Assembly: GCA_016178705.1 (NCBI GenBank)
Contig: JACOST010000014.1
Coordinates: 372,001 to 436,000, forward strand
From: Deltaproteobacteria bacterium
GTDB taxonomy: Bacteria; Desulfobacterota; Binatia; HRBIN30; JACQVA1
Length of the DNA stretch: 64,000 nucleotides
Direction of reading: 5' to 3'
Shown here: piece by piece, positions 1 to 64,000 of the stretch
How the letters are laid out: every line of letters begins with the position of its first letter
Position numbering within the stretch: the first letter of the stretch is position 1
Program-made: the position numbers and the translations under genes
The notes under the pieces: generated by a model
The model's input: the letters and a program-made list of their open reading frames with translations, nothing else
Database searches by the model: none
Told to the model about the DNA's origin: nothing

Positions 1-376
1 ACCCGCAGGAACTATTGTTAGCGGTCACTACCACGGTGTTGGTAATGTCGGTGTTAGCTCCCATGTCGGTCATCGTAAATGTATGCGCCGAGCCGGCCGG
101 CAGGCCGTTCAGCGGCACGCCCCCGATAGCGCCGAGCTGATCGTCCTGAATTGCTGTCACGGTGATCGGGCACGAGTCGTTGTTGGTGACGGTGTAGCAG
201 TATGTCACGTCGGTTCCGGAAATCACGTTGAGGGGGTTGGAGGATGGGCCGCAGGTGCCATTCGTACTGATCGTCTTACTGACCTGAATCCCGGAAATGG
301 CTGAGGCTCCACCGGAGGGCAGGATCACTGCCACTGCTAGAGCCAACCCACATACCATGCCTGTTGTGCGACGCAT
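1..376 (-). CDS. Secreted protein with DUF11-like domain (N-terminal part, truncated by window edge)
   Basis: Reading the minus strand from an ATG at 376-374 gives an open frame that leaves the window at position 1, so only about 125 residues are visible. It starts MRRTTGMVCGLALAVAVILP, a clear signal peptide ending near SGGASA. It is followed by a beta-rich stretch with KTISTNGTCG, TDVTYCYTVTNND and NTVVVTANNSSCG, the pattern of DUF11/DUF7507-type surface-protein domains (alternating V/T, paired Cys). A GGGAGG ribosome site lies about 8 bases upstream. It is divergent from the WecA-like gene with a 158-base gap. The role is unknown beyond being exported and probably cell-surface. Confidence 0.75.
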   Translation of the reverse strand, partial: MRRTTGMVCGLALAVAVILPSGGASAISGIQVSKTISTNGTCGPSSNPLNVISGTDVTYCYTVTNNDSCPITVTAIQDDQLGAIGGVPLNGLPAGSAHTFTMTDMGANTDITNTVVVTANNSSCG

Positions 377-534
377 CACAACCTCCCTCTCGGCCAAAAC
401 GTGCGGCCACCGCGGGTGCTACCGATTCCCGGCGACAGTAAGTACCAGAATCGCCCGGCCCATGTCAAAGGCAAAAATTCTCGCCCCGCCACCCTGTACG
501 GCGCGCCCCTCAGTATCCTATAACGCCCCCTTCA

Positions 535-1599
535 ATGGGCGACGGGGGGATAGCGGTTGATCCGGTTGATCTCGGCGATCTTTTGACCGCCGGGGGCTTG
601 GCGATACTAGTGACATTGTTCACCACGCCGGCTCTCGTGTGGGCCGCCCGTCGATTCAACTTGCTTGATCGTCCGGCGGGTTACAAAGCGCACGGCGTCG
701 CGACTCCGATGCTTGGCGGTCTGGCGGTCGCGGCGGGAACCGGAGTCGGCGTTGCGTGGGTGCTGGGGGATGGCGGCACCGCCCATGTTCCGGGGTTGTC
801 GGCGCTGGCGGTGGGCGCGCTCATTGTTCTGCTGGCCGGGTTGCTCGATGACCTGCGTGGGCTCACTCCTCGGCACAAGTTCCTCTGGCAAGGCGCAGCC
901 GCCGGTGCAGCAGGCGTCGCCCTCGCACTGCTCGGTGTTCGACTCGATCTGTTTCTACACTGGCCACCACTTCCGGTGATCGTGCTGACCGCGTTGTGGG
1001 TGGTGGGGATCACCAACGCGCTCAACTTTCTCGACAACATGAACGGGTTGTGCGTCGGGCTCGGCGCGATTGCCGCGGCCGCGTTGGCCGCCATCAATTT
1101 GCGCTCGGGCGAACACACGGTCGCGGTCGTGGCCGCGGCGCTCGCTGGCGCCTGTCTCGGCTTTCTGCCGTTCAATTGGCCGCGCGCCCGCATTTTTCTT
1201 GGCGACACCGGATCGATGTTGATCGGCTTCCTGCTGTCGGCGCTGTCGGTGATGGGCGTGTACACGCGCGGCGCTCATGTCCCGTTACTGGCGGTGTTCA
1301 CGCCGCTGTTCGTGCTCGGCGTGGCGGTGTTGGATCTGGGGCTGGTCGTGCTGATCCGCCTGCGCGTCGGACACCCGCCGTGGGTTGGCGATCGACGGCA
1401 CATCAGCCATCGACTGGTGCGGCGCGGCATGCATCCGGCGGCGGCGGTCGCCACGTTGTGGGCGGCGGCGGCAGCGTGCGGCCTCGCGGCATTGTTGCTT
1501 CCGACCGTTGGGCCAGACGAAGCACCGATCCTCTTGGCGCTGCTGGTGTGTGCGCTGGGCGCCCTCGCCGCGGCCGCGGGGAGCAAGGGCTTACCGTGA
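535..1599 (+). CDS. WecA/MraY-type polyprenyl-phosphate glycosyl-1-phosphate transferase
   Basis: This 354-residue protein is a multi-pass membrane enzyme expected to transfer a sugar-1-phosphate to undecaprenyl phosphate, the first step of O-antigen or exopolysaccharide assembly. Family motifs are in order: DRPAGYKAHGVATPMLGG near residues 46-63, LLDDLRGLTPRHK near 102-114, the NALNFLDNMNGL catalytic block near 161-172, and ARIFLGDTGSMLIGF near 217-231. About ten hydrophobic helices are spread along it. Length fits the WecA/TagO/RfaE-like family (320-390). The ATG at 535 has no clear Shine-Dalgarno, so the first few residues are uncertain. Its 3' end overlaps the convergent GT4 gene by 9 bases. 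It is probably the initiating transferase for the glycan locus around it. Confidence 0.88.
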   Translation: MGDGGIAVDPVDLGDLLTAGGLAILVTLFTTPALVWAARRFNLLDRPAGYKAHGVATPMLGGLAVAAGTGVGVAWVLGDGGTAHVPGLSALAVGALIVLLAGLLDDLRGLTPRHKFLWQGAAAGAAGVALALLGVRLDLFLHWPPLPVIVLTALWVVGITNALNFLDNMNGLCVGLGAIAAAALAAINLRSGEHTVAVVAAALAGACLGFLPFNWPRARIFLGDTGSMLIGFLLSALSVMGVYTRGAHVPLLAVFTPLFVLGVAVLDLGLVVLIRLRVGHPPWVGDRRHISHRLVRRGMHPAAAVATLWAAAAACGLAALLLPTVGPDEAPILLALLVCALGALAAAAGSKGLP

Positions 1600-2739
1600 A
1601 GCGTTCGGGCCGGTGAGCGCGCGGCGATACACCTCGAGGGTGGCGGCCGCCGTGCTGCGCCACGAGTATTGCGCCGCCCGCGCCAATCCACGCCGGCGCA
1701 TCTCGACACGCCGATCCGGATCGCGCAGCAGCGCGTCGAGCGCATCCGCCATCGCATCCGAATCGTCGGCCGCGAAGGTCAGCGCCGCCTGATCCGCCAG
1801 TTCGGAGAGACTGCTCGCGTCGGAACAGGCGACCGGCACGCCACAGGCCATTGCCTCGATGACCGGCAGACCAAATCCTTCATCCAACGACGGGAAGACG
1901 AATAGCATCGCGCCGCTGTACAACGCCGCGAGATTCGCTTCGTCCACCGGACCAATGAAGCGAACCGCGTCGCCCAACCCCAGCGCCGCGGCGCGCCGCT
2001 TTGCCTCTGGATAACGCGCGTCCCACGCGCCGGCGATGACCAGCGGCACGCCATACGAACGCAGCCGCGCCCACACCTCGACCAATCGCTGCAAGTTCTT
2101 GTGCGGCTTGTTCGACCCCACGTAAAGCGCGTAGCGTTCCGGCAGTGCCAAGCGCGCGCGCAGAGCGTTGACCGCATCGGCCGGCTGCGGACGAAAGATC
2201 GGGTCAGCCGCTTCGGCAATCACAGCGATTCGTTGCGGCGACACCCGCAATCGCTGTTCGAGATCACGCGCCGTCGCCGCCGAGACGGCGATGACCACGC
2301 GCGCGGCGCGCACCGCCAGGCGCACACTCACGGTAAAGAGGCCGCGCTGCAGTGGCGTGAAGAGATGCGGATGACGGAGCGGAATGAGATCGTGGATCGT
2401 CACCACGCTCGGCACCCCCGGGCGCGCCGGCATGAGATAGTAGGGGCTGTGGTAGAGGCCGGCACCCAGCGCACGCAATCGCTGTGGGATCACCCACTGC
2501 TGGCGCAACGCAAACGGGGACACCGACACATCAACCACGCTGCGACGCTCCGGATCGCCCGCCGTCCAATCTTCCACTGACTCGGCGATCGGATCACGCA
2601 ACAGCAACAGTCGTTCGTGCTCGCCCAACAACGGTGGGAGCGCGCGCGCCAAATTGATGGTGTAGCGACCGATCCCGGGAAAATGCGGCCCGACCGTACG
2701 CGCATCGAGGCAGATGGTCGTCGGAGCGACGGGAGTCAT
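1591..2739 (-). CDS. Glycosyltransferase family 4
   Basis: The 382-residue protein is a GT-B-fold retaining glycosyltransferase. It starts TTICLDARTVGPHFPGIGRY, typical of the N-terminal domain with the G.GRY loop. It carries YVGSNKPHKNL near the domain linker and the EX7E-type block FPSLDEGFGLPVIEAMACGVPV. I chose the ATG at 2739 rather than the longer frame because it overlaps the stop of the upstream GT4 gene as ATGA, showing translational coupling. The extension upstream is antisense-like and lies inside that neighbour. Substrate cannot be told from sequence; context suggests surface polysaccharide assembly. Confidence 0.88.
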   Translation of the reverse strand: MTPVAPTTICLDARTVGPHFPGIGRYTINLARALPPLLGEHERLLLLRDPIAESVEDWTAGDPERRSVVDVSVSPFALRQQWVIPQRLRALGAGLYHSPYYLMPARPGVPSVVTIHDLIPLRHPHLFTPLQRGLFTVSVRLAVRAARVVIAVSAATARDLEQRLRVSPQRIAVIAEAADPIFRPQPADAVNALRARLALPERYALYVGSNKPHKNLQRLVEVWARLRSYGVPLVIAGAWDARYPEAKRRAAALGLGDAVRFIGPVDEANLAALYSGAMLFVFPSLDEGFGLPVIEAMACGVPVACSDASSLSELADQAALTFAADDSDAMADALDALLRDPDRRVEMRRRGLARAAQYSWRSTAAATLEVYRRALTGPNASR

Positions 2740-3836
2740 GCCGGCACCAGCAATTCGTCGTAGAGTCGGTGAACGGCAGCCGTCATCTGGTGCGCGCTCA
2801 ACGCCTGCTCCGCATAGGCACGCGCGGCCGCACGACGCGTTGGCGCCGCAACCGGATCGAGGCACCACGCCAATCCGTTTGCCAGCGCAGCCGGATCATT
2901 GGGCGACACGACACGACCGGAGACACCATCGACGACCGCCTGCGCTGTACCCGTCCCGACCTCGGTCGTCACCGCCGGCACACCGCACGCCTGCGCTTCG
3001 GCGATCGACACGCCGAAGGCTTCTGCGCGCGAGGTCGACGGCAACACGGCCGCATCCGCCGTCCGCAGGATGCGCAGCAACTGGTCATCGGAGACATCGC
3101 CGAGCAGGTAGGCGCGATCACGACAGCCGTGGGTCCGCAGCGCAGCCTCGAACCTGCCGCGTTCGGAGCCCTCGCCCACCACCACCAGTTGCGCTTGCGG
3201 CAGTCGCGCCAGCGCCGCCGCCAGCACCGGCAGTCCTTTGTAGTGCCGCAATCGGCCGACGAACACCACGCGTGGACGCGCGATGCGCGGTAGCGGGTCG
3301 GCGATCGTTGGATCGGGACTGAAGTGTTCGAGGTCGACGCCCAACGGGATCACGCGAACTCGGTCGCGATGCGCCGCGAGCGCCACCGCGTCGCGCATGA
3401 ACGCGCCGGTCACCACGATGCGCCCCGCCGCCGCCAACACACGTTGCGTCAACGGCGCCAGCCACATCGCCAGCCGCGCCTGCCGCACCGCTTCGCAGTG
3501 GACGGTGACAACCAGCGGCCGCGCGCGGCCGCCGAGCAGCCACGCCACTTCACCCGGTGGCCATGGAAAGTGCAGATGCACGAGATCCGCGGCGCTGTGA
3601 CGCAGCGCCCACGGCAACGTCGGCGGCAGCGGCGTCGAGGCCAGCGTCAGCAGACTGGGGCAGCGCCGCACGCGCACACCCTGCCGCTCTTCGCGCGCCG
3701 GCGTTCCCGGCTCGCGCACGCACAACACCTCAGGCGCGACCCCACGTTGGGCCAGCAGCCGCGTCAGCAGATCGATGTGACCCTCAATCCCGCCGCGCAC
3801 CGGCGGGTAGGTCTTGTACACGTGAACGACACGCAT
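2736..3836 (-). CDS. Glycosyltransferase family 4
   Basis: This 366-residue GT4 enzyme begins MRVVHVYKTYPPVRGGIEGH, the usual start with a glycine-rich acceptor loop. It has VVFVGRLRHYKGL at the linker and PSTSRAEAFGVSIAEAQACGVP as the donor-binding EX7E block, followed by a PNDPAALA helix. It forms a two-gene operon with the GT4 at 1591-2739 through a 4-base ATGA overlap. The 127 bases between its start and the PqqD-like gene at 3964 are the divergent control region of two operons. It is cytoplasmic or peripheral, using a nucleotide sugar donor; the exact sugar is unknown. Confidence 0.88.
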   Translation of the reverse strand: MRVVHVYKTYPPVRGGIEGHIDLLTRLLAQRGVAPEVLCVREPGTPAREERQGVRVRRCPSLLTLASTPLPPTLPWALRHSAADLVHLHFPWPPGEVAWLLGGRARPLVVTVHCEAVRQARLAMWLAPLTQRVLAAAGRIVVTGAFMRDAVALAAHRDRVRVIPLGVDLEHFSPDPTIADPLPRIARPRVVFVGRLRHYKGLPVLAAALARLPQAQLVVVGEGSERGRFEAALRTHGCRDRAYLLGDVSDDQLLRILRTADAAVLPSTSRAEAFGVSIAEAQACGVPAVTTEVGTGTAQAVVDGVSGRVVSPNDPAALANGLAWCLDPVAAPTRRAAARAYAEQALSAHQMTAAVHRLYDELLVPA

Positions 3837-3963
3837 GGGTTTGGCAATCCGTGCCGCTCCTCATATCGGCTCTCGGTGGCGGCGTCACGTGATTTGACAC
3901 CACCACGGTCGCAGCGATACGTCAGCAGCGAGGGCGCGCTTCTCTGGAGACGAGATTCAATCG

Positions 3964-4371
3964 ATGAGTGGTACGCAACCGACAGATCAGCCGCTGATGC
4001 TGCGACCGGACGTCGTGGTGACCGTGCTCGAACGGGAAGCCGTGCTGCTCGATCTGGAGACCAAGTACTTTTACTCCGTCAACGCCTCGGGTTGGGCCAT
4101 CGTGCAGTTATTCGAGACCGGCGTGACGCTCGATCACGTGCGCACGCAATCCGAAAGCTGGGGAGCGGGCTCGGCCGACGCCGACGCAATCCTGCGACTC
4201 GTCGACGTGTTGATCAGCGATCGCCTGGTGACCGTTGCGACGCAGCCCGTGTCACTCAACGGCGGCGCCTTCGAGGGCACGTGGGCGACACCGACGATCG
4301 AAAAGCACCGCGAACCGCTGCAGCGCATCGTCGTCAGCGCCTTCGATCCCACGTTGCCGCTCGCGGAGTGA
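3964..4371 (+). CDS. PqqD-like peptide-carrier (RRE) protein
   Basis: The 135-residue protein matches the PqqD / RiPP recognition element family: LRPDVVVTVLEREAVLLDLE (beta-strand pair), YFYSVNASGWAIVQLFETG (the conserved N..g..iw.l...g block) and then a helix at VDVLISDRLV. PqqD proteins present a leader peptide to a modifying enzyme. Here it is the first gene of a run of seven genes to 10219, most overlapping. It is longer than stand-alone PqqD or lasso B1 (about 80-95 residues), with about 40 extra C-terminal residues of unknown role. An HprK-like kinase follows, a pairing known both from lasso-peptide clusters and from exopolysaccharide loci. A GGAG lies about 14 bases before the ATG, rather far. 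Confidence 0.8.
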   Translation: MSGTQPTDQPLMLRPDVVVTVLEREAVLLDLETKYFYSVNASGWAIVQLFETGVTLDHVRTQSESWGAGSADADAILRLVDVLISDRLVTVATQPVSLNGGAFEGTWATPTIEKHREPLQRIVVSAFDPTLPLAE

Positions 4372-4399
4372 TCGCGCGCCGGCTTCACCGTTTCACCAT

Positions 4400-5380
4400 A
4401 TGACGGGGACAGCGGTGAGCGACACCTTCTTCTGTGGCCCGCTCGAGGTGATCGTTGCAGGGTCCCCCTCCGCGCTGCGCGCGAAGGTCGCCGACTCGCT
4501 CGCACTCAACAACGTCCTGTGGGAGGCACCACACCTGCGCGTCGATCTGACGCTCGCCGCGGCACACGCCCCCGCGGCAATGGTGACGGGCACTCTGCTG
4601 GTGTGTGGACGCATGCACGTCGACAGCAGCGAGCGCGGTCTCTACGCAACCAGTCGATCGGGGTCATCGTGTTGGTTCGATGCCATCAATCACCGCTGGA
4701 CAATCGCAGTACCACCGACGGCCAACGGAACTGTACCGTACGACGTCGAAGATCTGGTCGGTCTCGTGCTAACCACGAGTTGGCGTCAGTTGGGCTGGGC
4801 TCCGATGCATGCGGGGGCGGTCGTCCGCAACGATTGCTGCGCGCTGCTGTGCGCGCCGTCGGGCGGCGGCAAGACGACCCTGACCGCGGCGCTGATCCGC
4901 AGCGGCTGGCGCGCGCTCGGCGACGACAAGCTGTTGCTGCGCCTGACATCCGCCGGGCAGCCCCACGCCGCCGCCCTCGTTCACACGCTCAACCTGCACC
5001 CGCACGCGCGCCGCTGGTTTCCGGAAGTCGGTGACCTCAGCACCCTGCCTCGCTACTCGGCGGAAACAGAGAAACGCAAAGTTCGCATCGAATCCATTTG
5101 GTCCAACGGCACCGTTGGCAGCGCCCAGCCGACGCACTTCGTACAGATTGTGCGCGACCCAGCGCGGCGCGGCAGCCGTGTTGTGCCGCTGAGCGCCGAC
5201 GAGGTATTGGACGGACTCTTGCGCCAAACTGTGATCCCAAGTGATCGCGGCATCGCGGCGCAGATTCTCGGTATTGTGGTGCCGACCGCGCGGCGGCTGC
5301 GCGGTGTGCGCTTCGAACTCGGCGAAGATGTCTATCACGAGCCGGCGGCGCTCAGCGCGCTCGCCGCGGCGTTGCAATGA
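4400..5380 (+). CDS. HprK-related P-loop serine/sugar kinase-like protein
   Basis: The 326-residue product has a Walker A loop APSGGGKTTL at about residues 152-161, preceded by MHAGAVV, and GDDKLLLRL shortly after. These are the hallmarks of the HPr-kinase-related family found with PqqD-like proteins (including the kinases that phosphorylate lasso-peptide C-termini and ScmC-type proteins). The first 130 residues are a poorly conserved N-terminal domain. The ATG at 4400 is the first plausible start after the PqqD-like stop (29 bases earlier); a GTG at about 4415 is also possible. Its stop overlaps the next GT2 gene as ATGA. The substrate could be a peptide, a sugar or a carrier protein; nothing in the sequence decides this. 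Confidence 0.75.
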   Translation: MTGTAVSDTFFCGPLEVIVAGSPSALRAKVADSLALNNVLWEAPHLRVDLTLAAAHAPAAMVTGTLLVCGRMHVDSSERGLYATSRSGSSCWFDAINHRWTIAVPPTANGTVPYDVEDLVGLVLTTSWRQLGWAPMHAGAVVRNDCCALLCAPSGGGKTTLTAALIRSGWRALGDDKLLLRLTSAGQPHAAALVHTLNLHPHARRWFPEVGDLSTLPRYSAETEKRKVRIESIWSNGTVGSAQPTHFVQIVRDPARRGSRVVPLSADEVLDGLLRQTVIPSDRGIAAQILGIVVPTARRLRGVRFELGEDVYHEPAALSALAAALQ

Positions 5381-6297
5381 ACGAGCGGCCATCGGTGAGC
5401 GTCGTGGTCCCGGTCCTCAACGGGGCGGAAACGATTGGCGACATGCTGCGCGCGCTGGTGACACAACTGGGACTGCCCGATCCGCCCGAGATCGTCATCG
5501 TTGACAACGGGTCGACCGATGCCACGCGCGAGATCGTCGGTCAGTTCGCGGTCACGCTGATCGAGGAGCCCAAGCGCAACCCCGGTGCCGCGCGCAATCG
5601 CGGGCTGCATCATGCGCGCGGCGATGTTATCGCGCACCTCGATGCCGACACGCTGCCGACGCGGCGCTGGCTCGCCGAGATCGTTGCGCCATTTGCGAAC
5701 TCGGAGGTGCATTTGGTCGCCGGCCGCACGCTCAGCTTTCGTCCCGAAACCGCAGCCGAGCGCTACAGCGCTCGCGCCAACATGTATGACGCCGAGCACA
5801 CGATCAATCGGCCGATCCTGCCGTTTGCCGCCTCTTTGAACCTGGCGGTGCGCCGCCGCTCTGCGTTGGCGATCGACGGGTGGGCCGATGACATGCGGAC
5901 CGCAGAAGATCTCGACTTCTGTCACCGCTTGCGGCATGCGTTTCCAGTTCCCGGCATCTATCAAGCGAAAGCCGTGCTGTTTCATCGCAATCGCCAGAGC
6001 GATGCGGCGCTGTGGCGGCAGGCGTGGAGTTACGGCGAGGGCGCCGCCGAATTGTACGCGCGCTATCCTGAATCGCTGCGCTGGGGCGCAGCGCAACGGA
6101 TCGGCGTGACGCGTGGTCTCGCGGCCAAGCTCGCGCTGGCCGCATGGTCACAGGTCGCGTGGCAACTGGGCACCGGATCGGCCGCGGATGCTGAGTTCGC
6201 GACGTACGGCTGGCGCTGGGGGTGGAACTTCTGGCGAGGGTTCTTCCACTATCGCCGCCACCGAGTGTATCAGCGTGATCCGCGACACACGCCATGA
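5377..6297 (+). CDS. Glycosyltransferase family 2
   Basis: This 306-residue GT2 has the GT-A opening SVVVPVLNGAETIGDML, the nucleotide-binding IVIVDNGSTDATREIV, and the DxD-like metal site HLDADTLP near residue 88-95. A later AEDLDFCHRL is the acceptor/catalytic ED block. The C-terminal third is rich in aromatic and basic residues (FFHYRRHRVYQRD) and is probably peripheral to the membrane. It is translationally coupled on both sides by ATGA overlaps (with the HprK-like gene and with the next GT2), so it belongs to the PqqD/lasso-B2 operon rather than being independent. Confidence 0.87.
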   Translation: MNERPSVSVVVPVLNGAETIGDMLRALVTQLGLPDPPEIVIVDNGSTDATREIVGQFAVTLIEEPKRNPGAARNRGLHHARGDVIAHLDADTLPTRRWLAEIVAPFANSEVHLVAGRTLSFRPETAAERYSARANMYDAEHTINRPILPFAASLNLAVRRRSALAIDGWADDMRTAEDLDFCHRLRHAFPVPGIYQAKAVLFHRNRQSDAALWRQAWSYGEGAAELYARYPESLRWGAAQRIGVTRGLAAKLALAAWSQVAWQLGTGSAADAEFATYGWRWGWNFWRGFFHYRRHRVYQRDPRHTP

Positions 6298-7184
6298 CAC
6301 CGCCAATCTCCGTGGTGATCCCCGTTTGCAATGGCGCGCAGACACTCAGCGATTGTTTGCACGCGCTCACCACGCAGAGTCTGGCGCGATCGGACTACGA
6401 GATCATTGTCGTCGACGACGGCTCGCGTGACGCCACGGCGGCGATCGCGCGCGGCTTCGCCGTCACGGTGTGCCTGCAGGCCAATCGCGGCGCGCCGGCG
6501 GCGCGCAACACCGGGTGGCAGGCCGCGCGCGGCGAGTGGATCGCGTTCACGGACGCGGATTGCATTCCCTCGCGCGCCTGGCTGCGGCTCCTGCTTGACG
6601 CGGTGCGGCCGATCGAGGGGGTGCCGCCCGCGCTCGGCGCCGCGGGCGCGGTGCTGGGGCATCAATCGACTACACCCGCCGCGCGCTTCGTCGATCTCAG
6701 CGCCGGCCTCGATACCGAACGCCACTTGCAGCATCCGCGGTTTCCCTTCGCGCCGAGCGGCAACGTGCTGTATCGACGCGCGGCGCTAGGCGCGGTTGGC
6801 GGTTTCGATCCGCGCTACACGGCGTACGATGCCTGCGACCTCCACACCCGCCTGTGTCGCGACCAACCCGGTGCGTTTCACTACGTGCCGCATGCGGTCG
6901 TCCTGCACCGCCATCGTACGACTTGGTCGGCCTACTGGCACCAGCAGCTCAGCTACGGCAAAGGTTACGGTCAGTTCTTGTGGCACTGGCGCGCGCAGGC
7001 GCCGTGGTCGCTGCGCCACGAGGTACACGCATGGGCTGAGATTCTGCGGCTGGGTCTCGCCGCGTGTCGCGGTGGCGACGATGACCATGCGCTGGTGCGG
7101 CGCGGCCGATTCGTGAAGACGCTGGCGCAGCGCCTCGGCTTCGTCCGCACCTATTGGAACCCAGCGGAGCGCGCGCGATGGTAG
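6294..7184 (+). CDS. Glycosyltransferase family 2
   Basis: The 296-residue GT2 resembles its upstream neighbour: PISVVIPVCNGAQTLSDCL, IIVVDDGSRDATAAIA, the metal site AFTDADCIPS and FAPSGNVLYRRAALGAVGGF. The ED block is less typical: the aligned position reads DACDLHTRL. It overlaps the preceding gene by ATGA and the lasso-B2-like gene by 7 bases. Two consecutive GT2 genes in this operon suggest a short oligosaccharide or two glycosyl transfers, but the acceptor is not identifiable. Confidence 0.86.
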   Translation: MTPPISVVIPVCNGAQTLSDCLHALTTQSLARSDYEIIVVDDGSRDATAAIARGFAVTVCLQANRGAPAARNTGWQAARGEWIAFTDADCIPSRAWLRLLLDAVRPIEGVPPALGAAGAVLGHQSTTPAARFVDLSAGLDTERHLQHPRFPFAPSGNVLYRRAALGAVGGFDPRYTAYDACDLHTRLCRDQPGAFHYVPHAVVLHRHRTTWSAYWHQQLSYGKGYGQFLWHWRAQAPWSLRHEVHAWAEILRLGLAACRGGDDDHALVRRGRFVKTLAQRLGFVRTYWNPAERARW

Positions 7185-7669
7185 CGACACGCCTCGCCTC
7201 AAAATGGACGCCGCACGGCATCGTGCAGCGTCTGCGCAACCTCGCCAAGGAGCCGGGCGACACGACCTTGGCGTTGCACATCGGGGTGTTCTTGTGGCGG
7301 CTCCCGCGCCAGATGGAGCGCATGCCGTTGCCGCTCCTGCTCGACCGGTTGCGCGCCGGCGCGCGGCCGGACGCGCCCGACATCCACCGCGCTGCGCAGC
7401 GTATCGCCCGCCTGCGTCAGCCGTGGCTGAATCTGTCGCTGCTGCGCAATCGCAGCACCTGCTACATGCGGGCGTTGACGCTCTATCGCTTTCTTCCCAC
7501 GCGCGAGCGCACGCTGCGCATTCACTTCGGTGTCGAGCCCGGTATTGATCCCGCCGATCGCCTGCGCGGCCACGCCTGGGTCACAGTGAGCAACGAAATC
7601 TTCGAGCCGCCGGACCCGCTGATCGCCGGTCGCGTGCGCGAAATCTACTGCCATCCGCCGGAGGAGTGA
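7178..7669 (+). CDS. Lasso-peptide B2-like / Transglut_core3 protein
   Basis: The 163-residue product carries the signature of the lasso-peptide biosynthesis B2 (transglutaminase-like cysteine protease) family: STCYMRALTLYRFL with Cys95, then HFGVEPG and RGHAWVTV with His132. In lasso systems this Cys-His enzyme removes the leader peptide presented by the PqqD-like B1. Length agrees with B2 proteins (140-170). The ATG at 7178 lies inside the GT2 stop region (7-base overlap), better than the upstream in-frame ATG at 7154. A GGAGGAG near its stop serves the next gene. No B1 is fused to it; the PqqD-like protein at 3964 could fill that role. No asparagine-synthetase-like cyclase is present, so lasso-peptide formation is not proven. 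Confidence 0.78.
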   Translation: MVATRLASKWTPHGIVQRLRNLAKEPGDTTLALHIGVFLWRLPRQMERMPLPLLLDRLRAGARPDAPDIHRAAQRIARLRQPWLNLSLLRNRSTCYMRALTLYRFLPTRERTLRIHFGVEPGIDPADRLRGHAWVTVSNEIFEPPDPLIAGRVREIYCHPPEE

Positions 7670-7671
7670 CG

Positions 7672-8919
7672 GTGTCGACGCTGGCGCATCAGCTCGTGAC
7701 GCTGCTGTTTGGTAACCCCGACGCGATCCAGCGCACGGCGACGGATCTCTCCGAGTCGGGCCGCTGGCCACAAATCGTGCGCTTGGCGCACGCGTGGCGC
7801 GTCACACCCGAGTTGCGCCAACAAGTGAGCGCGCGCGCCCTGCCGCTCGACGCACCGGCGCAGCGCGCGTTGCGCGAGCAGAGCGCGGCAGCCGCGGCGC
7901 ACGCCACATTGGTCGCCCATCGCGCGGCAACCGCGCTGGCGCAGCTCGCGCACGCCGCGGTGCCGGCCGTCGCGTTCAAGGGCATCGGGGCCATCGCCGG
8001 TCTTTATCGCGGCGCCGGGCAACGCATGGTGAGCGATATCGACGTGCTCATTCGCAGTGCCGACATCGAGCGCAGCTGCGATGCGCTGGAGGCGATCGGC
8101 TTCACGCCCACCGTCGATCGGCTGCACGACTACATCGCCTACCTCGATCAGCGTCCCTACGAGGGCGCGTTCTCCGGCAATCACTTTCTCGTGCTGAAGG
8201 ACGCCGACGGCGTCGAGATCGACCTGCACTGGCGCTTGGGCACGCGACCGCCGCCGGCGCTGACGGCAGAGGCGATCATTGCGCGCGCCGAACCCGCGGC
8301 GCTGTTCGGCATCGGCATCCATGTCGCCGCACCCCCCGACGCCATCGTCCTCGCCGCGCATCACGTGTTGCGCGACAACTTCAATCCCGCCACCGCAGTG
8401 AAGGATCTCAGCGACATCGCCGCCTGGTGGAGCGTCCAGCCGGCGCGCTGGGTCATCGCGGATGTCGCGAGTCACGCGCAGCGCAGCGGGTTGGCGGTCC
8501 CGCTGTTCGCAACGTGGATCATTCTCGTTTCGTTCAATCCCGACAGCCCGGCGCAAGCCGGGGTTGCCCACTTCGGGCGCATCTGCAACGCGGGTGAGCG
8601 CGCCGACGCGACGCGGTTATGTGAGCTGTTTCATGCCCAACTCAGCGGCCGTCGGGTGAATCTCGATCTGCTGCAACTGCTCAGTCCGACGGTGATCGCG
8701 CGCTTCCTCACCCGCCGCGTGCGGGCGCAAGCCACGGTCGACTATTTCAGCGACCGCCTGCGGCGCGAAATGGGTCTCGCGCCACACCCGACGCTGGCGC
8801 AGCGCGCGAGCCAATTGCTGCGCGACCTCACGACCCTGCGCCCGCGCACACTCGGCGGCTACCGCGCCCTGCTGCGCGTCCATCGCGCGAGCCAAGACGC
8901 ACCGGAACGCGATGCGTGA
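7672..8919 (+). CDS. Uncharacterised nucleotidyltransferase family protein (PF14907-like)
   Basis: The roughly 415-residue protein contains AFKGIGAIAGLYRGAGQRMVSDIDVLIR about a quarter of the way in, the glycine/DxD catalytic signature of the nucleotidyltransferase family often found with PqqD, HprK-like and B2-like genes. A GVEIDLHWRLG block about 60 residues later supplies the third acidic residue. I prefer the GTG at 7672 because a GGAGGAG lies 7 bases upstream; the GTG at 7666 would touch it. The C-terminal half is helical and unassigned. The target of nucleotidyl transfer is unknown. It overlaps the AGE-family gene by 8 bases. Confidence 0.8.
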   Translation: MSTLAHQLVTLLFGNPDAIQRTATDLSESGRWPQIVRLAHAWRVTPELRQQVSARALPLDAPAQRALREQSAAAAAHATLVAHRAATALAQLAHAAVPAVAFKGIGAIAGLYRGAGQRMVSDIDVLIRSADIERSCDALEAIGFTPTVDRLHDYIAYLDQRPYEGAFSGNHFLVLKDADGVEIDLHWRLGTRPPPALTAEAIIARAEPAALFGIGIHVAAPPDAIVLAAHHVLRDNFNPATAVKDLSDIAAWWSVQPARWVIADVASHAQRSGLAVPLFATWIILVSFNPDSPAQAGVAHFGRICNAGERADATRLCELFHAQLSGRRVNLDLLQLLSPTVIARFLTRRVRAQATVDYFSDRLRREMGLAPHPTLAQRASQLLRDLTTLRPRTLGGYRALLRVHRASQDAPERDA

Positions 8920-10219
8920 CGCAATGTGCAATTGGCCGCGCTTCTTCGCGCGACTCAGGCGCCAACCCGGTCCCACCAACAGCGCGCTGTCGAGCGTCGC
9001 GGAGATTCGCGTCACGATCGAGCGCATCCTCACGACCAATATCGTGCCGTTCTGGTATCCGCAGACGTTGGACCGAGAGCATGGCGGCTATCGCCTGCAC
9101 CACGACCGCCGTGGCCGCTGGAAGGGACCGGCTCCCAAACGTGCGATCACGCAAGCGCGCACGATGTGGTTCTTCGCGCGGCTGGCCCGTTCGCCGTACG
9201 GAAACGAGGGACATCTCGCGGCGGCGGCACACGGGTTTGAGCTTCTGCGCGATCGGCTGTGGGACGAGCGCGACGGCGGCTTCTATTGGGAAGTTGACGC
9301 GACCGGTCGCGTTGCCACCCACACAGACAAACATGTCATCAGCCAGAGCTACGCACTCTACGCACTCGTCGAGTACGCGCTCACGTCCGGTGACGCATCC
9401 GCGACCGAGTTGGCGCAGCGCACGTTCGCGTTGATGGAGGAGTACGCGCCCGATCCGATGCATGCGGGCTACATCGAATCGTTCGAACGCGATTGGACGC
9501 CAACCGCGAGCGCGCGGCCCACAACGATGATGGGCGTGCCGCCATCGGTGAAATCGCTGAACGCGCACCTTCACATCTTGGAAACCTACACGCGCTACCT
9601 TCTGCTCACGGGCGATGAACTGGCGCGGCAGCGTCTCGTCGAGCTCATCTCGCTACTGAGCGAAGCCGTGGTGCGTCCGAATGGCGCGTGTACCGATCAA
9701 CACCAACGCGACTGGACGCCGCTCCTCGCACCCGCGACGGCGCGCGTGATTTACGGCCATGATCTTGAGAACGTCTGGCTGCTGATGGACGCGGTAGACG
9801 CAATCGGCGAATCGCAGGCGCGCTTGCTGCCGATCTACGAGCGCATCGTGGCGTACTCGCTCGCCTACGGCGGCGATCGCGAACACGGCGGTTTCTTCGC
9901 CAGCGGTCCGCTCGGCAGTGCCGCCGATCGCCGCCTGAAGATCTGGTGGGCGCAAGCGGAAGCGCTGGTCGCCACGCTGCGCATGCATCGCCTGACCGAC
10001 GACGCGCGCTACTGGGAGAGCTTCACACGTACGCTCGACTGGGTCGTGCGTCACCAAGTCGATTGGCGACACGGCGACTGGCACGCCGACATCCTACCGA
10101 ACGGAAGAGTTTCGGGTGACAAAGCCGGCCCGTGGAAATCGCCGTATCACAATGGGCGGGCGATGTTGTGTTGTCTCGAACTACTATCGCGCGAGCCGTT
10201 GGGCACGGCTGTCAGCTAG
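8912..10219 (+). CDS. N-acylglucosamine 2-epimerase (AGE) family sugar epimerase
   Basis: The 435-residue protein fits the AGE/cellobiose 2-epimerase family of (alpha/alpha)6 barrels: FWYPQTLDREHGGYRLHHDRRG, AITQARTMWFFARL, DKHVISQSYALYALVEYALT, GHDLENVWLLMDA, DREHGGFFASG and KIWWAQAEAL, with the paired catalytic His-containing loops. Family members epimerise or isomerise free or linked sugars (GlcNAc/ManNAc, glucose/mannose ends). It ends the operon that starts with the PqqD-like gene. The first 30 residues are a variable basic leader, so an internal start is possible. A long inverted repeat follows about 24 bases after the stop. Confidence 0.85.
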   Translation: MRDAMCNWPRFFARLRRQPGPTNSALSSVAEIRVTIERILTTNIVPFWYPQTLDREHGGYRLHHDRRGRWKGPAPKRAITQARTMWFFARLARSPYGNEGHLAAAAHGFELLRDRLWDERDGGFYWEVDATGRVATHTDKHVISQSYALYALVEYALTSGDASATELAQRTFALMEEYAPDPMHAGYIESFERDWTPTASARPTTMMGVPPSVKSLNAHLHILETYTRYLLLTGDELARQRLVELISLLSEAVVRPNGACTDQHQRDWTPLLAPATARVIYGHDLENVWLLMDAVDAIGESQARLLPIYERIVAYSLAYGGDREHGGFFASGPLGSAADRRLKIWWAQAEALVATLRMHRLTDDARYWESFTRTLDWVVRHQVDWRHGDWHADILPNGRVSGDKAGPWKSPYHNGRAMLCCLELLSREPLGTAVS

Positions 10220-10242
10220 CCCGAATGTGACAGAAGACTCAC

Positions 10243-10294
10243 CGCCGAGAACGCGGAGATCGCAGAGAGTAGAGTTGGCTCGGCGTTCTCGGCG
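10243..10294. terminator. Inverted repeat, probable terminator and dispersed repeat
   Basis: CGCCGAGAACGC at 10243-10254 is the exact reverse complement of GCGTTCTCGGCG at 10283-10294, separated by 28 bases. It lies between the AGE gene and the convergent nucleosidase-like gene, so it could end transcripts from both sides. Its ACTCACCGCCGAGAACGCGG wording looks like a widespread dispersed repeat rather than a simple terminator. Confidence 0.5.
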
Positions 10295-10323
10295 TGCCCT
10301 GCGGTAAATCCGTTCTTGTTGTC

Positions 10324-11265
10324 TCAGGGCTTCAGGCGCTCAAGAAACGCGACCGTTGCAGCGGCCGCGTTGTGCGCCGCCAGCTTGTAGTAGACGGCGA
10401 ACTGAATCGGGAATGGCGGCAGATTGAGCGGATCGCCGGCCCCGTCCGACACGGCACGGAAGGCGATGAACGGAACGCCATGCGCCGCGACCTCGCGGGC
10501 GATCGCGGCGGTCTCCATGTCCTTGGCGATTGGCGCGTCAGCCGCGACCGCCGCAGCGGCTCCCCGCACGCTGCCGTTGCTCGCGGCCGCGGTGGGCGCA
10601 TCCAATTCGTCATCGCAACCCAAGATGTCGCCGCCGCCGAGTTGGCAGGGTTGGGGGACGCTTCCGAATGTGTCGCTGCTCTCGCCGACACCCCCCACCG
10701 TGATCGCCGGCTGGTGGAGCAGACACACAGGAACATCCGGGGAGACGTCCGGCACGATGAGACAGTGCTCGAAAGACACGGTGCCTGAAACGGCGATCGC
10801 GTTGGCCATGTCGAGCCACTTCGGCGTGGCTGGGTAAGCAGTGGCAGCGCCCTTGAACCTCCACGTCGTCGGCACGACGACATCGCCGATTCGCAGCGTG
10901 CTGCCGGCAACCGCCGAGACGACGATTCCCGCTACGTCGAAGTTGTCGAGGAGCGTGCGCGTAGTGTTACCCGCGTTCACCAGCCCGACGCCGGTGAGCG
11001 CGAGCACCACCGGAACACCACCGAGCCGCCCAATCCGAAAGACCCGGCCATCGATCGTGATCTTCTTGCTGATGGTGGCTTGCACGACTAGCGGCGCCAA
11101 CTCGGCTGGGAATGCGCTCAGCACCGCGACAGGTCGCGGCGGCGCGCCGGCATCGTCGTCCGTCCCACACGCGAAAACAGAGAGGGCCAGCACCGCGGCG
11201 ACGACGGCGCGCGATCGAGACGATGGGTGTTGTGATCCAATTGGAACCACCTCTAACTTTTTCAT
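10324..11265 (-). CDS. Nucleoside phosphorylase / MTA-SAH nucleosidase-like lipoprotein
   Basis: The 313-residue protein has a signal peptide with a lipobox-like end (AVLALSVFACGTDD). It is followed by the PNP_UDP superfamily fold: AVLSAFPAELAPL at the start, VVLALTGVGLVNAGNTT (the phosphate/ribose loop G.G..NA), SAVAGSTLRIGDVVVP, and KDMETAAIAREVAAHGVPFIAFRAVSDGAG, which contains the ME nucleoside-binding pair and the catalytic SD. Such an enzyme is normally cytoplasmic; a lipoprotein form suggests periplasmic action on nucleosides or related glycosides. The start ATG at 11265 overlaps the GNAT stop as ATGA. Confidence 0.8.
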   Translation of the reverse strand: MKKLEVVPIGSQHPSSRSRAVVAAVLALSVFACGTDDDAGAPPRPVAVLSAFPAELAPLVVQATISKKITIDGRVFRIGRLGGVPVVLALTGVGLVNAGNTTRTLLDNFDVAGIVVSAVAGSTLRIGDVVVPTTWRFKGAATAYPATPKWLDMANAIAVSGTVSFEHCLIVPDVSPDVPVCLLHQPAITVGGVGESSDTFGSVPQPCQLGGGDILGCDDELDAPTAAASNGSVRGAAAAVAADAPIAKDMETAAIAREVAAHGVPFIAFRAVSDGAGDPLNLPPFPIQFAVYYKLAAHNAAAATVAFLERLKP

Positions 11266-11786
11266 GGAAGGGTCGCCTCCAGGCTCAGACGATAGCCGTT
11301 GACGGTCGCACCGGGAGCTGGGCTGAAATCCAGCTCGGGAGCGCGCAGAAAACCCATCCGCTCGTAGATCCGGACAGCGGCCTGCATGACATCGGTCGTA
11401 TGCAGCGTCATCGCCGTCGCGCCGGACCGCCGCGCGCGCCGCACGCACTCGTTCATCAACGCGGCGCCAACCGCTCGTCCGCGCGCCGCGGGTGCGACAG
11501 CCAACAGACGCACCTCCGGCGCGGTCAGAGTGAAGGTTGCGCTCCCTGGGGCGGCGATCACAGCTCCCGGCGGATAGAGCAGGACCGCGCCGACGATCTC
11601 GCCCGCGCATTCCGCAACGAGTTGCGCTGCGGGCTCGACGGCCGCAAGAGTCGCTACGATGTTCTGCCGGTAGCCTTCCCAATGCGCCGACATCAAGGTG
11701 GCGTACTCCTGGTAGGCAGACAGCGTGACCGCCTCGATCGCACCGCGATCGCTCGGACGTGCATCGCGAATGTGAACTTGGTTCAT
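11262..11786 (-). CDS. GNAT-family N-acetyltransferase
   Basis: The 174-residue protein is a GCN5-related acetyltransferase. It starts VHIRDARPSDRGAIEAVTL, contains the central beta-strand IVGAVLLYPPG, and the acetyl-CoA loop LLAVAPAARGRAVGAALMNECVRRARRSGA (the R/Q-x-x-G-x-G/A pattern, here ARGRAVG), then AVRIYERMGFLRAPEL. The substrate is not predictable. It is co-transcribed and coupled with the nucleosidase-like lipoprotein. Upstream (11787-11857) is short host sequence next to the inserted integron cassette. Confidence 0.85.
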   Translation of the reverse strand: MNQVHIRDARPSDRGAIEAVTLSAYQEYATLMSAHWEGYRQNIVATLAAVEPAAQLVAECAGEIVGAVLLYPPGAVIAAPGSATFTLTAPEVRLLAVAPAARGRAVGAALMNECVRRARRSGATAMTLHTTDVMQAAVRIYERMGFLRAPELDFSPAPGATVNGYRLSLEATLP

Positions 11787-11857
11787 CGACGTGGTCCTTC
11801 GATCCGTGCCGATCTCTGTCGTGTCTCTGTATCCTCGGGAGTCGTCCGTTGGGCGTC

Positions 11858-11904
11858 GCTCAACCGCTGCCGGTCAGCCGCGCTGCCAGGTCCGCTTGTT
11901 AGGC
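11858..11904 (-). other. attC-like recombination site of a gene cassette
   Basis: Read on the minus strand, this 47-base element starts GCCTAACAAGCGG and ends GTTGAGC, matching the integron attC core boxes RYYYAAC and GTTRRRY. Its middle folds as CAGC-GCG-GCTG with further GG/CC pairs around a bulged A. The stop codon TAA of the cassette gene lies inside the first box, as is usual in cassettes. It is somewhat shorter than most known attC sites (about 57-141 bases). Confidence 0.65.
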
Positions 11905-12322
11905 ATGACGTACAGTACTCGCTCCTTGACTGATCCTGCGAGCACGTTCAACTCTCCTTGGAAGACGCCGAATCTGCGCATACCCATAGATGCTGGGGGG
12001 GATCACGAGGACGGCGCCAATCGTAGCCCCTACGTGCCTCGCCAAAGCCCAGCCGATCAAAGCGAACGGCCAGGCAGCCATCGCGCTTGACATACCAATC
12101 AACACGGCCGCCTTGCCCCGCGAAAGAACTCTCTTGTTCGGATCCTGTATGAAGCACTCGAACAGTCGGTCTTCTACTTCCCGGGTCCTCCGCTGCAGCG
12201 CCAATTCCTCCTTATGCAGTATCACGACCTCTTTGCCGAACGCCCAAAGCATCATGACGAAGACCGGAGCTATTCCAACTACGGCAACGATGAGTACGAA
12301 CCATCCCATCTGACGTGCCTAA
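11864..12322 (-). mobile_element. Single integron-type gene cassette (459 bases), no integrase nearby
   Basis: On the minus strand the left end is AAGTTAGGC (12325-12317), whose GTTAGGC exactly complements the GCCTAAC box at 11904-11898 after the gene. The cassette thus carries both halves of its own attC, cut at G/TT, with the outer right box (GTTGAGC) contributed by the host. One gene fills it, starting 7 bases after the core site. This geometry is that of insertion at a secondary site between the GNAT gene and the GT39 operon. Confidence 0.62.
11899..12309 (-). CDS. Cassette-encoded small membrane protein, unknown function
   Basis: The 136-residue protein has a hydrophobic N-terminal segment (residues 2-24, WFVLIVAVVGIAPVFVMMLW), a charged helical stretch (KEELALQRRTREVEDRLFECF) and two more hydrophobic segments near 66-86 and 88-108. 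A basic tail ends it. I recognise no family. Its base composition is visibly less GC-rich than its neighbours, its start lies 7 bases after an integron core site, and its TAA is inside the attC box, all signs of a mobile gene cassette. Confidence 0.65.
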   Translation of the reverse strand: MGWFVLIVAVVGIAPVFVMMLWAFGKEVVILHKEELALQRRTREVEDRLFECFIQDPNKRVLSRGKAAVLIGMSSAMAAWPFALIGWALARHVGATIGAVLVIPPSIYGYAQIRRLPRRVERARRISQGASTVRHA

Positions 12323-12425
12323 CTTGGAGTTCGGTGTAGCAACAGAATCCCCAACCCGCGCCAATGTGAGCGCGTCAACGCCATCTCATTCACGCTCGCC
12401 TCATACACCTGCGTCGGTCAGCCGT

Positions 12426-13994
12426 TCAAGCGGCTCCGCGCGTCAGCCGCCACAGTTGGCCCCGCTCGTAAGCCGGATCGAGGTGCCAGTGTTGCTCCGC
12501 CATGACGCGCTGCAAATTCGGCTGGGGCGCGAAGACGAAGACATCGGCGTATTCGGGCGGCACGCGGGGGACATCGCCGGCGCGAACGACCAGCACGTCG
12601 ATGCCGGCGTCGATCGCGTAGCTCAGTGACAAGATGCCGACCGCCTCGTCGCTGATCACCAGCGGCCGCTGGGCGCTGTGCGCGGCTTGTTCAATGATGT
12701 GGGCGACTTCCCAGTTGTAGCGGCTGAAGCTCTTCGTCCACCACGTCTCGGCGCGGCAGAACGCCGCGTCGGACACGATGCCGGCCGCGAGGACGACGGC
12801 GACCACCGCTTGCCACCGGCGCCGCGCTTCGCTCTCCATCTGCGTCGCCAGCCAGTGCGCGAGCGCCAGTTGCAATCCGATGTAACAGGGGAACAGGTAG
12901 CGCGCGACGCTCAAGCGCACGCCGCCGAGCACGAGGTCCGGTAGTCCGAACACCGCGAGCGACGGGCCGATCAATGTCACCACGAACAGCCATACCCGAC
13001 GCGGCGTGCGGCGCACCAGCCACCACAGTCCCACGCTCATGAATAGGTTGATCGGCACGCTGAGGTAGTAGAACGTATTGTCGTCGCGCAACCGCGCGTC
13101 GAACACCACGCACGCGAAGTTCAACGCGATGGTCTTGATGTAGGGTAGGAAGGCCGTCGGCTGGCCCACCCAACGCATCTGCTCCATGGCCACGGCCCAT
13201 TGTTGGATGAGATTCACCAACCACGGCGTGCAGAGGAGAACGCCAGCGAGGACCGCGCTCAGATAGCGCCGCATGAGTGCCGGGGCGATCTTGCCCTCTG
13301 CGGTCTGCCGCTCACGCGCACTGCCGTAAACGTACAACCCGTGCCCGAGCACCACCAACGCGGACGGCAAATGAATCCATAGACCGACGCCAACGACCAC
13401 CGCGTAGAGCGACCAATTCCACGAGGTGGGGCGTCGCACCGCTCGCAACAACACCGCGCTGGAGAGCAGGATGCTGACGTCCCACAAACTATAGACACGC
13501 GCTTCCTGCGCGTACACGACGTGGATCGGCGATACGGCGACAAGCGCCCCCATCAACAACGCGCTGGGCCACTGACCAAACAGTTCCCATCCCAGCCAGA
13601 CGGCCAGCGGCAGCGCCAGCACGCTGATGGTGGCGGAGAGCGCACGCAAGGACTCCACCGAATCGCCGGTGACCTGGACCCACGCCCACAACAAGGTCAC
13701 GTACGACGGCGCTTGATGTGGTTCCGTGCGCGCGAACACATCGAAGACATCGCGCCAGCGGACGCCGGGCCGAGCGTGCTTGTACTCGGCCAGCATCTCG
13801 ATCGGCAGCGGGCGGTTCAGCGCCAATGCTGCGCGCACGTCCTCGGCGCTGTGAGCACACAGCCACAGCTTGGTGAACGCTTCGTCGTAGCGATAGACGC
13901 GGCGATCGAGATTGCTGAAGCGGAAGCAGACGCCGAGCACCATCAGCGCCAGCAACCTCAGTACGATACCCGGGCGCGCGCGCGTCGCGCTCAT
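12426..13994 (-). CDS. GT39-like (ArnT/PMT) membrane glycosyltransferase
   Basis: The 522-residue integral membrane protein has the family layout: an early acidic periplasmic motif VYRYDEAFTKLW (the DE pair after helix 1), YVTLLWAWVQVTGDSVESLRALSA, SPIHVVYAQEARVYSLW with QEAR, and about ten later helices. A soluble C-terminal tail follows. Such enzymes use polyprenyl-phosphate sugars to glycosylate lipid or protein on the outer face of the inner membrane. ATG 13994 overlaps the stop of the upstream paralogue (ATGA). The much longer frame upstream is not needed. The two adjacent genes look like tandem duplicates. Confidence 0.85.
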   Translation of the reverse strand: MSATRARPGIVLRLLALMVLGVCFRFSNLDRRVYRYDEAFTKLWLCAHSAEDVRAALALNRPLPIEMLAEYKHARPGVRWRDVFDVFARTEPHQAPSYVTLLWAWVQVTGDSVESLRALSATISVLALPLAVWLGWELFGQWPSALLMGALVAVSPIHVVYAQEARVYSLWDVSILLSSAVLLRAVRRPTSWNWSLYAVVVGVGLWIHLPSALVVLGHGLYVYGSARERQTAEGKIAPALMRRYLSAVLAGVLLCTPWLVNLIQQWAVAMEQMRWVGQPTAFLPYIKTIALNFACVVFDARLRDDNTFYYLSVPINLFMSVGLWWLVRRTPRRVWLFVVTLIGPSLAVFGLPDLVLGGVRLSVARYLFPCYIGLQLALAHWLATQMESEARRRWQAVVAVVLAAGIVSDAAFCRAETWWTKSFSRYNWEVAHIIEQAAHSAQRPLVISDEAVGILSLSYAIDAGIDVLVVRAGDVPRVPPEYADVFVFAPQPNLQRVMAEQHWHLDPAYERGQLWRLTRGAA

Positions 13995-15553
13995 CGGCTG
14001 GTCGGCACGCGGCGCAGTCGCCATAGCCGCCCCGGTTCGTGCACCGGTTCCATTTGCCAGCCTGCGTGCGCTTCGAGTGCCGCGCGTAACACGTCGGACG
14101 GCGACAAGACAAACACATCGCCATAGCCGTCGGGAATCGCCGGCACCGGCGGCGCCACGTACCACACGCGGAAGTCGGATCGCACGCTGTGACTCAATGA
14201 AAGCAACAGACCGGTCGCGTCGGTCAGCAGCAGCGAGTGTGGACTTTGCTCGATGATGCGGGCGACTTCCCGATTGTAGAAGCCGAGCGCCTTGATCCAG
14301 CACGTCGTCGCCGTCCAGCTACGCGCACACGACACGACGCCGGCCAGCAGCACCGCGGCGGTGATTCCGGCCCATGCGCGCGCGTGCAGCGCGCGTGTGG
14401 CGTCACTCATTCCTGACGCCAACAACTGCGCGAGCGCGAGGTGCACCGCGAAATACGCCGGCATTGCATAGCGCGCGGTGCTCAGACGCGCGCCGCTCGT
14501 CACGATATCGGGCACACCGAGCGCGAGCACCGTCGGCGCGCTGAGCGCGACGACGAACCACCACGCCCGGCGCGGACCGTTACGCCACAGCGACCCGAGC
14601 GCGAAGACCAGCAGCGCCAGCGCCAACACCGCCGCGAGACCCATCGCGTGCTCGCGATCAACCCGCGCATCGAACACGATGCACGTGAGGTTCAAGATGA
14701 CCGACTTGGTCCAGACGACGAACCCCGTTTCGCGTCCCACCCACGCCATCATCCCCACCGCGTTGTGGTACCGCACCAGAAGAACCACGAACCATGGCGT
14801 CATCGCCAGCGCGCCGATCACCTGTGCGCGCAGGAGCGTCCGCAGTGTGCGGTCACGCCATCCGGCCGAAACGACCGCGAACAACACGTGCCCGATCGCC
14901 ACCAAGCCGAACAGCAGATGGACATACCAACCCAGGACGAGCGTGCCGGCGTAGACGCGCCACGCCCACGGACTGCCGACGCGCAAGGCACGCAGCAGCG
15001 CGGCGCTCGAGAGGAGAATCGCTAGCGCCCACAGACTGTACGCGCGAGCTTCCTGCGCGTAGAGCACCTGCAGCGGTGAAACGGCGAGCAACGCCAGCGC
15101 CACGATCGCGGTGCTCCGCCGCTGCGGAAACAACTCGCGGCACAACCACCACAGCGCCGGGAACTGCAGGAAGCTGATCAGGGCCGACAGCGCCCGCAGC
15201 GCGCGCACGGAATCGCCGACCGCGTGCGCCCAGATCCAGGCGAGCATCGCATACAACGGCGCGTGGTGCGGTTCGCGCGACGCGACCACCCGCAGCGTGT
15301 CGAGCAAGCCTTTGTCCAGATTGACGCGTTGGTAGCGCGCGAGGTCGTTGACCGAGACCGGCCCGCGTGCCGCCAACTCGTCGCTGACTTCCTCCGTGGT
15401 GAAGCCGGCGATCCACCGCGAGGTGCCGCCCGCTTCATCGTTCCAATAGACTTTCCGATCGAGGTGCGACAGGCGGAAATACGCGCCCACCGCTAGCGCG
15501 AGCAGCAATACGACTCGCAAAGACTTCAACCTCTCGGTCAATGCGTTCGTCAT
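13991..15553 (-). CDS. GT39-like (ArnT/PMT) membrane glycosyltransferase
   Basis: This 520-residue paralogue of the downstream gene has the same signature blocks: VYWNDEAGGTSRW, APLYAMLAWIWAHAVGDSVRALRALSA, SPLQVLYAQEARAYSLWALAILLSSAALLRA. There are ten to twelve hydrophobic helices and a C-terminal soluble domain ending WQMEPVHEPGRLWRL, shared with the neighbour (HLDPAYERGQLWRLTRGAA). The shared ending and motif spacing support a tandem duplication. It probably donates sugars at the periplasmic face during glycan assembly. It follows the GT4 gene at 15574 with a 20-base gap, so the three form one operon. Confidence 0.85.
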   Translation of the reverse strand: MTNALTERLKSLRVVLLLALAVGAYFRLSHLDRKVYWNDEAGGTSRWIAGFTTEEVSDELAARGPVSVNDLARYQRVNLDKGLLDTLRVVASREPHHAPLYAMLAWIWAHAVGDSVRALRALSALISFLQFPALWWLCRELFPQRRSTAIVALALLAVSPLQVLYAQEARAYSLWALAILLSSAALLRALRVGSPWAWRVYAGTLVLGWYVHLLFGLVAIGHVLFAVVSAGWRDRTLRTLLRAQVIGALAMTPWFVVLLVRYHNAVGMMAWVGRETGFVVWTKSVILNLTCIVFDARVDREHAMGLAAVLALALLVFALGSLWRNGPRRAWWFVVALSAPTVLALGVPDIVTSGARLSTARYAMPAYFAVHLALAQLLASGMSDATRALHARAWAGITAAVLLAGVVSCARSWTATTCWIKALGFYNREVARIIEQSPHSLLLTDATGLLLSLSHSVRSDFRVWYVAPPVPAIPDGYGDVFVLSPSDVLRAALEAHAGWQMEPVHEPGRLWRLRRVPTSR

Positions 15554-15573
15554 ACGCTCGCGTTCGTCATGCG

Positions 15574-16701
15574 CTACAGCGCCGCCAACGCGGCCACGAA
15601 CTCGTCGCCATGGGTGTCCCAGCTACAGCGCTCGGCGCGGGCACGAGCCGCGCGCCCCATCTCGCCGCGCAATCGTTCGTCGGTGCGCAGCAGTTCGAGT
15701 CGTGCGGCGATCGCCTCGGCGTCACGCACCGGCACCACGAAGCCCTCGATGCCGTCGCGCACTTCCGAACCCGCCGCTGGCGTTGTGATCACGGGAAGAC
15801 CGCAGGCCATCGCTTCATAGATCACTTTGGGACTGCCTTCATCCAAAGTCGGCAGCACGAACACGTCGGCGCTTTGATAGAGCGCGATCGGGTGCGGAAC
15901 GTAGCCCGGCATGTGGAAATTCTCCGGCACGCCATCGCGCGTCAGCAACGCACGGATCTGCGGACCGACCGCGCCGACCAACACCAACTCGGCGTCGCGC
16001 CATTGCAGGCGGCGCCACGCATCCAACAAGTACGGCACCCCTTTGCCCAAATTGATGGCGCCGACGAACAGTATCCTAAATGGTTGCTGGCCCTGACACG
16101 CGGCTGGCACGTAGACACGGGGGTCGGCGCCGCTGCCCGCGAGCGCCACGACCTTTGCGCCGGCGACACCCTGCTGCACGTATGTCGACTTCGCGTACGC
16201 GCCGCTCACCAGGATTGCGTCGGCCGTTTCCAACTCCGCCACCTTGCGGCGCAGCCGCACCGCCGGCGGTCGGTACGGAAACCCCCAGCGTGCGTGCTCG
16301 GCGGCGAGCACGGCGGTGCTGTGGCGCGGATCGGTGGAGTAGCGCAGCACGGCGGTGCGGAGACCCATCCGCTTGGCGTGCTGTAGCGACTGCAGGCCCC
16401 AGGTGTTCCACACGACGAACACGTCAGCCGGCTCCATGCGGCGACTTGCCCAACGATCGAACTGGAGGTTCTGCAGGTGCAACAGTCTCTCGCTGCGATC
16501 GTAGGAAGCGAGTTTGCGCAGCGCGCGGTCGCGCAGGCCGAGCGCGCGAATAGCCGCGGCCGGGACATCGGTGGCGCGACTGAAGCCGCACAGCAGCCGT
16601 CGCAGCGCCCCGTGTTGGTGCAACGCCCGCGCTTCGTGCAGCGCGTCGGTACCCAAGCCCGAGGCGCCGACGGCGCTGCCGAACGAGTAGATCACTTGCA
16701 T
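15574..16701 (-). CDS. Glycosyltransferase family 4
   Basis: The GT4 enzyme begins MQVIYSFGSAVGASGLGTDAL, with the acceptor loop. It has FRILFVGAINLGKGVPYLLDAW at the linker, VLPTLDEGSPKVIYEAMACGLPVITT as the EX7E donor block, and VRDAEAIAARLELL at the end. I place the start at 16701 because homologous GT4 proteins begin here; upstream in-frame ATGs at 16719 and 16764 would add a non-conserved leader, and none has a strong Shine-Dalgarno. The closing helix CSWDTHGDEFVAALAAL is typical. Confidence 0.85.
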   Translation of the reverse strand: MQVIYSFGSAVGASGLGTDALHEARALHQHGALRRLLCGFSRATDVPAAAIRALGLRDRALRKLASYDRSERLLHLQNLQFDRWASRRMEPADVFVVWNTWGLQSLQHAKRMGLRTAVLRYSTDPRHSTAVLAAEHARWGFPYRPPAVRLRRKVAELETADAILVSGAYAKSTYVQQGVAGAKVVALAGSGADPRVYVPAACQGQQPFRILFVGAINLGKGVPYLLDAWRRLQWRDAELVLVGAVGPQIRALLTRDGVPENFHMPGYVPHPIALYQSADVFVLPTLDEGSPKVIYEAMACGLPVITTPAAGSEVRDGIEGFVVPVRDAEAIAARLELLRTDERLRGEMGRAARARAERCSWDTHGDEFVAALAAL

Positions 16702-16822
16702 CGCGGCTGGCGATAGCATGACCGGCGGCGCGGCCGATAGTCGCACGACCGGTGATGCGGACACGTGTCGCCGCCTTTCACATTCGCGGCGAACGACGTA
16801 AAGAGCACGCCGGGTTTCGCGC

Positions 16823-17959
16823 GTGGCTGCACACCGTATTCTTTTCGTCGATCATGCGCCGGCACTCGGCGGCGCCCAAGTCGGGCTCTTGCTGTGCTGC
16901 GAGTTGATCGAACGCGCGCAATTCGTCCCGCATCTGGCAACCCAACCGGGCGCGCTGGCAGAGTCCGCGCGCGCCCTGGGCGTGACGGTTCACGAGCTGC
17001 CGTTGGTGCAGCTGCGCGGCACCCTGGCCGGCGCGGCGGCGCTGCGGCGTGGCACCGCCGCGGTGATGCGAATCGTCCGCGCGCACGACATCGCGCTGGT
17101 CTACAGCAACACGGTGCGCGCGAGCGCGTATGCCGCGCTTGCCGCACGGCTGACGCGGCGGCCGTTGATCTGGCACGTCCACGACATCCTACGTCCCGGC
17201 CTGTACGTGCGCGCGATGAGTGCGCTGGCGGCGGCCACGATCGCCGTGTCACAAGCGGCCGCGCGCGTGCTGCCGAACCGGCAACGCGTGCGGGTCATTC
17301 CGCAAGGCGTGCGACAAGGCGAGCAGATTGACGAACACGAGCATCGCCAGGCGGCGATACGCCTGCGCGCGGCGTGGGGCGTGCCACCGCAGGCACCGCT
17401 GGTGGGTCAGGTCGCGCGCTTGCAACCGTGGAAGGGGCAACGCGACGTCATCGCGGCGGCCGCCGATCTCTTGCGCAATGTTCCCGCGGCCCACTTCGTC
17501 CTCGTCGGCGGCGACATCTTCGACGACGCCGCCGCCTACGAACGCGAGTTGCACACGTTGATCGCGCAGTCGGGGTTGCGCGCACAGGTCCACCTCGTCG
17601 CCCATCAAGCGGATGTCGCCGCCGTGTTCGCGGCGATCGATGTGCTCGTTCACGCCAGCTTCGAGGAACCGTTCGGGCGTGTCCTCATCGAGGCCGGCGC
17701 CGCGGGCGTGCCCGTGGTGGCGTACGGCGGCGGCGGCGTACGCGAGATTCTCGCGCACGAGCATACCGCGCTCATCGTGCCGCCCGGCGATCGGGCAGGA
17801 CTGGCCGCAGCACTGCACCGAGTGCTCGGCGATCGGGCGCTCGCCACTCGGTTAGGCACGGCCGCACGCTCGGAGGTCGCCGCGCGCTTCGATGTGCGGC
17901 GGCTGACGCGCGACGTGGAAGATGTTCTACGCCGTGCGCTGCCGCGCGCCCGGCATTGA
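16823..17959 (+). CDS. Glycosyltransferase family 4
   Basis: The 378-residue GT4 starts at a GTG: HRILFVDHAPALGGAQVGLLL, with the GGAQ acceptor loop. It has IPQGVRQGEQ, GQVARLQPWKGQRDVI at the linker, and VHASFEEPFGRVLIEAGAAGVPVVAYGGGG as donor site. It is divergent from the GT4 at 15574-16701, which shares its control region. Its 3' end overlaps the convergent phosphatase-like gene by 33 bases. A single-gene unit, presumably one step in the same glycan. Confidence 0.86.
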   Translation: MAAHRILFVDHAPALGGAQVGLLLCCELIERAQFVPHLATQPGALAESARALGVTVHELPLVQLRGTLAGAAALRRGTAAVMRIVRAHDIALVYSNTVRASAYAALAARLTRRPLIWHVHDILRPGLYVRAMSALAAATIAVSQAAARVLPNRQRVRVIPQGVRQGEQIDEHEHRQAAIRLRAAWGVPPQAPLVGQVARLQPWKGQRDVIAAAADLLRNVPAAHFVLVGGDIFDDAAAYERELHTLIAQSGLRAQVHLVAHQADVAAVFAAIDVLVHASFEEPFGRVLIEAGAAGVPVVAYGGGGVREILAHEHTALIVPPGDRAGLAAALHRVLGDRALATRLGTAARSEVAARFDVRRLTRDVEDVLRRALPRARH

Positions 17960-19462
17960 CTCGGTCAGCGCGGCGATCGGCGTGCCGTCCACATTCGGCA
18001 GTGGCACATCGAGCAGCGTCGCAATCGTCGGCGCGAAATCCATCACCGACACCGTCTGCGACGTTTGCCCCGGCCGGATGCCTGGACCGACGGCGAAGAA
18101 CATTCCTTCGCTGGTGTGGTGGCCCGAGCGTTGGTGCACGAAGGGCACGGTGACGCTGCCGGTCTTCGCTGAGTAGACGGTGGTGAGCGGCGCCGTGCAG
18201 TTCCACTCCACCAAGAGATCGGGCAGGTCAATCAGATGCGTCCCGTCATACAGTTCGGCAGTGCGGCGCACGCTCAGCACTGCGGGCTGATCGGTGTCGA
18301 CGTTGACGAGCGCGCACAGGTCGCGACTGAGCATATCGCAGAAAGCTTCGTACTCCGCGCCCGGCTGAACGCGTCCGTGCGGCTCACGCCCTGCGAGGTT
18401 TACGCGCAGGCCGCTCCACACTTCTCCGTTGGGCATGTTGAAACACGCCGCGCGACGATCGAGCGGCGGCCACAGACGATCCACCAGCCACTTCTGCGCG
18501 CGCACCAGCCGCACGCGGGCGGGTAGTGGGAGCTGGCGCCAGCCGCGACGCAGGGCCGCCCAGGTTCGCGGCAGTTCGGGAAGAGTCGGCGAGTGTCCGA
18601 GGCGATACAGAATCGCGTCCATCAAGTGGGCGCCGTTGTAGTACGGGCCCATCCCGTGGCTGGCGAGCACGATCACCGTCGCGTCGGGCCCGGCCAATGT
18701 GAGGTGCTCATTCACCGCGGCATCCAGGGCGCGATAGACATCCCGCAGCGGATCGCCGAGTGCGCGCGCGAGTTCGGCATCGTGTCGCGGATGATGCGGA
18801 TCGTGGATGTGCCAGCTCTGATGGCCCATGCAGTGGCCTTCGGTGAGCACGGTGAGGAAGAGATCCCATCGCTCACGTTCGAGCAGGTGACGCGAGAGCG
18901 CAGTCTTGGTTGCCACCCGGGTGATCAATGCGTCGCGCAGCGCGCGAAAGTCGGCGGCGCTCTGCAAACGTCGATGATCGCACAGTCCGACGGGTTCCAA
19001 GCCGAATCGCCGCCGCAACTCGGCGGCCAGCGTCGGCGGCCACGTGCAGAAGCCGGTGTTGGCCGCGTGCGCCATCCAATCGAGCACGTGGACACCATTG
19101 AAGTCGTGCGCCAACGGGACGTACGGGATATCGATCACCGCCGAGCGGCGACCGGCGCGGCTGAGGACGTTCCAGAACGCCTCCGCTTGCAGATCGGTGG
19201 GCAGGAAGCGGTAGGTGTCGTAGGTGCCGGGGCGGATCTGCCGCTCACCATGGCGCGCGTGCCGCGCCGGCGAAACGCCGGTGGAGAACGATTCCCACAC
19301 GGCGGTGGTGTGGATGCCGAGCGGCGCGGCCGAGAGGCCCCACGCGCTGGTATCGAGCAGCCGCCGAAACGTGGGCAGCACGCCCGCATCCGCCCACAGT
19401 CGGAGAAGATCTTTCTCCACTCCGTCGAGACCGATGAACAGGACGCGCGCGCGACCGGTCAT
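17927..19462 (-). CDS. Alkaline-phosphatase superfamily (type I phosphodiesterase-like) protein
   Basis: The 511-residue protein fits the Phosphodiest / AlkP superfamily: LFIGLDGVEKDLLRL (first metal Asp), GIHTTAVWESFSTGVSPARH (predicted nucleophile Thr four residues before W), VIDIPYVPL, EGHCMGHQSWHIHDP and VIVLASHGMGPYYNG. The usual SDHG metal pair reads ASHG here. The final third has the DFAPTIATLLDVPLPNVDG block common to these proteins. I chose ATG 19462 because it directly precedes the family start; the longer frame adds an unrelated leader. It may modify phosphate, sulfate or phosphoethanolamine groups on glycans. A second copy of identical length lies at 23192. Confidence 0.8.
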   Translation of the reverse strand: MTGRARVLFIGLDGVEKDLLRLWADAGVLPTFRRLLDTSAWGLSAAPLGIHTTAVWESFSTGVSPARHARHGERQIRPGTYDTYRFLPTDLQAEAFWNVLSRAGRRSAVIDIPYVPLAHDFNGVHVLDWMAHAANTGFCTWPPTLAAELRRRFGLEPVGLCDHRRLQSAADFRALRDALITRVATKTALSRHLLERERWDLFLTVLTEGHCMGHQSWHIHDPHHPRHDAELARALGDPLRDVYRALDAAVNEHLTLAGPDATVIVLASHGMGPYYNGAHLMDAILYRLGHSPTLPELPRTWAALRRGWRQLPLPARVRLVRAQKWLVDRLWPPLDRRAACFNMPNGEVWSGLRVNLAGREPHGRVQPGAEYEAFCDMLSRDLCALVNVDTDQPAVLSVRRTAELYDGTHLIDLPDLLVEWNCTAPLTTVYSAKTGSVTVPFVHQRSGHHTSEGMFFAVGPGIRPGQTSQTVSVMDFAPTIATLLDVPLPNVDGTPIAALTESMPGARQRTA

Positions 19463-19642
19463 CGCTGGCACCATCGAGCCCGCTGCATGATGGTGAGCCT
19501 GTAGCACGGCTATCGCGATCGGGTCGAGAAGACCGGCGCCGCACTTGACACACGTGCGCACGTTCCCTTACCCAAGCACCGTGGCAAACGACGCGGGCTG
19601 TCATGCTCAGCGAGTGGACGCCGCGCCAGCGGCGCATCGCTG

Positions 19643-20539
19643 ATGCGCTGCTCGATCATCATTCCGACGTACAACCGCCGCGACTCGCTGCGCCGGTGTC
19701 TCGCCGCGGTGACGCGTCAGGATCATCCCGACTTCGAAGTGATCGTGGTCGACGATGCCTCCACCGACGGCACCGGCGACATGGTACAGCGTGAGTTCCC
19801 TCACGTCCGCTGCCTGCGTCAGGACATCAACACCGGTTCCACCATCGCACGCAACAATTCCATTTCAATGTGCGGCGGCGACCTGGTGGTATTCACCGAC
19901 GATGACTGCATCCCGCCGGCACATTGGCTGCGCACGCATGTCGCACACTACGCCGATCCCCGCGTCGGCGTGGTCGGTGGACCGCTGATCACGGCGGCGC
20001 CCAGCTTCTGCGACAAGTTCTACGCCGCGCACTATCGCGACGAGTACGAGCGGCTGCAGCGAATCGAGCACCTCGCCGGCTGGGAGCGCTTGGTGACCGG
20101 CAACATGAGCGTGCCGCGCGCCGTGTTCGAACGCGTCGGGCTCTTCGACGGCGAATTCCCGCGCGGTGCGGATGCCGACTTGGTGCGCCGCATCTGCCGC
20201 GCCGGGTACGTCGTCATTGCCGACCCTGCCGTCGCCGTCGAGCATTTGAAGAGCTACACCCTGCGCTCGTTTCTGTTGGAGCGCTTCGCCAAGGCTTGCG
20301 GTTCGATGATGACGGACGTGAAGGAAGGCAGCCTGAGCGTGCGGCGTTTCGTACCGCTACCGAATGTCGTCGGAACCTGGCGGGACTGGCAGAACTTCCG
20401 CGCCATGTTCGGCGCACCGTTTGCGGTAAGTCTACCGTTCTGGACGTTGGCGATCGTCACGCGCTGGCTCGAAGTCGCCGGCCGTGGGTACTACTACTGG
20501 ACGGTCGGCCGCTTCTATCGGGCCGGCAAGTCGTCCTAA
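19643..20539 (+). CDS. Glycosyltransferase family 2
   Basis: The 298-residue GT2 has MRCSIIIPTYNRRDSLRRCL, EVIVVDDASTDGTGDMV, the metal site VFTDDDCIPPAHW, and GNMSVPRAVFERVGLFD followed by ADADLVRRIC in the acceptor region. A C-terminal hydrophobic stretch (AVSLPFWTLAIVTRWLEVAG) may anchor it to the membrane. It stands alone between a divergent phosphatase-like gene (180-base gap) and a convergent GT2. Confidence 0.86.
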   Translation: MRCSIIIPTYNRRDSLRRCLAAVTRQDHPDFEVIVVDDASTDGTGDMVQREFPHVRCLRQDINTGSTIARNNSISMCGGDLVVFTDDDCIPPAHWLRTHVAHYADPRVGVVGGPLITAAPSFCDKFYAAHYRDEYERLQRIEHLAGWERLVTGNMSVPRAVFERVGLFDGEFPRGADADLVRRICRAGYVVIADPAVAVEHLKSYTLRSFLLERFAKACGSMMTDVKEGSLSVRRFVPLPNVVGTWRDWQNFRAMFGAPFAVSLPFWTLAIVTRWLEVAGRGYYYWTVGRFYRAGKSS

Positions 20540-20575
20540 ACCAACTCGGTCTGATCGGGTGGATTCTGTCGCGGT

Positions 20576-21478
20576 TCAGCGGCGCGGCGCGCCGCCACAC
20601 CAGACACGCAGCCGCTCTCCCACGCGCACGTAGCGCACCCACAACCCCGCGGCGACGAACTGCAGCCGCTGCCGGCGCCCGCGCAAGCGCGGATCGCGGT
20701 AGGCGGCCGGCACGACGCGAAGCGGCGCGAGACAATCCTTGATCAGATCGATCGCGAAGTCTTGTCCGCGATAGCCGCGCCGGCGTTGTAACGTCAGCTC
20801 GCCGCCGGCGACGCGCGCAACCTTGTGACGCAGCTCACGCAGCGACCAACGCGCCGGATGCACGACGACCGCATCGGCGGCGTAGTCGAGACGATAGCCG
20901 GCAGCGAAGACCCGCTGCCCAAAATCGACATCGCCGCTGGAGGTCAACCGCGCATCAAAGCCACCTACCTGATCGAACACCGCACGGGTGGTGAAGAGAT
21001 TGGCGCCGACCGCGAAGTGGCGTTCGGTCACGTTCGCCTGTTGCTGCAGAAAACTGAGGCTGTCGTACAGTTCCGCCATGCTCGGGCGCAGAGGATCACG
21101 AAACGCGAACTCGACCGCGCCACCGACCACTCCGTTTCGCTCGTCGCGAAGCAGCGCCGCCACACCGCGCGCGATCCAATCGTCCGCGGGCACGCAGTCA
21201 GCGTCGGTGAACGCCAGCACCGCGCCCTGCGCCGCCGCCACCCCCGTATTGCGCGCCGCATACGAACCGGCCCGGCGCTCCATCGTCAGCGCCGCGTGCG
21301 GGTATCGGCGCAGCATCGCCGCCAAGCCGCCGCTGACGCCATTGTCCCCATTGTCGACCACGATCACTTCGAAGCGATCGCCGCGATAGCTCTGTCGTTC
21401 AAGCGCGATCAGGCACTGCTCCAGGCACTCGGCGTGGCGAAACACGGGCACGATCACCGAGACGAACGGCGACACCAT
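20576..21478 (-). CDS. Glycosyltransferase family 2
   Basis: The 300-residue GT2 reads FVSVIVPVFRHAECLEQCL, FEVIVVDNGDNGVSGGLAAM, RAGSYAARNTGVAAAQG, and AFTDADCVPADDW for the metal site. The region of the ED block reads SSGDVDFGQRVFAAGYRLDY. It is the last gene of a four-gene unit (phosphatase-like 23192, unknown membrane protein 22365, HTTM 21481, this gene), separated from the HTTM stop by only two bases. Confidence 0.86.
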   Translation of the reverse strand: MVSPFVSVIVPVFRHAECLEQCLIALERQSYRGDRFEVIVVDNGDNGVSGGLAAMLRRYPHAALTMERRAGSYAARNTGVAAAQGAVLAFTDADCVPADDWIARGVAALLRDERNGVVGGAVEFAFRDPLRPSMAELYDSLSFLQQQANVTERHFAVGANLFTTRAVFDQVGGFDARLTSSGDVDFGQRVFAAGYRLDYAADAVVVHPARWSLRELRHKVARVAGGELTLQRRRGYRGQDFAIDLIKDCLAPLRVVPAAYRDPRLRGRRQRLQFVAAGLWVRYVRVGERLRVWCGGAPRR

Positions 21479-21480
21479 GG

Positions 21481-22362
21481 TCAGCGACTCGACGCGCTGA
21501 TGCGGAGTAAACGACTCCAGGGCACCCAGAAGACGTAGCAGATCATAAACTGATCAAAGCTCGGACCGAGCACGACGCGGATGCCGACCTGGATCGCGAA
21601 CAGGGCGGGAACAACGACCGCGCGAGCCCAGCCGCTCACCACTGCGAGCGGCGCACTCAATTCGCTCAGCACAGTGAGCGCCGCCAACGCTCGACACCAC
21701 TGCGCGTGCCGCGCCAAGGCCAGGCCCCATGAGACCAGCGGATCGCTGTGCGCTCGATGGTACTGATTCTGTACCAACGTGATGGCGAGATTGTCGGAGA
21801 AGATCCACGCCAAACCCGAGGTCCGCAGCTTGGCAACCCCGGAGGCGAAGAAGACCAAACTCATCATCAGCCAGACCAAACGCACAGGCCACCAATACTC
21901 TCCACTCGGCACGACGCCATCGCGCTTTGACCACAACCGATCCAGTGACCACGCATCGCCGCAGCGCGCCACCGCCATGATCCCGAGGACGATCAGCAGC
22001 AGCGCATCGTAGTGATGAATCTTGCCAAAGTTGTGCGGCAGCCCGAGCAGGTATCCGCCGAGCACGAACGCGGTCGCCGTGCCAACGCGCGTCGCCAGGC
22101 CGACGCAGCTCAACGCGAGCGCGACCTTCCATACGGTCTGAAGGACGATGAGAGTACCACTCGACGTCACCCGGAGATTGAGAAATCGAAACGCGACGAT
22201 CGGGTCCCAAAACACTGGGGACACCGATGCCCACGCGCTGAAATCTTGCGTGCAATAGTAGACGAACGCCGCGCCGAAGAAGCAGACGCGACACATGCCG
22301 AGGTTCGCCGGCGACGTGGGGCGGAACCAAAACCGTTGCCAGAGCTGCGCGAGGGGCGTCAT
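21481..22362 (-). CDS. HTTM / VKGC-like multi-pass membrane protein
   Basis: The 293-residue protein has about six to eight hydrophobic helices and the ordered signatures of HTTM-domain proteins: an N-terminal LGMCRVCFFGAAFVYY, HHYDALLLIVLGIMAVA after a short loop, LVWLMMSLVFFASGVAKLRTSGLAWIF, and a closing C-terminal membrane pair. The family is distantly related to vitamin-K-dependent gamma-carboxylase; bacterial members are mostly of unknown role. ATG 22362 was chosen because it follows the upstream stop (22365) by 2 bases. The gene context suggests a membrane step in glycan export or modification, but this is only inference. Confidence 0.72.
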   Translation of the reverse strand: MTPLAQLWQRFWFRPTSPANLGMCRVCFFGAAFVYYCTQDFSAWASVSPVFWDPIVAFRFLNLRVTSSGTLIVLQTVWKVALALSCVGLATRVGTATAFVLGGYLLGLPHNFGKIHHYDALLLIVLGIMAVARCGDAWSLDRLWSKRDGVVPSGEYWWPVRLVWLMMSLVFFASGVAKLRTSGLAWIFSDNLAITLVQNQYHRAHSDPLVSWGLALARHAQWCRALAALTVLSELSAPLAVVSGWARAVVVPALFAIQVGIRVVLGPSFDQFMICYVFWVPWSRLLRISASSR

Positions 22363-22364
22363 CG

Positions 22365-23195
22365 TCAGCCGGGCGGCGTCGCGCGCACTTCGAGGAGCAA
22401 TTCCCGCTGCGACGGCTCGGCCAGCGTGGCCGCTAGCGGGTCCAGTTCCCAACGCATCTGATACAAGCGGATCGCCTGTAGCGCCGGACCATCGTGTCGG
22501 CCGGCGTCGCGCAATGCGGCATAGCGGGCCAGCACGTCCGCGAGCGCGGTGGGGAGTAGTTGATCGCGTCGCGCGTTACGCAGCAACCGTTCGAGTCCCT
22601 CGTGCAAACGCTGCTGATCGAACGGCTGCAAGTACTCAGACGCGTACAACGGCAGCTCGGACGAAGGATCCCCGGCAATGACACCGACAAGTCGCGGAAA
22701 CCGCATGGACCGCGTGCGCAACTCGGCGTACATCGCGTACGGCGAAAATGGCCACAGCTCGATGTTGAAAGCGAGCGCTAACAGTGCGCCACCGACCACG
22801 ATCGCGATGATCGCATTGACGAGCCGCAGCCGGGGCGGGCTCATCGCCGGATCGCGCATTGGATCGGACGCAACCAGCCGCGCCACGTGCGCGTCGAGCA
22901 TCTGCTGCACTCGCGGCCGGCTCACCGTCCAGCTCGTGCCCGCCATCACCAGCAGCGCGCCAAAGACCCTCCACGCAACCTGCGTCCACAGCGCCAGGTA
23001 GTGATCGACGTTAAACAGCGCTTGCCCCGAGATGATCCCGCGCAGCATGCGCGGCCCGCGCTCGTGATAGGCGCTCACGATCAACGACGGCACCACGACG
23101 AGCGCAAACGAGAGCCACGCGATCGCCACCACCACGGTTGCGATCGTGAACCACCGCAGGCTATCGGATCCCCTCGTCGCGCGACTCTTCGTCAT
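22365..23195 (-). CDS. Unknown membrane protein, operon partner of HTTM and phosphatase-like genes
   Basis: This 276-residue protein has a hydrophobic N-terminal helix (WFTIATVVVAIAWLSFALVVV), a second near residues 60-80, a third in the middle (LRLVNAIIAIVVGGALLALAF) followed by ELWPFSPYAMYAE, and a soluble C-terminal half. The FSPYAMYAE block is seen with HTTM neighbours in other genomes, but I can name no family. Its ATG overlaps the upstream phosphatase-like stop (ATGA), and its stop is 2 bases before the HTTM start, so the three are translationally coupled. Confidence 0.7.
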   Translation of the reverse strand: MTKSRATRGSDSLRWFTIATVVVAIAWLSFALVVVPSLIVSAYHERGPRMLRGIISGQALFNVDHYLALWTQVAWRVFGALLVMAGTSWTVSRPRVQQMLDAHVARLVASDPMRDPAMSPPRLRLVNAIIAIVVGGALLALAFNIELWPFSPYAMYAELRTRSMRFPRLVGVIAGDPSSELPLYASEYLQPFDQQRLHEGLERLLRNARRDQLLPTALADVLARYAALRDAGRHDGPALQAIRLYQMRWELDPLAATLAEPSQRELLLEVRATPPG

Positions 23196-24727
23196 GGTTT
23201 GTGCTCTGGACGTAGCAGCGCAGCGATCGGAGAGCCGTCGACGTCCGGCAGGGTCACACCAAGCAGCGCGGCAATGGTCGGCGCGAAGTCCATAGTCGAA
23301 ACCGAGTGCGCCAACAGCCCTGGGCGTATGAACGGACCGCGCGCGAAGAACAGTCCTTCGGCAACGTGATCGCCGGTCCGCGGCGAAATGGGCGTGCCCT
23401 GAACCGTCCCGACGCGGGCAGAGTGCAGCGATCGAATCGGAGCGGTGCGGTCCCACTCGACCAGCAAGTCTGGCAAGCGATCGCGCTGCGGCCCGCGGTA
23501 GAGATCGTCGGTGCGCACGACGGCGCGGACCGCCGGTTGCCCGGTGACGGGATTGATCAACGCCAGCAGCTCGCGGGTCAACTCGTCGCAGAACGCGTCG
23601 TACTCCGCCCCGCGTTGAACCAAGCCGCGCGGCTCGCGGCCGACGACATTGACTCGAATTCCGCTCACCAAGTCGTTGTTGGGGACTTGGAACGCGCGCC
23701 GTGTGCCGTCAAGCACCGTTGCCTCAAGCCATCGATGCACACCGCGGCGCAACGGCGCCAGAGCGCGCCGGACCGACTGCGGCGCGCCCTGCCAACCGCG
23801 CCGAATCAGCGGCAGGAACTGCGTCGGAAAAGATTGCCGGGCGCGAATATGAGGCACCGGCTCGAGCCGCCGCAGGACTTCGTCGAGCAAGAGCGTCCCG
23901 TCGCAGTGCGTGCTCATGCCATGACTGGTGAGCACCATCACCGTCGCATCGCGATCGATCTGAGCGAGTAGCCGGCCCACTGCCGCATCGAGGGCGCAGT
24001 AGATCGTTTCAAGCGGATCGCCCAAAGCCTGCGCAATCGCCGGGTTGTACTGCGGGTGCGTCGGATCGTGCAGGTGCCAGAGCTGATGCCCAGCGCAGTG
24101 GGCTTCGCTGAAGACGGTCAGGAACAAGTCCCAGGGTCCTTGTCCGAGCAGATAAGTCGTCAGCGCTAACTTGCCCTCGATGCGGGTCAGCAGCGCGTCG
24201 CGCAATCCGCGCGCGCCCGCGGCGTCGCGCGCGTGTAAGTCGCACGAGCCGACGGGCTCGACACCGAAGCGCGCGGTGAGTTCCGGCCCCAACGATCGCG
24301 GCCATGTGCGCAGGCCGCCGCCCTCCGCATCGTGCGTACCCCAATCGGTCACGTGGATGCCGTTGAGGGGCGCACCACACGTCGCCTTGGGCACATCGAT
24401 GATGCCGACTCGTTTTCCCACCCGACTGAGCGCGAGCCAAAACGGCTTCGCCCGGAGATGCGGCGGCGCGAAGCGATACGCGTGGTACGTTCCGGGCCGT
24501 AGCTGCTGATAGCAGTAGCGGCCGTGGCGTGCCGGTGATTGGCCGGTGAAGAACGACGGCCAGACGGCCCCGACGAACAGACCACGCGGCGCGGACGTGT
24601 GGCCCCACGCCGCGTCACTCAGCAAGCGCTGAAACGTCGGCAGCCGTCCGGCGGCAGCCCAGCGGCGGATGAGTTCGCCATCCGCAGCATCCAGCGCGAT
24701 GCACACCACCTGTGAGCGATCCGTCAT
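23192..24727 (-). CDS. Alkaline-phosphatase superfamily protein, paralogue lacking the predicted nucleophile
   Basis: The 511-residue protein aligns along its length with the product at 17927-19462: VCIALDAADGELIRRWAAAGRLPTFQRLL, AVWPSFFTGQSPARHG, AKPFWLALSRVGKRVGIIDVPKA, SEAHCAGHQLWHLHDP, VMVLTSHGMSTHCDG and DFAPTIAALLGVTLPDVDG. At the position of the nucleophile (four before the W of AVW) it has Val where the paralogue has Thr. The family may still bind metal through the other sites, so it may be a structural or altered-activity copy. It heads a four-gene operon and is followed by membrane proteins. Confidence 0.78.
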   Translation of the reverse strand: MTDRSQVVCIALDAADGELIRRWAAAGRLPTFQRLLSDAAWGHTSAPRGLFVGAVWPSFFTGQSPARHGRYCYQQLRPGTYHAYRFAPPHLRAKPFWLALSRVGKRVGIIDVPKATCGAPLNGIHVTDWGTHDAEGGGLRTWPRSLGPELTARFGVEPVGSCDLHARDAAGARGLRDALLTRIEGKLALTTYLLGQGPWDLFLTVFSEAHCAGHQLWHLHDPTHPQYNPAIAQALGDPLETIYCALDAAVGRLLAQIDRDATVMVLTSHGMSTHCDGTLLLDEVLRRLEPVPHIRARQSFPTQFLPLIRRGWQGAPQSVRRALAPLRRGVHRWLEATVLDGTRRAFQVPNNDLVSGIRVNVVGREPRGLVQRGAEYDAFCDELTRELLALINPVTGQPAVRAVVRTDDLYRGPQRDRLPDLLVEWDRTAPIRSLHSARVGTVQGTPISPRTGDHVAEGLFFARGPFIRPGLLAHSVSTMDFAPTIAALLGVTLPDVDGSPIAALLRPEHKP

Positions 24728-24801
24728 CAGCCACCGTGTTTACTGGCGATGCTCGCAGTCCGCTGCCCGAGGCCTTGCACAAGACATCAAGTCCGTGGGT
24801 C

Positions 24802-24877
24802 CGTCATACCGGCGAAAGCCGGTATCCAGGCTGGGACGTGGAGACGGATCTGGATTCCGGCTTTCGCCGGAATGACG
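24802..24877. repeat. Inverted pair of a widespread REP-like element
   Basis: CGTCATACCGGCGAAAGCCG begins at 24802 and its mirror, ending GGCTTTCGCCGGAATGACG, closes at 24877, with 20 bases between the 28-base arms. Each arm also contains its own hairpin CCGGC-GAAA-GCCGG. This wording is a known dispersed repeat of proteobacterial chromosomes. It lies in the gap between the phosphatase-like and epimerase genes, where nothing else is coded. Confidence 0.75.
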
Positions 24878-24931
24878 AACGGGGTTCTCGCATAGCCCTT
24901 GGAAAACATGCGGCCAGGATCGCCTTCGTTT

Positions 24932-25906
24932 CTAACCCAGCCGTTGTTCGTGCTCGATCACGCGGGTGATGATCTCGGTCAATCGCGTTACCGGTCGGAA
25001 CCCGATGAGATCGCGGATGCGCGTAAGATCAGGAATCCGCCGCTGCATGTCTTCGAACTGCTCGTCCCATGCCTGCTCGTAAGGAATGCGCACGATCTCC
25101 GAGGCGCTGCCGGTCAGTGCCTTCACGCGGCTCGCCAACTCGCCGATGGTGACCTCCTCGTCGCTGCCGATGTTGAACACGCCGCCGATCGCCTCGCGGC
25201 AGTCGATGAGTTGTAGTAGCGCACCGACGACATCGCCGACGTAGCCGAAGCAGCGGCGCTGCGTGCCATCGCCGTACACCGTGATCGGGCGACCCGCCAA
25301 CGCCTGCCGAACGAACGTCGGCAACACCATGCCGTACTGTCCGGTCTGCCGCGGCCCGGCCGTGTTGAACAGCCGCACAACAATCGCCGGCAAATGCTTC
25401 TCGCGCACGTAGGCGAGCGCGAGAAATTCATCGAGGGCTTTGCTGCACGCATACGACCAGCGTCCGGTCTTGGTGTTGCCGAGCACGAGATCGTCGTCTT
25501 CACGAAACGGGACACGCGCCCCTTTGCCGTACACTTCCGACGACGAGGTGATGAGTACCGGTGTGCCCGCCGTGCTCGCCAGCTCCAGCACGATCTCGGT
25601 TCCCTTCACGTTGGTCTCGATCGTGCGCACGGGGCTCTCGACGATCAAGCGCACCCCAACCGCGGCGGCGAGATGAAACACCGCATCGGCACGCCCGATC
25701 AGTTCTGCCAAGCGCGCGCGGTTGAGCACCGAATCGATCACGCACTCGAAATTGGCGTGCTGGTCCAGATGAGCCAGGTTGCGGCGGCTACCGGTCGAGA
25801 GATCATCGAGTACCAAGACGCGATGCCCGGCCGTGAGCAACGCATCGGCGAGATGGCTGCCGATGAAGCCGGCACCGCCGGTAATGAGATACGTCTTCAC
25901 TTCCAT
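24932..25906 (-). CDS. NAD-dependent sugar-nucleotide epimerase/dehydratase (SDR family)
   Basis: The 324-residue protein has the extended-SDR Rossmann signature TGGAGFIGSHLADALL, VLVLDDLSTGSRRN, the catalytic YACSK (Tyr and Lys) preceded by SSSEVYGKG, and NTAGPRQTGQYGMVLP. It looks like UDP-glucose 4-epimerase or UDP-glucuronate decarboxylase/GDP-mannose epimerase relatives. ATG 25906 is immediately before the conserved KTYLITGG start; upstream in-frame extension is not conserved. It is a single gene, divergent from the GT4 at 26023, and likely supplies a nucleotide sugar to this locus. Confidence 0.87.
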   Translation of the reverse strand: MEVKTYLITGGAGFIGSHLADALLTAGHRVLVLDDLSTGSRRNLAHLDQHANFECVIDSVLNRARLAELIGRADAVFHLAAAVGVRLIVESPVRTIETNVKGTEIVLELASTAGTPVLITSSSEVYGKGARVPFREDDDLVLGNTKTGRWSYACSKALDEFLALAYVREKHLPAIVVRLFNTAGPRQTGQYGMVLPTFVRQALAGRPITVYGDGTQRRCFGYVGDVVGALLQLIDCREAIGGVFNIGSDEEVTIGELASRVKALTGSASEIVRIPYEQAWDEQFEDMQRRIPDLTRIRDLIGFRPVTRLTEIITRVIEHEQRLG

Positions 25907-26022
25907 GCGCGGCTCACGCTCCGCTCCAAGAGTGCATCCATAGGACACTGTGGCGTCAGGGTCTAGATGGCGACCGTTCGCCCTTCTCCCGTGCGGCGGG
26001 ATCGAGTAGGGAGCGTGCCAAC

Positions 26023-27216
26023 ATGAAGCGGATCTTGGTGGTGCGACCCGACTTCAATCCGCCCGGCGGGGGACGAAGCGTGGCCGCGTGGACCGTGCAA
26101 GCGCTCCGCGACGATCACCACGTCGATGTGCTCGCCGCGAAGCCGGTGAATATCGCCGCCATCAATCGTCACTACGGGACCACATTGCGGTCGACCGACA
26201 TCAGATCGCAGGCGGTCGCGCCACTGATCGGCAACCTGACGCGGCGTTTCGATCTGTGGCAGTACATTCACCTGCTGCGCCACGCGCAGCGCTTGCGCGG
26301 CAACTACGATGTGATGATCGGCCTGCAAAACGAGGCGGACTTCGGTGGTCGCGGCATTCAATACATCCACTACCCGCGCTTTCACGATCCGCGCATCAAT
26401 CCAAACGTGCCAAACGCGCCAAACGTGCCACGGGTGCCACGCGTGAGCGAGCCGGCCGACGGGCCGTCACCTCGTTGGTACCATCGCTCGCCAATCTTCA
26501 TGCGGTGGTACCTTCGCCTCGCGGGGATAGGATCGGGATTCTCGATGGCGCGCATGCGGGAGAATCTCACCTTCGCAAACTCCGATTGGACCGGACGACT
26601 GGTCAAGGCGGCGCATGGCATCGAGCCGACGACGCTGTATCCGCCGGTGGCGGACAGTTTTCCGCGGGTTCCATGGGAGCAGCGCAAGATGGGTTTTGTC
26701 TGCGTCGGCCGCATCGCTCCCGTGAAGCGGCTGGAGATGATCGTTGCCATTCTGGCCGCTGTGCGCCAGCGCGGCCACGACGTGCACTTGCACATTGCGG
26801 GCGTGCCCGGCAATCAGAACTATTTTCAACTCGTGCAACGCCTGTGCGCGCAGCACAGACCGTGGGTATCCCTCGATCTGGATCTGCCGCGTCCGGCGCT
26901 CGCGCAACTCATCGCCACCCATCGCTACGGCATTCACGGGATGGCGCGCGAGCGCTTCGGCATCGCCGTCGCTGAGATGGTGACGGCCGGATGCATCGTG
27001 TTTGTCCCCAATAACGGCGGGCAGGTCGAGATCATCGGCGACAGCGCGGAGCTGCGCTATGACACGCCCGACGAAGCCGTGGACAAGATCGACGCCGTGT
27101 TGCGCGAACCCGCGCGACAGGACGCGTTTCGCGAGATTCTCGCCGCGCGCAGTGCACGCTTTTCGGCGGCCGAGTTCATGCGGCAGATGCGCGCGGGCGT
27201 GGCGCAGTTCACCTGA
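26023..27216 (+). CDS. Glycosyltransferase family 4 with inserted 9-base tandem repeat
   Basis: The 397-residue GT4 starts KRILVVRPDFNPPGGGRSVAA. It has GFVCVGRIAPVKRLEMIVAI at the linker and MARERFGIAVAEMVTAGCIVFVP as donor-site block. Between the two Rossmann domains it carries a proline-rich stretch NVPNAPNVPRVPRVS, encoded by five 9-base units at 26401-26445. A Trp/Tyr-rich segment follows (PRWYHRSPIFMRWYLRL). The repeat keeps the frame and probably forms a loop. It is divergent from the epimerase and convergent with the haem-oxygenase-like gene. Confidence 0.86.
   Translation: MKRILVVRPDFNPPGGGRSVAAWTVQALRDDHHVDVLAAKPVNIAAINRHYGTTLRSTDIRSQAVAPLIGNLTRRFDLWQYIHLLRHAQRLRGNYDVMIGLQNEADFGGRGIQYIHYPRFHDPRINPNVPNAPNVPRVPRVSEPADGPSPRWYHRSPIFMRWYLRLAGIGSGFSMARMRENLTFANSDWTGRLVKAAHGIEPTTLYPPVADSFPRVPWEQRKMGFVCVGRIAPVKRLEMIVAILAAVRQRGHDVHLHIAGVPGNQNYFQLVQRLCAQHRPWVSLDLDLPRPALAQLIATHRYGIHGMARERFGIAVAEMVTAGCIVFVPNNGGQVEIIGDSAELRYDTPDEAVDKIDAVLREPARQDAFREILAARSARFSAAEFMRQMRAGVAQFT
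26401..26445 (+). repeat. Five 9-base tandem units inside the GT4 gene
   Basis: CCAAACGTG, CCAAACGCG, CCAAACGTG, CCACGGGTG, CCACGCGTG run in frame, encoding N-V-P, N-A-P, N-V-P, R-V-P, R-V-S. Three-codon units keep the reading frame. Copy number is likely to vary between strains. Confidence 0.7.
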
Positions 27217-27231
27217 GATCGCGCCGTCCGT

Positions 27232-28854
27232 TCAGGACAGACCCGACAGCCGCTTCATCCGCTTCAGCAGCCCTTCGTCCTTGCGGCGTTCGGAAAGAAT
27301 CTTGGTGATGTACGCACGTTTGAACAGCCAGCGCTGATGGCCGGTGACGAGAACCTCGGACACATACTCCCAGCCTTCGTCTTGCTCGAACGGTTCGATC
27401 TCCCGGTGCAACTTGAAAAAATAGTCGGCGAGATCGGGATCGACGCCGAGGCGTTCGAAGGCTGCCGTTAGCGGATGCTTCCCGGGCTTTGGCAGCAGCA
27501 GCCCCTCGCCGGCGGCACCGCCTTGGCCCAGCCCTAACGCGCGCTTGCCCATCTGCTCCTTCACCTTGGTCGGCGGACCGAGATGGAACGCGGCGATCGC
27601 CTCCTCCGGCGAACCGTGCACCAGAAACCACTTCGTCACATAGCCGCCGGCGATGGTCTCCGTCGGCGGATCCCACTGAAACAAGTCGGCGCGCGTGAGC
27701 CCGAGCGCTTGCTCGCAGAAGTCGGCCCAGATCTCCATGTGGTTGCGCGTGAGATAGCCACCCGACTCGGTGGCGAACGCTTGCGCAATCGCGCGCAAGG
27801 CGCGTCCCTCGGACAGGCGGGTGAATTGGCCCGCGATGTTGCGCGTGGCGTCCATGTGGATGAAATCCTTTACCAGCTCCTTGGTCGCGTCGATCGACGC
27901 GCGGCCGGAGAGCAGCAAGCCGAAGGCCGTCTCGGCAGGGCGCGGCAGCGCGAGGCAGAATTCGCCGAGTTCCGCTTCGAGTTCGTAGTAGCTCTGATCG
28001 TCGCCGGTCTTGAACGACGATCCCGGCGGCGGCCACACAAAGTCGGGAAGCGAGTACGTGCCCGCGATCATCTGACTCCAGGCCGTGCGCATGTTCTGAT
28101 AGATCAGCAACCAGTGCCGCAAGGTGGTGCGCAGGAGTTCCTGCTGTGACGCGTCGGCCGCAAACTCGCTGACGATCTCCCACACCGGTTCACCGACGAA
28201 GCCGCGGAAGTCCTCGTACGCGCGCCAGTACGCCACCGCATCCTCGGTGAGCTTGTAGGCGCGCTTGAGGTACTCGGCGATGCCGCGCTGGCACAGCCAG
28301 GGGCGTTCGTCGCGCACGACATCGAGCAGCGCCCCTTCCGCGGCGAGCGCGCTGACCACGTAGCCTTCCTCGAAACTGGAGAATTGGAACTGCAGCCGCG
28401 TGTAGGTCGCCTGCATAGTTTCCGGACAAGCGTAGTGGGCTTCGAGATCGGCCGGCGTGAGGCCGAACGCCGCGGCGAAGCGCAGGAAGAGTTGCAGCGG
28501 CGGCGTGGTCACTTGGTGAAAGCCAGTCTTGCGATTGACGAGCTGGCTCAAGGCGAGGAACAGTCCGCGGCGGCGGCAGCGCGCGATCATCGCCGCGGTG
28601 CCCTGCGCGTCCATGCGGATGAATTGGTAGTAGTCCTTGATCCAGCGCTGCATCGCCTCGCGCGAGGCGGTGCCGTACCTTAGCGCTTCGGCGAGCGCCG
28701 CATCGATCGGGTAGGCGCGCACCAGCGCCTTCAGCTCATCGATGAACTCCACGACTGGCTTCGCCGGCTCAGGCCGCTCGTGGGCGTAGAGGTCGAGGAA
28801 CGCGCTCGCGTTTGGTGCCGGTGCAGGTGAGTGCTGTTTAGTTGCGATCGCCAT
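27232..28854 (-). CDS. Tandem haem-oxygenase-like (TenA/PqqC/HDO-fold) protein
   Basis: The 540-residue protein appears to be two copies of the haem-oxygenase-like helical fold. Domain 1 (about 35-260) has AMQRWIKDYYQFIRMDAQGTAAM, QFSSFEEGYVVSALAAEGALLD and YWRAYEDFRG; domain 2 (about 300-520) repeats ATKELVKDFIHMDATRN, YLTRNHMEIWADFCEQALGL and GGYVTKWFLVHGSPEEAIAAFHLG. Members of this fold include TenA, PqqC and diiron HDO oxidases. Single-domain proteins of about 220-250 residues are usual, so the duplication is noteworthy. The chemistry cannot be deduced. The ATG at 28854 has a GGAGG a few bases upstream; the neighbouring gene on the same strand starts beyond 28949. Confidence 0.68.
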   Translation of the reverse strand: MAIATKQHSPAPAPNASAFLDLYAHERPEPAKPVVEFIDELKALVRAYPIDAALAEALRYGTASREAMQRWIKDYYQFIRMDAQGTAAMIARCRRRGLFLALSQLVNRKTGFHQVTTPPLQLFLRFAAAFGLTPADLEAHYACPETMQATYTRLQFQFSSFEEGYVVSALAAEGALLDVVRDERPWLCQRGIAEYLKRAYKLTEDAVAYWRAYEDFRGFVGEPVWEIVSEFAADASQQELLRTTLRHWLLIYQNMRTAWSQMIAGTYSLPDFVWPPPGSSFKTGDDQSYYELEAELGEFCLALPRPAETAFGLLLSGRASIDATKELVKDFIHMDATRNIAGQFTRLSEGRALRAIAQAFATESGGYLTRNHMEIWADFCEQALGLTRADLFQWDPPTETIAGGYVTKWFLVHGSPEEAIAAFHLGPPTKVKEQMGKRALGLGQGGAAGEGLLLPKPGKHPLTAAFERLGVDPDLADYFFKLHREIEPFEQDEGWEYVSEVLVTGHQRWLFKRAYITKILSERRKDEGLLKRMKRLSGLS

Positions 28855-28948
28855 GGTCAGTTCCTCCGGCTCTACCTCACTTGATGCTGGGCGGCTAACA
28901 CAGGTTCATCGAGTCGAGCAAACCCAAGTGGGCGGCACGCTGGCGCTC

Positions 28949-29593
28949 TTACGCCGGACTCTCGCGGCTAGTGAGAGTAGCAAGCCAGCGGTCGAACTCG
29001 TCTTCACCAACGCGCTGCGGATTCTCCGGATCGAGCGACCAGCGCTGCGAATTGGTTGCGATGTAGTCGCGGATGCGATTCAGCTCGTCGTCGGTGCGGA
29101 TGACATGTTCGTAGTAGTTGTGTTGCCAGACGAGCGCGCGGGGCGTGGTGCGAGTCGCGTTGATGCGTTTTGTGACCGCAGCTTTGAAGGAGCCCACGAT
29201 CGCTCCCACCGAACGCGAGATCGGGCCGCTAGCCTTCCGGTGTAGGGGCGACGCATGCGTCGCCCGGCGGTGGGGTGCGGGATCAGGCCAGGAGGGCGAC
29301 GCATGCGTCGCCCCTACACCGGAAATGGCGAAGATACCGTGCACATGGTTTGGCATCACCACAAAGGCGTCCAACTCCACGTGGTGCGCGTGCTGTGGAA
29401 TTGCGTCCCAACACTCCTCGACGACGACGCCGTACGCGCTGAGGCCAGTTTGACCGTCAAGGATTTCTCCGAACCAATGCCTTCGCTCGTGAGCGCAGAT
29501 CGTGATGAAGTACACGCCGGTCTGCGTGTAGTCGTAGTTCGCCAACCGAATCGAACGGCGCCGCGCAACGTCGGGCGATGCGACGATCGGCAC
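28949..29593 (-). mobile_element. RAYT / IS200-like tyrosine transposase unit
   Basis: This is the domain of the fused frame that would be produced from GTG 29593 (214 residues). The HUH histidines (NHVHGIF) and the catalytic Tyr (NYYEHVI) are present, so it looks intact. Transposases of this class move or domesticate REP palindromes. Two exact 29-base inverted copies of such a palindrome lie inside its own coding sequence, adding an ATHASP-containing loop between the HUH and Tyr motifs. Confidence 0.7.
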
Positions 29594-31144
29594 CGCCCCC
29601 CGTTTCGCTTTCAATGGCACGACGCGCTTGGCGATCCGTCCAGCCGCCAACGCGGCTAGCGCCGCGCGTTGCGGCTTCGAGGTGCCACCCAGCGGCACGT
29701 CGCTGCGCTCGATGAACAGGTAGCGCTCGGGCCACTTGTAATGCGACAGCGCCTCGCGAGCGAGCGCACGCAGATCGGTTTCGCTCGCCGCTGCGCCGGG
29801 CTTCGACACAATCATCGCGACAACGTCGTGCTCCAATCCGTCTATCGGCAGGCCGACCACGTACACCGCCTCGACGGCAGGATGCGCGCTCAACACGTTT
29901 TCGACCTCGACGGGTGACACATTGATGCCCTTGACGCGAAGCAAGTCTTTGCTGCGACCAATGAAGTGCAGCGTGCCGTTGCCATCGATGCGCCCGAGAT
30001 CACCGGTGAGGAACCAACCGTCCGGATCGAGCCCGGTACCCGCGGGTTGTTTGTAGTAGCCGCTGAACAGGCCCGGACCACGCACCGCGATCTCGCCGGC
30101 CGCATCATCTGAAGAACTCTGGCCGCCAATGATGCGAAGCTCAACACCCGGCAGAGCTGCGCCGAGTTGCGTCTGGCGCTCCGCAGCCGCGTCTTGCCAA
30201 CTCAGTGCGGTAACGTAGCCGGCCATCTCGGTCATGCCGTAGCCGGTGATGAAGCGCGCATCGGCAGCGAGATGCCCGGCGAACCACTCGACCCGACCGC
30301 CGCCGCGACGCACCTGACTCAGCAGGGACGGCGCGCAGTCACCGTGCGCCAGCAACTGGCCGACCTGCGGCGGGCGCAGGTGGAGCGCGCTCGGCCGGTG
30401 TTGCTGCAACGCGGCGATCAGACCATCAACGGTGTACGTTTCCATCACGATCAGCGCGCAGCCGGTTGCCAACGTCGGCAGTGCGCGAATCGCCAGGCCG
30501 GCGACCCAGAACAGCGGCAAGGTCGACAGCAGCGCATCGTCGCGCGTCAACCCGGTGCGCTCCGCGGTTGGCAGCACGGTGGCGAGCAGCGCGCGATGAC
30601 TCAGCATGACGCCCTTGGGCTGCCCGGTTGTCCCCGAAGTGTAGAGGATGCATGCGACGGACTCAGAGTCGATCTCTCCTTGTAGGGGCGACGCATGCGT
30701 CGCCCTCGCCTCATCGATGCGCAGCACCGCGCGCAAGCGGGGCAGCGGTGGCAACGACCGCAGCATCGCCAGATAGTCGTGCGAGCGCAGTTGCGGCTGC
30801 ACGACCAGCAGATCGACATCGGCGTGATCGAGAATCGTCTCAAGTTCGCGCGCGGTAACGAACGTCGAGATCGGCACCAACGTCGCCCCGGCACGCCAGA
30901 CGCCGAACGCGACCGCGAGCCAGTCGGGGCTGTTGCCGGCGAGCAATCCAATATGCGCGCCGCGTCCGCAACCCGCCGCCGCGAACGCCGCGGCCCAGGC
31001 GTCGGTGGCGCGATCCAAGGCGGCGAAGCTGAGCGTGCCGTGCTCGCCTACCACTGCCGCACGTTCGCCGTGCTCGGCGGACAAGCGATGCAACAGCGCG
31101 CTGAGATTCTTCGCCTGCGGCTCAGAATGACTCGGCGGCGACAT
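28949..31144 (-). CDS. AMP-dependent acyl-CoA ligase fused in frame to a RAYT (IS200-like) transposase
   Basis: The open frame from ATG 31144 to 28949 is 731 residues without a stop. Residues 1-517 are an adenylate-forming acyl-CoA ligase: ILYTSGTTGQPKGVM (AMP-binding), GYGMTE, GWFLTGDLG, KDLLRVKGINVSPVEVENVL, and SKPQR near the usual catalytic Lys. Residues about 518-731, from the GTG at 29593, are a REP-associated tyrosine transposase: RLANYDYTQTGVYFITICAHERRHWFG, MPNHVHGIF (HUH metal motif) and YYEHVIRTDDELNRIRDYI with the catalytic Tyr. The ligase normally stops soon after KPQR, so the transposase seems to have arrived at its 3' end and removed the stop. RAYT may also be translated from its own GTG. 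An ATHASP motif from a palindrome lies in the ligase (near residue 150). Confidence 0.7.
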   Translation of the reverse strand: MSPPSHSEPQAKNLSALLHRLSAEHGERAAVVGEHGTLSFAALDRATDAWAAAFAAAGCGRGAHIGLLAGNSPDWLAVAFGVWRAGATLVPISTFVTARELETILDHADVDLLVVQPQLRSHDYLAMLRSLPPLPRLRAVLRIDEARATHASPLQGEIDSESVACILYTSGTTGQPKGVMLSHRALLATVLPTAERTGLTRDDALLSTLPLFWVAGLAIRALPTLATGCALIVMETYTVDGLIAALQQHRPSALHLRPPQVGQLLAHGDCAPSLLSQVRRGGGRVEWFAGHLAADARFITGYGMTEMAGYVTALSWQDAAAERQTQLGAALPGVELRIIGGQSSSDDAAGEIAVRGPGLFSGYYKQPAGTGLDPDGWFLTGDLGRIDGNGTLHFIGRSKDLLRVKGINVSPVEVENVLSAHPAVEAVYVVGLPIDGLEHDVVAMIVSKPGAAASETDLRALAREALSHYKWPERYLFIERSDVPLGGTSKPQRAALAALAAGRIAKRVVPLKAKRGAVPIVASPDVARRRSIRLANYDYTQTGVYFITICAHERRHWFGEILDGQTGLSAYGVVVEECWDAIPQHAHHVELDAFVVMPNHVHGIFAISGVGATHASPSWPDPAPHRRATHASPLHRKASGPISRSVGAIVGSFKAAVTKRINATRTTPRALVWQHNYYEHVIRTDDELNRIRDYIATNSQRWSLDPENPQRVGEDEFDRWLATLTSRESPA
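29237..29322. repeat. 29-base inverted repeat pair inside the RAYT gene
   Basis: CCGGTGTAGGGGCGACGCAT begins at 29237. The 29-base arm to 29265 is the exact reverse complement of 29294-29322, with 28 bases between. Each arm holds the perfect 20-base palindrome GGGCGACGCATGCGTCGCCC (29246-29265 and 29294-29313). It is translated in frame as part of the transposase. Confidence 0.9.
30686..30705. repeat. Third copy of the same palindrome, inside the ligase domain
   Basis: GGGCGACGCATGCGTCGCCC recurs exactly here, with the GTA flank, translated on the minus strand as R-A-T-H-A-S-P between EA and LQGEID, just before the AMP-binding motif. It is an in-frame insertion that keeps the ligase frame open. 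Confidence 0.9.
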
Positions 31145-31206
31145 TCCCTCGTGACCTGTTCGTTCCACGTATTCCGCTTGCTCCGCGCCACCGACCTTTT
31201 GTATGT

Positions 31207-31218
31207 TAACGTCCGTTA
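31207..31218. promoter_or_regulatory. Candidate operator (inverted repeat) between divergent ligase and amidohydrolase genes
   Basis: TAACG-TC-CGTTA is a perfect 5+5 inverted repeat in the 105-base gap between the divergent acyl-CoA ligase (start 31144) and amidohydrolase (start 31250). Its position suits a regulator of both; TetR-family repressors often use such short dyads. No regulator gene is adjacent. Confidence 0.35.
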
Positions 31219-31249
31219 GTTCAAGCACCGGCTCCCAGGAGGTTTCTCG

Positions 31250-32461
31250 ATGACTCACGCGCTTCCGTCTTCCGTTGTCGATGCCGATGGGCATGTTCTC
31301 GAGCATCCCGATGGCATGCTGCGCTTCGCGCCGGCCAAATTTCGTGATCGCATTTGGCATATCGAGGTGCGCGCGGATGGCAGCGAGTGGCTGCACTTCA
31401 ACGGCCACACGCGCGCCGCCGGCGGCCTCGCGCTCGCCGGCACGGCCGGCATGAGTATGGAAGACCGCAACCGCGCGCTGACCGGCAAGATGAAGTACAG
31501 CGAAGTACGTCCGGGGGCGTTTGCACCGGCGCCGCGCCTCCCCGACCTCGATCGCGACGGCATTACGCAATCGGTGCTGTACCCCACCCTGCTGCTGAGT
31601 CTGCCGTCGTTGCCGGACACGGAGTTCGCGGAGGTCCAGGCCAACGCTTACAACGAATGGCTGACCGAATTCTGCGCCTACGCACCGCAGCGGTTCTTCG
31701 GCGTCGCCGTGGTGCCGACCCAGGACATGGAACGGGCCGTCCGCACCATTCGGCGCGCGAAGGAGTTGGGGCATGTGGGCGTGTTCATCCGCCCGAACCC
31801 TGCCATTGATGGCCGCAAGCTCAACGATCCGCTCTACGATCCGTTGTGGCAGACCTGCCAAGAGTTGCAGATGCCGGTCGGCCTGCACCCGTTCCTCGCG
31901 CCGGATATGCCGGGCGCCTGCCGCGCGCTTGGCTACGCGGAGATGCGCGCCAAGGGCGTCGACTACGGCAAGAGCGGCAGCGCCGATCCGGTGCGCAACC
32001 TCGGCAACATCTTCTTCAGTCAGGCGCTCGCCAATCCGTTCGACATGATGGAGTGCGTCGCGCTGTTCTGCGCCGGCGGCATCCTCGAACGTTTTCCGCA
32101 GCTCACCGTGTTGTTCCTCGAGGCCAACGGCGGCTGGATCGTCTCGCTGCTCGAACGACTCGACCATCACTTCGAAATTTTCCGCTGGGACGTGCCGTGG
32201 CTGAAGATGAAGCCGTCGGAGTACTTCCGTCGCCAGTGCTACATTTCGTTTGATCCGGATGAAACGACGCTGCGCTTCACCGCCGAGCATCCGCTCGTCG
32301 GCGCGGAGCGCATCATCTGGGCGAGCGACTATCCGCACCCCGACGCGAAGTTTCCCGGCGTGGTCGACGAACTGCAGCAAGCCACGGCGGGCCTGACATC
32401 GACGCAGCGCGCGCAGATCTTCGGTCTCAACGCGCGCGCCCTGTACCACCTGCCAGGGTAG
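31250..32461 (+). CDS. Amidohydrolase family (amidohydrolase_2/ACMSD-like) protein
   Basis: The 403-residue protein is a metal-dependent TIM-barrel hydrolase or decarboxylase: VVDADGHVLEHP (the DxH metal site), RFFGVAVVPTQDME, MPVGLHPFLAPDMPG with the conserved His, LTVLFLEANGGWIVSLLERLDHHFE, and IIWASDYPHPDAKFPG with the final Asp. A strong GGAGG lies 8 bases before the ATG. It is divergent from the ligase, suggesting a shared catabolic theme (ring-cleavage or related acid). The exact substrate is unknown. Confidence 0.87.
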   Translation: MTHALPSSVVDADGHVLEHPDGMLRFAPAKFRDRIWHIEVRADGSEWLHFNGHTRAAGGLALAGTAGMSMEDRNRALTGKMKYSEVRPGAFAPAPRLPDLDRDGITQSVLYPTLLLSLPSLPDTEFAEVQANAYNEWLTEFCAYAPQRFFGVAVVPTQDMERAVRTIRRAKELGHVGVFIRPNPAIDGRKLNDPLYDPLWQTCQELQMPVGLHPFLAPDMPGACRALGYAEMRAKGVDYGKSGSADPVRNLGNIFFSQALANPFDMMECVALFCAGGILERFPQLTVLFLEANGGWIVSLLERLDHHFEIFRWDVPWLKMKPSEYFRRQCYISFDPDETTLRFTAEHPLVGAERIIWASDYPHPDAKFPGVVDELQQATAGLTSTQRAQIFGLNARALYHLPG

Positions 32462-32598
32462 CGCGCGCTGATCCGCAGTGGCATCGGCCGCAACGGTGCA
32501 TGCGCATCGGCGCGCACGCGACTGATTCTCCAATTCTTCGCTTGCATCGCCTCGGTGCGAACGGTAAAGCCTGGGCTCTCGCAGCCTCCCCTCGTTTC

Positions 32599-34362
32599 AT
32601 GTCGAATCCGAAGCCGAATAGCGCGAAGCCGAAGAGCGAACACGTTCCCTTCGGAATCAAGCTGGCGTATGGCGCGCCCAACTTCGCCGGCGCCGCGATG
32701 CTGATTCCGATCCTCATCCACATGCCGAAGTTCTACGCCGATGTGGTGCTGGTGCCGCTCGGTTCGCTTGCCATCGCGATTGCCATCGCCCGCGCGCTCG
32801 ATGCGCTGAGTGACCCGCTCTTCGGTTGGCTCTCCGATCGCAGCCAGACCCGCTTCGGTCGCCGCCGCCCGTACATGGCAATCATGGCGCCGCTATGCGC
32901 GGTCGCGTTCTGGTTGCTCTTCACGCCGCCCGAGACCCTGACGAAAAACTCCGCGGCGTTGTGGTTTGGGGTCACGTTCATCCTCTACTCGGTGTTCCAC
33001 ACCGCGTACGCGCTGCCACACTACGCGTTGGGCCCCGAATTGACGCTCGACTACCACGAGCGCTCGCGGCTCTTCGGCGTGCGCGAGGGCTTTACCATCC
33101 TCGGCACGATCATCGCGTCGGTAGCGCCCGGCATCTTGATTGCCCGCGGCATGAGCGAGCGGCACGCGTTCGGCCTGCTCGGTGTCGTATTCGCCGTCTT
33201 GCTGGTGGTGCTGGTTGGCATTCTGGTCGTCACCGTGCGCGAGCGGCCCGACTTCACCGCCCGCGAACCGAATCCGTTCGTGCCAGGTGTTCGACGGGCA
33301 CTGCGCAATCGCCCCTTTCGCATTCTCTTGCTCACCTACGTGGTCGGCAGCATCACCGGCGCGATCCCGGGGACGCTCATGCCGTTTTTCAACGCTTACG
33401 TGATTCGGCCGGCCAATCCGGAGCGGTGGTTGGCGATCTTTCTTGCGGCATACTTCTTCACCGGCTTTCTCTGCTTACCGCTGTGGGTGATGTTGGCGCG
33501 CAAGTTCGGCAAGCGCGCGACCTGGCTGGCCAGCTTCGTGATGGGGACCACCGGTGGCGCGGCGATGTTCTTCCTCGGCGAAGGCGACACCATCCCGCTG
33601 CTGATTCTGATCTCGTGGTCGGGCTCGAGCTTCGGCGCGGGTCTCTTTCTCGGCCCCGCGATTCAGGCCGACGTGATCGACTACGACGAACTGCACACCG
33701 GCAAGCGGCGCGAAGCGCAGTACTCGGCCTTCTGGGCGATGCTGCCAAAATTCGTCGCCATCCCGAGCGCGGCGATTCCAATCGCGGTGCTCGGGTCGAT
33801 CGGCTACGTGCCGAACGCGGTGCAAACGCCAGTCGTGGTGTTCGCGATCAAAGCGATCTTCGCGCTGACGCCGGCCGCGTGCTCCGTGCTGGCGTTCTTC
33901 ATCGCGTGGCGCTTCCCGATCGACGAGAAGATGCACCGGGCGATTCTCGACGGCATCGCCAAGCACGCGCAGGGCGAGACCATCAACGATCCGCTCACCG
34001 GACAGAAATTGCCGCCGCCGCGCGGACGGGTGGTCGACGAAGACACGGGCTGGTTCCTCGACCACTTCTCGCCGCGCGAGTTGCACCGCTTCCTCGATCG
34101 CGGCCAGCGCGGCATCGTGTTCGACGCGTGGCGCGCCGCGCTCGGCGCGATCGTCATCTGTCTAGTCGCGCTCGCGCTGGTGGCCACGCAAATGACCAAC
34201 CTCGACCGCGACCCCGGACCGGTGCCGACACTCGCCGTCGTCTCCGCTGGCTTTGCCTTCGCCGTGTTCGTCTTTCATCTGATGCGCGTGCAACCAGCGC
34301 GGCGACTGGCCGCCGGCGCGGTCCCGGCCGACATCGTTCGCGCCCATCTCAACGGGCATTGA
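32599..34362 (+). CDS. GPH-family (glycoside-pentoside-hexuronide type) MFS cation symporter
   Basis: The 587-residue protein has MFS hallmarks: GIKLAYGAPNFAGAAMLIPILI, RALDALSDPLFGWLSDRSQTRFGRRRPYM (the GWLSDR..RFGRRRP loop), VIDYDELHTGKRREAQYSAF and about twelve to fourteen helices. It is about 120 residues longer than usual GPH proteins because of a cytosolic loop after helix 12 and two extra C-terminal helices. ATG 32599 begins just before the conserved FGIKLAYG and was chosen over the upstream starts. It follows the amidohydrolase on the same strand (137-base gap), so they may be co-transcribed. A second GPH protein is at 48189. Confidence 0.82.
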   Translation: MSNPKPNSAKPKSEHVPFGIKLAYGAPNFAGAAMLIPILIHMPKFYADVVLVPLGSLAIAIAIARALDALSDPLFGWLSDRSQTRFGRRRPYMAIMAPLCAVAFWLLFTPPETLTKNSAALWFGVTFILYSVFHTAYALPHYALGPELTLDYHERSRLFGVREGFTILGTIIASVAPGILIARGMSERHAFGLLGVVFAVLLVVLVGILVVTVRERPDFTAREPNPFVPGVRRALRNRPFRILLLTYVVGSITGAIPGTLMPFFNAYVIRPANPERWLAIFLAAYFFTGFLCLPLWVMLARKFGKRATWLASFVMGTTGGAAMFFLGEGDTIPLLILISWSGSSFGAGLFLGPAIQADVIDYDELHTGKRREAQYSAFWAMLPKFVAIPSAAIPIAVLGSIGYVPNAVQTPVVVFAIKAIFALTPAACSVLAFFIAWRFPIDEKMHRAILDGIAKHAQGETINDPLTGQKLPPPRGRVVDEDTGWFLDHFSPRELHRFLDRGQRGIVFDAWRAALGAIVICLVALALVATQMTNLDRDPGPVPTLAVVSAGFAFAVFVFHLMRVQPARRLAAGAVPADIVRAHLNGH

Positions 34363-34445
34363 TCCGGCCTTCTCTGCGGAGATTCTTGCAAGCCGGGCCT
34401 CGGCCGTGCCAGACTAGTGGCCGATACGCGGCAAGGAGGATACCC

Positions 34446-34982
34446 ATGGGATTCCATCATACGGCGTTCGCCACGCGTGATTTGCACGCCACCCACAAAT
34501 TCTACACCGAAGCCATGGGCTTCGAACTCGTAAAGGTCGCGATCGGCGCCACCGATGCCGGCGGCTGGGCCAAGCATCTCTTCTATGAGACCGGCAAAGA
34601 CGAGTACATCGCATTCTGGGATCTGCACGATGACACTTTGAAAGACTGGAGCCCGGCGATCTCGACGGGGCAGAATCTCCCGATCTGGGTGAATCATCTC
34701 GCCTTCCGCGCGACAGACCTCGGCGACATCGAAGCGCGCAAGCAGCGCTGGCTCGCGCACGGTCACACGGTGAGCGAGATCGATCACGGTTGGTGTACGT
34801 CGATCTACGCGGTCGATCCCAATGGCATCTTGGTCGAGTTCTGCACCACCACGCAGGCAATGACGGCGCAGGATCGTGAGGAAGCGCAGCGCTTGCTGAA
34901 GGACCCGCACCCGCCACTCGACGCGCCGCCGCCGGTCAAGATGTTCCATCCGCCCGCACCCGGCGCGGCGGCAGCCGGCTAA
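34446..34982 (+). CDS. VOC-family (glyoxalase/dioxygenase-fold) protein
   Basis: The 178-residue protein starts GFHHTAFATRDLHATHKFYTEAMGF, the usual beta-alpha-beta start with a metal-site His, followed by NHLAFRATDLGDIEARKQRWLAHGH and YAVDPNGILVEFCTTT, which supplies the second His/Glu pair. A strong AAGGAGG lies 6 bases before the ATG. VOC proteins isomerise, hydrolyse or oxygenate small metabolites. It lies downstream of the GPH transporter, and its proline-rich tail (PPLDAPPPVKMFHPPAPG) is unusual. Confidence 0.85.
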   Translation: MGFHHTAFATRDLHATHKFYTEAMGFELVKVAIGATDAGGWAKHLFYETGKDEYIAFWDLHDDTLKDWSPAISTGQNLPIWVNHLAFRATDLGDIEARKQRWLAHGHTVSEIDHGWCTSIYAVDPNGILVEFCTTTQAMTAQDREEAQRLLKDPHPPLDAPPPVKMFHPPAPGAAAAG

Positions 34983-35022
34983 CGCGCGCAAAGCAAACGA
35001 AGACGTTTCCCCGAGTAGCCGG

Positions 35023-35053
35023 CTCGAGTAGAAGCCGCAGGCTTCGTATCGAG
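35023..35053. terminator. Palindromic hairpin between convergent genes
   Basis: CTCGA-GTA-GAAGCC-GCA-GGCTTC-GTA-TCGAG forms a symmetrical two-part hairpin in the gap between the VOC gene and the convergent glycosyltransferase-like gene. It is a likely bidirectional terminator, and its wording looks like a dispersed repeat. Confidence 0.5.
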
Positions 35054-35078
35054 GGCCAGCGTATCGAGGGGCTCTCTC

Positions 35079-35990
35079 CTATGCCCCGGCTCGCGCGAGC
35101 AGTTCGAAGGCATCCGCACGCAAGTACTGCTGGCGAATCTGTTCCGAAAGGAACTCTTCGCTCACCACGCCACAGTTGATGCATTCGCGCAGAAGCTGAA
35201 AGAAGAGCCTCTCCTGCCGTGGATCGGGATGTGGTTGGTAAACTTGCGGCGGGGCCGCGGGCGGGTTGATGAGTCGCCTCGCCAAAGCGCGCAACCGCAC
35301 TCGCATGGCCGGCCGCCGCAGCCGCTGCGCGCCAATCCAGTCGAGCCCGTAGTCGATCGGCAACCCCGTTTTCCACGGCTGCGTTGACCGCTCGGTGTTG
35401 TGCAGAAGTTTGGTGGATGCCGTGAGCGTATCGAAGTGATTCCACTCCTCCGCCAACGCCCCGATGCTATCGGGCGGCTCGTGCATGAGAAACAGCCACG
35501 GATACGGATCCATCTCGCGGCGGAAGATCGCATCGATCCGTTCGTCCCAGCGCCAATGGGTCAGCTGGCCGCAATCCAACAGCATCACGCTCGAGGCGTA
35601 GTGCCAGCGGGCGCCGCCGTAGTGGCCGGGTCTGGTGCGGCAGACGATGGCTTTGCCGCACATATCGGACACCAGCAGCTCGGCCACATCGCCAAGGGCA
35701 AATGCGTCCGGATCGAGCACCAACGCGCGGCCGTGGAAACCGAGAATCTGCGGAACCATCATGCGCAGCAGACTGTGCGACTGCGCGTCGCGGTTGCGCC
35801 ACGTCAACAGATGTCCATCGGCAACGAATCGCTCGCCCTCGCGGCGGTGGAGATGCGGCGTGTCTTCCAAACGCAGCAGCCGCACCTCGAACGATTCGGG
35901 ATGACGCGATTGCGAGGTCAGCGAGTACGCGCCCACCGTGGCGGCGACGAGTTGGGGGGCGTTGGTGTGGATGAAGATGATCGGCTTCAC
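35079..35990 (-). CDS. GT8/glycogenin-like glycosyltransferase candidate
   Basis: The 303-residue protein begins KPIIFIHTNAPQLVAATVGAYSLT and contains RALVLDPDAFALGDVAELL, a DxD-like metal site in the style of GT8 glycosyltransferases, then MLLDCGQLTHWRW and a basic C-terminal region. I chose the GTG at 35990 because GGAG precedes it, rather than the TTG six codons upstream. The gene is single, with a 297-base gap to the divergent nucleotidyltransferase. The assignment rests on the DxD site and fold pattern, so it is moderate. Confidence 0.6.
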   Translation of the reverse strand: MKPIIFIHTNAPQLVAATVGAYSLTSQSRHPESFEVRLLRLEDTPHLHRREGERFVADGHLLTWRNRDAQSHSLLRMMVPQILGFHGRALVLDPDAFALGDVAELLVSDMCGKAIVCRTRPGHYGGARWHYASSVMLLDCGQLTHWRWDERIDAIFRREMDPYPWLFLMHEPPDSIGALAEEWNHFDTLTASTKLLHNTERSTQPWKTGLPIDYGLDWIGAQRLRRPAMRVRLRALARRLINPPAAPPQVYQPHPDPRQERLFFQLLRECINCGVVSEEFLSEQIRQQYLRADAFELLARAGA

Positions 35991-36287
35991 GCGATCTCCG
36001 TACTGCAACTGCGGTGGATCATCAGGGGTCTGACAGCGTGACCGCGCGGTGAACAGATCGGCAGTACGTCAAGGGTGCTCGGCATCGCTGTCGACGCCGG
36101 CCACCCGTTTGCCCGGCCACCGATCGGCCGATAGCGCCGCGTCCATCGCCACAGATCGGATCGAAGGTCGAGAGGTGCCGCGATCATCGACGCGCGCTCT
36201 AGCACGGCACGCCGGCACGCGTCACTCGATCGCGAAGCTGGACCCTGCGGCTTGTACGAGTACCTGCAAAGGCGCTACGAGAAGTTG

Positions 36288-37022
36288 ATGCTCACGCGCA
36301 GCGCGATCATTCTCGCCGCCGGGCTCGGCGCGCGGCTGCGCAGCATTCATGCGGATCAGCCCAAGGGCTTCATCGAGATCGGCGGCCAGAGCCTGATTGA
36401 GCGCTCGGTGAGGCTCCTGCGCAGGTGCGGTGTCGACCGCATCGTCATCGTCGCTGGATTTCAGGCCGAGGCCTACCATCGCTTCGCTGCCGGCCGCGGT
36501 ATCCAGGTCGTCGAGAACTCGGCGTATGCGACCACCGGCACGATGGCCTCGCTGGCGCTCGCGCTCGATTCAATCGATGGGGACTTTCTCTTGCTCGAAA
36601 GCGATCTGTTCTACGAGCCGCGCGCGCTTGATGCGCTGCTCGCGCATCCCGCTCCCGACGTCATCTTGGCGTCCGGGTTCACGCAGGCGACCGACGAGGT
36701 CTGGGTCGATGCCGTTGACGGCACGCTGCACGGCGTCTCCAAAATTCGGTCCGAACTCAACTCGGTCATCGGCGAGTTCGTCTGCATCGCTCGCATCTCG
36801 CAGCCGCTCGCCGCACTCATGCGCAACGCGTTCGAAACTTTCGTTGCCACCCACGAGCACGGCCGCTTGGAATACGACACGACGCTGGTACCCCTCCTTC
36901 ACCACCGCCCGGTTAAAGTCTGCCTGGTCCCTGATCTACTCTGGGGCGAGATCGACGACGAGTTCCAATACCGCCGCGTCCGCGACCACGTCTGGCCCGC
37001 GACGTTGGCGGCGAAGCGATAA
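36288..37022 (+). CDS. Sugar-phosphate / phosphocholine-type nucleotidyltransferase
   Basis: The 244-residue protein has the NTP-transferase signature SAIILAAGLGARLRS, LLRRCGVDRIVIVAGFQAEAYHRFA, FLLLESDLFYEPRALDALL (Asp of the metal site), and FVCIARISQPLAALM, with EFQYRRVRDHV near the end. It resembles phosphocholine/aminoethylphosphonate cytidylyltransferases and small sugar-nucleotide transferases. I used ATG 36288; an in-frame TTG at 36252 would add MYEYLQRRYEKL, without clear conservation. The upstream gap of about 297 bases (35991-36287) holds no gene I can support. Confidence 0.75.
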   Translation: MLTRSAIILAAGLGARLRSIHADQPKGFIEIGGQSLIERSVRLLRRCGVDRIVIVAGFQAEAYHRFAAGRGIQVVENSAYATTGTMASLALALDSIDGDFLLLESDLFYEPRALDALLAHPAPDVILASGFTQATDEVWVDAVDGTLHGVSKIRSELNSVIGEFVCIARISQPLAALMRNAFETFVATHEHGRLEYDTTLVPLLHHRPVKVCLVPDLLWGEIDDEFQYRRVRDHVWPATLAAKR

Positions 37023-37110
37023 GACGTGCAGCCGCGCGACCAGCCCGCCCATCCTCCGTTGCCGTGTGACACCCAAACGTAGTACGGGAAAGCATCGACA
37101 CGGAGGCACC

Positions 37111-38523
37111 ATGCACGAACTGCTCGGGCAGACGCTGATCGAACTGACCACCACGCTGCGCGCGCGCAAAGCATCGCCGGTTGAGCTGATGCAGGCGGTG
37201 CTCGCCCGCATCGATGCGACCAACAAGGATCTCAACGCTGTCGTCGTCATGCGCGATCGTGACGCGCTGCTGCGCGACGCCAAGGCCGCCGAGGAGCGCG
37301 TCGCGCGCGGCGAAGCGCGGCCGCTCGAAGGCATCCCGCTCGGCGTCAAAGACCTCGAAGACGCCGCCGGTCTGGTCACGTCGATGGGCTCGCTGCCGTA
37401 TCGCGACAACCTCGCGAAGCACGACTCGACTCAGGTCGCGCGACTGAAGGCCGCGGGAGCCATCGTCGTCGGCAAGACCAACGCGCCCGAGTTCGGCTAC
37501 ACCGCCATCACCAAGAACCTCGTCTACGGTGTCACGCGCTCGCCGTGGAATTTGGAACGCACACCTGGCGGCTCCAGCGGCGGCTCCGCCGCGGCGATGG
37601 CGGCCAACGTGCTTCCGTTGGTAACTTCGAGCGACGGTGGCGGCTCGATCCGCATCCCCGCCAGCTTCACCGGCTGCTTCGGGTTGAAGACTTCCTTCGG
37701 CCGCATTCCGATGGGGCCGTTCCCCGAGTGGCGCTATCAAGACACGTCGGTGTTTGGTCCGACGACTAAGACCGTCGAAGATGGCGCGCTGTTCATGGAC
37801 CAAGTCGTCGGCGCGTCAGCGTGCGATCCGAACAGCTTGCCGCATCCCGGGATCTCCTACCTCGACACCGTGCGCCAGCCGTTGCCGAAGAAACTCCGCA
37901 TCGCCTACTCGCCCGACCTGAGCTACGCGGTCGTGCAGTCCGACGTTGCCGCCGCCGTCGAGGCGAACGTGAAAGTGTTCGAGCAACTCGGTCACCGCGT
38001 CGAACAAATCAAAGGTGGCCCACCGCAGCTCGGACGCGAGTGGGGACTGCTGGGTACCTTCGAGGCCGCCTCTCACTTGCATCACCTCTTGCCGGAGCAG
38101 GAAGACAAGTTCGGGCGCACGTTTCTCGCCGGCGTGAAGATGGGCTGGCAGATGACACCGGAAGTCTGGGGCAAGGCAGCGCAGTTGCGCATGCAGCTCA
38201 ACAACTGGTGCGCCAAGATCTTCGATCACTTCGATCTGCTGGTAACCCCCACTGTCCCGTACGATGCCCCGCCGGCGGCCGGGCCGTTCCCCAACGAGAC
38301 TGAAGGGCGCAAACAGATCCTCGCCGGGGTCGCCGCATTCACCATTCCGTTCAACCTGTCGTGGCATCCCGCCGCCACCGTACGCGTCGGCGTGTCGCGT
38401 ACTAAGCTGCCGATGGGCATGCAGATCGTCGGTCCGCGCCACCGCGATGATCTCGTGCTGCAAGCCGCGCGCGCCTTCGAGCGCGAGCGCCCCTGGCATC
38501 CGCAGTGGCCAACGACGTGGTAG
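37111..38523 (+). CDS. Amidase-signature family amidase
   Basis: The 470-residue protein has LEGIPLGVKDLEDAAGLVTS (the catalytic Lys of the Ser-Ser-Lys triad), RTPGGSSGGSAAAMAANVLPL with the glycine/serine-rich signature, and SSDGGGSIRIPASFTGCFGLK, which supplies the nucleophilic Ser region. Late blocks LLVTPTVPYDAPP and GMQIVGPRHRDDLVL are typical. A GGAGG lies 5 bases before the ATG. It hydrolyses an amide of unknown identity; its cytoplasmic location fits the lack of a signal peptide. Confidence 0.9.
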   Translation: MHELLGQTLIELTTTLRARKASPVELMQAVLARIDATNKDLNAVVVMRDRDALLRDAKAAEERVARGEARPLEGIPLGVKDLEDAAGLVTSMGSLPYRDNLAKHDSTQVARLKAAGAIVVGKTNAPEFGYTAITKNLVYGVTRSPWNLERTPGGSSGGSAAAMAANVLPLVTSSDGGGSIRIPASFTGCFGLKTSFGRIPMGPFPEWRYQDTSVFGPTTKTVEDGALFMDQVVGASACDPNSLPHPGISYLDTVRQPLPKKLRIAYSPDLSYAVVQSDVAAAVEANVKVFEQLGHRVEQIKGGPPQLGREWGLLGTFEAASHLHHLLPEQEDKFGRTFLAGVKMGWQMTPEVWGKAAQLRMQLNNWCAKIFDHFDLLVTPTVPYDAPPAAGPFPNETEGRKQILAGVAAFTIPFNLSWHPAATVRVGVSRTKLPMGMQIVGPRHRDDLVLQAARAFERERPWHPQWPTTW

Positions 38524-38563
38524 GAGCAAAGTCAATTTGCGAGCGATCTTCGTTCCTGGTGGA

Positions 38564-38583
38564 GGCAGCCGTCCCTGGCTGCC
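38564..38583. terminator. Hairpin between convergent amidase and antitoxin-like genes
   Basis: GGCAGCC-GTCCCT-GGCTGCC (38564-38583) sits in the 123-base gap between the amidase stop and the convergent YgiT-like gene. It is a plausible bidirectional terminator; there is no U-tract. Confidence 0.4.
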
Positions 38584-38646
38584 CTAGGGCCCGCAAAGCG
38601 ACTCAGCATTCGTGAAGCAAGCGTAGGGTCCGCAGCGCGGACGATC

Positions 38647-38892
38647 CTAACGCACCGCAACCGCGCGACGGCGGCGCGGCAGAATCGCTGCATCAAACTG
38701 CCGGCTCGCATCGAGGCCGAAGATTCGCTCGCCGCACTTCGCGCAACGTTCGTGCGCAACGGCTTCGAACGTATGCCCTCGCCCGTTGACCCGAAGCGTC
38801 ACGTTCTCGGTCACCGCGCGCACTTGGTGTGCGCCGCATGTCGGGCACGCTCCGCGCCCTCTACTCTGCGAGCTTCGAGGAGATGAAGACAT
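38647..38892 (-). CDS. YgiT-type zinc-finger protein (possible antitoxin)
   Basis: The 81-residue protein contains CPTCGAHQVRAVTENVTLRVNGRGHTFEAVAHERCAKCGERIF, two CxxC zinc-binding pairs separated by about 37 residues, the MqsA/YgiT arrangement. A Ser-rich start (MSSSPRSSQSRG) precedes it and a basic tail ends it. Its ATG at 38892 lies inside the upstream gene, overlapping by 32 bases, so the two are coupled. Similar CxxC proteins serve as antitoxins to DUF4258 or MqsR-like partners; no HTH domain is seen here, so DNA binding is uncertain. Confidence 0.7.
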   Translation of the reverse strand: MSSSPRSSQSRGRGACPTCGAHQVRAVTENVTLRVNGRGHTFEAVAHERCAKCGERIFGLDASRQFDAAILPRRRRAVAVR

Positions 38893-39169
38893 AGAACACC
38901 TCTGTACCACTTTTGCGGCGGATGGTACCCTTCGTGTAGACCCACGTGCCATCGTACGTTGGACTCTCGATAACGTAGAGTCGTTCGCTTGGTGCCCAAC
39001 GACGTGGCGAGCGTGAGCGAATGGCCTTCTTGATCGCACTCGCATTCAGAATCGACTCCAGCACATCCTCGACGCTGAGACCATCGCGCAGACGTTCCGC
39101 CTCAGCCTTGGCTGTAAACTCCACGCGACCGGCTACCACCAAGCGCTTGATGCGGACTAGTATGTCCAC
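38861..39169 (-). CDS. DUF4258-type protein (possible toxin)
   Basis: The 102-residue protein has GRVEFTAKAEAERLRDGLSVEDVLESIL, the DUF4258 helix with His/Glu-like spacing, then AIKKAI and ERLYVIESPTYDGTWVYTKGTIRRK followed by FYVFISSKLAE. DUF4258 proteins are commonly paired with YgiT/MqsA-type zinc-finger antitoxins and resemble mRNA-interferase toxins. It precedes and overlaps the zinc-finger gene, so they form a two-gene unit. Activity is not shown by the sequence. Confidence 0.65.
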   Translation of the reverse strand: MDILVRIKRLVVAGRVEFTAKAEAERLRDGLSVEDVLESILNASAIKKAIRSRSPRRWAPSERLYVIESPTYDGTWVYTKGTIRRKSGTEVFYVFISSKLAE

Positions 39170-39342
39170 GCTCTCATCCTAGCCCGAACGTCACCGCGCG
39201 GGAAGCTGCGAGCATCCGGAATGCGAGACGGACGGCGGACGCATTTTTGGAGGGCGAAGCAATGTGTTAACAATGCCGGCATGCCTCGAACACCTTCGTG
39301 CCCGGAGAGCTGGGCCACTCGCATGCAGGTCGGGACGCAATC

Positions 39343-40410
39343 ATGAAGCGTGTTGCGGTGATCGAAGGCGACGGTGCCGCGCCCGAGGCGGTGCGGCCCA
39401 GTCTCACCCTGATCGACAAACTTGGGATCGACCTCGAATGGGTCTACCCGCCAGTCGGCGATACCGGCATGGCGGCGCACGGTTCGGCGTTTCCGCCCGC
39501 GGCGCGGGCGATCATCGACACTGCCGACGCCACGCTCTTCGGCGCCACCAGCGGGGCGAGCGCGGCGGCGCTGTTCTATCTGCGTTGGGGTAAACAGACG
39601 TACGCCAACGTGCGGCCGATCCGCTACTGCGTCGGCTTCGAGAGTCCGTTGGCGCGGCCGGCGGGGATCGACTTCGTCATCGTGCGCGAGAATCTCGAAG
39701 ACCTCTACGTCGGCGTCGAGGGCGACGTGACGGATCTCGCGCCGCTGAAGCTGCAGAGCGTCACCTCACGCCGCGCGGTGACCGAGATGGCCCCAGGGGC
39801 GTTCGCGCTGAAAGTCATCACCGAGCGCGGCAGCGAGCGAGTGGCGCGTTTCGCCTGCGAGCTGGCGCGGCGGCGCAAGAGCCTCGGCCGTCCCGGCCGC
39901 GTCACCTGCGCCACCAAGCACAACATGCTGCCGCGCAGCGACGGCTTGTTTCGCGCCGTGGCTGAACGCGTCGCCAAGCAGTATCCCGACATCGAGTTCG
40001 AGAGCTACATCGTCGACGACTTCGCGCGCCGGCTGGTGGCCGAGCCGACCGCGCTCGATGTGGTGCTGCTGCCGAATCTGTACGGCGACGTGCTGTCCGA
40101 CGCCGCGGCCGGCCTGATCGGCGGCCTCGGCCTGGCGCCGAGCGCTTGCTACGGGGATACATACGCCTACTTCGAGCCGGCGCACGGCACCGCTCCCGAC
40201 CTCGCCGGCCAGAACGCGATCAATCCGACCGCGACACTGCTGTCGGCATCGATGATGCTCGGCTACCTGGGCTACGGCGACGCCGCGCGCCGCTTGATAG
40301 TGGCGATCGAACAACTCTATGCCGAGCGACAGATCCGGACGCGCGATCAAGGCGGCACCGCCACCACCACCGAGTTCTGCGACGCACTGGCGGAGAAGTT
40401 GGTGCACTGA
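39343..40410 (+). CDS. Isocitrate/isopropylmalate dehydrogenase family protein
   Basis: The 355-residue protein has VAVIEGDGAAPEAVRPSL (usual EGDGIGPE; here the IG are AA), VIVRENLEDLYVGVEGDV, TERGSERVARFACELARR, HNMLPRSDGLF and LLPNLYGDVLSDAAAGLIGGLGLAPSA with the metal Asp residues, then YFEPAHGTAPDLAGQN. It belongs to the beta-decarboxylating NAD(P)-dependent dehydrogenases (isocitrate, isopropylmalate, tartrate, homoisocitrate). Substrate-determining residues cannot be assigned confidently. The ATG at 39343 was chosen because it begins the conserved first strand; upstream in-frame sequence is unconserved. It is followed by the thiolase with a 77-base gap. Confidence 0.85.
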   Translation: MKRVAVIEGDGAAPEAVRPSLTLIDKLGIDLEWVYPPVGDTGMAAHGSAFPPAARAIIDTADATLFGATSGASAAALFYLRWGKQTYANVRPIRYCVGFESPLARPAGIDFVIVRENLEDLYVGVEGDVTDLAPLKLQSVTSRRAVTEMAPGAFALKVITERGSERVARFACELARRRKSLGRPGRVTCATKHNMLPRSDGLFRAVAERVAKQYPDIEFESYIVDDFARRLVAEPTALDVVLLPNLYGDVLSDAAAGLIGGLGLAPSACYGDTYAYFEPAHGTAPDLAGQNAINPTATLLSASMMLGYLGYGDAARRLIVAIEQLYAERQIRTRDQGGTATTTEFCDALAEKLVH

Positions 40411-40487
40411 AGCGGCGCCCGCAGAGGCTTCCGTCAACACGGCGCTTCTGCCAAGCTGGCGCGCACCACTGACTGAAGGAGATGTCC

Positions 40488-41654
40488 ATGCAAGAGGTCT
40501 ACATCATCGAAGCCGCGCGCAGCGCGATCGGGAAACGCAAGGGCGGATTCGCTGGGTTGCATCCGGCGGACTTACTCGGTGCCGTGCAGCGCGCTTGTGT
40601 CGAACGCGCCAAGATCGATCCCAAAGAAGTCGGCCAACTCGTCGGTGGCTGTGTGTCGCAAGTCGGCGAGCAGTCGTTCAATATCGCGCGCGTCGCCTGG
40701 CTGTCGCAAGGTTTCCCGATGGAGATCGCCGCCACCACCGTCGACAGTCAGTGCGGATCGAGCCAGCAGGCGACTAGCCTCGCCGCCGGGATGATCGGCG
40801 CCGGCATCGAAGACGTCGTGCTCGCCTGCGGCGTTGAGATGATGACCCGCGTGCCGCTCGGCTCCAACATGACCAAAGGCGGATCGCCGCTGCCGCCGAG
40901 CTACGCGACGCACTACGCGTACGCGTCGCAGTTCAAAGGCGCCGAGATGATCGCCAAGGAGTACGGCATCACCCGAGAAGACACCGACCGCTTCGGCCTG
41001 CGCAGCCAGACGCTCGCCAATCAGGCGTGGATGGAAGGGCGGTTCGATCGCGAGATCGCGCCGATCGAAGCGCCCGTGCTCGACGAGAGCGGCAACCCGA
41101 CCGGCGAGACGCGCGTGGTCAAGCGCGACGAAGGCTTGCGCCAAACCTCGATGGAGAAGTTGGCGGCGCTGAATGCGGTCGAGGCCGGCGGTATTCACAC
41201 GGCGGGCACGTCGTCGCAAGTCTCCGACGGCGCCGCCGCGGTATTGTTGGCATCGCCCGCGGCGGCGAAGCGGCTCGGACTCAAACCACGCGCGCGCATC
41301 CTGACCACGACGCTGGTTGGCGTCGATCCGGTCACCATGTTGAAGGGACCGATCCCGGCGACGCGCAAAGTGTTGAAGCAGACAGGATTGTCGATGCACG
41401 ACATCGATACGTTCGAAGTGAACGAAGCGTTCGCCTCGGTCGTGCTGGCGTGGATGAAGGAGGTCGAGCCGAATCCGGAGCGCGTGAACCCGAGCGGCGG
41501 CGCGATCGCGCTCGGCCATCCCACCGGCAGCACCGGCGCGCGGCTGATCACCACCGCCTTGCACGAACTGGAACGCACTAATCGACGCTACGCGCTGATC
41601 GCGATGTGCTGCGGCGGCGGTTTGGGAACGGGTACGATCATCGAGCGAATGTAG
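40488..41654 (+). CDS. Thiolase (acetyl-CoA acetyltransferase family)
   Basis: The 388-residue protein has the thiolase signatures: DSQCGSSQQATSLAAGMI with the nucleophilic Cys, NEAFASVVLAWMKEV, GHPTGSTGARLITTALHEL with the catalytic His, and CCGGGLGTGTIIER at the end. ATG 40488 has an AAGGAG 7 bases upstream, better than the ATG at 40482. Thiolases condense or cleave acyl-CoA; the surrounding ligase, amidohydrolase and dehydrogenase genes suggest a beta-oxidation or aromatic-acid pathway, but no complete pathway can be assembled here. Confidence 0.92.
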   Translation: MQEVYIIEAARSAIGKRKGGFAGLHPADLLGAVQRACVERAKIDPKEVGQLVGGCVSQVGEQSFNIARVAWLSQGFPMEIAATTVDSQCGSSQQATSLAAGMIGAGIEDVVLACGVEMMTRVPLGSNMTKGGSPLPPSYATHYAYASQFKGAEMIAKEYGITREDTDRFGLRSQTLANQAWMEGRFDREIAPIEAPVLDESGNPTGETRVVKRDEGLRQTSMEKLAALNAVEAGGIHTAGTSSQVSDGAAAVLLASPAAAKRLGLKPRARILTTTLVGVDPVTMLKGPIPATRKVLKQTGLSMHDIDTFEVNEAFASVVLAWMKEVEPNPERVNPSGGAIALGHPTGSTGARLITTALHELERTNRRYALIAMCCGGGLGTGTIIERM

Positions 41655-41664
41655 TCCGTCTGAC

Positions 41665-41730
41665 GGGCGCACAGCCGTGCGCCCCTACAGCGACGGCGCC
41701 GATACCGTAGGGGCGCACGGCTGTGCGCCC
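41665..41730. repeat. 24-base inverted repeat, probable bidirectional terminator
   Basis: GGGCGCACAGCCGTGCGCCC starts at 41665 and the 24-base arm to 41688 is exactly mirrored at 41707-41730, followed by TTTT. It lies between the convergent thiolase and SDR genes. The outer GTAGGGGCG/CGCCCCTAC resembles that of the palindromes at 29237 and 30686, so this is the same broad repeat family. Confidence 0.8.
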
Positions 41731-41760
41731 TTTTCCCCGATCACCGATTGCAACGCCGCC

Positions 41761-42600
41761 TCATTCCTTTCGCTCGCTCTGCAACAGACTGCTGACCCAC
41801 TGCGTCGCCTGCGTGCCCCAGTGGATTACCGAGTCGGCAACGCCGGGCATCAATGCGGCCAGTTTCTCCAACGTCGCCGCGCCCGGCGGCACGGAAACTT
41901 CCACCAAGCGGAAGCGCGCGGCGGCAAAAATCGCCCACACCACCCATGCCGGCGGCATGTTGAGGGCAGTCGGCCACATGTTACTGAGTTGCGCGTCCTC
42001 AGCGAAACCGTGCGCCATCGGCGTGTCGATGACTCCGGGCATCACGAGAGCGACATGCACGTTGCTGCCGCGCAGTTCGGTCCGTAACGCCTCGGTGAGC
42101 CCGACCAGCGCGAACTTGCTCGCGCAGTAGCCGCCCAGCGGTGTCACGCCGCGGCGGCCGGCGAGCGAAGCGACATTGACGATGCAACCGTCGCCTTGGC
42201 GCTGCATCACCTTCACCGCCTCCTGCATCACGGCGAGTGCGCCGAAGAGATTTACCTTCAGCATCGCGGCGAGATCCGCCGCTTTCAAATCCACCACCGG
42301 CGACGCGATCAACACTCCCGCGTTGTTGACGACGACATCGATGCGCTTGAAGCGCCCCAGTACGGTCTTGATGCACGCACGCACAGCGCTGGGCTTGGTA
42401 ACGTCGGCCGGCGCTACGAGCGCCTTGCCGCCTCTAGCAACGATCGCGCGCTGGACTTCCTCGAGCGCCTCGCGCCGCCGCGCCACCAGCGCCACGTGCG
42501 CACCGCCGGCGCCAAACGCCAACGCGGTCTCGCGCCCGATCCCACTCGACGCACCCGTCACCAGCACTACCTTGTCGCGGAAGTCGTCGAACATCGCCAT
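41761..42600 (-). CDS. Short-chain dehydrogenase/reductase
   Basis: The 279-residue SDR shows VVLVTGASSGIGRETALAF (glycine-rich nucleotide loop), DVVVNNAGVLIASPVV (NNAG), CIVNVASLAGRRG with the catalytic Ser, YCASKFALVGLTEAL (Tyr and Lys) and VALVMPGVIDTPM. The late segment is variable. ATG 42600 is preceded by AAGGGAAACC; a longer upstream frame is not supported. It is convergent with the thiolase and divergent from the AarF-like gene with a repeat-rich 236-base gap. Confidence 0.9.
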   Translation of the reverse strand: MAMFDDFRDKVVLVTGASSGIGRETALAFGAGGAHVALVARRREALEEVQRAIVARGGKALVAPADVTKPSAVRACIKTVLGRFKRIDVVVNNAGVLIASPVVDLKAADLAAMLKVNLFGALAVMQEAVKVMQRQGDGCIVNVASLAGRRGVTPLGGYCASKFALVGLTEALRTELRGSNVHVALVMPGVIDTPMAHGFAEDAQLSNMWPTALNMPPAWVVWAIFAAARFRLVEVSVPPGAATLEKLAALMPGVADSVIHWGTQATQWVSSLLQSERKE

Positions 42601-42673
42601 ATGGTTTCCCTTCGTGTGGTGACCATCGCTCAGAGCGCGGTCGCGGGTCAACCGCGTCTCTTTCCGCGAAGAC

Positions 42674-42746
42674 GCGGGCGGGCCGCCCGCGCTATCCGGA
42701 TTCGTTTGAATTCCACATCCGCGGTAGGGCGGGCGGCCCGCCCGCC
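42674..42746. repeat. Two GC palindromes in the SDR-AarF divergent gap
   Basis: GCGGGCGGGCCGCCCGC (42674-42690) and GGGCGGGCGGCCCGCCCGCC (42727-42746) are two related palindromes either side of about 36 bases. They occupy the space where divergent promoters would be expected and resemble dispersed repeats. Confidence 0.6.
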
Positions 42747-42836
42747 TCCTTCTTTCGATGACGGCACCTGAGTGCTCGATGACGCTTGCGCCGTCGCAAT
42801 CGAATCGCCATGCTGCCGCCAGCGTCGGACTCGGCA

Positions 42837-44177
42837 ATGGCAGCACTCAAAGAGCGCAAGACCAGCAACACCCTCACGCGCGGGCGCGCCAAGCGTGTGC
42901 TCAAGGTCGGCGAAATGGCGACCTCGGTTGGCTCGTCATACATGCTCGAAGCGCTCAAGTGGCCGTTCCGTTCGGCCGACAAGCGGCAGCAAGGCATGCT
43001 CGATACGCACATCAAAAGCGCGGTCAAGGTCGTCGAGGGTTCCAAGGAACTCAAGGGCGCGTTCATGAAGCTGGTGCAGATGTTGTCGATGCGCGACGAC
43101 ATCCTGCCGCCGCAAGCGCTCGAAGTGTTGTCGGTGGTGCAGTCGCGCGTGCCGCCGATGGACTACGCGCTGATTCGCGAGCAGGTGAAGCGCGAACTGG
43201 GAAGGCCGCCGGAGAAAGTGTTCGCGCACTTCGAGGAGCAGGCGTTCGCCGCCGCGTCGCTGGGGCAGGTGCACGCCGCGCGCTTGCCCAACGGCGAAGA
43301 TGTCGTGGTCAAGGTGCAGTACCCCGGCGTCGAGGCGACCGTGAACGAGGATCTGCAGAACATCAAGGCGCTGCTCAAGACCTTCGCGCTGCTCGGCCGC
43401 GATGTCATGCGCCAGAAGATCGATCCCTCTGAAGTCTACCAGGAACTCGAAGAGCGGCTGCACGAGGAACTCGACTACATCAACGAAGCGAAGAACATCG
43501 CGCTGTTCCAGCGGATGTTCCGCGACGACGATGAGATCATCATCCCGCAGGTCTATCCCGACTTCTCGTCGCGACGCGTGCTGACGATGAGCCGCATCGA
43601 AGGCTACCCATTTGCCGACATCCTCGGTCCCGGCGTCGAACAATCGCTCAAGGATTGGGTGGCGCTGAAATACTTCCGCACCATGTGGCGGCAGGTGTTC
43701 GAGTTCGGCATGCTGCACACCGATCCGCACCCGGGCAACTACCTCGTCACCTTCCATCCGAAGCTGGCAATCCTCGACTTCGGCTCGATCCGCATCTTTC
43801 CTGAACCGATCCGCAAGGGTTATCACGACCTGGCGCGCGCGATTCTCGCCCGCGACGAAGCCGCCATGGCGAACTGCTTCGTGCGCCTCGGCTTCCTCGA
43901 TAAGGGCGACGACCCCAAGCCGATGGTGCGCATCATGTACATCGTCTTCGAGCCGGTGATGATCGATCGCCCGTACGATCCGCGGACCTTCAACTCCGTC
44001 GAGAAGGGCATGGAGATCGCCAGCATCGGTTTCGAAGCGCGCATCTTCAAAGCCCCGGGCCATCGCGTCTTCCTTGATCGCGCCTTGATGGGCCTCGACG
44101 CCTACTTGAAACAGTTCGGCACTGTCACCAACTGGCACCGCGAGTTCAAGGGGTGTGTCGACCGCGTCAAAGAGTAG
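42837..44177 (+). CDS. AarF/UbiB (ABC1) family atypical kinase
   Basis: The 446-residue protein has the ADCK order: FMKLVQML at the KxGQ position (here V replaces G), FAAASLGQVHAARLPNG (the A-rich loop), VVVKVQYPGVEA (invariant Lys), EELDYINEAKNIALF, HTDPHPGNYLV and AILDFGSIRIF. UbiB-type proteins support ubiquinone biosynthesis and membrane lipid handling. Motif spacing agrees apart from the first motif. I chose ATG 42837 because MAALKERK begins the usual short leader; ATG 42810 is possible. A Coq4-like protein lies at 50544, another quinone-biosynthesis factor. Confidence 0.85.
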   Translation: MAALKERKTSNTLTRGRAKRVLKVGEMATSVGSSYMLEALKWPFRSADKRQQGMLDTHIKSAVKVVEGSKELKGAFMKLVQMLSMRDDILPPQALEVLSVVQSRVPPMDYALIREQVKRELGRPPEKVFAHFEEQAFAAASLGQVHAARLPNGEDVVVKVQYPGVEATVNEDLQNIKALLKTFALLGRDVMRQKIDPSEVYQELEERLHEELDYINEAKNIALFQRMFRDDDEIIIPQVYPDFSSRRVLTMSRIEGYPFADILGPGVEQSLKDWVALKYFRTMWRQVFEFGMLHTDPHPGNYLVTFHPKLAILDFGSIRIFPEPIRKGYHDLARAILARDEAAMANCFVRLGFLDKGDDPKPMVRIMYIVFEPVMIDRPYDPRTFNSVEKGMEIASIGFEARIFKAPGHRVFLDRALMGLDAYLKQFGTVTNWHREFKGCVDRVKE

Positions 44178-44180
44178 CCA

Positions 44181-44282
44181 ATGCGGAATGTGGAATTCGG
44201 AATGCGGAATAGAGGAGTGAGCCGACATGAGCCAAAGCCGTGAGCCTGATCATTCCGCACTCCGCACTCCGCATTCCGAATT
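44181..44282. repeat. Inverted micro-repeat (ATGCGGAAT units) spanning the GH13 start
   Basis: ATGCGGAATGTGGAATTCGG at 44181-44200 and the mirrored ATTCCGCACTCCGCACTCCG at 44252 onwards are inverted relatives with about 40 bases between. The second arm is inside the GH13 coding sequence, encoding HSALRTPHSE at its N-terminus. Confidence 0.55.
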
Positions 44283-45891
44283 GGAGTGGTGGCGTACCGC
44301 CGTCTTCTACGAGATCTACGTCCGCAGCTTTCAGGATAGCAACGGCGACGGCATTGGCGACCTCGCTGGTATCACGCAGCGGCTCGACTATCTCAACGAC
44401 GGCACGCCGCACTCGCTCGGCGTCGACGCGTTGTGGCTGACGCCGATCAACCCATCGCCGATGTTCGACTTCGGCTACGACGTCAGCGACTACTGCGCCG
44501 TCGATCCGGTGTTCGGCACGCTCGGCGATCTCGACACGCTGATCGCGGCAGCGCACCAGCGCAACATTCGCGTCATCCTCGACCTCGTTCCCAACCACAC
44601 CTCGCACTTGCATGCCTGGTTCCGCGAGTCGCGTAGCTCGCGCACCAACCCGAAGCGCGAGTGGTACATCTGGCGCGATGCGGCGCCCGACGGCGGGCCG
44701 CCGAACAACTGGGTCAGCGTGTTCGGCGGACCGGCGTGGGAACTCGACGAGACCACCGGGCAATATTACCTGCACTCGTTCCTCGTCGAGCAGCCGGATC
44801 TCAACTATCGCAACCCGGCGGTACGTGACGCCATCGAGAACGTCATCAAATTCTGGCTCGATCGCGGCGTCGACGGGTTTCGCGTCGACGTGATTCACAA
44901 GATGGTGAAGGATGCGACGCTGCGCTCGAATCCGAAGCCTGAGCCGGATCAAGAGCATCCGATCATTCACTACGGCGGCCAGGTGCACCGGTACGACGAG
45001 GATCAACCCGAGGTGCACGACATCATTCAGAGCTGGCGCCGCATCCTCGACCGCTACGGCCACCGCGCGATGGTCGGCGAGGTGGGGCTATACGATCCGG
45101 TCCGCATCGCCGCTTATCAGGGCAACGGACACGACGAGCTTCCGCTCGGGTTCAACTTCCGCTTTCTGTGGACGCCGTGGGACGCGGCCAGCTTTCGCGA
45201 ACGCATCGACGAAATCGAGCGCGTGTGGCCGGCGGCCGCGCAGCCAACCTACACGCTCTCGAACCACGATGTACCCCGGCATCGTTCACGCTTCGACGAT
45301 CCCATCGCCGGTGAGGCGCGCGCCAAGGTTGCCGCGCTGATGTTGCTGACCCTGCGCGGCACGCCGTTCATGTACTACGGTGAGGAACTCGGCATGCGCG
45401 ACGGCGTCATCCCGCTCGAACGCGTCTGCGATCCGGTCGGCAAACGCTTCCCAGCGGTTGGTCGCGATCCCTGCCGCACTCCGATGCACTGGGACCGTTC
45501 GCAGCGGGCGGGATTTACCACCGCGAGCGATGCGTGGCTGCCGCTGGCAGCGGAACACGATCAGCTCAACGTCGCGGTCGAAGGCAACGATCCGCGGTCC
45601 GTGATGAGTTTCTATCGTCGGCTCATTTGGTATCGCAAGCGCACTCCAGCCCTGACGCACGGCAGCTACCGCGCGCTCGACAGCGCGAACGACACCTTCG
45701 TTTACCTGCGCGAGCACGCCGGCGAGCGGCGACTGATCGCGCTGAATTTCGCGTCCGACGCGCGCACGGTTACGTTGCCGTTTGCCTCAGGTAGGATTGA
45801 GCTGTCCACCGATCCCGCTCGTTCGCTGGGCATGGCGGCGCTCGCGTCTCTCACCCTCGCGGCGAGTGAAGGCGTGCTCGTTGCGTTGTGA
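44227..45891 (+). CDS. GH13 alpha-glucosidase/trehalose-synthase-like enzyme
   Basis: The 554-residue protein is a GH13 TIM-barrel enzyme: WWRTAVFYEIYVRSFQDSNGDGIGDL, GVDALWLTPINPSPMFDFGYDVSDY, VILDLVPNHTSHLHAWF, GVDGFRVDVIHKM (nucleophile Asp), MVGEVGLYDP (acid/base Glu), and TLSNHDVPRHRSRF. Such enzymes act on alpha-1,4/1,6-glucosides, or isomerise maltose to trehalose. The N-terminal HSALRTPHSE is encoded by a dispersed repeat, so the functional start may be downstream at the TTG of the codons before WWRT. GAGGAG precedes the ATG. It may feed glucose units to the surface polysaccharide, but that is inference. Confidence 0.88.
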   Translation: MSQSREPDHSALRTPHSELEWWRTAVFYEIYVRSFQDSNGDGIGDLAGITQRLDYLNDGTPHSLGVDALWLTPINPSPMFDFGYDVSDYCAVDPVFGTLGDLDTLIAAAHQRNIRVILDLVPNHTSHLHAWFRESRSSRTNPKREWYIWRDAAPDGGPPNNWVSVFGGPAWELDETTGQYYLHSFLVEQPDLNYRNPAVRDAIENVIKFWLDRGVDGFRVDVIHKMVKDATLRSNPKPEPDQEHPIIHYGGQVHRYDEDQPEVHDIIQSWRRILDRYGHRAMVGEVGLYDPVRIAAYQGNGHDELPLGFNFRFLWTPWDAASFRERIDEIERVWPAAAQPTYTLSNHDVPRHRSRFDDPIAGEARAKVAALMLLTLRGTPFMYYGEELGMRDGVIPLERVCDPVGKRFPAVGRDPCRTPMHWDRSQRAGFTTASDAWLPLAAEHDQLNVAVEGNDPRSVMSFYRRLIWYRKRTPALTHGSYRALDSANDTFVYLREHAGERRLIALNFASDARTVTLPFASGRIELSTDPARSLGMAALASLTLAASEGVLVAL

Positions 45892-45915
45892 GCCGGGCGC
45901 CCTCGATCTTCGAGC

Positions 45916-46851
45916 CTACATGAGGTCTGCCATCACCGCTTCGGCGATGAACTCGATCTGCTTAAGGTCGCGCGCGTTGGGCAAGGCGAGGATGAACAGC
46001 GACACGCCACGGCGAATGTAGTCGCGGAAGCGCGGCACGACGATGTCGGGTGTGCCTTGCACCAAGGCGTTGCCCTGCGCCCACAGCAGGCCGCGCTGCT
46101 TGGCGCCTTCGAGTTGATCGCGCACTTCCTTTTCCCACGCGGCGGTGATCGTTGGGACGAGTAACGACTGTTGCAGCGTCGCGGGATCACGGCCGACCGT
46201 TGCGCAGTGATCCTTGAGCACCGCGAGCTTGCGTTCGTACTCGGGAAGCGGGCCGGGAAAGTAGTTCCAAATGTCGGCATGGCGCGCGACCGCGCGCAGC
46301 AGCAACTTCTCGCCACCACCGCCGATGGTGATAGGCGGGCGCGGCTGCTGCATCGGCTTCGGCTCACAGATGGCGTCGCTGATCCGGTAGTGCTTGCCTT
46401 CAAAGGTGGCGGGACCGCCTTGCCACAAGCGCGTGATGATCGTTAGCGCCTCCTCCATCATCGCGATCCGCGTCGCGACCGGCGGGAAGTCGTAACCGTA
46501 ACCGCGGTACTCCCCTTCGTGCCAGCCGGCGCCGTAGCCGAACTCGATCCGTCCGCCGCTGAGCGCATCGAGCGTCGCCGTCATCTTCGCCGTCAGTGCC
46601 GGATTGCGGTAGCCGTCGCACAGCACCAGCGCGCCGATGCGAATCGTTTGCGTCCACGCCGCAAGCAGGCTCATCGTCGTGAAGGCTTCCAGCACCACGC
46701 GATTGCCCGGCGTTGGGTAGTTGAAAAGATGATCGTACACCCACAGCGAATGATAGCCGCAGCGCTCGGCGGTCTGCGCGATCTCGCGCAGCAGTCCGGC
46801 GTCGGCGATTTCCTGGGGCACGAACAATCCGAAGCGCACTGGGGTAGTCAT
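45916..46851 (-). CDS. LLM-class flavin-dependent (F420/FMN) oxidoreductase
   Basis: The 311-residue protein has the luciferase-like fold: RFGLFVPQEIADAGLLREIAQTAE, YHSLWVYDHLF, TIRIGALVLCDGYRNPALTAKMTATLDALSGGRIEFGYGAGW, and PPITIGGGGEKLLLRAVARHADIWN, the usual glycine-rich site. Many such proteins use F420H2 or FMN for oxidation of organic compounds. ATG 46851 gives MTTPVRFGLF; the longer frame adds a repeat-like leader. A cruciform repeat lies in its upstream region. Confidence 0.88.
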   Translation of the reverse strand: MTTPVRFGLFVPQEIADAGLLREIAQTAERCGYHSLWVYDHLFNYPTPGNRVVLEAFTTMSLLAAWTQTIRIGALVLCDGYRNPALTAKMTATLDALSGGRIEFGYGAGWHEGEYRGYGYDFPPVATRIAMMEEALTIITRLWQGGPATFEGKHYRISDAICEPKPMQQPRPPITIGGGGEKLLLRAVARHADIWNYFPGPLPEYERKLAVLKDHCATVGRDPATLQQSLLVPTITAAWEKEVRDQLEGAKQRGLLWAQGNALVQGTPDIVVPRFRDYIRRGVSLFILALPNARDLKQIEFIAEAVMADLM

Positions 46852-46879
46852 GCAGCGGGTCCCCCTCCTTCTTGATGTT

Positions 46880-46930
46880 GGTGGCACCGGCTTCCAGCCG
46901 GTGCATCACAGGCAAGATGCCTGTGCCACC
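46880..46930. repeat. Double-hairpin cruciform repeat
   Basis: Outer arms GGTGGCAC and GTGCCACC enclose two hairpins, CACCGGCT-TCC-AGCCGGTG and CACAGGCA-AGA-TGCCTGTG. It occupies the divergent LLM/esterase gap. The wording is a common dispersed repeat. Confidence 0.7.
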
Positions 46931-47000
46931 CCAGTGGGTGCAAGCTGGCCGCGCAAGCGGCCGTCTTGAACCAACTAACCGTGCATGTCATAGCCGCAGC

Positions 47001-47852
47001 ATGCCTCGGCTCACGCCAGTGATGATCGCGCTTGCCCTGGTGCTCGCTGCAACGTTCTCATACGCGGGGGACGTCCCGCCCCGACCGAGCGCGGGATGCA
47101 CTGCGACGACGATCGAGACCGGCGAACACTTGGAGCGCACCATCGAGATCGACGGCGTCAAGCGCGCGTACATTCTCGACGTGCCGGCGCGCGTTCAGGC
47201 GCACGTCCCAACGCCGCTGCTGCTCGACTTCCACGGCCTCGGCCACAGTGGCGGTGGCGTGTGGAGTGTGTCCGGCTTCCGCGACATCGCCCAGCGGGAG
47301 GGGTTCATCACGGTCTATCCCGACGGCTTGCCAGTCGTGCTCCAACGCGGGGAGCAAAAGTTCGAGGGGAACGGTTGGGAGATTCGTTCGATCGACGGCA
47401 ATCGCGATCTGAAATTCACCACACGTTTGCTCGACCAGCTCGAACAGACCTACTGCATCGATCGCGCTCGTGTGTTCAGCACCGGTTTTTCCAACGGCGC
47501 ATACTTCAGCCACCTGCTCGGCTGCGTGATGAGTGATCGTATCGCCGCGATCGCGCCGGTGAGTGGCGGGCGCATTCCAATCGAGTGCAAGCCGCCGCGC
47601 GGGGTGCCGGTGCTCATTCATCATGGACGGCAAGACGAGCGCATTCCGCTCGCCGACGCGCACCAGGCGCGTGATGCCTGGATCGCTGTGAATCAATGCC
47701 GCGACCACTCCAGCAACGGCTGCGAGTGGCATCGCGAGTGCCGCGACGGTGCGGTGGTCGAGTACTGCGAAGGTGACTTCATGCACCGTTGGCCGACGGA
47801 GGCGACGGCGCGAATTTGGGAGTTCTTCAAACAGCATCCGATGGGACGGTAG
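47001..47852 (+). CDS. Secreted PHB-depolymerase/LpqC-type esterase
   Basis: The 283-residue alpha/beta hydrolase has a signal peptide (VMIALALVLAATFSYAGD), an oxyanion region LLLDFHGLGHSGG, the nucleophile GFSNGAYFS, VLIHHGRQDERIPLADA for the Asp, and FMHRWPTEATARIWEFF with the His. It is similar to LpqC and polyhydroxybutyrate-depolymerase family esterases, which hydrolyse short-chain esters outside the cytoplasm. Six Cys residues suggest disulfides. The ATG at 47001 has a fair region upstream but no strong SD. Confidence 0.86.
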   Translation: MPRLTPVMIALALVLAATFSYAGDVPPRPSAGCTATTIETGEHLERTIEIDGVKRAYILDVPARVQAHVPTPLLLDFHGLGHSGGGVWSVSGFRDIAQREGFITVYPDGLPVVLQRGEQKFEGNGWEIRSIDGNRDLKFTTRLLDQLEQTYCIDRARVFSTGFSNGAYFSHLLGCVMSDRIAAIAPVSGGRIPIECKPPRGVPVLIHHGRQDERIPLADAHQARDAWIAVNQCRDHSSNGCEWHRECRDGAVVEYCEGDFMHRWPTEATARIWEFFKQHPMGR

Positions 47853-47892
47853 ACAGTAGGCAGAGGGCAGTAGGCAGTTACGGAGGTGCACA

Positions 47893-48177
47893 ATGCCACG
47901 GGCAATTTGGAACGGTGCAGTGCTCGCCGAGAGTGATCGCTGCGTGGTCGTCGAAGGCAATCAGTACTTTCCGATCGACGCGGTGAATCCCGCCTATCTC
48001 AAGCCGAGTGAAACCCACACCGTGTGCAGTTGGAAGGGGACGGCGAGTTACTACGATGTCGTCGTCAACGACCAGACCAACAAGGACGCGGCGTGGTTCT
48101 ACCCGATCCCGAAGGACGCAGCCCAGCAGATCACCGGCTACGTCGCCTTCTGGCGTGGGGTGCAAGTCGAGGCCTGA
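47893..48177 (+). CDS. DUF427 protein
   Basis: The 94-residue protein is a DUF427 member: AIWNGAVLAESDRCVVVEGNQYFPIDAV, SETHTVCSWKGTASYYDVVVN, DAAWFYPIPKDAAQQITGYVAFW. The fold is a small beta barrel with conserved S..T.C.WKG..YY. The function is not established. A GGAGG lies 9 bases before the ATG; the bases between it and the esterase are a tandem-repeat-like stretch (AGTAGGCAG). It may belong with the esterase as a unit. Confidence 0.85.
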   Translation: MPRAIWNGAVLAESDRCVVVEGNQYFPIDAVNPAYLKPSETHTVCSWKGTASYYDVVVNDQTNKDAAWFYPIPKDAAQQITGYVAFWRGVQVEA

Positions 48178-48188
48178 CGCTTCGGCGT

Positions 48189-49523
48189 CTACGACACGCC
48201 GGCTGCCAGCGCGGCGCGGATCTCGGCGTGTTCGGATTCGTTGAGACGAAAGCGGCTGCCGATGACGGCCGCGATGGCGTAGAACACCAGCGGGAAGATC
48301 GCCATCAACACCCGCAGCGCCAGCTTGGTCGTCTCGGTCTGCTCGGCGTTGGGGCGAAAGCCCGAGGCTTGCAACACAAACCCGGTGAGGACGACGGCGA
48401 CCGCCATGGCGCCTTTCGCCGCCAGATTCCACGCGGCAAAGTACGCGCCCTCCTTGCGTTGCCCCGTCCGATATTCGTCGTAGTCGATCACATCGGCTTG
48501 CAACGAGGGTGCGATCGTCCGGCCACAGCCGTCGGCGACACCGACGACGGTGACGACGGCGATGATTTGCAGCCAATCTCCTTCGCCGAGGAAGAAACAC
48601 GAACCGAAGGCGAGCCCCTTCACCACCATCGACGCCACCCACGCGTTGCGTTTGCCGAACCGACGCGAGAGCGGAATCCAGACCGGGATCGAGACGGCGA
48701 ACGGCAAGAGATAGCCGAGCAAGTAGTACGACGTGTAGCCGGGGGTGTGCAGGATGTACTCGGAGACGTAGGGAATCAGCGTTGACAGCGAAGCGACGCC
48801 GAGGAGCTCGATGAAGAACGTCGCCAACAGCAGCCGCGCGTGTGGGTTGCGCCAGACGTCGGCGAACGCGGTGTAGGGATTGGTGCTGCCGCGCCCTTGA
48901 TACTCTGCGCGTTCCCGTTGCTGTGCGATCGAGAACAGGATCAGCCCGGCGGTCACCACCGCAGCGATGAGGCTGAGACGATAGGCCATCGCGCGTGGTG
49001 CGCTCGACCGTTCCAAGAGAAAGATCCCGACCAGCGCGAGAAACACTCCCCCGGTGTCTGCGATCAGCCGCGCCGCGAAGACCCGCGTGCGCTCGTGATA
49101 GACGACGGTGAGTTCGGCCCCGAGCGAACTGTGCGGCACATTGAAGATGGTCTGCGCCGAGTAGAACAAGATGACGCCGGCGGCCATCCACAGCGTGAGC
49201 GCGGTTCCGCTCAGGCCATCCGGCGGACTCCACAATGCGAGAAACACCACGCTGATCGGCACCACCGATGCGAGCAGCCACGGGCGGCGGCGCCCGAGCC
49301 GCGTGACCGTGCGATCGCTGAGATAACCTGCGGGCAAATCGAAGAACGCGTCCCACAGCCTGGAAATGCCGAAGATCAATCCCATCGTCGCCGGCGCGAC
49401 CAGCAATACATCGGTGGAGAACTTCAGCAGGTAGAAGTTCACCAGACCGAACATGTAACCGATGCCCAGCATCGGCAGGCTGTAAACCGCGATGCTGCGC
49501 AACGGCAGTCGTTCGTCCCCCAT
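48189..49523 (-). CDS. GPH-family MFS sugar/cation symporter
   Basis: The 444-residue transporter begins LRSIAVYSLPMLGIGYMFGLVNFYLLKF, and has RLWDAFFDLPAGYLSDRTVTRLGRRRPWL (loop 2-3 signature), YHERTRVFAARLIADTGG and VIDYDEYRTGQRKEGAYFAAW. Twelve helices are apparent. It is a shorter relative of the 587-residue GPH protein at 32599, and lacks its two extra C-terminal helices. The convergent DUF427 ends 11 bases away. Substrate unknown. Confidence 0.85.
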   Translation of the reverse strand: MGDERLPLRSIAVYSLPMLGIGYMFGLVNFYLLKFSTDVLLVAPATMGLIFGISRLWDAFFDLPAGYLSDRTVTRLGRRRPWLLASVVPISVVFLALWSPPDGLSGTALTLWMAAGVILFYSAQTIFNVPHSSLGAELTVVYHERTRVFAARLIADTGGVFLALVGIFLLERSSAPRAMAYRLSLIAAVVTAGLILFSIAQQRERAEYQGRGSTNPYTAFADVWRNPHARLLLATFFIELLGVASLSTLIPYVSEYILHTPGYTSYYLLGYLLPFAVSIPVWIPLSRRFGKRNAWVASMVVKGLAFGSCFFLGEGDWLQIIAVVTVVGVADGCGRTIAPSLQADVIDYDEYRTGQRKEGAYFAAWNLAAKGAMAVAVVLTGFVLQASGFRPNAEQTETTKLALRVLMAIFPLVFYAIAAVIGSRFRLNESEHAEIRAALAAGVS

Positions 49524-49565
49524 AACCTGGATCGCTTTGGTACCTGGATCGCTTTGGTCCGCGCT

Positions 49566-50198
49566 TTACCTCACCGCAACCGAGAACACCAGAAAGTGTT
49601 GCCGCGGCAAGAAGGAAAACTCGTGTTCGAGGTGATACCCGGCCGCCTCCATCTCGCGCCGGATCGTTTCGCTCGGGGTGTAGTGCCCGAACCATTTTGA
49701 GAACCAACTCTTGCCCGCCAACTCGACAACCGCCACGCGCCCATCGCGATGAAGGTACTTGCGCGCATTGGCGAAGTAGGCGACGCGATTCTCGATGTGG
49801 TGATACGTATTCGACGTGAAGATGAGGTCGACCCCCGCCGCCGGCAGCAGCGGATCGCCAACGCGCGCGAGAATCACGTCGACATTGGCCAGTCCCTCGT
49901 CGCGCGCCCGTGCTGCAACGTAGTCGGTCATGTCCTGATCGATGTCGACGGCGTACACTTTGCCGCTCGACCCGACCACCTGCGCGAAGCGGAAGGTAAA
50001 GTAGCCGCCGCCGGAGCCGATGTCCGCGATCTGCTCGCCCGGGTGGATAGCGAGGGCGGCAATGACCTCATCCGGCTTTTGCCACGCATCGCGTCCGAAT
50101 CCTTCGTAGGCAAACCGCTTCCAACTCGCGCACCCGGCAGTGCACCACATCACGATAAGTACGGTCGTGGCCGGCAACATGGATGTGAGTCGATGCAT
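49566..50198 (-). CDS. Lipoprotein-type class I SAM methyltransferase
   Basis: The 210-residue protein has a signal peptide with a lipobox-like TAGCAS near residue 23. It is followed by a Rossmann methyltransferase: GEQIADIGSGGGYFTFRFAQ (SAM loop), KVYAVDIDQDM, DLIFTSNTYHHIENR, RVAVVELAGKSWF. A lipoprotein location is unusual for an SAM-dependent enzyme, and a few such predicted proteins are known only from sequence. ATG 50198 was chosen as it starts the signal; GGATTT lies upstream. Confidence 0.78.
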   Translation of the reverse strand: MHRLTSMLPATTVLIVMWCTAGCASWKRFAYEGFGRDAWQKPDEVIAALAIHPGEQIADIGSGGGYFTFRFAQVVGSSGKVYAVDIDQDMTDYVAARARDEGLANVDVILARVGDPLLPAAGVDLIFTSNTYHHIENRVAYFANARKYLHRDGRVAVVELAGKSWFSKWFGHYTPSETIRREMEAAGYHLEHEFSFLPRQHFLVFSVAVR

Positions 50199-50405
50199 GG
50201 CAAATCCCTCCTCTCGGCCGGCATTGAGCAGGAGGTGTGCCGCGCTGCGAGCTCTCGCTCCCTCTCGAACGCAAGCCACGAGACGGAGTCAGCCACCCGC
50301 GTGCGACTGCGGTCGCCGCATGACGACGACGGCGGTAAGCGCGTCAATGGGTTTGCGCACAAACCCCAGCGGGCGCCCTTCGGAAACGCCGCCAAAATAG
50401 GGCGA

Positions 50406-50469
50406 CTCCTCAGGGCGAGCGGGTGGGTCTTGTTTCTTCAACATAATTTCATCCGCTCACGCTGAGGAG
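50406..50469. repeat. Inverted repeat in a gene-free stretch
   Basis: CTCCTCAGGGCGAGCGG (50406-50422) mirrors CCGCTCACGCTGAGGAG (50453-50469) with small mismatches. It lies in the 345-base stretch 50199-50543 that holds no supported gene and is upstream of the methyltransferase. It resembles widespread repeats of related genomes. Confidence 0.5.
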
Positions 50470-50543
50470 GCCCATCTTCTCCGCGCCGTCTCGAAGGGTG
50501 CGGGTTGATGAGGATCTATGTACAAACCCGCAGCGAGCCCGCG

Positions 50544-51311
50544 TCAGCGGACGGCGGCCAGCATCCACTGTTGCGTGGTCGGCGAGCGGTTACCCACGAG
50601 GATACCGTCGGGATGGGCTTCGCGAGCCGGTTGGATGCGCAGCAACCGTCGCACGTCTTCAAGCGGCTGCGCCAGCAATCGTTCGTACGGCACGAGCATC
50701 AGCGGTACCGCGTGCCGTCCACGGCGCCAGGCGCGGAACAGGTAGCGCGGCCACGAGCCGCGCAGATCGTTGGGGCCAATGACTGCGCTCGCACCGAGGA
50801 TCAACGCGATCCCGAGGCTGGGGACCTGACCGAGGTTGAACGCGAGAAGCGCCGCCTCGCCGGCTTCGTCCATTCCGTAACCGGTCAGCACGTGCCAGAG
50901 ATCGTGCATGTCGCGACCACGTTGCGCGAAGAAGTCATGGTCGGCGTCGGGGGCGGGGCGCAGCCCGTGTCGTTGTACTACGATCGCTTCAGCCTCGGCC
51001 AAGCCGTCAGCGCGCAGGTTGGCGGCTTGCATGAAGTCCACATACGCGCGCCCGAACGAACCAGCGGGCAACTCCTGCAGCGCGTCTCGATTCATCAGCG
51101 TAGCGAGCAGCGAAGGACGCTCAGCCAACAATCGGCGCCCTTCCGGGTCGGCGTGAAACTTCTGGAAAACGCGCTCGAAGCTGCCGCCGGCCAACGCGTC
51201 GATGACTTCGATGGCCAGATCGGTGCGTCCGGAATCGGCAATCAGGCCGCGCAAGGCGCGCCACGCGCGGCGCCATTCCAATCTCCCGAGATCGGCAGAT
51301 CCGTGATCCAT
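50544..51311 (-). CDS. Coq4-like protein
   Basis: The 255-residue protein contains RDMHDLWHVLTGYGMDEAGEAALLAF, the conserved zinc/substrate HDxxH-11-E motif of Coq4, and a helical body with LGQVPSLGIALILGASAV. Coq4 takes part in ubiquinone biosynthesis (C1 oxidative decarboxylation in eukaryotic work). Bacterial relatives are common but less studied. The start at 51311 matches the usual short N-terminus; an upstream extension is unconserved. It is convergent in context with none and separated by about 254 bases from the histidine kinase, which is divergent. Confidence 0.83.
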   Translation of the reverse strand: MDHGSADLGRLEWRRAWRALRGLIADSGRTDLAIEVIDALAGGSFERVFQKFHADPEGRRLLAERPSLLATLMNRDALQELPAGSFGRAYVDFMQAANLRADGLAEAEAIVVQRHGLRPAPDADHDFFAQRGRDMHDLWHVLTGYGMDEAGEAALLAFNLGQVPSLGIALILGASAVIGPNDLRGSWPRYLFRAWRRGRHAVPLMLVPYERLLAQPLEDVRRLLRIQPAREAHPDGILVGNRSPTTQQWMLAAVR

Positions 51312-51565
51312 GCTGACACCTCCTGCCCCGATCATTCCGCACGCTCTGTGCCACCGCGTGTCGCCACGGCAGCAATCCGTCCCGACGCTTTGGGTGCGTA
51401 AACGAGACTGCACGGTTGCATAACGCAGAAGGCGACGCGCCACGTCGGGTGTCGGCGGAGGAGACCGCAGCCGCGATGGCACTGCGCTTGCGGTGGCCGC
51501 ACGGCTGATGCGATGGTGTCAAAGCGAGGCGACAGTGCGATGATCGTGATCGTCAGAGGCGCAGA

Positions 51566-53701
51566 ATGACCGGTCCAAGCGCGTTCCAGATTGTGGCCGC
51601 GGGCGTGCATTTCGTGCCAGCGTTGATCTGGGTCATCGTCGCGCAAAACAGTTGGCGCTTCGTCCGCACCCGTCAGCCGCAGAGCCGTTTCTTCCGGATG
51701 CTCCCGTGGGTCGGCACTGCGGTCGCCATCAACTACCTGCAGCTCTCGCTCATCTGCCTCATTCCAATCGAGATCGAACGGCAACATCTGACCGGAGTCA
51801 TCGCTCTCTTCGTCTGGAACGATTGGATTATCTTTGCCGTGGTCGCCCTAGCGCGGCACATGGCCTACTTTTTTCCCACGCCGGAACGACTGCCGAGCCG
51901 CGCGTGGTTGGCGGTGAACTACGGCTCGCTGGTGCTGATCAGCGCGCTGGATATTTTCTGCATCGGGCCCTCCCAGGTACAGCTCCTGCCGCAGTACGCG
52001 GCGCTGTATGCGGCGTTGCGCATCGTTTACCAGGTGGTGATGCTGAGCAGCATTCTCCTCACGGTCGTGCGCCTGGCGCGTCCGGGGGGATGGGGTTCAT
52101 GGAGCGGCGTATGGATGCCGCGACGAGCGGATGCGTGGTTTCTTGGCGGCGGGTTGCTGAGCATGCTGAGCTGGTTGGTGCTGCTCGCGCTCCGCGGTTG
52201 GCAGACACCGCCGCAACTGTGGGAGCCGACGCCGTCGAACGTCGCGCTCGACATGATCGCCGGGATCGGATTCGTCGCTCCACTGGCGGTGCGCATTCTC
52301 GGCGAAGTGGTGCGCGGCTTCGTGATCACCGCGGCGATGCTGCTGATCGCCGGCGTACTCAGTCATGGCGTCATGATAGCCGCGGCCGCTCCCGCACTCG
52401 AAGCGTTTCGCCCCCTGGTGAATTTTGCGTTCACCGCCGCGCTCGTTCTGCTGCTGGTTCCCGGGCACACGTGGTTGCGCGGAGCCGTCGATCATCTGAT
52501 CTTCCGCCGCCGACGCCGTCGGCGAGAAGAGTTGCAGAATTTTCTGCACACGCTGTCGCCCGAGTTAGGGGCCGCGAGATGCTGCCGGCGCGCCTTGGTC
52601 GAGGTCGAGCGTGTCATGCCACTGCGCGGGGTCGCCATCGTCCTGGACAACGGCGACGTGTTTGAGCAGGGGGCGATCAATGTCGCGGCGATCGCGCGCG
52701 AGTGGCCGAGGAGTGCCGATACCGGCGTCTTGCCCGACCGCGCACTCGTGGGCTACGAGCTGCGCGAGTTGCCGGTTGCCTTGCAAGGCGTGGTCAGCGA
52801 TGCCGGCATCGTTGGGGTTGCGCCCATCGTCGGCGGCCGCCACGCGTGGGGCACCTTGTTCATCAGCACGAGTCTGCTGGCGGCGACCTTCAGCGCGGAA
52901 GATGTGCAGACGATCGAAGCCTTCACCGATCAACTGGCGTTGATCCTCGATGGCGCCGAGTTGCTCGCACGGGTCGTATCGGTCGAACGGTCGCTGGCAC
53001 ACAGCGAAAGACTCGCAGCGATCGGCGAATTGGCTGCGCGCGTAGCGCACGAAATTCGCAATCCGGTTACCGCCGCTCGCAGTCTGGCGCAGCAGCTCGC
53101 CGAGGAGCCGGCCTCTCCGCTCAACGCCGACCATGCTGGCTTGATTCTGACCGAGTTGGATCGCGTCGAGCGCCAGGTCGCCGCGCTGCTGCGCTTCGCG
53201 CGGCGCGAAGAGTTTCAGTTTGCGCCGGTGGACCTCGGCGAGTTGGCGCGCACCACCGTCGACGCGTTGCGTCCGCGGCTCGAAGCCGCGGGCATCACCG
53301 TCGCGATCGACGCGCCCGCTGGCATCACGGCGCAAGCCGATCGCGAGAAGCTGCGCCAGGTTTTGATCAACCTCATCGAAAACGCGCGCGACGCGCTCGC
53401 CGACGAGAACACCAACGCCAAGCGGCTCTCGCTCGTGGTGACCCGCCACAACGGCAGCGCGACGTTGCAGGTGAGCGACACCGGTCCGGGCGTTCCACCC
53501 GAGGCGCTGGCGCGCCTCTTCGAGCCGTTCTTCTCGCTCAAACCCCAAGGCACCGGGCTCGGGCTCGCCATCGCGAAACGCACAATCGAAGCGCACCGCG
53601 GCAGCATCGCGGCCAACGCCAACAGCGATGGGATGACGTTCACCATCACGCTGCCTCGGGACTCCGGGCTAGAGACTAGAGACACGGGACTAGACGCATG
53701 A
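51566..53701 (+). CDS. Membrane sensor histidine kinase
   Basis: The 711-residue kinase has about eight N-terminal membrane helices (to about 315), a GAF-like region (330-465), then the HisKA dimerisation motif AIGELAARVAHEIRNPV with His near 495, and ATPase boxes NLIENARDALA, DTGPGVP and GTGLGLAIAKR. It phosphorylates its partner, encoded 4 bases into its stop codon. The last residues (GLETRDTGLDA) come from a micro-repeat. The seven-to-eight-helix sensor resembles PEP-CTERM PrsK-type or similar kinases; signal unknown. Confidence 0.88.
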   Translation: MTGPSAFQIVAAGVHFVPALIWVIVAQNSWRFVRTRQPQSRFFRMLPWVGTAVAINYLQLSLICLIPIEIERQHLTGVIALFVWNDWIIFAVVALARHMAYFFPTPERLPSRAWLAVNYGSLVLISALDIFCIGPSQVQLLPQYAALYAALRIVYQVVMLSSILLTVVRLARPGGWGSWSGVWMPRRADAWFLGGGLLSMLSWLVLLALRGWQTPPQLWEPTPSNVALDMIAGIGFVAPLAVRILGEVVRGFVITAAMLLIAGVLSHGVMIAAAAPALEAFRPLVNFAFTAALVLLLVPGHTWLRGAVDHLIFRRRRRRREELQNFLHTLSPELGAARCCRRALVEVERVMPLRGVAIVLDNGDVFEQGAINVAAIAREWPRSADTGVLPDRALVGYELRELPVALQGVVSDAGIVGVAPIVGGRHAWGTLFISTSLLAATFSAEDVQTIEAFTDQLALILDGAELLARVVSVERSLAHSERLAAIGELAARVAHEIRNPVTAARSLAQQLAEEPASPLNADHAGLILTELDRVERQVAALLRFARREEFQFAPVDLGELARTTVDALRPRLEAAGITVAIDAPAGITAQADREKLRQVLINLIENARDALADENTNAKRLSLVVTRHNGSATLQVSDTGPGVPPEALARLFEPFFSLKPQGTGLGLAIAKRTIEAHRGSIAANANSDGMTFTITLPRDSGLETRDTGLDA

Positions 53702-55104
53702 AGGGGGCCATTCTCGTCGTCGACGACGAGCGCACCATCGGGATCGCGATTCAGCGCCTGCTCACCGGTCGCGGCTACACGGTCGACACCGCGCTATCGG
53801 CCGAAGACGCGGTCGCGAAGCTCGGAGAGAGCGTCTATCATTTGGTGATCACCGACCTGAGCATGAAGAAGCTCAGCGGCATCGATCTGCTGCGCTGGAT
53901 CAAGCAGCACACGCCGCAGACGGCGGTGATCATGATCACGGCGTACGGCTCGGAGAAGATCGCGGTCGAGGCGATGAAGCTCGGCGCGGCCGATTACATT
54001 CCCAAACCGTTCGACAACGACGAGCTGGAGTTGGTGGTCGCGCGCGTCTTCGAGGGCCTGGCGCTGCGCCGCGATCTGCGTCTGTTTCAAGAAAACGCCG
54101 CCGATGTTTATCGGTTCGAGAACATCATCGGCAAGAGCGCCGCGATGCAGCGCGTGTTCGACGTCATCCGCAAGGTCGCCGATACCGACCTCACTGTGCT
54201 CGTGCGCGGGCCGAGCGGCACGGGCAAGGAGCTGGTGGCCAATGCCTTGCACTTTCACAGCCCGCGGCGCACCAAGCCGCTGATCAAGGTCAACTGCGCG
54301 GCGTTCTCCCGCGAGTTGGTCGAGAGCGAATTGTTCGGCCACGAGAAGGGGGCGTTCACCGGGGCGATCACGGCCCGTGAAGGCAAGTTCGAGATCGCCG
54401 ACGGCGGCACGCTGTTCCTCGACGAGATTGGCGACATGCCGTCCGAAACCCAGGCGAAGATCCTGCGCGTGTTGCAAGAGCGCGAGTTCGAACGCGTCGG
54501 CGGCAACCAAACGCTCAAGGTCGATGTGCGCATCATCGCCGCGACCAATCAGGACCTGGAAGCGAACGTGAAAAACGGCAGCTTCCGCGAAGACCTCTAC
54601 TATCGGCTGAAGGTGGTCACCATCGATCTGCCATCGTTGCGCGAGCGGCCGGAGGATCTGCCGCTACTCATCGACCATTTTCTCATCGCCACCACCACCC
54701 GCCTACGACGAGAGCCGAAGACGTTGGCGCCCGAGGCGTCGCGCGCGTTGCTCACACACCAATGGACCGGCAACGTCCGCGAGCTGGCGCACGCCATCGA
54801 GCACGCCGTCGCACTGGCGTCCGGAGCAGAGATTCAACTCGCCGACTTGCCCGCGTCATTGAACCCCGGCGCGGCCGTGGTGCCCGACGCCTCTGGCGAT
54901 GGCGCGCTCAGTTTCAAAGACGCGAAGCAGCACGTCGTCGAGCGCTTCGAGCGCGACTTCATCATCGCCGCGCTCACACGGCATCAGGGCAACATCTCGA
55001 AGGCCGCCGAAGAGATCGGCATGTATCGACAACATCTCCAACTCAAGCTCGCCGAGTACGGAATCGATGCGGCGGCGTATCGCCGGAGCGACGCAGCAAG
55101 TTGA
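53698..55104 (+). CDS. NtrC-family sigma-54-dependent response regulator
   Basis: The 468-residue regulator has the receiver domain (VVDDE, TDLSM phosphoacceptor Asp near 55, PKPFD Lys), an AAA+ sigma-54 domain (GPSGTGKELVANA, GAFTGA, GGTLFLDEIGDMPSE), and a Fis-type HTH end (ISKAAEEIGMYRQHLQLKL). It activates sigma-54 promoters. The ATGA overlap with the kinase shows a co-regulated pair. Its stop is part of the antitoxin operator dyad, so its transcription probably runs into the toxin-antitoxin unit. Confidence 0.93.
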   Translation: MKGAILVVDDERTIGIAIQRLLTGRGYTVDTALSAEDAVAKLGESVYHLVITDLSMKKLSGIDLLRWIKQHTPQTAVIMITAYGSEKIAVEAMKLGAADYIPKPFDNDELELVVARVFEGLALRRDLRLFQENAADVYRFENIIGKSAAMQRVFDVIRKVADTDLTVLVRGPSGTGKELVANALHFHSPRRTKPLIKVNCAAFSRELVESELFGHEKGAFTGAITAREGKFEIADGGTLFLDEIGDMPSETQAKILRVLQEREFERVGGNQTLKVDVRIIAATNQDLEANVKNGSFREDLYYRLKVVTIDLPSLRERPEDLPLLIDHFLIATTTRLRREPKTLAPEASRALLTHQWTGNVRELAHAIEHAVALASGAEIQLADLPASLNPGAAVVPDASGDGALSFKDAKQHVVERFERDFIIAALTRHQGNISKAAEEIGMYRQHLQLKLAEYGIDAAAYRRSDAAS

Positions 55105-55129
55105 CCAGTTGGTCATACTCGGTCATACT
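55102..55129. promoter_or_regulatory. Candidate toxin-antitoxin operator
   Basis: TGACCA-GT-TGGTCA (55102-55115) is a perfect inverted repeat, followed by GGTCATACT at 55111-55119 repeated at 55121-55129. It lies just before the antitoxin ATG at 55136, the usual place for autoregulation by an antitoxin or antitoxin-toxin complex. Confidence 0.5.
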
Positions 55130-55135
55130 TTCCGC

Positions 55136-55369
55136 ATGAAGGTTGCTATTTCCGTACCCGATCGGGTGTTCGAAGAAGCCGAACTGGTGGCGAAACGCCT
55201 GCGCGTGTCGCGCAGCCGCGTCTACTCCCAAGCGATCGAGGAGTTTGTGACCAAGCATCGCGGGAAGAGCGTGAGCGAATCACTCGACGCGGTATACGGG
55301 CGCACGGCGCAAGGGCTCGATGCGGTGCTGACAGAGCTCCAGGCGCGCGCGCTACGCGAGAAGTGGTGA
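55136..55369 (+). CDS. Ribbon-helix-helix-type antitoxin
   Basis: The 77-residue protein begins KVAISVPDRVFEEAELVAKRLRVSRSRVYSQAIEEFV, an RHH-like strand and two helices, followed by an acidic, helical tail (ESLDAVYGRTAQGLDAVLTELQ). This is the standard design of MazE-type or RHH antitoxins that precede MazF. Its last base overlaps the toxin ATG (stop TGA with ATG). The operator-like dyad lies immediately upstream. Confidence 0.85.
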   Translation: MKVAISVPDRVFEEAELVAKRLRVSRSRVYSQAIEEFVTKHRGKSVSESLDAVYGRTAQGLDAVLTELQARALREKW

Positions 55370-55707
55370 TGCGCAAAGGCGAGATCTGGTGGGCGGCACT
55401 GGGTCAGCCGTTTGGGTCGGCACCAGGCTTTCGCCGTCCGGTCGTGATCTTGCAAACCAACAGCTTCAACGACAGCCCGATCCGCACAGTGATCGTAGCA
55501 GCGATCACTTCCAACCTTGATCTCGCCGCGGCCCCTGGCAATGTTCTCTGTCGTCGCCGAGACACCGGTCTGTCAAAGAACTCCGTCGTGAACGTGTCGC
55601 AGGTGGCGACGATCGACAAGCAAGCACTACTCAACCGCGTGGGAACGCTGGCCGCGCCGAAACTCGCGGCAGTAGAAGAAGGACTGCGGTTAGTGCTCGG
55701 TCTGTGA
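55369..55707 (+). CDS. MazF/PemK-type toxin (mRNA interferase)
   Basis: The 112-residue protein has the MazF fold: GEIWWAALGQPFGSAPGFRRPVVILQTNSFN, RTVIVAAITSNLD, GLSKNSVVNVSQVATIDKQALLNRVGTL. The conserved R of RRPVVIL and the S/T of the T.N...V loop are present. It would cut RNA and stop translation if freed from its antitoxin. After its stop, 277 bases (55708-55984) hold no supported gene, apart from an attC-like site. Confidence 0.9.
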   Translation: MRKGEIWWAALGQPFGSAPGFRRPVVILQTNSFNDSPIRTVIVAAITSNLDLAAAPGNVLCRRRDTGLSKNSVVNVSQVATIDKQALLNRVGTLAAPKLAAVEEGLRLVLGL

Positions 55708-55920
55708 GCACCGCACGTCCTCAACCGCAGCGGCCGCAGCATCGAGGTCCGGCGGACCCACCTCCTCGCGGGGGAGCGCTTCGGCCGATAGCCCGCGAGC
55801 CTCGCGGCTTATCGCGTCGCCGTGGGCAAGTAGACGAACAGCGAAGGCGCTGGACGGGGCAGACCCAGCCGCAGTATGAGGACGGCACAATGGTCACTGA
55901 GCTATTAGCCCGCGAAGCTC

Positions 55921-55965
55921 GCGCAACTTGTGGGTCGGGCCCCGCGGGCCAATTCAAGGTTATGT
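55921..55965 (+). other. attC-like site before the first of two cassettes
   Basis: GCGCAACTTG at 55921 and CAAGGTTATGT ending at 55965 pair as AACTTG/CAAG-G-TT with one bulged G. They enclose a GGCCC-CGC-GGGCC hairpin. GTTATGT is the exact complement of the ACATAAC box after the next gene. This could be a host-derived secondary site or an upstream attC; the first box deviates from RYYYAAC. Confidence 0.5.
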
Positions 55966-55984
55966 TCTCTGAGCTACGCATCGT

Positions 55985-56602
55985 ATGAACGATTCTCTTC
56001 CACAGATTACGGTCAGCTACGACGAGAGCATTCCCGCGGAGATCGGCGTCGGCTTTCGGAACGCGGTAGATGACCAGGGGCTGCACGTGCGAGTCGAATC
56101 CCGTCCCGCGCGCGGCCCTCAATCGGGAGTTGAATTGCTCCTGTCAACCGCGGTCTTCGTCCTCCTTGCGAGGTCATACTTTGATGCCTTCCTGAAGGAG
56201 GCGGGGAAAGACCACTACCACCTGCTGAAGTCCGGCATGTCATGGTTGTGGAGAACCCTTCTCAGCAGGGAGCGCAAAGTCAACCCGCGGAGGGTCACGA
56301 CCGGTGGCAAGATCCTGAAGGGCGACTACTCGTTCGCACTGTCGGTAGTAGCTGAGGCAGCCGGCAGCGTTCAATTCAAGCTGCTCATTCAGGACTCTTT
56401 GACCGAGGAACAGTTTCATGACGTCATCGTAGCGTTCCTGGACTTCGTAGCCGCGTACGACGCCAACCAGCTGGGTGCCAGCCTCGCGGAGGAGATCTGT
56501 GAAGGACGAGTCGTTGGACGACCCACACTGATTGCATACGACGAGCAGGCAGGCGGCCTTCGCGTGGTGGATCCAAAGCGGCGTAGCGACAAACGAACAT
56601 AA
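55985..56602 (+). CDS. Cassette-encoded protein of unknown function with membrane segment
   Basis: The 205-residue protein starts LPQITVSYDESIPAEIGVGFRNAV, has a hydrophobic stretch VELLLSTAVFVLLARSYFDAFL near 49-70 (probable membrane helix), then EAGKDHYHLLKSGMSWLWRTLL and a soluble domain ending DPKRRSDKRT. I recognise no family. It starts 19 bases after a core site, and its TAA is inside the attC box ACATAAC. Its base composition is visibly less GC-rich than the flanking genes. The linked protease and toxin genes make a role in defence or toxicity conceivable, but this is a guess. Confidence 0.65.
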   Translation: MNDSLPQITVSYDESIPAEIGVGFRNAVDDQGLHVRVESRPARGPQSGVELLLSTAVFVLLARSYFDAFLKEAGKDHYHLLKSGMSWLWRTLLSRERKVNPRRVTTGGKILKGDYSFALSVVAEAAGSVQFKLLIQDSLTEEQFHDVIVAFLDFVAAYDANQLGASLAEEICEGRVVGRPTLIAYDEQAGGLRVVDPKRRSDKRT

Positions 56603-56660
56603 CAAGACGATGGAGACCGACGCCAACGAGGGGCGCAGCTCATCGCCACGACAGTTAGCC
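56597..56660 (+). other. attC site between the two cassettes
   Basis: This 64-base element starts ACATAACAAGACG and ends GTTAGCC. CGATGGAG pairs with CTCATCG leaving one bulged G, the extrahelical base expected in attC arms, and CGCC pairs with GGCG further in. TAAC and GTTA close the stem. Length and structure are typical of integron attC sites. Confidence 0.7.
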
Positions 56661-56683
56661 CACTGCTGAGATCGGAAGACACC

Positions 56684-57526
56684 ATGGAAGGGTCAGAGCG
56701 GTCGTCGACAGCGCTGGAGTTCCTCTGCCGACACTTGGTGGCGCTGTGTGTCACCTATCAGGAGTGCAACGAGTCCGGCCCAACTGGGGAGCCGCGGTTC
56801 TTCGCTTGCCCCGGGACCATAATTTGCGTTCGCGGCGTTGGCGCGTTTCTGACTGCCGGTCATACGTTGAAGGACTGGGACAAGTTGCTCAAGCAAGGCA
56901 AGGTCCGAGTGATCAGCGCGGCGCTTGCAGATACGTTCGGCTCGGAATGCGTGACGGTGGAGCCGATACCGTTCGACTTCGTGAACGAGCCACGATTCTA
57001 CATCGATGACGACGAGGAAGGCCTAGATTTCGGGCTAATCTCCCTGCGGCCGTACTATGCTCGCCTGCTTGCAAGAAACGGAGTTAAGGCGATCTTCGAG
57101 GAGAACTGGATAAACCAGCACACGATCGAATTTGACGGTTACGCCATGATCGGTTTCCCGGATGAATTCATCACATCGAGGATCGAAAGCTCGTGCGGTG
57201 AGGTATATGTACTGGGAGTGGTTTCACCGACGATGATTCCGTTGAAGCGGCTCGAACAGGCGCCCCCAGGCAGGCCCACACGGTTGCCTCGCTTCATCGG
57301 ACAGCTGCATCCGGATCTCCAGATCGGCAGCATCAAGGGCATGAGCGGCGGACCGATCTTGGGATTCAGATTTGGGCCACCGATGGCATACTGGGTTGTC
57401 GCGATTCAGAGTTCCTGGCTCCCCCATGAACGGATCACCTTCGGCTGTCCGGTGCCGGTTCTTGCTGAGTTGATTGCCGCGTGGGTTGACGATCTTCCCG
57501 AGCAGCATGGTGGCATCGATCCCTGA
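56684..57526 (+). CDS. Cassette-encoded trypsin-like serine protease
   Basis: The 280-residue protein has a catalytic triad pattern: GAFLTAGHTL (His), LDFGLISL (Asp), and SIKGMSGGPILGF (Ser in GxSGGP). It has no signal peptide, so is probably cytoplasmic. The extended region before the His (EFLCRHLVALCVTYQECN) and the tail are unassigned. Cytoplasmic trypsin-like proteases are known as effectors in some anti-phage systems, but nothing here shows it. The gene starts 23 bases after a core box and lies 31 bases from the attC-like site behind it. Confidence 0.8.
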   Translation: MEGSERSSTALEFLCRHLVALCVTYQECNESGPTGEPRFFACPGTIICVRGVGAFLTAGHTLKDWDKLLKQGKVRVISAALADTFGSECVTVEPIPFDFVNEPRFYIDDDEEGLDFGLISLRPYYARLLARNGVKAIFEENWINQHTIEFDGYAMIGFPDEFITSRIESSCGEVYVLGVVSPTMIPLKRLEQAPPGRPTRLPRFIGQLHPDLQIGSIKGMSGGPILGFRFGPPMAYWVVAIQSSWLPHERITFGCPVPVLAELIAAWVDDLPEQHGGIDP

Positions 57527-57557
57527 TGACGGGACCGCGAATGATGGGAAGGTGGAG

Positions 57558-57641
57558 GGCTAACAAGCGCCTCGATCGGTCCGGCTTCACCGCTGCTCGT
57601 GAGCGTCGGTGCGCCGGCCGCTCAGCCGCTGGGCGCTAGCC
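57558..57641 (+). other. attC-like site closing the array
   Basis: This 84-base element starts GGCTAACAAGCGCC and ends GGGCGCTAGCC. Paired segments are GGCTA/TAGCC, GCGCC/GGCGC, CCGGC/GCCGG and CACCG/CGGTG, so it folds into one long imperfect hairpin. The last core box reads GCT where GTT is expected, which might make it inactive. The rest of 57642-57907 holds no gene I can support. Confidence 0.6.
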
Positions 57642-57907
57642 AGTACCCGCGAGCGAGATCGTGATTCGAGATTCCCTCAGCCACCTTGACCTGACCGTGG
57701 GACGCGTCGCGGTCGGTTCGATTCCACGAGCGGATTCTCGGGTAGCTTGGATACCGACCGCTGCCCGAGGCTGGGGCTGGTGCGCCGTGCCGGGGTGTAG
57801 CGGACTCGGACGGCGGCGTCTTCAGTATCGCCCTGCAGCCGGCCAGATCGGATAGCGCTCGCAGAACGGAGCGGGCTCGATTACATTGCTGTGAGGAGTA
57901 TCCGCGC

Positions 57908-58102
57908 ATGAAATACAAGATCGCGCTCGAACGGACACCCGAAGGCTATAGCGTCTCAGTGCCCGGCTTGCCCGGCTGTTGGTCGCAAGGAGCGACGGAA
58001 GCGGAAGCGATCACCAACATTCGCGATGCGATCACCGAATACTTGATCGTCCGTGACGAACTGGTCCGCGATGCGGACGTGCGCGAGGTTGAGGTCGTCT
58101 AA
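57908..58102 (+). CDS. hicB: HicB-type antitoxin
   Basis: The 64-residue protein is a HicB-like antitoxin: KYKIALERTPEGYSVSVPGLPGCWSQGATEAEAITNIRDAITEYL, the canonical partial RNase-H-like fold. A short tail (VRDADVREVEVV) has no DNA-binding domain, so autoregulation probably needs a partner. GAGGAG lies about 10 bases before the ATG. Its stop is 3 bases before the HicA start, so the two are co-translated (hicB first). Confidence 0.92.
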   Translation: MKYKIALERTPEGYSVSVPGLPGCWSQGATEAEAITNIRDAITEYLIVRDELVRDADVREVEVV

Positions 58103-58105
58103 GAC

Positions 58106-58316
58106 GTGCCGAAGCTCGCGGGCGTCAACCGCATCGATGCCGTGAGAGCACTCGAGAAGGCAGGGTTTCGCGTGGCGCGGCAAGGAAAGCACGTCGTCAT
58201 GACCGGCGGCATGCCCATTCCAACATCCCGCCCACAATCCAGTGAACGCGTTCACAATGGGCGGCATTGCCCGCGACGCCGGTCTGACCGTCGATGAGTT
58301 CCGTCGGCTCCTCTAG
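58106..58316 (+). pseudogene. hicA: Frameshifted HicA-type toxin gene
   Basis: The GTG at 58106 opens PKLAGVNRIDAVRALEKAGFRVARQGKHVVM, the HicA double-stranded RNA-binding start, but the frame runs wrong after IPTSR. If one C is removed from the CCC at 58231-58233, the reading continues HNPVNAFTMGGIARDAGLTVDEFRRLL and stops at 58316, giving a normal 69-residue HicA. So this is a one-base insertion, either a real inactivation or a sequencing error. If real, the antitoxin is without an active partner. Confidence 0.85.
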
Positions 58317-58394
58317 CCGCTCGCTAGCAGGCCGTCGATGCTGACAGCGCGGACGATTGCTTTGGAATTCATTCCGCGAATGACAGCGGATCAT

Positions 58395-59768
58395 TCAAGG
58401 AAACAAGACGGCACGCGAAGCGCCAACGGCCCACACTCGTAGCGTGCCTTCGCGCCCGCGGATTGCCTGCGGCCCAATCTCGGTGAGCCCGGTGAGGTCT
58501 GCGGGTTCGGCGTCTGACTTCACGGCATCGATCAGGTCTTGGCTCACGATCGCGTCGGTTCCGAGGCTGCGCGTCAGCTCTTGCAGCCGACTGGCGACGT
58601 TGACGGTGTCGCCGATGACAGCGAATTCGAGGTGCTGTTCGTCGCCAATATCACCGAGGACGACCGGGCCGTAGTGCACGCCCATGCCGATGCGGATGGG
58701 CGCCTCCCCACGTTCCGCGCGCGTGCCGTTCCACGTCGCGATGGCCTGCAGGATGGCGCGGGCGCAGCGCAACGCATTGCTCGCATCGTGGGCGCCGACG
58801 CGCGGCGTTCCGAAGGTGACGAGCGCGCCATCACCGAGGAACTTATCCAAAGTGCCGCCGTGATCGAATACGGCGCGCACAATCAGACGATGAAACTCGC
58901 GCAGCAGACTGATAACCGCGGCCGGCGGCTGGTTCGCGCTCAGCGCGGTGAAGCCGGCGATGTCGACGAACATGACCGCCACCGATTGCGTACGCGTCAC
59001 GCGCAGCGGTTCGTCCGAGCCGGCGAGTTCCTCGACCATGTTCGGCGAGAAGTAGCGCGACAGGTTGCTGCGCGCCCGTTCCGCTTCGATTTGCCGGAGC
59101 ACCAAGCGCCGGACGCGCCATACTATGGCTGCCAAGCTGCCGGCAACCACCAGCATCAGCACGACCTGCCGACCCCAGATGCCGAGGTGAACGAAATGCG
59201 GATCGAGCAGCGTCGCTACCGTCTGTTCGTGAGTCAGCTTCGACCACTGCGATCGGCGCACGATGGCGAAGGTGTCGGGAAGCGCCACGACCCACCCTGT
59301 CGCCACCGACCAGCCGACGGCCGCACACACACCGGACCACAGCACCACGCGCGGCGAATAGGTGAGCATCGACGCCGTGAGGAACACAAAATAGTAGAGC
59401 TCGTTACCGAGGCGGAGTCGCAACGGGGGTGGCAGAGCGGGCTGCTGGCTCAGCGGATTCGGCACCATCACCGTAATCGTCAAGAGCGTCATGTCGAGCA
59501 GCGGAAAGAGGTAACGCTGCCACGGCGCATCGAGCCCGGCGCGCCGCAATGCCAACGGCGCCACGCCGAGGAGGGCGAACCCAGCCACCATCGCAAAGAA
59601 GAAGAGCACTTCGGGATACGGGTTCTCGACGGTGATCCACACGGAGATCACCGCGATAACGATCAGGCGCACGCGCGTGGCCAGACGCAACCCTTGATAC
59701 TCCTCTTGCGCGAACGCCGCCTGCAGGCGAGCGTTGGCCACCTGCACATCCTCGATCGTCGCCGTCAT
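58395..59768 (-). CDS. Membrane-anchored class III adenylate/guanylate cyclase
   Basis: The 457-residue protein has six hydrophobic helices in its first 230 residues, then a cytoplasmic cyclase domain: AVMFVDIAGFTALSA (first metal Asp), GGTLDKFLGDGALVTFG (Lys and second Asp) and VIGDTVNVASRLQEL (Asn/Arg transition-state region). The family makes cAMP or cGMP; the six-helix sensor is unlike the usual CHASE2 forms and might read a membrane signal. It is convergent with the hicBA pair and 166 bases from the small secreted gene. Confidence 0.88.
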   Translation of the reverse strand: MTATIEDVQVANARLQAAFAQEEYQGLRLATRVRLIVIAVISVWITVENPYPEVLFFFAMVAGFALLGVAPLALRRAGLDAPWQRYLFPLLDMTLLTITVMVPNPLSQQPALPPPLRLRLGNELYYFVFLTASMLTYSPRVVLWSGVCAAVGWSVATGWVVALPDTFAIVRRSQWSKLTHEQTVATLLDPHFVHLGIWGRQVVLMLVVAGSLAAIVWRVRRLVLRQIEAERARSNLSRYFSPNMVEELAGSDEPLRVTRTQSVAVMFVDIAGFTALSANQPPAAVISLLREFHRLIVRAVFDHGGTLDKFLGDGALVTFGTPRVGAHDASNALRCARAILQAIATWNGTRAERGEAPIRIGMGVHYGPVVLGDIGDEQHLEFAVIGDTVNVASRLQELTRSLGTDAIVSQDLIDAVKSDAEPADLTGLTEIGPQAIRGREGTLRVWAVGASRAVLFP

Positions 59769-59934
59769 GGGTTCTGTCAGACCGTGCTGACCTTGACATC
59801 TTCAGTGAGCCAGCGAAGCGGATGCAAATCGCCGCAGAGTCGACCCGCCTCCAACCAGCGATACGGCCGCAGGCGACGCGGAGCTGCGCCCCATGCGGCC
59901 GAGACTTTCGAGAAAAGGCGCCGAACGTGGGCGC

Positions 59935-60192
59935 CTAGTGCGGCTGCTGGGCACCCGCGTCGGGCTGCTTCATCCGCTCGCAACCCTGCAGGCACCGGAC
60001 GTGGTGCTCGCCACAATCCGACTGCTTCTTCGCCGTGGCTTCATCCGAGCTCGAGCCGGCGGCGCGCACGCAGGCCGCGTGACTGGCGTCGCAGTTCAAC
60101 GAGCAGCCATCGACGCCCTGCGCGCCGGCCGTTGGGATATGCACCAGCAAGCACCAGGTGATCGCGACAATTCCGATTCGTAACGTTCTCAT
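59935..60192 (-). CDS. Small secreted Cys-containing protein
   Basis: The 85-residue protein has a signal peptide (TLRIGIVAITWCLLVHIPTAGAQ) followed by six Cys in GCSLNCDASHAACVRAAG and SDCGEHHVRCLQGCERM. A GGAG lies 6 bases before the ATG. It lies 22 bases after the giant repeat protein's stop, so is probably co-transcribed with it. No named family; the Cys spacing suggests disulfides. Confidence 0.72.
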   Translation of the reverse strand: MRTLRIGIVAITWCLLVHIPTAGAQGVDGCSLNCDASHAACVRAAGSSSDEATAKKQSDCGEHHVRCLQGCERMKQPDAGAQQPH

Positions 60193-60214
60193 GGGCGCTC
60201 CTTGCTTGTTGGTC

Positions 60215-63200
60215 TCAGCGCCGACATCCGGGGATCGGCGTGTGGGTGACGGATCCGGTCAGCGGATCGCACGCATCGGCGGTGCAACGGTTGTGGTCGT
60301 CAACATTTACCGACTCGTGTCGCACACCCCTCCTTGGATCACAGGAATCAACCGTGCAGGCGTTGCCGTCGTCAACCGGGACCGGTGTGTGACTGACCCC
60401 GTTGAGCGGATCGCAGGCGTCGACGGTGCAGCGGTTGTGATCGTCGATGTCGATTGGCTTGTGTCGCACACCCTCTTCACGGTCGCAGGTATCGCGAGTG
60501 CAGGCGTTTTGATCGTCGACGCTGACCGGCGTGTGTGTGCAGGCGCCCGCCGCATCGCACGCATCGATGGTGCAGGCGTCATGATCGCTGCAGCTCTCCC
60601 GCGTGCAAACCGGAACGCAGACACCCTCGCTGCAGATGCCGACGCCGCCGTCGTCGTCATCATCCCCGTCATCATGGCCGCCGTCGCCGTGATGGTCGCC
60701 GGTGTGGTGCTCGCCGCCGAAGAATCCGAAGTGTTGGTCGGGTTCACCCGAAGCGTGGCATTGCCCGCCTTCGTGATCGTCGCCATCGTCTTCGCCGCTC
60801 ACGGTACACGGCGCAGTGTTGTTGGTGTGCACGCAGCCAGTCGGGCCGCACGAGTCGTCGGTGCAGGGATTGCCGTCATCGCAACTGAGCAGCGTGCCGC
60901 CGATGCACGAACCGTTGCTGCACGTGTCGTTGATCGTGCAGGCGACACCGTCGTCACACGGGGCGGTGTTGTTGCTGTGCGCACAGCCGGTCGCTGTGCA
61001 CTGATCGTCGGTGCAGGGATTGCCGTCGTCGCAACTGAGCAGCGTGCCGCCGACGCATGAACCGTTACTGCACGTGTCGTTGGTGGTGCAGGCGAAGCCG
61101 TCGTCACACGGAGCGGTGTTGTTGCTGTGCACACAACCGGTCGCCGTGCACTGATCGTCGGTGCATGGATTGCCGTCGTCGCAGCTAAGCGCCGCGCCGC
61201 CGACACAGGAACCCTGCTGGCAGACATCGGGCGTCGTGCAGACGTTGCCATCATCACACGCGCTGCCATCGGGTTTCGCGGGATTCGAACACGCACCGGT
61301 ACTCGGATCGCACACACCGGCGACGTGGCACTGATCGCTCGCCGAACACGTTACCGGGTTGCTGCCCGTGCAAGTCCCCGCCTGACAGGTATCGGTCTGA
61401 GTACACGCACTACCGTCGTTGCACGCGCTGCCGTCCGGCTTCGCGGGATTCGAACACGCGCCGGTGCTCGCGTCGCACGTGCCCGCGACGTGACATTGAT
61501 CGCTCGCCGAACAGGTCACCGGATTGCTGCCGGTGCAGCTCCCCGCCTGACAGGTATCGGTCTGGGTGCACGCGCTGCCGTCACTGCACGCGCTGCCGTC
61601 GGGTTTCGCCGGATTCGAGCACACGCCGGTGCTCGAATCGCACGTGCCCGCGACGTGACATTGGTCGCTCGCCGAACAGGTCACCGGATTGCTGCCGCTA
61701 CAGCTACCCGCCTGACAGGTATCGGTCTGGGTGCACGCGCTGCCGTCGTTGCACGCGCTACCGTCGGGTCTCGCCGGATTCGAGCACACGCCGGTGCTCG
61801 GATCGCACGTGCCCGCGACGTGACATTGGTCGCTCGCCGAACACGTCACTGGGTTGCTGCCGGTGCATTGACCCTCCTGACAGGTGTCGGTCTGGGTACA
61901 GGCGCTACCATCATCGCAAGCAGTGCCGTTGTCGACTGGCGTATGGCTCACCTGACCCGTGACTGGGTCACACGTATCCTTCGTACACGCGTTACCATCG
62001 TCAACCTTCACAGGATCGCCAACGACGCAGGCGCCGGCGCCATCGCAGTGATCGAGCGTGCACGCATCCTGGTCGGCGGTGCATGAGGTAGCGGTGTCTT
62101 CGAACTTGCAACGCGCCGAGCAACAGTCGCCATCGATGTTGTTGCCGTCGTCGCACTCTTCACCCGTATCAACGTGTCCGTCGCCGCAGAAGACCGGATT
62201 GCCGCCGACGCCAGCGAAGGCGAAAATGAACGTGTTGGGAATGCCGAGATCGGGTCCACCCGGAACATTCGGCTGACCGAACGAGAAAGCCTCGGCGCCC
62301 ACCGAGGTGACGTCCGCGAGCGCCGCGACTTCGGTCGCGGCGGCGCCGTAGAACGTCTTGAACTGCTTGGTGGCGCCCGGGGCCAGCATGCCGAAATCGA
62401 AATCGAACAGCGCACCGTGATCAGCCGGGCCAGCGTCGGTCACGGGACCCGGCTGGTAGCTGGAAAACGAGAACGGATCGCCGCTGTTGAAGCCGTTGGT
62501 GTCGGTGCGGAACAGATCCGCCGCGGAGCCGTTGTTGATGGTGACGTATTCGTTGAAGGGCGTCGGGTAGATGTCCCAGTCCATCACCCGGCGATAGAGC
62601 ACGTGTTCCGGGTTGGCGCTGATGTTCTTGATGCTCACCAAGACTTCGTACAGATCAGCCGTCGTCCCGGACGGATGATAATCGTGGGTGACCTCGAAGG
62701 TCGAGCCGATCCTAACCTTCGAGACCGCCGTAGTGGCCGAGGCGCTGAAGCTCAGCACGGAGATGTTGGTCACGCCGCCGACATCGCGGTTGGCGGAGCC
62801 TGTGATCGCGGTGGTCACGTCCGCCGCGCCCCAGCCTTCACACTGACAGCCGGGTTCGGTCGACGCGGCGCCGGTCGGTACGTAGCGCAGTCCCATGAAG
62901 CCGATAGCGAGCGGGTCAGGGGTAAAAGGAACGTTGAGATGACCGGCGCAATTGACGCCGAGGGTCACCGTACCGTTGCCGATCACCGCGCCGTCGCCGG
63001 CAGCGCCGGGGCACGGATCGCACGCATCGCCGAGACCATCGCCGTCACTGTCGGTCTGGTCGGCGTTGGCTACAAACGGGCAGTTGTCGCCCGGATCGCA
63101 GACACCGTCGCCATCGGGATCACTGGTGCCGGGGCCAGCGCAAAAATCGCACGCGTCGCCAAACCCATCGCCGTCGCTGTCGGCTTGGTCCGGGTTGTAG

Positions 63201-64000
63201 GCAAACGGACAATTGTCGGAGTCGTCGCAAATGCCGTCACCGTCAGAATCGGAACCGACGCACGGATCGCACACATCCCCGATGCCGTCGAAATCGCTGT
63301 CGGCTTGGTCGGCATTTGCAATGTCGGGGCAGTTGTCGCACGCATCGGCGACCCCGTCACCATCGGTGTCGGCCTGGTCGGGATTATAGGCAGACGGACA
63401 ATTGTCAGCCCCGTCGCACAAGCCGTCGCCGTCACTGTCGTTCGCGCCCGGTCCAGCGCAGAAATCGCACGCGTCGCCAACCCCGTCGCCATCGGTGTCG
63501 GCTTGGTCGGGATTGAAGGTGAAGGGGCAATTGTCGCTGGCGTCGCAGAGACCGTCGCCATCAGAATCGGGGCCGGTGCACGGATCGCACACGTCGCCAA
63601 TGCCGTCGCCATCGCCGTCGGCCTGGTCGGAATTGGACAGGCCTGGGCAGTTGTCACAGGCGTCGCCGACACCGTCACCGTCGCTGTCCGCCTGGTCGGA
63701 GTTGGCAACCGCGGGGCAATTGTCGCAGTCGTCGCCGATGCCGGTGACTTTCCCGTCGGCGTCGGGATCTGAACTCCCCGCCGATAGCGGGCCAAACGTA
63801 AACGACGGCCCGCTGCAGAGATCCCGGCTGGCGCAGGTGGGGTTGGGATTCGACGGACTGCCGTCGAAAATGCACTGATCCGCCGGCGCACCGGAAGTGG
63901 ATACGGTCACGCGCGCAAACGCGAGGGCGACGAAGCCATGAACATCGACGTGGAAGCCGTTGCACATCGTCGGATCGAACGCCGCCAACGTCGTCGCGTC
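60215..64000 (-). CDS. Giant secreted TSP type-3 / Cys-rich repeat protein (5' end outside window)
   Basis: The frame is open from 64000 to 60215 (about 1,261 residues visible) with its start beyond the edge. Residues near 70-320 are thrombospondin type-3 repeats ([15 protein letters not shown] pattern, about seven calcium-binding units). A middle domain (330-600) has no clear family. Next comes the Myxococcus-type [16 protein letters not shown] motif. A Cys-rich section follows with four 55-residue units ([16 protein letters not shown] and similar) and three 50-residue units ([12 protein letters not shown]), then an Asp/His-rich linker ([10 protein letters not shown]) and four TCD..G..HTP modules. 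Probably a cell-surface or extracellular structural protein. The many Cys and Asp residues point to calcium and disulfide stability. Confidence 0.88.
60805..61254 (-). repeat. Three 150-base tandem units in the giant protein gene
   Basis: Comparable phrases recur at 60821, 60971 and 61121, a spacing of exactly 150 bases (50 residues: [12 protein letters not shown]...CSNGSC.GGTLLS). Boundaries are approximate. Confidence 0.8.
61250..61909 (-). repeat. Four 165-base tandem units in the giant protein gene
   Basis: The DQCHVAG-encoding phrase recurs at about 61326, 61491, 61656 and 61821, each 165 bases apart (55 residues). Units are very similar in DNA, suggesting recent duplication or gene conversion. 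Boundaries are approximate. Confidence 0.85.

Follow-up and report, generated by a model that had tools for sequence, protein, structure and literature searches.

The minus strand of the window (the whole 64,000-nucleotide stretch of DNA that was analysed) carries a 459-bp unit with the anatomy of an integron gene cassette, and the chances are slightly better than even that this single cassette was left at an orphan attI-like site as the relic of an old integron. The observations behind this reading are its box anatomy, its ORF, its low GC content, the likeness of its attC to those of the class, a repeated sequence on its 5' side and integrase remnants elsewhere in the genome. A lone cassette can be interpreted as an insertion at a random site of a genome; here, the DNA ahead of several such cassettes, the present one included, looks attI-like. 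If the attI reading holds, many scattered cassettes would be worn-out integrons, and the natural rate of off-target insertion would be overestimated.

Anatomy of the cassette and its attC site

Read 5' to 3' on the minus strand, with slashes marking the junctions, the unit runs ...ACTCCAAG/TTAGGCACGTCAGATGGG...CATGCCTAACAAGCGGACCTGGCAGCGCGGCTGACCGGCAGCGG/TTGAGCGACGCC and comprises the following features:

12323..12435, minus strand: attI-like 5' flank, with family copies at C14:227k, C14:586k and G014:C259
12317..12323, minus strand: 5' box GTTAGGC, of which G belongs to the flank and TTAGGC to the cassette
11864..12322, minus strand: gene cassette of 459 bp, from the TT of the 5' junction to the G of the 3' junction (T12322 to G11864)
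11899..12309, minus strand: ORF of 136 amino acids, small membrane-type, with its TAA within the closing box GCCTAAC
11858..11904, minus strand: attC of 47 nt without apical stem, with R'' GCCTAAC and outer R' GTTGAGC, of which TTGAGC belongs to the flank

Both junctions of the cassette are G/TT, and a GTTRRRY 5' box (GTTAGGC) and its inverse RYYYAAC 3' box (GCCTAAC) enclose an ORF that starts 14 nt inside the 5' box, as in an integron gene cassette. The original prediction had described this 459-base unit with its small membrane-protein ORF and the TAA in the box, all of which can be read directly in the sequence, and had traced the outer right box GTTGAGC to the host, which agrees with TTGAGC being flanking DNA. 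The box alone is no evidence, as GTTAGGC occurs three times in the window with 2.35 copies expected, and a loose form of the cassette anatomy was present in 4 of 60 dinucleotide shuffles of the window. A strict form, which demands RYYYAAC, an exactly inverted 5' box, an ORF start within 70 nt, an ORF stop at the box, R' pairing at 6 or more of 7 positions and a symmetric hairpin, was absent from all 700 dinucleotide shuffles and occurs once in the real window, at this unit; these criteria were written after the site had been seen, and the result is thus support rather than a clean p-value. Independent support for the cassette nature comes from the base composition: the GC content is 57.7% in the cassette versus 65-66% in the flanks, and among 461-bp segments of the window, GC is lowest in a second array and in the unit itself.

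The product of the ORF is predicted to be a small membrane protein of the cassette type. No relatives were found in genome contigs, plasmids or viral contigs, a search of 395 genomes of the phylum gave weak matches only (best E 0.002), and a single-sequence model returned an all-helical structure of low confidence (pLDDT 66). The cassette lies between a PMT_2-like glycosyltransferase gene, whose PMT_2 assignment is a weak match under the Pfam cut-off, and a GNAT gene; the cassette and both genes are on one strand, and transcription of the glycosyltransferase gene, which has the same direction as the orphan gene, may read through into the latter. The GNAT gene starts 70 nt beyond the cassette. 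It was considered as a next cassette and rejected, since no GCTCAAC closing box is found nearby and the gene overlaps the one that follows.

Described attC sites measure about 57 to 141 bp, so that 47 nt is short. For comparison, attC sites were gathered from arrays of the same class, 19 of which were aligned to build a covariance model. The site in question reached 10.9 bits (E 1.7 per window) with this model, versus 32.2 and 23.2 bits for the two attC sites of the other array; after removal of the apical stem from the model, a version picked with the site in mind, it became the top match of the window (14.4 bits, E 0.15). Rfam gave no match. The site follows the class pattern AACAAGCGG...GCGGCTGACC...GTT, also given as AACAAGCGG...GCGCGGCTGACC...GTT, but its apical stem is missing and its L'' side carries additional bases. 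The structure modelling that had been proposed for the 47-base attC was carried out on the bottom strand as single-stranded DNA: with the present outer box, the integrated site does not adopt an attC fold (z +0.99), it is weakly attC-like when its own boxes are restored (z -1.6), and the cassette C14:71k of the same genome reaches z -4.9. It is a stunted and probably decayed member of the class attC family, and it was recognised through the cassette anatomy rather than through a covariance search.

The attI-like flank and integrase remnants

The approximately 118 bp ahead of the 5' junction have homologues at three further loci within the same order, as revealed by searching for the flank family in about 1.6 Mb of source genome sequence (with overlaps) and in selected loci of relatives. 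Matches of 65-67% over 118-119 bp, ending at the box, were obtained with C14:227k of the source genome (E 3e-8) and G014:C259 of another genome (E 3e-12). The latter had first appeared as a short 5'-flank match in a search of the order with the joined flanks, a match that extends over 95-119 bp. The G014:C259 copy ends at a GTTCGGC box, which is followed by a small ORF and, where the contig ends, by a 5' half resembling attC, and the copy at C14:227.5k ends at GTTAGAC. An attI is characterised by a conserved sequence that ends at G/TT right before the first cassette, and the alignments of the flank with these two loci do end at the box. Furthermore, the G014:C259 copy scored above all 4293 background sites when compared with the attI next to the degraded C25 intI. 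Several observations count against the attI reading: the C14:586k copy, also from the source genome, has no intact GTT box, no attC was found behind the copy at C14:227k, and the flank of the unit itself, when scored directly against attI sites adjacent to intI, was only in the top 3-5% of the background. An intI vestige, which would be expected next to an attI, was not found upstream of the unit.

Several other dispersed cassettes of the genome also appear to follow attI-like sequence, some of them with intI vestiges. The DNA upstream of C14:71k, C9:2556, C31:224k and C31:232k had a mean attI score above all 8000 background sites, and the DNA upstream of the array at 55958 was in the top 0.08% of the background. 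The loci C31:224k, C31:232k and C9:2556 (L159, L158) have 171-269 bp of upstream sequence in common, which are 83-89% identical and end at the box; a search for intI remnants at the three loci gave no convincing ones, and they constitute a second attI-like family of orphan sites.

The class attC model detected 19 sites at E<0.05 in the whole genome, and a closer search of fetched regions gave around 30 attC candidates at around 20 loci, several of which have the same anatomy of box, ORF and attC. An intact full-length integron integrase was not found in the assembly; remnants of intI are present at C25, where the gene is broken over three frames, and at C6, C31:142k, C27 and C14:225k, and attC sites follow the remnants at C25, C6, C31 and C27. 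In addition, C14:71k keeps a short IntI fragment. The original prediction had taken scattered single cassettes as a sign of ongoing dispersal in this genome. The scattering is evident from the 19 attC sites; ongoing dispersal, however, is not supported: the integrase is seen in the assembly as remnants only, and the attC does not fold as integrated. The remnants share ends near residues 110-135; the idea that they are one mobile deletion derivative was dropped, since the region concerned may simply be the one that stays best conserved as the gene decays.

Within the class, IntI exceeds the family cut-off in 38 of 148 genomes; attC sites occur widely across the order, and some relatives have a partial intI near their arrays. 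At L054, L057, L096, L099 and other loci of the class, intI is followed by attI and then by the array, which is oriented like intI; the class 1 integron has the reverse layout. The degraded intI of G000:C25 (L030 1332-2154) contains an inserted short repeat of the PALSLSKG type, and the first cassette at this locus is a TIR-like ORF. In several attC sites of the source genome (L154 5518-5604, L162 6249-6310 and L032 2934-3026), the R'' box ends with AAG instead of AAC (GCCCAAG, GCCGAAG).

Origin of the unit

According to the proposed mechanism, an integron integrase would have recombined a circular cassette, whose attC (GCCTAAC...GTTAGGC) was folded from the bottom strand, with the attI-like site at G/TT, thereby leaving the attI-like left half (approximately 12323-12435) 5' of the cassette and TTGAGC... 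3' of it. The integrase gene would have been lost from this locus; at other loci of the genome, integrase remnants immediately precede comparable attI-like sites and short arrays. Having lost its apical stem, the attC probably has little or no recombination activity.

Two known types of element come close to this arrangement. Clusters of attC sites lacking an integron-integrase are referred to as CALIN, and even one attC on its own can be a true positive (IntegronFinder, PMC9024848). The unit resembles a CALIN or single-attC element in being a cassette without an adjacent integrase and without an intact intI nearby; however, its attC is too stunted for detection by a covariance model, and attI-like sequence is located on its 5' side. 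Decayed sedentary chromosomal integrons of Xanthomonas consist of an intI pseudogene and a short array (PMC12444791). Integrase remnants and short arrays are likewise found elsewhere in the source genome, but the unit itself has no intI vestige.

Alternatively, an integrase acting in trans could have inserted the cassette at a non-classical genome site of the attG type (G/TT) between the glycosyltransferase and GNAT genes, an explanation that deserves attention but that we regard as unlikely. Cassette insertion at attG sites was reportedly described by Loot et al. in 2024. The likeness lies in a single cassette at G/TT away from an integron, and the difference in the 5' side, which is a repeated attI-like sequence here rather than unrelated host DNA. 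An attG-type insertion would fit the G/TT junctions at both ends, the lack of an intI vestige at the locus and the modest direct attI score of the flank, and such insertions are described in work cited by PMC12901181 and PMC12444791. Against it stand the homology of the repeated 5' flank, which at two further loci stops at a box of the cassette type, and the attI-like sequence ahead of several other lone cassettes of the genome. This is the reading of the original prediction, which had proposed insertion at a secondary G/TT site inside a glycan locus; a random site of this kind is not supported, given a 5' flank that is homologous to three loci of the order and belongs to a family resembling attI. 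A search with the joined flanks, corresponding to the empty allele, found the locus in none of 15 genomes of the order.

The lineage might also possess a family of units without intI that are dispersed around the chromosome, each combining an attI-like site with a single cassette or a few; a single integrase acting in trans would use them as many small platforms for docking. We consider this idea quite doubtful; if true, it would replace the picture of one integron with random off-target insertions. Still less probable is that deletion pared a longer array down to its one remaining cassette: GTTGAGC, the outer box, matches GTTRRRY in the way expected for the box of a following cassette, but neither a further attC-like site in the vicinity nor, downstream, a GCTCAAC closing box around the GNAT gene is present, and the position of that gene, 70 nt further on and overlapping the next one, also argues against it. 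A chance origin, in which an ordinary gene has box-like ends, is very improbable despite an attC model score close to chance, a box at chance frequency, a strict anatomy test devised after the fact and a bottom strand that does not fold as integrated, given that this anatomy is missing from the shuffles, the unit is among the GC minima of the window, the homologous flank ends at the same box and cassettes are abundant in the genome.

The second array and the contig ends

The second array of the window is on the opposite strand:

55714..55743, plus strand: probable vestige of the intI 3' end (HVLNRSGRS), with the upstream 234 bp homologous to C4:75.9k
55958..57641, plus strand: two-cassette array with attC sites at 56597-56660 and 57558-57641

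The cassette at 11864..12322 had been described as lone and as oppositely oriented to an element 44 kb away; this is correct for the cassette, whereas the other element is a two-cassette array rather than a lone cassette. The array has 234 bp of upstream sequence in common with C4:75.9k, where this sequence begins with the last IntI residues (302-315), and it looks like a decayed integron. A mazEF-like toxin-antitoxin pair is located directly upstream of the array, and the HVLNRSGRS vestige comes after the mazF stop; pair and vestige together lie within 55137-55743.

Three contig ends, G000:C25:2-141, C4:75930-76070 and C33:300372-300512 (L030, L155, L157), break in an identical sequence of about 130 bp. 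Since a repeat beside attC is found at the end of several contigs, the assembly could lack an intact intI that the genome has. The sequence of about 130 bp starts within the outer attC box (GTTGAGGCTGTAGAAAAAC...), has copies at nine places of the genome and opens an ORF, MARYKPYNLKQAKM, which presumably resembles IS1182-type transposases; the whole may be an insertion sequence with attC hairpins as its target.
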